IMG/VR virus record: IMGVR_UViG_3300005830_000219
Span: 1 to 20,148 of that record
Length of the DNA stretch: 20,148 nucleotides
Direction: 5' to 3' (one strand)
Origin: a virus
Position 1 is the stretch's first letter; each line of letters opens with the position of its first letter. Below the pieces are notes generated by a model that saw only the letters and a list, made by a program, of their open reading frames with translations, was not told the origin of the DNA and did no database searches. Of this stretch, positions 1 to 20,148 are shown in pieces. The translations under genes were made by a program, and so were the position numbers.

Positions 1-1
1 A

Positions 2-76
2 GACGACAAGATAGACGAGAAGAAGAAAGAACTCACTGCGGAAATGGCCAAGAAGATTGCCGCGAAACTAGCCTAA
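2..76 (+). CDS. 3' end of an unidentified rightward gene (partial)
   Basis: Reading from base 2, an open frame runs to a TAA at 74-76 and encodes the last 24 residues of a protein that begins outside the window. The tail is strongly charged, rich in Lys and Glu, and ends in an amphipathic stretch, AKKIAAKLA. That composition fits a surface-exposed C-terminal helix. It ends a few bases inside the 3' end of a leftward gene (68-253), so the two converge with a 9-base overlap. Too little is present to assign a function. It is called coding because the frame is open from the window edge and its composition is protein-like. Confidence 0.5.
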   Translation, partial: DDKIDEKKKELTAEMAKKIAAKLA

Positions 77-253
77 GAATTTCTCTTCATGCCGGCGGGT
101 TTGTTCATTTATAATAGCCTCCACATTCTTCCTGGCCATGATCCTATCGATCCTCTTATTCTTGTGCGTAGCCCGCCACTCTTCCTCCCTCAAGCGCGTT
201 ACCAGGCGCTCATCAGTCATGTTCTTCCAATCGTATTCTTCTCTATTGGCCAT
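68..253 (-). CDS. small charged hypothetical protein, 61 aa
   Basis: No family is recognised. The 61-residue product is very rich in Arg, Lys and Glu, with almost no hydrophobic stretch except a short VEAIINEQ segment, so it is probably a small helical cytoplasmic protein. The ATG at 253 is preceded on the minus strand by TAAGGT at a normal distance, which supports this start. It lies downstream of a second small leftward gene (306-461), probably in one transcript, and diverges from the rightward operon that starts at 507. The opposite strand is also open here, but the protein-like composition and ribosome-binding site favour this strand. Confidence 0.6.
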   Translation of the reverse strand: MANREEYDWKNMTDERLVTRLREEEWRATHKNKRIDRIMARKNVEAIINEQTRRHEEKFLG

Positions 254-305
254 CGAATACCTTAGATATCAAATTAAACGCCAACTACGAAAGGAAATCA
301 AACGA

Positions 306-461
306 TTACGAGGAATCTGTCGACTGTTGTTCCGCACTCTTGACTGCCTTGAGCTTCTCGTACGCGATTTTACAACGAGCAAGCCGCGCCGGACAGTGAC
401 GCCCTATCTGTTTTTGGCAGATAGGGCATTTCTGTCTGTATCTCAAATCCTCGAACTGCAT
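306..461 (-). CDS. small zinc-finger-like protein, 51 aa
   Basis: A 51-residue leftward frame runs from the ATG at 461 to the TAA at 306-308. It carries four well-placed potential metal ligands near the N-terminus, CPIC followed by HCPARLARC, which looks like a compact zinc ribbon or knuckle. A lysine-rich helix and a polar Ser/Gln tail follow. Small single-finger proteins of this kind are common in phage genomes and usually bind nucleic acid or partner proteins; no specific role can be assigned. The ribosome-binding site is weak, which lowers confidence. A perfect 10-bp inverted repeat (401-427) lies within the codons for the finger, so some of the sequence constraint may belong to the nucleic acid. 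Confidence 0.6.
   Translation of the reverse strand: MQFEDLRYRQKCPICQKQIGRHCPARLARCKIAYEKLKAVKSAEQQSTDSS
401..427. repeat. perfect 10-bp inverted repeat (hairpin)
   Basis: GCCCTATCTG at 401-410 and CAGATAGGGC at 418-427 are exact reverse complements separated by TTTTTGG. Neither strand has a T-run after it, so it is not a typical intrinsic terminator. It lies inside the 51-residue zinc-finger-like gene, about 80 bases upstream of the first rightward gene. It could be an operator dyad, an RNA hairpin or a coincidence of coding sequence. Confidence 0.6.
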
Positions 462-506
462 GGATATAAGTATAGTACAGGCAACAAATTACAGAAAGAA
501 GGTAAT
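462..506. promoter_or_regulatory. divergent intergenic gap, candidate promoter region
   Basis: These 45 bases separate the leftward pair of small genes from the rightward gene train, so promoters for one or both directions should lie here or just outside. The segment has an AT-rich core. TATACT on the minus strand and the overlapping TATAGT on the plus strand resemble -10 hexamers. No convincing -35 box was found at 16-18 bp in either direction. The AGAAAGAAGG at its right end is the ribosome-binding site of the gene at 507. The promoter call rests mainly on gene layout. Confidence 0.3.
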
Positions 507-1154
507 ATGGGGAAGAGAGCAAAAATAAAACATGCGATCAAATTGGTGCGTAACGCATACAAACCAATAGACAAATTTATGGAGGAGGCGAGGAAAAATT
601 ACGGATCTCCGTGCACTGATGGCTGCGACCATTGTTGCTACCAGGTTGTGTCGTCGTGCATTCCCGAAGCCCTAGTAGCCCTCCAGGGTATCTGGGACGT
701 TCCAGCTTTAAGGGAAGACTTTAGTTCCAAGATACCCAGATTAACACAAGAAGTAACACTGTTGAAGAAACCCGATGCTTCCAACCGTAAATGGTTCAAT
801 ATGCACATTCCGTGCGTATTCCTAAAAGACCATAGATGCATCATATACGAAGATAGACCCTTCATGTGTCGTGCTCATATGTCCGCGGAGAAGACTCCTG
901 ATATGTGCTCAAACACAGGCTCACCACAGCAACTCAAGTTAGTCGATAAGAGGGTCATGATAGAGAACATGCTCCATCTATCATTGGATATAAGTAGGAA
1001 ATTTGGGATATCATGGAGTTTTAAACCGCTCCAACAGAGCTTGCTGGACGCGTGGGACATCTACATTACCGGTATAAAGTCCGGAGGTGTAATCTCGCAC
1101 TTAGACGAGATGTCCGCAATGCAACGGTGGGCACAACTGGAACTGCGCCCATGA
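507..1154 (+). CDS. YkgJ-family cysteine-cluster protein
   Basis: The 215-residue product has the signature of the YkgJ / CxxxCxxCC family, annotated as putative zinc- or iron-chelating proteins. Near residue 35 is a cysteine cluster, CTDGCDHCC. About residues 99-131 contain a second set, C-V-F, R-C-I-I-Y-E-D-R-P and M-C-R-A-H, with a further Cys after it. The I-Y-E-x-R-P-x-x-C-R element is particularly typical. In the family, the cysteines bind a metal or an iron-sulfur-like centre, and the biochemical role is mostly unknown. The frame is open far upstream (from 138), but ATG 507 has AGAAAGAAGG just before it and the upstream extension lies antisense to two small genes. It is the first gene of the rightward operon. 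Confidence 0.85.
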   Translation: MGKRAKIKHAIKLVRNAYKPIDKFMEEARKNYGSPCTDGCDHCCYQVVSSCIPEALVALQGIWDVPALREDFSSKIPRLTQEVTLLKKPDASNRKWFNMHIPCVFLKDHRCIIYEDRPFMCRAHMSAEKTPDMCSNTGSPQQLKLVDKRVMIENMLHLSLDISRKFGISWSFKPLQQSLLDAWDIYITGIKSGGVISHLDEMSAMQRWAQLELRP

Positions 1155-1167
1155 CTAGGAGGTCAAT

Positions 1168-1434
1168 GTGGTAGACAAAGAAACAATAGAGAAGCTGGCC
1201 CTAAAACATATCGGTAGATTTGCTGGGAGAATCAGTGCGGCCGGCAGGGGGAGCAAGGGCATTATAGTACATGAGTGCCGGGCCTACCTAGAACTGTGGA
1301 AATCGATCAAAAGGAAAGGAGAATGGGACAAATTGGATAAATTAGAGCGGCTAGAATTAATGGACGCTATCTATGATGAAGAAGACAAGAATGCGGGAAC
1401 ACCGGAGGCGGAAGATGAAAGTAAAGATAGTTGA
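1168..1434 (+). CDS. hypothetical protein, 88 aa, GTG start
   Basis: No family is recognised. The start is GTG at 1168, preceded by AGGAGGT at 1157-1163. An ATG two bases earlier is out of frame and meets a stop at once. The N-terminal half includes a basic Gly/Arg stretch (GRFAGRISAAGRGSKG), then a helical region ending with acidic residues. It is probably a small soluble protein. It follows the YkgJ-like gene by 13 bases and its 3' end overlaps the next gene by 20 bases, so the genes are likely translated from one message. Confidence 0.7.
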   Translation: MVDKETIEKLALKHIGRFAGRISAAGRGSKGIIVHECRAYLELWKSIKRKGEWDKLDKLERLELMDAIYDEEDKNAGTPEAEDESKDS

Positions 1435-1690
1435 CTCTAAAGATCTAAGTCCCAGATCCTTGAAGGCCGAAGTCTACATCACAAAACCGTTTCAAATCAC
1501 CTATCTGGAAGAGGTCATGCACACAGCGTCCATTCATATAAGCGCTGACTCTAAAAAAGAAGCTGAGTCCATATTGCGGAGGATGACCGAGCCGGAGCTC
1601 TCTGAGTTTCTCGGCAGGCAAAAGAGTAGAGTCAAAAAGCTAATGTCCAGGGATTTGCTGGAGGTAGAAGAGATTAAACGGGAAATATGA
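1415..1690 (+). CDS. hypothetical protein, 91 aa, paralog of the next gene
   Basis: The ATG at 1415 is chosen because GGAGG lies six bases upstream; an earlier in-frame ATG at 1373 lies deep in the previous gene and adds an unlikely Arg-rich leader. The core has a beta-strand, Y-x-EEV, another strand, then a helix of the form EAE-x-x-L. This pattern is shared with the 68-residue product of the following gene, about 10 identities over 34 ungapped positions by eye. The arrangement resembles small DpnD/PcfM-like proteins, but that comparison is from memory and weak. The function is unknown. Confidence 0.7.
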   Translation: MKVKIVDSKDLSPRSLKAEVYITKPFQITYLEEVMHTASIHISADSKKEAESILRRMTEPELSEFLGRQKSRVKKLMSRDLLEVEEIKREI

Positions 1691-1893
1691 AGATGAAAGA
1701 CTACAGAATTAAATACACAGAAGAGGTAGAGCGAGAAGTAGTGCTCCGCCTCCCAGAAGAGACACACGAAGAAGTAGAGAACAAATTGCTGTCCATGTCT
1801 GACCCGTACCCTATTTTGGAATCGGGTACACCGCGTGACACAAATCGAAGACTATGGACCATAGATTCCGTAGAGGAGCTGAAATATGACTGA
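1687..1893 (+). CDS. hypothetical protein, 68 aa, paralog of the previous gene
   Basis: The start ATG at 1687 overlaps the stop of the preceding gene in an ATGA arrangement, a sign of translational coupling. A second ATG at 1693 is also possible. The product has IKYTEEV, an alternating hydrophobic strand (EVVLRLP), then a helix with EEVENKL, matching the layout of the preceding 91-residue protein. The two are probably products of a tandem duplication. No function is recognised. Confidence 0.65.
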   Translation: MKMKDYRIKYTEEVEREVVLRLPEETHEEVENKLLSMSDPYPILESGTPRDTNRRLWTIDSVEELKYD

Positions 1894-2305
1894 AAGATAC
1901 AAGATATGGATAAACATCGAGAGGATAACCGGTGAGGGAGAGAACGAAAAATACGAAGATGCGAGCCCTATTCCGTGGTCCTTAGGGGTATTCGACACTT
2001 ACGAAAAGGCGCAAAGAAGGGTCAACGAGCTGATAGATCTTCCGTATACAGGCAATTTTTCAACGGTAGACAGGGTTTGGGATGGCGAAGGGGGGATATC
2101 CCCTCTGGACGCTCTGCGGAGAGGCATAAAAATAGACTGCTGGTTCGTCCGCAGAGATGGTTGGACAGTAGGTACCCCTAAAGAGCACGCCGTGACCGCC
2201 TCCGAATTATGGGAAGACTCCTGGTCAAAAGTGTATGTGTTGGAGGAAGAGGGACCGGCTATACAACTGACGTACGAAGAGTGGCGCGCGCTACATGCCA
2301 AATAA
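1886..2305 (+). CDS. hypothetical protein, 139 aa
   Basis: No family is recognised. The ATG at 1886 overlaps the stop of the previous gene and has GAGGAG upstream. The product is acidic and rich in Trp, mixed alpha/beta in appearance, with no signal peptide, membrane segment or metal site. It includes a FDTYEKAQRRVNELID helix early on, and its C-terminus is YEEWRALHAK. A 12-bp palindrome, GGGGATATCCCC, lies within the coding sequence at 2092-2103. The 80 bases after this gene are the largest gap in the rightward operon. Confidence 0.7.
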   Translation: MTERYKIWINIERITGEGENEKYEDASPIPWSLGVFDTYEKAQRRVNELIDLPYTGNFSTVDRVWDGEGGISPLDALRRGIKIDCWFVRRDGWTVGTPKEHAVTASELWEDSWSKVYVLEEEGPAIQLTYEEWRALHAK

Positions 2306-2385
2306 AATAGCGCTTTTCCAGGTATAAGATGTCCGAATGCGCATAAGCGATTAACCCAGAAACCAAATGAATACAGGAGGTGAGG
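2306..2385 (+). other. 80-base intergenic gap within the rightward operon
   Basis: This gap breaks an otherwise packed gene train. No convincing terminator hairpin with a T-run and no clear paired -35/-10 promoter was found. It ends with a very strong ribosome-binding site, AGGAGGTG at 2375-2382, for the next gene. A promoter or processing site here is possible but unproven. Confidence 0.4.
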
Positions 2386-2694
2386 ATGGACAGGTATCGT
2401 ATGCCTGATGGGACGATTCTACGTCCCGGAAATGCAATCAAATCGTGGACAGAAGACACTAGATGGAATGGGCACAATCACATATCCATCAACACAGAGT
2501 CTCAGTGGAATAGTCAGGCTCTGTACAAGAGTAGGAAGGGCAGGTATTGGCTAGAACATGTTTCAGGGTATCAGGGTACCGCACCACACGCCGAGTGGGT
2601 ATCTGAACAAGAAGCCGCAAGGTGGTTGTTGTTTAATGGCTACGAAGATTTACCAGAAGACCTAACTCAGTTTCGAGAAGAATTGGAAGAATAG
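2386..2694 (+). CDS. hypothetical protein, 102 aa
   Basis: The ATG at 2386 lies five bases after GGAGG. A GTG at 2380 overlaps the ribosome-binding site itself and was rejected as the start. The product is polar, with many aromatic residues (for example WTEDTRWNGHNH and YWLEHVSGYQ) and an acidic C-terminal tail. It appears to be a small soluble domain, possibly beta-rich. No motif or family is recognised. Confidence 0.7.
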   Translation: MDRYRMPDGTILRPGNAIKSWTEDTRWNGHNHISINTESQWNSQALYKSRKGRYWLEHVSGYQGTAPHAEWVSEQEAARWLLFNGYEDLPEDLTQFREELEE

Positions 2695-2711
2695 CGGAAA
2701 AGGAACGAAAC

Positions 2712-2903
2712 ATGACATTCAAGTGTGAAGCAGTTTGTATAAAAGAAGGTGATCAAGCACTGTTGGTGGAGATTGACGGAGAAGAGTACTGGATACCTAA
2801 ATCGCAGATTCACGACGACTCTGAAGTGTTTGATGATAAAAAGAACGACAGAGGCACGCTGGTGATCACAGAGTGGATAGCTGAGAAGAAAGGACTGCTA
2901 TGA
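2712..2903 (+). CDS. small conserved-type protein with WIPKSQI motif, 63 aa
   Basis: The 63-residue product has the pattern VEIDGEEYWIPKSQIHDDSEV, then G-x-LVITEWIAEKKGL. From memory, this pairing of WIPKSQI and EWIAEKKGL recurs in many small phage and bacterial proteins of unknown function, alone or beside a zinc-ribbon segment. It suggests a compact SH3-like barrel. AAGGA precedes the ATG. The last four bases overlap the next gene's ATG. No function can be assigned. Confidence 0.8.
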   Translation: MTFKCEAVCIKEGDQALLVEIDGEEYWIPKSQIHDDSEVFDDKKNDRGTLVITEWIAEKKGLL

Positions 2904-3442
2904 CCGAAGATACCAGAACGCATAAAATAAACTTGATCATCACTACTAACAAAGAGTGGAAATCTGAAGACGTCGTAAAGACTGTGCAAGAACTCCTCGA
3001 GATGGAAAACGACGGAGTAGAAAACCCGTCGTTTATAGACATAGAAGCGATGAATGACCCGACCAATAGTGATATGGGGTTACAAGACTCAATAGAATCG
3101 TCGTTGGGGGTGATGGGGATATACGCAGATTCTCTGGAGTATAAGCTAAGCACCAACAATGCACTGGAGATGTTTAAAGACGGAATTAACATGATAAAAC
3201 ATGGGATTACTGACTTGAAGGCGTGTGTCAGGTGTGCCCAATTCCTAAGCGCTAAACTGCATCCAGACATCAAGATAGCCAAAGTGGGTTTGGAGGAGCT
3301 CAAACATGCTCCCGAGGAGGTAATCCACGCCATTGCCCACACCTTGGGGATGGACCATGGGGCCTGCGAGGGTATGTCCAAGGACGATATGATCGCTTGG
3401 ATCGAAAATAATGTGAGAGGTGAACCACGCACCATAAACTAA
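2900..3442 (+). CDS. hypothetical protein, 180 aa
   Basis: The ATG overlaps the previous stop (ATGA), so translation is probably coupled. After a short N-terminal strand (INLIITT), the protein looks mainly helical. A central region (ALEMFKDGINMIKHGITDLKACVRC) is followed by an acidic/His-containing segment, VIHAIAHTLGMDHGACEG. That His cluster loosely recalls a metal site but does not match a known protease or zinc motif well enough to claim one. The function is unknown. Confidence 0.7.
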   Translation: MTEDTRTHKINLIITTNKEWKSEDVVKTVQELLEMENDGVENPSFIDIEAMNDPTNSDMGLQDSIESSLGVMGIYADSLEYKLSTNNALEMFKDGINMIKHGITDLKACVRCAQFLSAKLHPDIKIAKVGLEELKHAPEEVIHAIAHTLGMDHGACEGMSKDDMIAWIENNVRGEPRTIN

Positions 3443-3451
3443 GGAGGGAGT

Positions 3452-3631
3452 ATGGATCCGAACGCCTGCCTTGAATTATGTCGAGCTCTGGTGCAACGCA
3501 TACTCGACGACTGCATGCTAAGAAAGCCGATATCAGACGATAGAGCCGAACGGCTAGCAGAACACTTTCAAGATCTAGATGAGTGGATAATGAATGGGGG
3601 AGTTCTCCCCAAAGAATGGGAAGGTAAATAA
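3452..3631 (+). CDS. small conserved-type phage protein, 59 aa
   Basis: This 59-residue frame is short but convincing: AAGGAGGG lies just upstream of the ATG at 3452, and its stop overlaps the next start (TAATG). It begins MDPNACLELCRAL, has a charged helix, then LDEWIMNGGVLPKEW. The DEW-x-x-x-GG-x-LPxxW ending matches, from memory, a widespread family of small phage proteins of unknown function. It is probably a soluble helical protein. No role can be assigned from sequence alone. Confidence 0.8.
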   Translation: MDPNACLELCRALVQRILDDCMLRKPISDDRAERLAEHFQDLDEWIMNGGVLPKEWEGK

Positions 3632-4275
3632 TGGCACAACCAATAGTAACCATAACAGTGCATAAAATTGACGACTTCGTAGCAGAGGTGACTGCACGAT
3701 CGATAAACAAAATTTATAGACGCCCGGCTAGTACAGGCAGTGCGTACGATTATTGGGAAAACCTCTACACTGCGTATGATCCCTTCGAGAAAGTATTCAT
3801 ACGAGGGAGCATAGTTTTTCCGGAAATAGAAGAGTTGAACAGATGCAACCTGGGCAAGAGATATCACAATAAATGGGACTTCGGACTGGAAGCTACATGC
3901 GAACCTACCAGCAAGAGACGCTTCGCGCAAATGCTGAAGCACCTGGGAGTAGACAAAGACAAAGTGAAGCAATTCGCTTCTATTAAACTGGAAGAGCTCC
4001 ACAAGTTGGTAGACGACTCAGCGCTGGAAGAGGGCGGTGTCGAGTCGTTCACTCTCATCAAACAAGGCAGTGAGTTGTCGCTCACTTTGCCGTGTGCCTT
4101 CATGGGCAGGATCTCCCAGATTAAGGTTGATATCACCAAAACATACGACTCAGCCACGTACAAAATAACCATCGAGAACTGGGACAAGATCTACGAAACC
4201 CTCTGCATCGCGCATGAGAGGCCACTCGCAGAAGCAGAGCTGTGCGTAATAGATGGAGAGATAGAGGTAAAATGA
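3631..4275 (+). CDS. hypothetical protein, 214 aa
   Basis: No family is recognised. The ATG at 3631 overlaps the upstream stop. The product begins with a beta-strand segment (PIVTITVHKIDDFVAEV), has a middle helical region rich in Lys and Glu, and ends in strands around ITKTYDSATYKITIENW. It looks like a soluble alpha/beta protein without membrane segments. Its last bases overlap the next gene's start, so it belongs to the same packed operon. Confidence 0.7.
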   Translation: MAQPIVTITVHKIDDFVAEVTARSINKIYRRPASTGSAYDYWENLYTAYDPFEKVFIRGSIVFPEIEELNRCNLGKRYHNKWDFGLEATCEPTSKRRFAQMLKHLGVDKDKVKQFASIKLEELHKLVDDSALEEGGVESFTLIKQGSELSLTLPCAFMGRISQIKVDITKTYDSATYKITIENWDKIYETLCIAHERPLAEAELCVIDGEIEVK

Positions 4276-4808
4276 ATCCGCTGGATAACCAATCCATACT
4301 GGCTCTGTCCAGGATACTAAAACAAGGCACATATCATTGCCTCTTCGCCGTAGAATACGAGAACACAATAGTAGTCACCAACAATGCTTGGCTAATGGAA
4401 TGGCCCAAACACTTGGTGGACATGGGATGTCCTCGATTAGAGAAATTGTTCTCTAATTGCAAACACCCGACTGCAGCCAAAGGTGCAGAAAAGCTGATAA
4501 AGGAGCATTGGAAAGAGAGGCTATTCCACAAATCTGGTAAATACGCAAATGTAGAAGAATGTGAACCTGTAGTGGAAGGGTACGAAGAACGCGACGACGT
4601 CATACTAATAAGATGCCGAAAAGAGATAGTACCATACAGCTGGGTAAATTTTGAAGCTGCTGAGCTATTCGTGCCAGACGCCGATTATCAGTTGTATCGT
4701 CAGCCAAAGGAGCAGAATATGGACAAAATTGTGCGACTATTAGCAATATTCGATAATGACGATCGCATGGGGCAATTGGTGGGAGTATTCACCAATAATC
4801 ATCCATGA
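4272..4808 (+). CDS. hypothetical protein, 178 aa
   Basis: The start is placed at the ATG at 4272, which overlaps the upstream TGA and has AGAGGT before it. An earlier in-frame ATG at 4242 lies inside the upstream gene. The product opens with a helix, then strands (YHCLFAVEYENTIVVTNN). It contains three scattered Cys residues in its first half but no paired CxxC motif. It looks cytoplasmic. No family is recognised. Confidence 0.7.
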   Translation: MNPLDNQSILALSRILKQGTYHCLFAVEYENTIVVTNNAWLMEWPKHLVDMGCPRLEKLFSNCKHPTAAKGAEKLIKEHWKERLFHKSGKYANVEECEPVVEGYEERDDVILIRCRKEIVPYSWVNFEAAELFVPDADYQLYRQPKEQNMDKIVRLLAIFDNDDRMGQLVGVFTNNHP

Positions 4809-5194
4809 GTGCCTCATCTGACTGGGCTATACAGCTATTTCTATGTGATCACCGAGAAGACCAGCCGCTAGACAGAATCGAATTCGAGGAAGATTATCTA
4901 GAGTCTTTGACGTCTAGCGGTAGAGCTTTTCATGGTGCACGGACATGGCTGACCAGCGTGTTTCCAGCGCCCCACGCTTGTGATCAAATCAGCGTACTGC
5001 TGCACGTAACCTACCGAGCAACAGGGTACACAAATCAGCGTCAAATCATCAAGACTGACGGCAAATTTAGGGTACTGGACAATGGAAAGCTGCTCACTTT
5101 GGAAGGGGGGGTCAAATTGCTGAAGGAGGAGCTACTTTGCCAAGAAAGACTCACAGACCTGAAGAATCTTGCGAAGACATCCGACGCAGGCTAA
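4805..5194 (+). CDS. hypothetical protein, 129 aa
   Basis: The ATG overlaps the preceding stop in an ATGA arrangement. The product has an acidic N-terminal third, a beta-rich centre (ISVLLHVTYRATGY) and a Lys/Leu-rich helix at the C-terminus. No known motif is visible. Its 3' end overlaps the next gene by 58 bases in another frame, the largest overlap in the operon. Confidence 0.65.
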   Translation: MSASSDWAIQLFLCDHREDQPLDRIEFEEDYLESLTSSGRAFHGARTWLTSVFPAPHACDQISVLLHVTYRATGYTNQRQIIKTDGKFRVLDNGKLLTLEGGVKLLKEELLCQERLTDLKNLAKTSDAG

Positions 5195-5358
5195 ACATTT
5201 TCGTCCCACCAAATATGTTGGCATTTCTGGAGATAGAAGCAAAAAGGTTATCAGAGGAGCGCGGCAAAAACATCCGACACTCAGATGTGGTAAGAGCGCT
5301 AATAACATCCTATTATGAGAAACGTATGGCAGGATTACTAGTGAGCCCTGATGACTAA
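5137..5358 (+). CDS. ribbon-helix-helix-like small protein, 73 aa, TTG start
   Basis: The start is TTG at 5137, with AAGGAGGAG about seven bases upstream; there is no in-frame ATG before the domain. The product has a basic N-terminus, a strand (RLNIFVPPNMLAFLEI), then two helices (EAKRLSEERG and HSDVVRALITSYYEKR). This resembles ribbon-helix-helix DNA-binding proteins, which dimerise through the strand and contact operator DNA. If so, it could regulate this operon or the late genes. The RHH call is by pattern only and the domain is slightly atypical. Confidence 0.6.
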   Translation: MPRKTHRPEESCEDIRRRLNIFVPPNMLAFLEIEAKRLSEERGKNIRHSDVVRALITSYYEKRMAGLLVSPDD

Positions 5359-5773
5359 TAAAACACTAACCAAAGTAGCCGAATACTGCTTCGCATGTGG
5401 GGGTAACCACTCTTTCAAGGAGTGCCCCGTTATGCGCCCGCCGGCCCCGCCCACTATCTATTCCCCAGTAGAAGAGCCATCGAGCTCTTCTTTAGCCCCC
5501 ACACAATTCGAGGATCTATTCGGACAGGGAGCTGAGGGCTTACTACAAGACGTGCTCGAGCGGCCGGATGTCTTCACCAAAGATCAGAGAGATTTGGCCA
5601 TATCCATACTCGGAGGAGAGAAGGCCATCCGTTCCTCGGATGAGGATGACAGAGCACTACTCGATAACATAGCTTACGGACTCGCTGTATTGAGGCCTCC
5701 TACATCCCCAGAACCAGCCAGAGACACCCGTCCAGCCTATATTCGTACTCGCGAAGAGATGGAAGACTTCTAA
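5351..5773 (+). CDS. zinc-knuckle protein with proline-rich linker, 140 aa
   Basis: The first 30 residues hold a zinc-knuckle-like CFACGGNHSFKEC (C-x2-C-x3-H-x4-C), one residue shorter between C and H than the retroviral knuckle. A Pro/Ser-rich linker follows, and then an acidic helical region. Such knuckles usually bind single-stranded nucleic acid or a protein partner. The ATG overlaps the 3' end of the RHH-like gene, and the ribosome-binding site is weak, so coupling is likely. It is the last gene of the rightward operon; its stop is followed at once by an A-rich tract and a GC-rich hairpin. Confidence 0.75.
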   Translation: MTNKTLTKVAEYCFACGGNHSFKECPVMRPPAPPTIYSPVEEPSSSSLAPTQFEDLFGQGAEGLLQDVLERPDVFTKDQRDLAISILGGEKAIRSSDEDDRALLDNIAYGLAVLRPPTSPEPARDTRPAYIRTREEMEDF

Positions 5774-5797
5774 AAAATAAAACCCCCGCTGCGGGGG
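5772..5797 (-). terminator. intrinsic terminator for the leftward late operon
   Basis: CCCCCG (5783-5788) and CGGGGG (5792-5797) form a 6-bp GC stem with a three-base loop. Reading leftward, the stem is followed by TTTTATTTTTT, the normal intrinsic terminator layout. Reading rightward there is no T-run, so it is not an obvious terminator for the rightward operon. An alternative stem, CCCCGCT (5784-5790) with AGCGGGG (5809-5815), would compete with it. Confidence 0.8.
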
Positions 5798-5885
5798 CCG
5801 AATCCCGAGCGGGGATGTCAAGGCCGTAGCTGACACGTGGTTTCCCACGCTGGCTGAGATGAGTAGAGCAGTCAGCTACAGTTGC
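5798..5885. other. convergent intergenic junction with structured element
   Basis: These 88 bases lie between the leftward terminator and the stop of the last late gene. They include a nested structure: outer arms GTAGCTGAC (5826-5834) and GTCAGCTAC (5871-5879) are exact reverse complements, and an inner hairpin CGTGG/CCACG (5836-5849) sits inside. On the minus strand, the inner loop reads GAAA, a GNRA tetraloop on a five-base stem. There is no T-run after it. No gene is visible here. It may be a 3'-UTR RNA element of the late transcript. Confidence 0.6.
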
Positions 5886-6674
5886 TTATGCGCCCATACC
5901 CATGGTCGGCATTCCTGGTCCATATGGAGAGTATCCGTAGCCGTACGGTACGGGACTCCACCCGCCACCATAAGCCAGAGGAGTAGTACTCGTTGCTTCT
6001 AACTGACGAGCTGCCCAAGGAACTCCTTTGTACAAGCCGTATCCCAGTCCAGCCGCCCCCACCCAAGGCAACGCCCTCCCCCAACCCATACCACTCGAGC
6101 TACTCTTGGGTGCAGGCTGGGGCATTTGTTGCGTCGAAGGTGCCTGTTTTGGTGCTGGGGCAGTTTGAGGCGCCGGTGCTACTCTTCCTGGAGTAGATGC
6201 CGCCGGCTGGCCTGGGGCGCCACGCTGCTTATTGTAAGCAGCGTTAGGTGACATCTTAGGTTTCGGCTTAGCTGCCCAGTCTCTAGACTGCCGAGCTAAT
6301 GCAGGATCCGGCTTGGGTGTCCTTTTCAGAACACTTCCCACTCTAGACTTGACCCCGGTTGCTCCCTTAGCAACAGCCCCTGCCGCTCCTACCGCCTTGG
6401 ATTTAATTGTGCGGCCGAAGCGCTTAGCCAACACACCGAAATACCCAGCTTCTTTGAGCATGTCGTACTCTTCAGAAGACAAGCCACCCGAGTACACCAT
6501 AGATTGAGCAAGTTTATCTATGCCGCCTTCAGTGCGGGCGTGCGCCATAAATACACCAGCCATGCCGGCTAATTTTTCTACGGCTGCATCTTGCGCGAGC
6601 TGTCTGCCTAGTAAATCAGCGGATTGAACAGCGGCCAGCTTCGCCAAGACCTCATGTTGAGGTACTAAGCGCAT
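5886..6674 (-). CDS. predicted membrane-active virion protein, 262 aa
   Basis: This is the last gene of the late operon, starting three bases after the tail tube gene's stop. The N-terminal 60 residues are helical and carry three similar motifs, LAKLAAVQ, VEKLAGMAG and IDKLAQSMV. Residues about 90-115 are Gly/Ala/Lys-rich, 120-195 form a Pro/Ala-rich linker, and 202-220 form a short hydrophobic Gly-rich segment (WVGAAGLGYGLYKGV). The tail is Tyr/Gly/Pro/Met-rich. This resembles a flexible virion protein with a membrane-interacting segment, rather than an enzyme. The ribosome-binding site is weak, consistent with coupling to the upstream gene. Confidence 0.65.
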   Translation of the reverse strand: MRLVPQHEVLAKLAAVQSADLLGRQLAQDAAVEKLAGMAGVFMAHARTEGGIDKLAQSMVYSGGLSSEEYDMLKEAGYFGVLAKRFGRTIKSKAVGAAGAVAKGATGVKSRVGSVLKRTPKPDPALARQSRDWAAKPKPKMSPNAAYNKQRGAPGQPAASTPGRVAPAPQTAPAPKQAPSTQQMPQPAPKSSSSGMGWGRALPWVGAAGLGYGLYKGVPWAARQLEATSTTPLAYGGGWSPVPYGYGYSPYGPGMPTMGMGA

Positions 6675-6677
6675 GCT

Positions 6678-7403
6678 CTACGATCCGATCCCCAGTGCAC
6701 TGCCGGCTGCACCGGCAATGAGAGACAGGGCACTGACTGCCACTGGAACCGCGCGCTCGAACTGGATAGCTGCCGACTCTTGGATGATGACGCCCTGAGC
6801 ATCCGTTGCCCATGTGTGATTCGGCACATAACAGCTCTCCATGTAGACGGCGCCGTACGTGTCGAGGTTGCTGTCTCTGACATACATCAGTATACCGACC
6901 GGCTGATTGAATAGATCGGATGCCAGGTTCAAAAACAGATTCTCGAATCCTGGAGGGATGATGACATCGTGGGGGTTGGCCACCGTGGCAATTCCAGCGT
7001 TCGGGAATACCGCACTGACGATGGTCGGAGGGATGGCATCCTCGTAGTAGGCGTACAGCATGCGGAGCAAGCTGGGCCCGTGGTAGAGGATACGAGCGAT
7101 GGACAACTGTCCAATCGTCCTACCGGAAATGAAGTAAGACCTCTCTGATCCTACCTCGAAGATTCTGTTGAATGTTCGGTTGTGGCTCAGGTTGACGTTT
7201 TGGATAACGCCGATAGGCATTACCATTTGGTCAGCGCCAGATCCTCCCGACAAAACACCACCGACTGCGGTGTTGCCGCCGATGTTGGCCAGACGAGGAG
7301 GCCCTGCCGCCAAGACAGTGAACCCCGCGTTGAGGAATTGACCGTCCACCATGCCGGCCTGTACGAATTTTTCGTACGGAGCCCATTCTGAAAACGTAGC
7401 CAT
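6678..7403 (-). CDS. tail tube protein
   Basis: The 241-residue product fits a contractile-tail tube protein. It has an opening N-terminal strand region, then a beta-rich core with MVMPIGVIQNVNL, an IFEVGSERSYFISG segment, and a late region (VYMESCYVPNHTW, IIQESAAIQFERAVPV) typical of tube subunits that stack as hexamers inside the sheath. An extra hydrophobic Ala/Gly-rich tail (VSALSLIAGAAGSALGIG) is present at the C-terminus. GGAGG precedes the ATG. It follows the sheath gene, with a small Gly-zipper gene between them, the order expected in myoviruses. Confidence 0.8.
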   Translation of the reverse strand: MATFSEWAPYEKFVQAGMVDGQFLNAGFTVLAAGPPRLANIGGNTAVGGVLSGGSGADQMVMPIGVIQNVNLSHNRTFNRIFEVGSERSYFISGRTIGQLSIARILYHGPSLLRMLYAYYEDAIPPTIVSAVFPNAGIATVANPHDVIIPPGFENLFLNLASDLFNQPVGILMYVRDSNLDTYGAVYMESCYVPNHTWATDAQGVIIQESAAIQFERAVPVAVSALSLIAGAAGSALGIGS

Positions 7404-7417
7404 AACTGCCTCCTATA

Positions 7418-7825
7418 TTACGATAGCCCGCGCGCTTTCCTAACTTCGGCGAGATCGATCACTTTTCCGGTTCCTCGTTTTGTTTTTAAACCACTTACAA
7501 TATTTTTGGCCTCGTTACGTAGTTTCTTGTATTCTCTGTCACTTACAAGATTTTCGGCCTCATTAAGTAGCCGCTTGTACTCTTTGACGCCCCGTTCTGC
7601 TTTGCTGATGCGCCTACCTATATCATCTGTTTGTTGCTGAAGAGTGCGAGCACTCTTCAAATACGGATTAACTCTGGGACCTCTTCCCCGCTTCACGGCC
7701 AAGCCGATAGCCGCCGCCGTACCTAACGCAGCACCACCAATAGCCAGCCTCTTCTTCCAGTTTGGTTTTTTTGCCTCTTCGGCAACTGCTATCTTCTCCA
7801 GCTCGTCAAAAAATGAAGTGTACAT
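7418..7825 (-). CDS. Gly-zipper protein with N-terminal FFDELEKIA tag, 135 aa
   Basis: The product begins MYTSFFDELEKIA, followed by a basic patch and a Gly/Ala-rich hydrophobic segment (LAIGGAALGTAAAIGLAV, residues 27-44). The rest is a charged coiled-coil-like region with a tandem 16-residue repeat at residues 80-111. The ATG at 7825 is chosen because GGGAG lies nine bases upstream; the ATG at 7834 directly abuts that site. It sits between the sheath and tube genes. The tag is nearly identical to that of the 112-residue product at 12096-12434. I infer a small membrane-interacting virion protein; the exact role is unknown. Confidence 0.75.
   Translation of the reverse strand: MYTSFFDELEKIAVAEEAKKPNWKKRLAIGGAALGTAAAIGLAVKRGRGPRVNPYLKSARTLQQQTDDIGRRISKAERGVKEYKRLLNEAENLVSDREYKKLRNEAKNIVSGLKTKRGTGKVIDLAEVRKARGLS
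7492..7587 (-). repeat. 48-bp imperfect tandem repeat within a coding region
   Basis: Bases 7492-7539 and 7540-7587 align without gaps with about 38 of 48 identical by eye. Each unit encodes 16 residues of the form EYK-(K/R)-L-x-NEA-x-N-(L/I)-VS. The reading frame is kept, which suggests a recent in-frame duplication in the coiled-coil part of the 135-residue protein. Confidence 0.7.
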
Positions 7826-7852
7826 CGGCGTCATCTCCCTATTCCATGCGCC

Positions 7853-10800
7853 TTAGATTACGAGCGTTAAACGAATGTAATTGCAGGGATATGGAACATC
7901 GAGTGTGACGTCGATGAGTACCGTATCTGGTGCAGTCGAATCCTGTATAATGTTGTTCAGATCACCGCCAACAAGGACCCCAGATTCAGTAAGGAACAGG
8001 AGTTGACCCTGTACTACCGTACTGAGAGTGTCGAGGAACGGCTGGGTGATATTGAACTTGCCGATGAAGTTGCGGAGACCAGCCCTCATGAACTTCGCCG
8101 CGAAGTCCACAACTTTGGTGATCGACAACTCCCGAGACTCGATGCTTGTCAGATCCGTGGTGAGTTGGTGCCGGCAAGTCAGTGGACCTCCAGCTACTTC
8201 CTGGATGACCCAGTATGTTCCACCTGCGGCCCCGACATTCATTTGGCTCTGCGTGAACACGTCGTTCGAGCCGAAAGGACGCGTGAATCCGGAGATTGGG
8301 AAGTTGGTGAATCCCTGTTGTGGCGGCTGCTGCCCCACCATTCCGGCGATGGCGGCACACAGATAGTACCCTGGAATCTGCTGCTCTACCGAATCTATGG
8401 TAGCCCCGACCAATTCAGGCGCCACCATGATAACGCGGCGGTTATCGTATACGGCGCCCAGGCCCTGATACGCCTCAGAGATAGAGGAGTAGTCAGGGTC
8501 TCCGTCACTGGTAACGAGGTCAGAACCCCTTACGTTGATAGAAAAAGTCTCGGATATCAAGCTGCTGGACAAGTTGGAGGTAGAGTAGAATGAGTCATCA
8601 TTCTCCCCGGGGGCAAAGGATACTCTAATGGTAACCTTCGTGCCGCTAATAGCCGAGATATTATACTTCTTGGAATCCGAAGAGATGTCCAAATAGAGCC
8701 CTTCGGTAACCGGGATAGTGCCTACCGGGTCTACTCCCGCCGCCAACACATCGGCGGCTATCGAGGCGATCTTCGTGTCGAACTCATTGGTAACGGCAGT
8801 GCTGTCACCATCTGTTCCGCTTAGGGCCAACTCTGGGAGACCTTCGCCCGGCATCTCCGGGTTTATGAAAACGATCCGTTCGCCCTTTGCGTCTGGATCT
8901 GACTGGGCGTCCACATGCGTCATGAACAGCTGGTGCACCACCGGGTCCTGTGAGGCAGGGGCCAGCGCGTAGACTTCCTCTGACTCCAGGAAAGATAGCG
9001 CTTTAGTATACGCCGCCGGCGTGCCGTCCGGGTTAGCCGTGCTGGTCTCGTCCAGCCCAATACCGGTCACTGTTACTCCGGGAGCATTGATGAGCATGAA
9101 GTACAGCATCAATGCCAGGGGATTGTCGGCATTGATGGGAGATAGCGCATCCTCGAGGTCGTCTGTATCATCCAGATTCAACAGCCCCGGAGTGGTCGCT
9201 GCCGGGGATACGTCTAGTCTCAATGCATCATAGGCAATGACAAGAGAACCGGTAGCCACGATGGGGTTACCCTCAGTATCTCTAAGAAAGTCGTGTTTGA
9301 TTTGGGCTTCCCCTCCTACACCAATAACCAGATCCGGTTTGGGCCTGTCGCTGGGTAGCGTAGATGGGATATTCTCAGACTGGATGTAGTAATAAAGCCA
9401 TCCAGTGTTTGCCGTATTGGCTACTTCTCTGTCTAATTTCAGACGGTTGCTGTATCCGCCGGGCATAACTACCGCGATATACCCTATGAGGGTGCCCTCT
9501 GCCCACACAGCATCCCCCACTTTCGGAGAAAATGGAGTCCCGTAATCTACGGCCTCGGCAGTGAACCCGAGCAGGGTATTGGCTGTGCCGTTTCCAATCT
9601 CGATCTTGGACTCGTACCCATCCGTGGTGGACAGTAGTTTGACATAAGTCGAGCTGTCCGAGGCAAATGCGGCGCCCATCGTAGCATTGATTTGTACGAT
9701 AAGCTCTGCAAGAGAAATGGTCTGCGTGAGGTCCGCAGTACCGGTAAGGCCCAGATCTGCCCAAGCAGTACCGGTAGCGGCTGAGTAGTCCAAGTATATC
9801 GAACCGCCAGAAATAGCTGTAGAACCGCCCACTTGCCAGGCTAAGTACCCGCCGCCTGGGGTAGCTGTACCCGTGGCATCGGATTCGTAGCATACCGTCA
9901 TGCCGGCAGCCGTATTGATTTGGGAAATGACCGATGCGATGGCTATTGGGTCGCCACCACTAAATGTCACCAGCTTGTCCACGCCGTTGACATTGAATCC
10001 GAATGCGGCAGAAGTCAGCGTGTTGCCTACGACGAATATGTTCGCTCCGACAATGGGACCGGCGTCGAAGATCACCTCTTGCATATCGCCGCCGTCTACC
10101 GCCACCTCAAAAGTCAGGTTGTGGAGCTCGAGCTCAGTAGCTACAGCCACCGTACCGGTAATGGTCGCACTATCTGCAGGGGCGTTGAAATTCTCCTGAT
10201 CCATTACGATGAATGGTGTTCTGGTATCTCCATCCCCGTCATCTACCGGCTCCACGGTGTAAGCCTTGCCACCATCAGTCCAACCGAGGGCAGCATGCGC
10301 TGAACTGGCGCTCGGCGTGACTACTTCGAAATAGCCGTAGTCGCTCTTGGCATCCAGAAGCGTGCCATTGGCCGAGAATTCGAGACCAGTAAGGGCCGAA
10401 GTCAACGTATTCATGGCGATCACTAAATCTGCCAAGTTGCCAGGCTCACTGGAGAATGTGAATTCTTGTGTCGTGCCGCCGCTTTGGTATTTAAACGCGA
10501 ACTTTTTGGAGTTGTACGTTGACGCGCCATAAGTCAACGTTCCGCTGGTGTAGGTCGCTCCCTTATAGTTTCTGAGGAACGCTGTGTCTCTCTTGAACTC
10601 TTTCAGTGCTGTCCCATACGTGGTGGCGAAGACCCGAATAGAGGATTCATCCACATCCAATTCATCGATAATACCCCTGGGATCCGGGAAATTTGCCTGT
10701 GCGATCGTAAGGGCCGTCTGATCGTACGTGGATACTCCCTCTGAGATATAGAAGTCGTTGAATCCTAGTACGGAGTTGGCATCACCGTTCGTGACTTTGA

Positions 10801-11242
10801 TGCTCTGGCCGTCGCCAGTGGCGGTAGTCCTCAACATCAAATACTCGGAGGCGCCGACTGTGTGTACGTACGCTCCGAATCCAGATGGGGCCGGGCTTTC
10901 TGCAGCAATCTGATCTTTGACCGTTCCTACACTTAGTCCGGCAGCAGTCGGATCACTGAAGGTAAACTCCTGTACTGCACCATTGTTTATGCTGACTTTG
11001 AGTATCAGCCCATCCAAGCCCGAATACGGACCTGGGTTTGCGGCAATCAGAATACCGGGCACCGATGCTACTGCATCGGTATTCAGAACGCTGTTGCCCG
11101 TAGCATCTTGCTCCAATGCTTCCAGTACTTGAAAGGCCGGGGCAATGGCACACGGGACCAACGTTGGAGTCACGATCGTCGGGCTGACAGACCGGAATCT
11201 CTGTATTACTGATACGCCAGGACGAAGAAGTTCAGTAGCCAT
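7853..11242 (-). CDS. giant tail sheath protein with inserted beta-rich repeats
   Basis: The 1129-residue product begins with a sheath-like N-terminus (LRPGVSVIQRFRSVSPTIVTPTLVP). Its last ~150 residues match the conserved sheath C-terminal domain (GFTRPFGSNDVF, IESRELSITKVVDFAAKFMR, ending in NYIRLTLVI). Known sheath subunits are much shorter (T4 gp18 is 659 residues). The extra length lies mostly at residues 75-565, where about four beta-rich units end in LGF, LGW, LGL and LGF near 160, 320, 498 and 559. They share a helix such as VISQIN or LIVQIN, reminiscent of flagellin IN-motif domains. GGAGG precedes the ATG. Sheath subunits form the contractile sleeve around the tube. Confidence 0.88.
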   Translation of the reverse strand: MATELLRPGVSVIQRFRSVSPTIVTPTLVPCAIAPAFQVLEALEQDATGNSVLNTDAVASVPGILIAANPGPYSGLDGLILKVSINNGAVQEFTFSDPTAAGLSVGTVKDQIAAESPAPSGFGAYVHTVGASEYLMLRTTATGDGQSIKVTNGDANSVLGFNDFYISEGVSTYDQTALTIAQANFPDPRGIIDELDVDESSIRVFATTYGTALKEFKRDTAFLRNYKGATYTSGTLTYGASTYNSKKFAFKYQSGGTTQEFTFSSEPGNLADLVIAMNTLTSALTGLEFSANGTLLDAKSDYGYFEVVTPSASSAHAALGWTDGGKAYTVEPVDDGDGDTRTPFIVMDQENFNAPADSATITGTVAVATELELHNLTFEVAVDGGDMQEVIFDAGPIVGANIFVVGNTLTSAAFGFNVNGVDKLVTFSGGDPIAIASVISQINTAAGMTVCYESDATGTATPGGGYLAWQVGGSTAISGGSIYLDYSAATGTAWADLGLTGTADLTQTISLAELIVQINATMGAAFASDSSTYVKLLSTTDGYESKIEIGNGTANTLLGFTAEAVDYGTPFSPKVGDAVWAEGTLIGYIAVVMPGGYSNRLKLDREVANTANTGWLYYYIQSENIPSTLPSDRPKPDLVIGVGGEAQIKHDFLRDTEGNPIVATGSLVIAYDALRLDVSPAATTPGLLNLDDTDDLEDALSPINADNPLALMLYFMLINAPGVTVTGIGLDETSTANPDGTPAAYTKALSFLESEEVYALAPASQDPVVHQLFMTHVDAQSDPDAKGERIVFINPEMPGEGLPELALSGTDGDSTAVTNEFDTKIASIAADVLAAGVDPVGTIPVTEGLYLDISSDSKKYNISAISGTKVTIRVSFAPGENDDSFYSTSNLSSSLISETFSINVRGSDLVTSDGDPDYSSISEAYQGLGAVYDNRRVIMVAPELVGATIDSVEQQIPGYYLCAAIAGMVGQQPPQQGFTNFPISGFTRPFGSNDVFTQSQMNVGAAGGTYWVIQEVAGGPLTCRHQLTTDLTSIESRELSITKVVDFAAKFMRAGLRNFIGKFNITQPFLDTLSTVVQGQLLFLTESGVLVGGDLNNIIQDSTAPDTVLIDVTLDVPYPCNYIRLTLVI

Positions 11243-11254
11243 TACGGGCCTCCT

Positions 11255-12112
11255 CTAAACCTTGAATTCACCCTCAATAGGAATCGATACTAATTCCTCT
11301 TGAGGAGCCTGTTGAATTACTCTACCCCTAATTTGAGGGGGCCTGAGCACATTCATTCGCGCAGCTTTAGCGCTGGCTTGTGTTTGTGCCGCGGCTTCTC
11401 CCCAAAGTATGGGCCCGCCATCTTGGGCGTTGGTTAAATTAGACATCGCTCTACCCATTCTCGTCTGTAATCGCATACCGATATTCCGAAGAGAATGAAT
11501 TGGGCGCCCACTCCAGTCGTGCTTCAGCGGCGTGACTGAGTCTGTCCACTGCAAAAAGAATGGACAAGACACCTGAACACTGTGCCACTCACCTTCCGTA
11601 TCCCCCTGTACTAGTGCTCCAGCAGGAGATATGGGACCGATACTAATATTGCGTCCAACGTCATGAATATGTGATTCACGTACGAATAGTTTGCGGAGTA
11701 TCCAGATATTCCTGGCGCATTGCCATCCTATAAATCTGGCTTCTTGCGGAACCCTGGACAGGCAATTCAGCGTCATCGTGCCAGGAATAAGGTCGGTATG
11801 AACTTCTTTGGCATTGGTGATGGATACATGTACCAAGTCATCCAACGACGACCCATTGAATCTAGTGGGCCCCATAATCACAGAAATAGCCGGTTTCTGT
11901 TCCTTAGACTCTAGAAGAACGGGATTTTCTTCTGTTATCACCAGTTCTGTTTCTTCTGTCAAAGGCGACCAATGCATATACCCTTTGGGGGCCTCTTCCC
12001 AAATAGTCTGCAGAAAGGCTATGAAAGCCTTCACAGCGTAGTTCAACGGATCTTCGAGCCAACTGGTCTCTATCTGTCCGTCACTATGAATTGTGCTAGT
12101 TGGGTCTGTCAT
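11255..12112 (-). CDS. tail-terminator-like virion protein, 285 aa
   Basis: The product lies between a head-closure-like gene and the sheath gene, where myoviruses often encode the tail terminator. Its middle carries PAISVIMGPTRFNG, DLIPGTMTLNCLS, and a long stretch with HDVGRNISIGPISP and EWHSVQVSCPFFLQWTD, a strand-helix-strand pattern that I associate with tail-terminator or tail-completion proteins. The tail is Gln/Ala/Arg-rich. AAGG precedes the ATG, which lies inside the 3' end of the upstream gene. The assignment is from position and fold pattern, not from a diagnostic motif. Confidence 0.5.
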   Translation of the reverse strand: MTDPTSTIHSDGQIETSWLEDPLNYAVKAFIAFLQTIWEEAPKGYMHWSPLTEETELVITEENPVLLESKEQKPAISVIMGPTRFNGSSLDDLVHVSITNAKEVHTDLIPGTMTLNCLSRVPQEARFIGWQCARNIWILRKLFVRESHIHDVGRNISIGPISPAGALVQGDTEGEWHSVQVSCPFFLQWTDSVTPLKHDWSGRPIHSLRNIGMRLQTRMGRAMSNLTNAQDGGPILWGEAAAQTQASAKAARMNVLRPPQIRGRVIQQAPQEELVSIPIEGEFKV

Positions 12113-12434
12113 CGCCCTTCTCTACATGCCTGAAGTGCATCTTTGTTCTGTGCATACCCAGTCCGGCTCCACCCGCCAGTAGCGCTCCTACTGCCAAAGG
12201 AGCAGCCTTCATAGCTGTCGGATGTTTCTTCAAAAAATCCCCTATCTTACCCTTATTTTTCAGGAGCTCTCTTTTAGCTAAGCCTCCCAAGCCAGCACCT
12301 ACGCCCATGCCGGCGCCTATAGCTGCTACGGCCTTCAAATGCCTCTTGAACCCGCCTTTAGGAATATCCTTGCGCTGCTCTTCGGCAATCTTTTCCAGCT
12401 CATCAAACAGTCCTATGTAGCTAATCATTTCCAT
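12096..12434 (-). CDS. Gly-zipper protein with N-terminal LFDELEKIA tag, 112 aa
   Basis: The protein begins MEMISYIGLFDELEKIA, nearly the same tag as the 135-residue protein at 7418-7825. Two Gly/Ala-rich hydrophobic segments follow, AVAAIGAGMGVGAGLGGLA and APLAVGALLAGGAGLG, separated by a Lys-rich loop, so a membrane hairpin is likely. The tail is basic. The ATG at 12434 is nine bases from GGAG. ATGs at 12440, 12428 and 12476 are also in frame, so the exact start is uncertain by a few residues. It overlaps both neighbours. A virion or ejection role is inferred. Confidence 0.7.
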   Translation of the reverse strand: MEMISYIGLFDELEKIAEEQRKDIPKGGFKRHLKAVAAIGAGMGVGAGLGGLAKRELLKNKGKIGDFLKKHPTAMKAAPLAVGALLAGGAGLGMHRTKMHFRHVEKGDDRPN

Positions 12435-13332
12435 ATCCATAGACTCCAAATGCGTGTTTGATGGCCTCTTTTTCAAAACTCTCCAAATTCTGAGGATTGG
12501 TAAAGTTCCTACCAGGACTTGGTTCGAAGTCTCTCAGATCATCTACCCTTATGGGAAGCTGGAACTCGATATCGCCTTTCGCGATTTCATGTAGAACCAG
12601 CTCTTGATGCACGACGCTTCTTAACCTCTCCGTGGTAGTTACTCTGGCTACTCTCCACCGCCTATTCTCAGTCTCAACAATTATATCCCTAGGCTTAACC
12701 AGTGGGAAGTTGGGCAATCTGGCCGACGTGTCCACTTGTTGCCTCTCTGCTATTGGAAGCAGTTGGTTAGCTTTGGGGCTAGGGTCGATCTGCATGAATA
12801 TTTCTATGGGATCGAAATACCCACGAACAAATGACGTGCTGTAGCACGTCAAGCAGTGTGATCTCTGCCTCTGGGACGTGAATCCCTTGCCTTTGTCGGG
12901 GCCATCGTAGCAGTGGGGGCATCTTTGTCCGAATGTTCTTACCGGGAATATGAAACATCGGCGCCCTGCAAACTCTTCCCACACTAGGCGCTCAAGTCTC
13001 TGAATCTCGGCGGCGATGAGATCGGGCTCAGCATGAAATGTCGCGGCGTCTGACTCTGAGATGTTGGTGGTGTCAGCTTTCTCGGTGCTGACGATCTTGT
13101 AATAAAGTTGTCGCCAGCGATTGAGTAGGTTGACCCTGTTATCTACGAATCTGTAACGATCTTCGAATGGGCCGGCGACTTGGTCCCACGGCCCCATAGG
13201 AGATTCGCTCCTGAAAATATCCAATTGGAAATCGTGCACGTCTAAAGTCGTGTTTTCGATCTCCCAGGTAATCTCCAGAAAATCCAGAGAGAAGCTCCGG
13301 ATCAACAGATTTTTAAATACCAGGTTAGCCAC
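12421..13332 (-). CDS. head-closure-like virion protein with zinc ribbon, 303 aa
   Basis: Three parts can be seen. Residues 1-95 look like a fibronectin type III-like beta sandwich (LDFLEITWEI, FQLDIFRSESPMGPW, LYYKIVST). Residues 138-163 form a zinc ribbon, CPHC and CLTC separated by 18 residues. Residues 210-260 carry KPRDIIVETENRRWRVARV and VHQELVLHEI, which resemble the barrel of head-closure or head-tail adaptor proteins (SPP1 gp16-like). The GTG start overlaps the upstream stop. Its place before the tail-terminator-like and sheath genes supports a neck role. I am confident it is a virion protein and less sure of the exact neck position. Confidence 0.6.
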   Translation of the reverse strand: MANLVFKNLLIRSFSLDFLEITWEIENTTLDVHDFQLDIFRSESPMGPWDQVAGPFEDRYRFVDNRVNLLNRWRQLYYKIVSTEKADTTNISESDAATFHAEPDLIAAEIQRLERLVWEEFAGRRCFIFPVRTFGQRCPHCYDGPDKGKGFTSQRQRSHCLTCYSTSFVRGYFDPIEIFMQIDPSPKANQLLPIAERQQVDTSARLPNFPLVKPRDIIVETENRRWRVARVTTTERLRSVVHQELVLHEIAKGDIEFQLPIRVDDLRDFEPSPGRNFTNPQNLESFEKEAIKHAFGVYGYGND

Positions 13333-14303
13333 TATACGCCTTTCTTATCCAATAATTCTCTCAGCGCCTTAGCTTGCCTGACTCCAGTAATCGCTCCAGA
13401 CGCACCACCAAGAGCCGCTCCTGCAGCCATCAACTTGCCTCTCCCTAACACTAAACCTGGAATGGCTCCGCCTACTGCGCCGCCCATGCCATACGTCAAT
13501 CCACGCCGCACCGGGCTAGTCAGACCCTTTATCTTCTGGTCTTCGATGTCCTTATCGATGGTTTCCCTATTCAGCCTGCGTACTTCATCTAAGCGAGAGC
13601 CAGACAACTTCGCCAATTCCTTACCGGCCAAATGTGAGGAAGCTACCTTAATGTGAGCAGGGGCTTTCTTAGCTATTTTCCAGGCCCTCATGGCTATTTT
13701 AGCCTTCATGGCTGCAGTGGTTTCCATGCCGCCTGCGCCTCCCATGCCCATTCCTCCCGTCCCCATACCTGTTCCTATTCCACCCGCAGAACCCATATCT
13801 CCTACGCCTTGAGATACCTTCATCTTGCTGGCGATACTTACTGCCTTTTTCCTAACTTCTAGAGGCTGCCCCTTGCCCATTTTCAGAGTAGAAGAGAGCG
13901 CTTTTGCTTTCTTCTTGGCTTCTGGGGAGGTGAACTCGTCTGTCTTAGTCATGCAGCCAGACGCCGCAATCTTCTGTATACGCCTGATCATTGCCTCTTT
14001 TACTGCGTCTTTGCCGGGACCTTGGTAGCTCACACTACTGGTCTCTTCAGATTCTTTTCGTGTAGGCGGTTCTTGACCTTGAATTTTGGCTGCGTAGTCA
14101 TCAACCCTTTTTTGAGCTTTATCCAGCTCTCCATTCTCAGAATCAGGCAATATAGCCTCGACTGGGCCGGCAACACCCACCTTCGCCAATCCCAAGAACT
14201 CCTCGAGCTCATCGACGGGCAAGGTATTCATGAAGTAGCCCAGGTCGGCAGCAGCAATCTTTGTTTGTTCCTCTTTATACAGACTCGCTAAAAAGTTATC
14301 CAT
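13332..14303 (-). CDS. Gly-rich, predicted membrane-active virion protein, 323 aa
   Basis: The ATG at 14303 has GGAGGAG six bases upstream and overlaps the previous stop. The upstream extension of the frame lies antisense in character over the GPP-rich tail of the neighbouring gene and was rejected. The N-terminus (MDNFLASLYKEEQTKIAAAD, then VDELEEFLGLAKVG) recalls the DELEKIA tag. Two more KIA motifs occur near residues 112 and 203. Residues 170-192 are a Gly/Met-rich low-complexity linker. Residues 270-306 are a Gly-zipper hydrophobic hairpin (YGMGGAVGGAIPGLVLG, then LMAAGAALGGASGAITG). It is likely a structural or internal virion protein. No enzyme motif is seen. Confidence 0.65.
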   Translation of the reverse strand: MDNFLASLYKEEQTKIAAADLGYFMNTLPVDELEEFLGLAKVGVAGPVEAILPDSENGELDKAQKRVDDYAAKIQGQEPPTRKESEETSSVSYQGPGKDAVKEAMIRRIQKIAASGCMTKTDEFTSPEAKKKAKALSSTLKMGKGQPLEVRKKAVSIASKMKVSQGVGDMGSAGGIGTGMGTGGMGMGGAGGMETTAAMKAKIAMRAWKIAKKAPAHIKVASSHLAGKELAKLSGSRLDEVRRLNRETIDKDIEDQKIKGLTSPVRRGLTYGMGGAVGGAIPGLVLGRGKLMAAGAALGGASGAITGVRQAKALRELLDKKGV

Positions 14304-15846
14304 TGTTCGCTCCTCCTGCTGCCGGTGGTCCGGCCGGTGGTACTGCGGGCGGTCCCATTGGTCCGCCTGGCGGTGGTCCTTGTGGTGGTACGGGAGGCGG
14401 CCCCATTGGAGGACCACCTAATTCGGGAGGTGGTCCGGCTTCTGGAGGCGTGCCCTCCATGCCGCCCTCCGGTCCCATCGGCGGTCCTTCCGGTCCCATT
14501 GGAGGACCGCCTGGTCCCATAGGCATAGGACCCTGTGGCACCGCTGGAGGTCCCAGTAGTTGTGTAGGATCCTGTGCCACCAAATCCATAAGGGACTGCC
14601 TGAAATTGGTAACTGCTTGACGCAGTTGAATGTTCGCTTGTTGTGCTTGCAGTGATTCTTCGCGCGCCTGAACCGAATCTTGTGACGCTATCTGAGCTTG
14701 CTGTGTAGCTACTTGAGCCTGTTGACCAATTTGCTGCTCACGCATGGCGCTTTCCTGCGCTTGCTGATTAGCCATGTCACTGGTTTGCTGCAGCTGCCCC
14801 TCGGCCATTTCAGCCCGTTCGGCCTCCTGCTGAGCAGCCATCTCCGCTTCTTCGGCCCTCTGTCTATAGAACTCAGCTTCATTAGCAGCTTGTTGAGCTT
14901 GGAGTAAGATTTCGACTGGATCTTGCTCGCCAGATAGAGCTGCTTGTTGTGCTGCCTCTTGCATGGGATCGAGCTGGGGAACTACCGGCGCCTCTACCGG
15001 GATGGCGTCATCTGTTATGGGCATCACGTCTTCTTGCGCCTTCTTCTCCAACTTCTCTTTCATTTTCCTGCGTACTGCGTGTATGCCGGCCCCTGTTAGA
15101 AGGCCTGCCCCTAATCCAGTAAGAGCGGACTTAGCTAAAAGTCCTCTGTTCATCGAGTCTTTGAGTACGCTGGGAAGTTTACTTAACATAGACGCCTTAT
15201 TACCTACTGCTTTGGCGATATTGGCGTCTGCTTTAGCTAGTCTGAGAGCCCTGGAGCCGCCTCCCATAGCTGCCCCGGTAATGCCTCCGCCAACCAGCAA
15301 AGGCGTAGGACTTTTCTTCTTGTCCTCCGCCTCTTTGTCGAAATCGGAATTCTTCTCGATCATTGCCTGCTTTGGTACCGGGCGAGCTCTCATTCGTGCT
15401 CGAATGAGTCGTGCGTCTGTCTCCTCGCCTATGGCCTTTCCGCCCGTGTAACCTAAAACCGTGCCCAAAGCAGCTCCGGCTAATCGATTCTTTTTGCTCA
15501 ACAAAGCCCCGCCAGCGGCTCCCGCAAGACTGCCTAAGGTCTTGCCGGCACGTTCACCCCGCTTGCGGCGAACAGCATTACGCCTGCCCATATCCCCAGA
15601 AACAGTACTACGTACCCCAGATAGGTAGCCGCTCTTTACTGCCTTAGCGATATCTTCACCGGTGATGGGATCTGAGTCGATTGCCGCCACTTTGGTCTTC
15701 TCAACCACATCTTGCAGATCTTCAATGTCTTCTTGAAGCAGACCTCCAGAAGCGATTTTGAGTTTTAAAAAGTGCTCAGCCGCAGCGTGCCAAGGAATCT
15801 CACGGCTCTCACCCTCTTTCAACAAATTGTATAATTCCTGGCTCAC
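14296..15846 (-). CDS. multidomain Gly-zipper, Gln-rich coiled-coil, GPP-tailed protein, 516 aa
   Basis: The GTG at 15846 has AGGAGGT just upstream. Residues 1-60 are helical and include LKLKIASGG and VEKTKVAAI. Residues 100-140, 183-200 and 240-256 are Gly/Ala-rich hydrophobic segments with basic flanks, and SDFDKEAEDKKK precedes the second. Residues 295-425 form a long Gln/Ala/Glu coiled coil. Residues 432-516 are Pro/Gly/Met-rich (GPPMGPEG-type repeats). This layout suggests an extended virion component that can contact membrane, perhaps an internal or ejection protein. No homolog is recognised. Confidence 0.65.
   Translation of the reverse strand: MSQELYNLLKEGESREIPWHAAAEHFLKLKIASGGLLQEDIEDLQDVVEKTKVAAIDSDPITGEDIAKAVKSGYLSGVRSTVSGDMGRRNAVRRKRGERAGKTLGSLAGAAGGALLSKKNRLAGAALGTVLGYTGGKAIGEETDARLIRARMRARPVPKQAMIEKNSDFDKEAEDKKKSPTPLLVGGGITGAAMGGGSRALRLAKADANIAKAVGNKASMLSKLPSVLKDSMNRGLLAKSALTGLGAGLLTGAGIHAVRRKMKEKLEKKAQEDVMPITDDAIPVEAPVVPQLDPMQEAAQQAALSGEQDPVEILLQAQQAANEAEFYRQRAEEAEMAAQQEAERAEMAEGQLQQTSDMANQQAQESAMREQQIGQQAQVATQQAQIASQDSVQAREESLQAQQANIQLRQAVTNFRQSLMDLVAQDPTQLLGPPAVPQGPMPMGPGGPPMGPEGPPMGPEGGMEGTPPEAGPPPELGGPPMGPPPVPPQGPPPGGPMGPPAVPPAGPPAAGGANNG
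14299..14553 (-). repeat. low-complexity GPP/GPM-encoding repeat region
   Basis: This segment encodes the last ~85 residues of the 516-residue protein. It is built from near-repeats of units such as GGTCCCATTGGAGGACC on the plus strand, encoding G-P-P-M-G-P. The periodicity is irregular. It is a likely site for length variation between related phages. Confidence 0.6.
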
Positions 15847-15855
15847 GGAGACCTC

Positions 15856-16311
15856 CTATTGGTGAACTACGGTGAACTTGTTTCCGCCTTCGTCCGTGGT
15901 GATAACGGCTATATCGGCCAACGCAACCGCATTAGCTCCCACAGTGCTATCGGCGGCCGTATTTAGTCCAAAGCTGGCGTTGGCAGTGCCGTCTTTGTCT
16001 ATGAGATCGCCTGCCTGTGTAAACGTAAGATGGTAAGACGGCGGTGTTGAGTGACGATAATTGCGGAAAGACGCAATTCCTACCATATCAGCGTTTACTG
16101 CCTCCATTTGGGCAATTATTTCTGGTGGGGACAGGCCTGCATTAGTCGCATCAGCAAACGTCACTGTGCGTATAGTACCTACAGGAGTCACTATCAGCGT
16201 CAAACCATGAAGGCCGTAAACTTTAACACCTACAGCCTTTCCTTGAACAACATCGTTCAGGTAATCTGTCATCTCCTGAGCCGTGTCGAATTGCTTTAAT
16301 GTGAATGCCAT
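15856..16311 (-). CDS. stand-alone relative of the sheath repeat domain, 151 aa
   Basis: After a short helical N-terminus (FDTAQEMTDYLNDVVQ), residues 35-118 show the same layout as the repeats in the giant sheath protein. GLTLIVTPVGTIRTVTF, then DATNAGLS, a helix (EIIAQMEAV), strands, and GTANASFGLN line up with sheath residues 76-162 (GLILKVSINN, TFSDPTAAGLS, VKDQIAA, DANSVLGFN). This indicates common ancestry. GGAGG lies five bases before the ATG. Its role could be a small virion decoration, a connector or a sheath partner; sequence alone does not decide. Confidence 0.65.
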   Translation of the reverse strand: MAFTLKQFDTAQEMTDYLNDVVQGKAVGVKVYGLHGLTLIVTPVGTIRTVTFADATNAGLSPPEIIAQMEAVNADMVGIASFRNYRHSTPPSYHLTFTQAGDLIDKDGTANASFGLNTAADSTVGANAVALADIAVITTDEGGNKFTVVHQ

Positions 16312-16320
16312 CTAGGCCTC

Positions 16321-16836
16321 CTAATACGCGCCAAACCACCCGTTGACGAAAAAATACTCACTGTGGACGCCACTGAAACTTCCAAGAAGGTTGGCTATGT
16401 TCAGCGACACCTTCTTTTGCATCTTCTCTTGTTCATACTTGTTTTGGAACTGATTGATCCACTGCATCAGCATAGGAGCTTTGTCTGATACAGCTACGCT
16501 GATACCCCCATCAGAGAAATTTAAATGATTTCTCGTCTGCAAGATCCCTACAGACTGTAAGAGAGCTACAGATGTGCCGCGCACAGCAAATGACTGATAG
16601 TGCATCTCCAATAACTGCTCAAGTGTGTAGTACCCAAGGGGTGGTGGGGTGCCTGCAAAATCGCTGAGGAAGTCCAAGATTGCCCAGGCAATCATCCGGT
16701 CGGAATGTTCTTCTCCCTTTACCAGTCGATTGAGCTGTGGGTGGTCTCGGAGGAACAGGCGCACGGTATAGATAAAGGAAGCGAACGTGCTGCTAACCCC
16801 GGGGATCCCACCCAATCCTTGCAATTGCTGCGTCAT
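16321..16836 (-). CDS. putative connector or neck virion protein, 171 aa
   Basis: The ATG overlaps the stop of the upstream HhH gene (ATGA). The product is mostly helical, with TVRLFLRDHPQLNRL, an IAWAILDFLSDFAG segment, and LLEMHYQSFAVRGTSVALLQSVG. It then has a short beta part and ends in YFFVNGWFGAY. Position downstream of the capsid and HhH genes and upstream of the neck and tail genes suggests a head-tail connector or other structural role. No diagnostic motif is present. Confidence 0.5.
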   Translation of the reverse strand: MTQQLQGLGGIPGVSSTFASFIYTVRLFLRDHPQLNRLVKGEEHSDRMIAWAILDFLSDFAGTPPPLGYYTLEQLLEMHYQSFAVRGTSVALLQSVGILQTRNHLNFSDGGISVAVSDKAPMLMQWINQFQNKYEQEKMQKKVSLNIANLLGSFSGVHSEYFFVNGWFGAY

Positions 16837-17285
16837 TCACTACCTTCCCCGAGCTTACTTGCTGCCTCCTCTATGATGGAAGCTGCCACTGCTTGCTCGA
16901 TCTGCAACAGTTCTCCCAGCTCTGCGGGAGACATGAGATCCACAAGCTGCTGGAATGTGAATATCTTCTTGTCGTTCAGCTTTCGTACTCGACTGGCTCC
17001 TATGTTTGCCAGTTCTGTCAAATCATCCTGTTTGGGGAGCTCTGGGAGCTTGTCCGCAACAGGAACAGCTTTATCGACGTCGGGTTTGGAATTTTGTTGT
17101 ACCTTGTAGCCCTGGATCGTGATCAGATTCAGGTCCGCTAAGTGCTTAGCCTGGTTGGAGAAAGCTACACGATCTGGTAGGTCATCCTGTATCTCTCCCC
17201 TGGGGTCTATGACCCTTCCATCCGACAAAACTTTCCACCCTAACATCTCGACTGTTCTACCTGCGATATTGCTGACCTTTGGCAT
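16833..17285 (-). CDS. helix-hairpin-helix protein B, 150 aa
   Basis: The C-terminal third has a helix-hairpin-helix-like unit, DDLTELANIGASRVRKLN, then an IFTFQQLVDL helix and an Ala/Glu-rich end. The IGASRVRKL hairpin resembles the DNA- or protein-binding HhH units of DUF4332-type proteins. The N-terminal half is beta-like and includes LSDGRVIDPRG. The gene is a clear relative of the preceding 200-residue gene, which has DDLTVLPGIGASRVRKLN in the same place. It follows that gene after three bases. A capsid- or DNA-associated role is plausible. Confidence 0.7.
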   Translation of the reverse strand: MPKVSNIAGRTVEMLGWKVLSDGRVIDPRGEIQDDLPDRVAFSNQAKHLADLNLITIQGYKVQQNSKPDVDKAVPVADKLPELPKQDDLTELANIGASRVRKLNDKKIFTFQQLVDLMSPAELGELLQIEQAVAASIIEEAASKLGEGSE

Positions 17286-17288
17286 GGC

Positions 17289-17891
17289 TCACACCAGTCC
17301 TTTGGCAGCTTGTACAGCTTCCTCAGCCACCTCTTCGGCTACCAGTAGTATTTCGACCAGTTTAGCCGGGCTAGCATTCGCGACGTCCGCGAATGTGTGG
17401 ATACCTGCGGCATTCAACTTCCGCACACGACTCGCCCCAATTCCGGGCAATACTGTCAAGTCGTCTGGTTCTTTTGGTTTCTTCGGAGTCGGAATGGGTT
17501 CTTCCGGCTCTAATGCGTTCTCTACCATTTTCGGCAACGGCTTGGGCTCTACCGGAGCAGCCTCAGTCTCGACTACTTTCGCAGCCCCATCTATTCGACG
17601 GTGCACTATGCGCCCATCAGGCAATGCACTGACTCTGGTACCATCTGGCAAATGTAGAGCCACTTTCCCAGCCAGCATCAACTCTTGGATCTTGGCCTCG
17701 AATTTTTTGTAGTTCTCTTCGGTCAGTGGCAATCTCTTGTTGCGCAGAATGCGTTGCTCTCCGAGAAAAATCTTGAATCGGTGTCGTGTGGCAGACCGCG
17801 CCCGATGGAGGCGCGTGCCCACACGGCGTACCGTGTTCTCCACGTAATAGATAGGTTTTGCTACCTTCTCGTTTTTGCCTTCATCAGACAT
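17289..17891 (-). CDS. helix-hairpin-helix protein A, 200 aa
   Basis: The first 60 residues are strongly basic (RRVGTRLHRARSATRHRFK), a region likely to bind nucleic acid or an acidic surface. A short beta segment (LPDGTRVSALPDGRIVHRR), a Pro/Glu/Lys linker and a C-terminal helix-hairpin-helix (LTVLPGIGASRVRKLN, residues about 145-160) follow. The second ATG (17891) is preferred because GGAGG lies five bases away; the first (17894) is only two bases away. The T-run of the terminator behind the capsid gene directly precedes this ribosome-binding site. It is a paralog of the next gene. Confidence 0.7.
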   Translation of the reverse strand: MSDEGKNEKVAKPIYYVENTVRRVGTRLHRARSATRHRFKIFLGEQRILRNKRLPLTEENYKKFEAKIQELMLAGKVALHLPDGTRVSALPDGRIVHRRIDGAAKVVETEAAPVEPKPLPKMVENALEPEEPIPTPKKPKEPDDLTVLPGIGASRVRKLNAAGIHTFADVANASPAKLVEILLVAEEVAEEAVQAAKGLV

Positions 17892-17904
17892 CATATCCTC
17901 CTAG

Positions 17905-17940
17905 AAAAAAGGCGCCGACACCAGAGCGACGTCGGCGCCT
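17905..17940 (-). terminator. strong intrinsic terminator after the major capsid gene
   Basis: AGGCGCCGAC (17910-17919) and GTCGGCGCCT (17931-17940) form a perfect 10-bp GC-rich stem with an 11-base loop. Reading leftward, the stem runs into TTTTTT and then straight into the AGGAGG of the next gene. Transcripts from upstream should mostly stop here, so the capsid genes can be expressed above the downstream genes, with read-through or a further promoter supplying the rest. Confidence 0.9.
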
Positions 17941-17958
17941 CACGGTTCCCTGCAGATA

Positions 17959-17975
17959 TCCTGCCAGAAGCAGGA
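17959..17975 (-). other. small hairpin directly after the capsid stop codon
   Basis: TCCTGC (17959-17964) and GCAGGA (17970-17975) form a perfect 6-bp stem around CAGAA. It lies between the capsid stop (17976-17978) and the strong terminator, so it would be at the 3' end of the capsid mRNA. It has no T-run of its own and may only protect the transcript end. Confidence 0.5.
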
Positions 17976-19097
17976 CTAGAAAACCTCTACACCTGGGTAC
18001 ACAAGGCCATCTTCTACGCGGTTGTTCTCGGCTCCGAGGTCTTCCTCGGCTACGGGAATAACGTTGGCTAAGATGCCGTCCGTGTCATTCGACGTGGCGT
18101 CACCGGAGTAGAGCTCCAGTTTACGCACAGCCGCGATGTTGATTACGCTGATGGCGATGTCTTCCCAAGACTGCCACGTGATCAAATTCGCGATCTTGTC
18201 GATGTAGAACTTAGTGTTGTTCAGGATGTAGAACCGGCCGAAGAAGTCTGGCTTCGTGAAGCAGTACACGTTACCCGGGCGGAGGATATCCGTCTTGATG
18301 GTTCTGGTGTACTGACGTCCAAGAAGCAGATTGTACTTGTATCCGTCGACCGTGGTTTCTGACTGTAGCTTGTCGCCGAAGTCTTCTACCGTCCACTGGA
18401 GGATGTCGTCCCAATCCACTTCTGTGATCAAGACCATTTCCGCGCGGAGACGATTTCCGTCAATCATCTTATAGAGATTGACGAGGTCAGGACGCTGGAT
18501 CGGGAGAACCGTTCCATCGTCCGTAGAAGCTGCACGAGCCAGCTCGCCTTTGCGGACGCTGAATTCCACAACGGAACCGGCCGCAATTGCGGTAGCATTG
18601 AGCGCTGTGGCAGTCCCGCCATTCGCTTCTGTCTGAAGGGCCTGTACGGCCGCTTCGATGTGTGTCGTGAACTCTCTGTCCTCGATTTCTTGGATGTCCT
18701 TCACCGAGTTATCCTCGATAACCTTGGTGATGGGCATTTCGTAGGCCAGGAGCTCCTGCTCGGTCTTCTCGAATTTCTCCGAGGAGATCGTGTAGAAGGG
18801 CACCTCTGCCCGGGGGGCACGGATGAATCGAGCCGTGGGCTGGCCTCTGAAGGTGATGGCCATCGCGCGGCTTTTTGGCTCCACGTCGATGATCTTCACC
18901 AGCGTATCGTGATTCACGGAACGCTGACAATCTGCCCTGGTCACATTCTGTGGGGGGATGATTTTCCGGGCGTAACTTACTTCGCGCAGCCTATCCCTGA
19001 TGTAGGTGCCGGCGTACTCTGCGATCTTTTCTTTACCCTCGGCCGTACCGACCTTATGGGTAAAGAGATCATTCAATACTCTTGCAGGAACACTCAT
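17976..19097 (-). CDS. major capsid protein (HK97-like fold)
   Basis: The 373-residue product has features of HK97-fold capsid proteins: an N-terminal helical arm, then ITFRGQPTARFIRAPRAEVP and a long helix (EKTEQELLAYEMPI) resembling the E-loop/spine region. The A-domain-like C-terminal half includes FYILNNTKFYIDKIANLITWQSWEDIAISVINIAAVRKLELYSG. Capsid subunits assemble into the icosahedral head. AAGGAG precedes the ATG. A decoration-like gene precedes it and a strong terminator follows it, which fits a highly expressed major structural gene. The family call is by pattern; no alignment was possible. Confidence 0.82.
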   Translation of the reverse strand: MSVPARVLNDLFTHKVGTAEGKEKIAEYAGTYIRDRLREVSYARKIIPPQNVTRADCQRSVNHDTLVKIIDVEPKSRAMAITFRGQPTARFIRAPRAEVPFYTISSEKFEKTEQELLAYEMPITKVIEDNSVKDIQEIEDREFTTHIEAAVQALQTEANGGTATALNATAIAAGSVVEFSVRKGELARAASTDDGTVLPIQRPDLVNLYKMIDGNRLRAEMVLITEVDWDDILQWTVEDFGDKLQSETTVDGYKYNLLLGRQYTRTIKTDILRPGNVYCFTKPDFFGRFYILNNTKFYIDKIANLITWQSWEDIAISVINIAAVRKLELYSGDATSNDTDGILANVIPVAEEDLGAENNRVEDGLVYPGVEVF

Positions 19098-19124
19098 AGT
19101 ATCTCCTTACCTTTCTGACCAGGT

Positions 19125-19571
19125 CTAGACCAAGGTCTGGAAGAATCTCAGCCTACCACCATTGTTTGCCGGCAGACGTGTACAGTACCCGATGACCTCA
19201 CCGGATGCGAAAAGCTTCAACCCGGTTTTGGTCAAAGAGTCTACCGTTGCCGCCGCGTCGATTTGGAGCTTACAGCCCAAGGTCAAGCTCGTTGTGGTGA
19301 ACACACGAGTATCTGCCTCGTAAGAGCCACCCATGAGGACAGTAGCTTTGCCGATGGCCTGTACATCCATGCGTCCGCGCTCTACGAACAGAGCCATGCC
19401 GAAAGTACCGTCGACACCTCGAATCAGTCTATAGGAAGTGTCGAAATTCATGAACTCGCCGTCCATCAGCGGGTTCGCATTGTTGGGGTTCACGAGAGTT
19501 CGGTCTGCTACAGTGAAGTCTCTGCGAAGCAGTCCTTGAACTTCGGTCACCAACTCGAAGTTTGCAGTCAT
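19125..19571 (-). CDS. capsid decoration (cement)-like protein, 148 aa
   Basis: The product is beta-rich, with FGMALFVERGRMDVQAIGKATVLMGG, a central TTTSLTLGCKLQIDAAATVDSL, and LKLFASGEVIGYCTRLPANN near the end. A small beta-barrel encoded immediately before the major capsid gene is the usual place and shape of a decoration or cement protein that binds the outer capsid. GAAGGAG precedes the ATG. The fold is inferred, and another minor capsid role is possible. Confidence 0.5.
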   Translation of the reverse strand: MTANFELVTEVQGLLRRDFTVADRTLVNPNNANPLMDGEFMNFDTSYRLIRGVDGTFGMALFVERGRMDVQAIGKATVLMGGSYEADTRVFTTTSLTLGCKLQIDAAATVDSLTKTGLKLFASGEVIGYCTRLPANNGGRLRFFQTLV

Positions 19572-19608
19572 CTTATTTCTCCTTCAGATCTAGTTCTTCA
19601 ACCTACTG

Positions 19609-19995
19609 CTACTCGGAGATCCCTCCCAGCAAGTACGCCGTAAGCTGGTCACCACCGTTCCCAGGCATCTCTTCTGCGAGTTTTGCGAAGTCACCATTGG
19701 GTGCCGTCATTTCGACAGCTTCCTCGATGACATCTAGGGACCTTCCTCGCTCAGCAGCCTCCTTGATTCGCTCGATCTTATCTTCCATGCTCGACGCGAC
19801 ATCGATGCCTTTGTCATGCATAGCACGAGCTATTTTCTCAATTCGGTCACTTCGTTCGTACTCGGCCACTTTCTCTTGCAGAGATCTGTTCGCGATTCTC
19901 AGCTTGTCCCGTTCCGCAGCTAGTTTCCGGAGGACCCCAGGAACTTCCGCGTAGACAGCCGCTGCTTTTGCTGCGCTGATCTTTTGGGTGCTCAT
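19609..19995 (-). CDS. coiled-coil capsid-assembly-like protein, 128 aa
   Basis: The product is almost entirely helical and charged. About residues 20-60 form a heptad-like coiled coil (LRKLAAERDKLRIANRSL), followed by IEKIARAMHDKG and a second helix rich in Glu and Arg. FAKLAEEM lies near the end. A small coiled-coil protein encoded upstream of the capsid genes could be a scaffold or assembly factor. It contains the LEKIA-like motif type seen in several late proteins. AGGAGGT precedes the ATG. There is no direct evidence of scaffold activity. Confidence 0.55.
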   Translation of the reverse strand: MSTQKISAAKAAAVYAEVPGVLRKLAAERDKLRIANRSLQEKVAEYERSDRIEKIARAMHDKGIDVASSMEDKIERIKEAAERGRSLDVIEEAVEMTAPNGDFAKLAEEMPGNGGDQLTAYLLGGISE

Positions 19996-20005
19996 GGTTT
20001 ACCTC

Positions 20006-20148
20006 CTAGTACCCGCCCGAAAGGGGCATTACGGAACTCTGCTTTACACCGCAGGCTTCCTTTTCTTGCTGTTTGGCTTTCAGGAGCTCTTGCAGCTTGA
20101 GCGCCTTCTCCTTCTCTTCAGGCGAAGCGTCTTCCTTCGCCCCTTCCT
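20006..20148 (-). CDS. 3' end of an upstream late gene (partial)
   Basis: A leftward frame enters at the right edge and ends at the TAG at 20006-20008. About 46 C-terminal residues are visible: an acidic and basic helical region (PEEKEKALKLQELLKAKQQ), one Cys, and a short ending, MPLSGGY. The gene directly precedes the coiled-coil protein in the late operon, where portal, protease or scaffold genes would be expected. Too little is present to choose. Confidence 0.65.
   Translation of the reverse strand, partial: EGAKEDASPEEKEKALKLQELLKAKQQEKEACGVKQSSVMPLSGGY

Follow-up and report, generated by a model that had tools for sequence, protein, structure and literature searches.

Our analysis revealed that large, mostly uncultured phages carry a short N-terminal tag with the consensus [ASG]-F-x-D-E-L-[EQ]-K-[IVL]-[AGS], located at residues 3-18, on proteins with unrelated bodies, up to about 14 per genome. 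The tag is likely a capsid-targeting propeptide that would dock in the prohead and be cut after K-x-A, its body being packed and ejected. In the proposed mechanism, the tag ([ASG]-F-x-D-E-L-[EQ]-K-[IVL]-A), as an N-terminal helix of amphipathic character, would dock the cargo on one of the components within the growing prohead; the prohead protease of the lineage would cut after the terminal K-x-A, as well as at sites of the same kind on the major capsid protein (MCP), scaffold-like proteins and the protease itself; and the freed body would be packaged alongside the DNA, to be ejected into the host. The stretch of DNA analyzed (the window, 20,148 nucleotides) is part of the genome of an uncultured phage with a contractile tail, in which the original prediction had described a common start on two proteins; this observation is real and extends far more widely than described there.

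Both minus-strand ORFs with the common N-terminal tag were confirmed (Table 1). The 135-aa protein begins with MYTSFFDELEKIA and the 112-aa protein with MEMISYIGLFDELEKIA; the start given earlier for the latter lacked the initial MEM. When the tag was included, the sole BLASTP alignment between the two proteins comprised 12/19 identities across the tag, and with the tag excluded the bodies yielded no alignment at E<=100. Thus, the bodies behind the common start are different, as had been claimed, and full-length paralogy of the two proteins was ruled out. The chance of any common 8-mer near the N-termini of the window's 16 genes is about 6e-6. In orthologs of the 112-aa protein, whose homologs had been proposed as a check, the tag is retained in 8/8 aligned sequences (the window's counted) and the linker is variable. 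The AlphaFold model of this protein (pLDDT 56) has a helix at residues 4-19, over the tag, and is too poor for use. A PHROGs search with the two proteins gave nothing useful, and megablast of the window against cultured phages found no match.

Table 1. Coordinates of the features discussed, in positions of the window.
Feature	Coordinates	Strand	Remarks
262-aa protein, tail block, untagged	5886..6674	-	five phi-x-K-x-A motifs, 0.55 expected; four in first 76 residues
Tagged candidate cargo protein 1	7418..7825	-	135-aa ORF; Gly/Ala segment, then basic coiled body
Tag FFDELEKIA	7787..7813	-	residues 5-13 of the 135-aa protein; fits the family consensus in sequence
Tail sheath	7853..11242	-	phrog_279, E 1.7e-14; zero phi-x-K-x-A motifs
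Tagged candidate cargo protein 2	12096..12434	-	112-aa ORF; Gly-zipper body
Tag LFDELEKIA	12384..12410	-	residues 9-17 of the 112-aa protein, from sequence
Protein	13332..14300	-	three phi-x-K-x-A motifs, 1.05 expected
516-aa protein	14296..15846	-	four phi-x-K-x-A motifs, 0.88 expected
Major capsid protein (MCP)	17976..19097	-	phrog_2522, E 3e-8; PDB 6wkk gp27, E 1e-5
MCP K24-x-A26	19020..19028	-	invariant near N-terminus; putative head-protease site, P5 not hydrophobic
128-aa head-block protein	19609..19995	-	three phi-x-K-x-A motifs, 0.35 expected

Assignment of both genes to the tail block was right by position, given the identity of the sheath gene. In the window, the tagged 135-aa gene lies at the junction between the sheath and probable tail tube genes, where there are only 68 bases in G016 and genes for HELGH/HEMGH peptidase-like or other proteins in G001, G002 and G017; as its content differs among relatives, the 135-aa gene occupies a variable slot.

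To assess the spread of the tag, 2.9 million viral contigs were scanned strictly for DNA that would encode F-[FYWLC]-D-E-[LF]-[EQK]-K-[IV]-A at any position; a match was scored as N-terminal if at most 20 codons separated it from a start and the frame upstream was short. Matches were N-terminal in 41/58 cases; in GTDB bacterial genomes, the same pattern was N-terminal in just 8/80. A relaxed scan of the viral contigs gave N-terminal positions for 87/117 among the matches listed. Over 15 whole or nearly whole relatives and the window, the forward pattern had 118 matches vs. 4 for the reversed one; 40 forward matches were scored as non-N-terminal, most of them with a start codon nearby upstream. 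Information content is 3.6 bits at the final A, 0.9 at the next residue and about 0.4 beyond; because some motif positions were preset in the scans, the logo is partly imposed there, while the drop after A is not. The tag is conserved at the protein level and its codons vary. Genome-specific versions were observed, such as MNF[QE]-AFFDEL (G027), MIDFSAF-DE (G056) and MN-F[EQ]-GFFDEL (G025): tags on unrelated bodies agree at 1.41 of the four positions preceding F when paired within a genome and at 0.57 when paired between genomes, a within-genome likeness reached by 0/500 label permutations. Tag sequence strings were not found in the open literature available. In G029, about 14 tagged genes, every one with a different body, form a 10-kb cluster (17.8-27.3 kb).

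The bodies behind the tag are diverse. BLASTP clustering placed 133 tagged ORFs in 93 body clusters, and the 93 tags of 15 genomes in 70, counts that include a few tag calls due to chance or start-site errors. Three tagged proteins have SNF2 helicase bodies (500-720 aa), and one carries an inorganic-pyrophosphatase (InPase) domain (E 1e-45). Other bodies that could be named are a permuted papain-like amidase C92 and a GNAT + glyoxalase protein; weak matches were obtained to a zinc peptidase, PARP and a protein kinase, and many further bodies are Gly-zipper or Pro/Ala-rich. Among these erroneous calls are L377, actually part of NrdD, and L326, a DUF3310 protein of doubtful placement. The 70-93 unrelated bodies, the strictly N-terminal position and the genome-specific versions give strong support to the original view that the peptide is a signal and not a fold. 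Its description of the tagged proteins as small and membrane-active is too narrow for the SNF2 helicases of 500-720 aa, the InPase, the C92 amidase, the GNAT protein and other enzymes. The tagged proteins could in principle be ancient paralogs with bodies no longer recognizable as related, the start being kept by chance or for translation, and adjacent clusters of tagged genes in G029, G025 and G056 fit such a history; with bodies of unrelated known folds, conservation that stops at one residue, and constraint on the protein but not on its codons, we regard it as very improbable.

Homologs that keep a body without the peptide, named in advance as evidence against a targeting tag, do occur. Tagged bodies had 52 homologs in other genomes; the tag is kept in 40 of these and not visible in 12, but several of the 12 retain K-x-A before the body. 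The motif directly precedes the body in untagged SNF2 helicase homologs (FEKIA, CVKLA) and in untagged InPase fusions (MAKQA, AVKLA). Such retention is more in keeping with a cut site than with a fixed domain. Two InPase fusions (G001:38190, plus strand, 562 aa, and G002:86089, plus strand, 608 aa) contain many internal phi-x-K-x-[AGS] sites, and the former also has an internal tag, LLQELQKIG; to judge by these sites, the two proteins look as if cut into several effectors.

The last five residues of the tag match [LIVMF]-x-K-x-A, and this motif is concentrated in the head genes. Over 16 kb on the upstream side of the MCP gene, 154 occurrences were observed vs. about 39 expected from shuffled proteins (about 4-fold; 37 for the reversed motif), and in the distal part of the genome 135 vs. 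123 (about 1x), gene calling behind these block counts being incomplete in several genomes. In the tail block the motif is below expectation, and none was found in the sheath or the probable tube. Sites in head proteins have L/M/I at -2, E at -1, I/T at +1 and S/A/E/Q after A; their logo, L/M/I-E-K-I/T-A, agrees with the end of the tag, while the contexts after A differ. The K24-x-A26 site is invariant in MCPs near that of the window and is kept in the MCPs of the cultured Salmonella phage Arash and Vibrio phage D69. Two features of the MCPs count against cleavage at K-x-A: the site lacks a hydrophobic P5, and some relatives in other clades have K-x-G or no such site there. The untagged 262-aa protein of the tail block (Table 1) is possibly a further cut head protein or ejected protein, to judge by its motifs.

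A candidate protease was found in Arash, whose MCP is 27% identical and in whose head proteins [LIVMF]-x-K-x-A is likewise over-represented. Arash gp222 matches the head-maturation-protease family phrog_18299 (E 2e-6); gp222 and L012:4847-6769 had no Pfam match. In the alignment of clade homologs, His (HH.NK) and Ser (SM) are invariant, and six gp222 homologs all have K-x-A immediately ahead of the predicted prohead-protease domain. The N-termini read in Arash and D69, which do have the K-x-A motif, showed no FDELEK tag, a point against the proposal. Phage G was considered as a cultured phage in which to check for cleavage of the MCP and was rejected, as no N-terminal cut is visible in its MCP (gp27 gene, 282 codons; solved chain, 280 residues). 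Intein models (Hint and LAGLIDADG) match the head-protease homolog L013:2827-6846 (G002) in two places, and this homolog probably carries two inteins.

These data also bear on whether the tag is cut at all. It might instead be a docking helix that binds a hub of the head or virion (e.g., the scaffold, the inner face of the MCP or the portal) and stays on, K-x-A being a part of that helix that is left uncut. The tag has an amphipathic pattern (-4, -3, 0, 4, 7, 8), its final position accepts A, G or S, and the residue after it is weakly constrained (A in 30%), the last point counting against cleavage. Docking alone, however, does not account for K-x-A without DELEK in head-block proteins and directly before the protease domain, nor for its retention before the same body in homologs with a swapped N-terminus, and we consider it unlikely.

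The tag is linked to one MCP family, itself related to the phage G-like family through the profile match to 6wkk (E 1e-5, two weak stretches). Among tagged contigs of at least 110 kb, the window's MCP family was present in 21/21, 20 of them with an N-terminal tag match; four contigs with chance-like internal matches alone were without it, these contigs being shorter. The motif FWxGFxKxA, which we take to be an alternative with the same spacing as the tag (F, +4, K at +6, A at +8), was also found on unrelated proteins, N-terminally in 38/57 matches, and the window's MCP family was present in 8/16 of the FWxGFxKxA contigs tested. Seven MCPs of these contigs fall in one clade (99/99), the eighth row being a mis-extracted frame. 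FWxGFEKQA is this sister clade's version of the tag, with an SNF2 helicase among the proteins that bear it. The version of the tag tracks the MCP clade. Several FWxGFEKQA copies per genome were noted (L488, L467, L455 and other loci), often preceded by EKTA. The AlphaFold model of the MCP (pLDDT 31) is too poor for use.

A destination other than the prohead, such as the tail lumen, the host membrane or an intracellular phage compartment, would agree with the position of both window genes next to the sheath gene, with the Gly-zipper segments of many bodies, and with the many tagged genes that lie far from the head block, a distribution that counts against prohead targeting. It is nevertheless quite improbable, given that K-x-A is concentrated in the head block and lacking in the sheath and probable tube, and that tag versions go with MCP clades.

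Enrichment of K-x-A in the head block only, together with co-occurrence with one MCP family, lends indirect support to the likeness to T4 capsid targeting suggested earlier; by sequence, the tag is not a T4 capsid-targeting sequence (CTS). Cleavage of the T4 type follows an acidic residue (L/I-x-E), while the conserved end here is K-x-A, within the core F-x-D-E-L-E-K-I-A. The CTS of T4 IPI-III is an N-terminal propeptide of 10-19 residues that targets divergent proteins to the core of the prohead and that the prohead protease (gp21) cleaves (PMC9026906); CTS-bearing proteins are exchanged among related phages. A short N-terminal peptide common to unrelated bodies is found here too; the MCP family is another one, and the cargo comprises dozens of families including large enzymes. 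In phage P1, the N-terminal signal of DarB (>9 and <=30 residues) is enough to package a reporter, and there is no consensus signal among the Dar proteins (PMC9024508). DarB belongs to the SNF2 ATPase/methylase class, resembling the tagged SNF2 helicases; in contrast to P1, a single consensus is common to many cargos here. In SPN3US/phiKZ, the prohead protease gp245 cuts many head proteins, including abundant ejected ones, at a short motif, and short N-terminal propeptides of 20 and 24 residues occur (PMC10052503); the motif there is A-x-E, unlike K-x-A, and a common targeting tag is not described in the text available. Polyvalent proteins with InPase, SNF2, ART and peptidase domains were predicted to be virion-packed and injected (Iyer et al., 2017; PMC5512222). 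Our SNF2 helicase and InPase cargo, with the two InPase fusions bearing repeated K-x-A sites, resembles these proteins; that work concerns domains, and a search by keyword found no common N-terminal address tag. The tagged SNF2 helicase and InPase classes are thus among those proposed or known to be injected (PMC5512222, PMC9024508). On the best reading of these comparisons, the signal would work like the capsid targeting of T4 and P1, yet be different from both and lineage-wide.

Injected proteins are the first phage products that a cell meets, and they are hard to recognize, their bodies being unrelated and mostly nameless. If the proposal is true, a consensus address would make it possible to list them for thousands of uncultured phages on the basis of genome sequence only. 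It would also identify the site at which an unstudied prohead protease cuts, and add a programmable protein-packaging signal beside those of T4 and P1. More tentatively, the tag may be a readable, lineage-wide address code for injected proteins, with clade versions (DELEK, FWxGF) co-evolving with the head, some 15 codons being enough to switch injection, and fusions with internal K-x-A being cut into several effectors in the head.

Two further features of the window were noted. The very long sheath (1129 aa) contains repeated segments like EFTFSDPTAAGLS, and a separate 151-aa gene (15856-16311) encodes a segment, TVTFADATNAGLS, resembling them. The genes at 16833-17285 and 17289-17894, adjoining the MCP gene, encode near-identical C-terminal helix-hairpin-helix-like segments (NIGASRVRKLN and GIGASRVRKLN).
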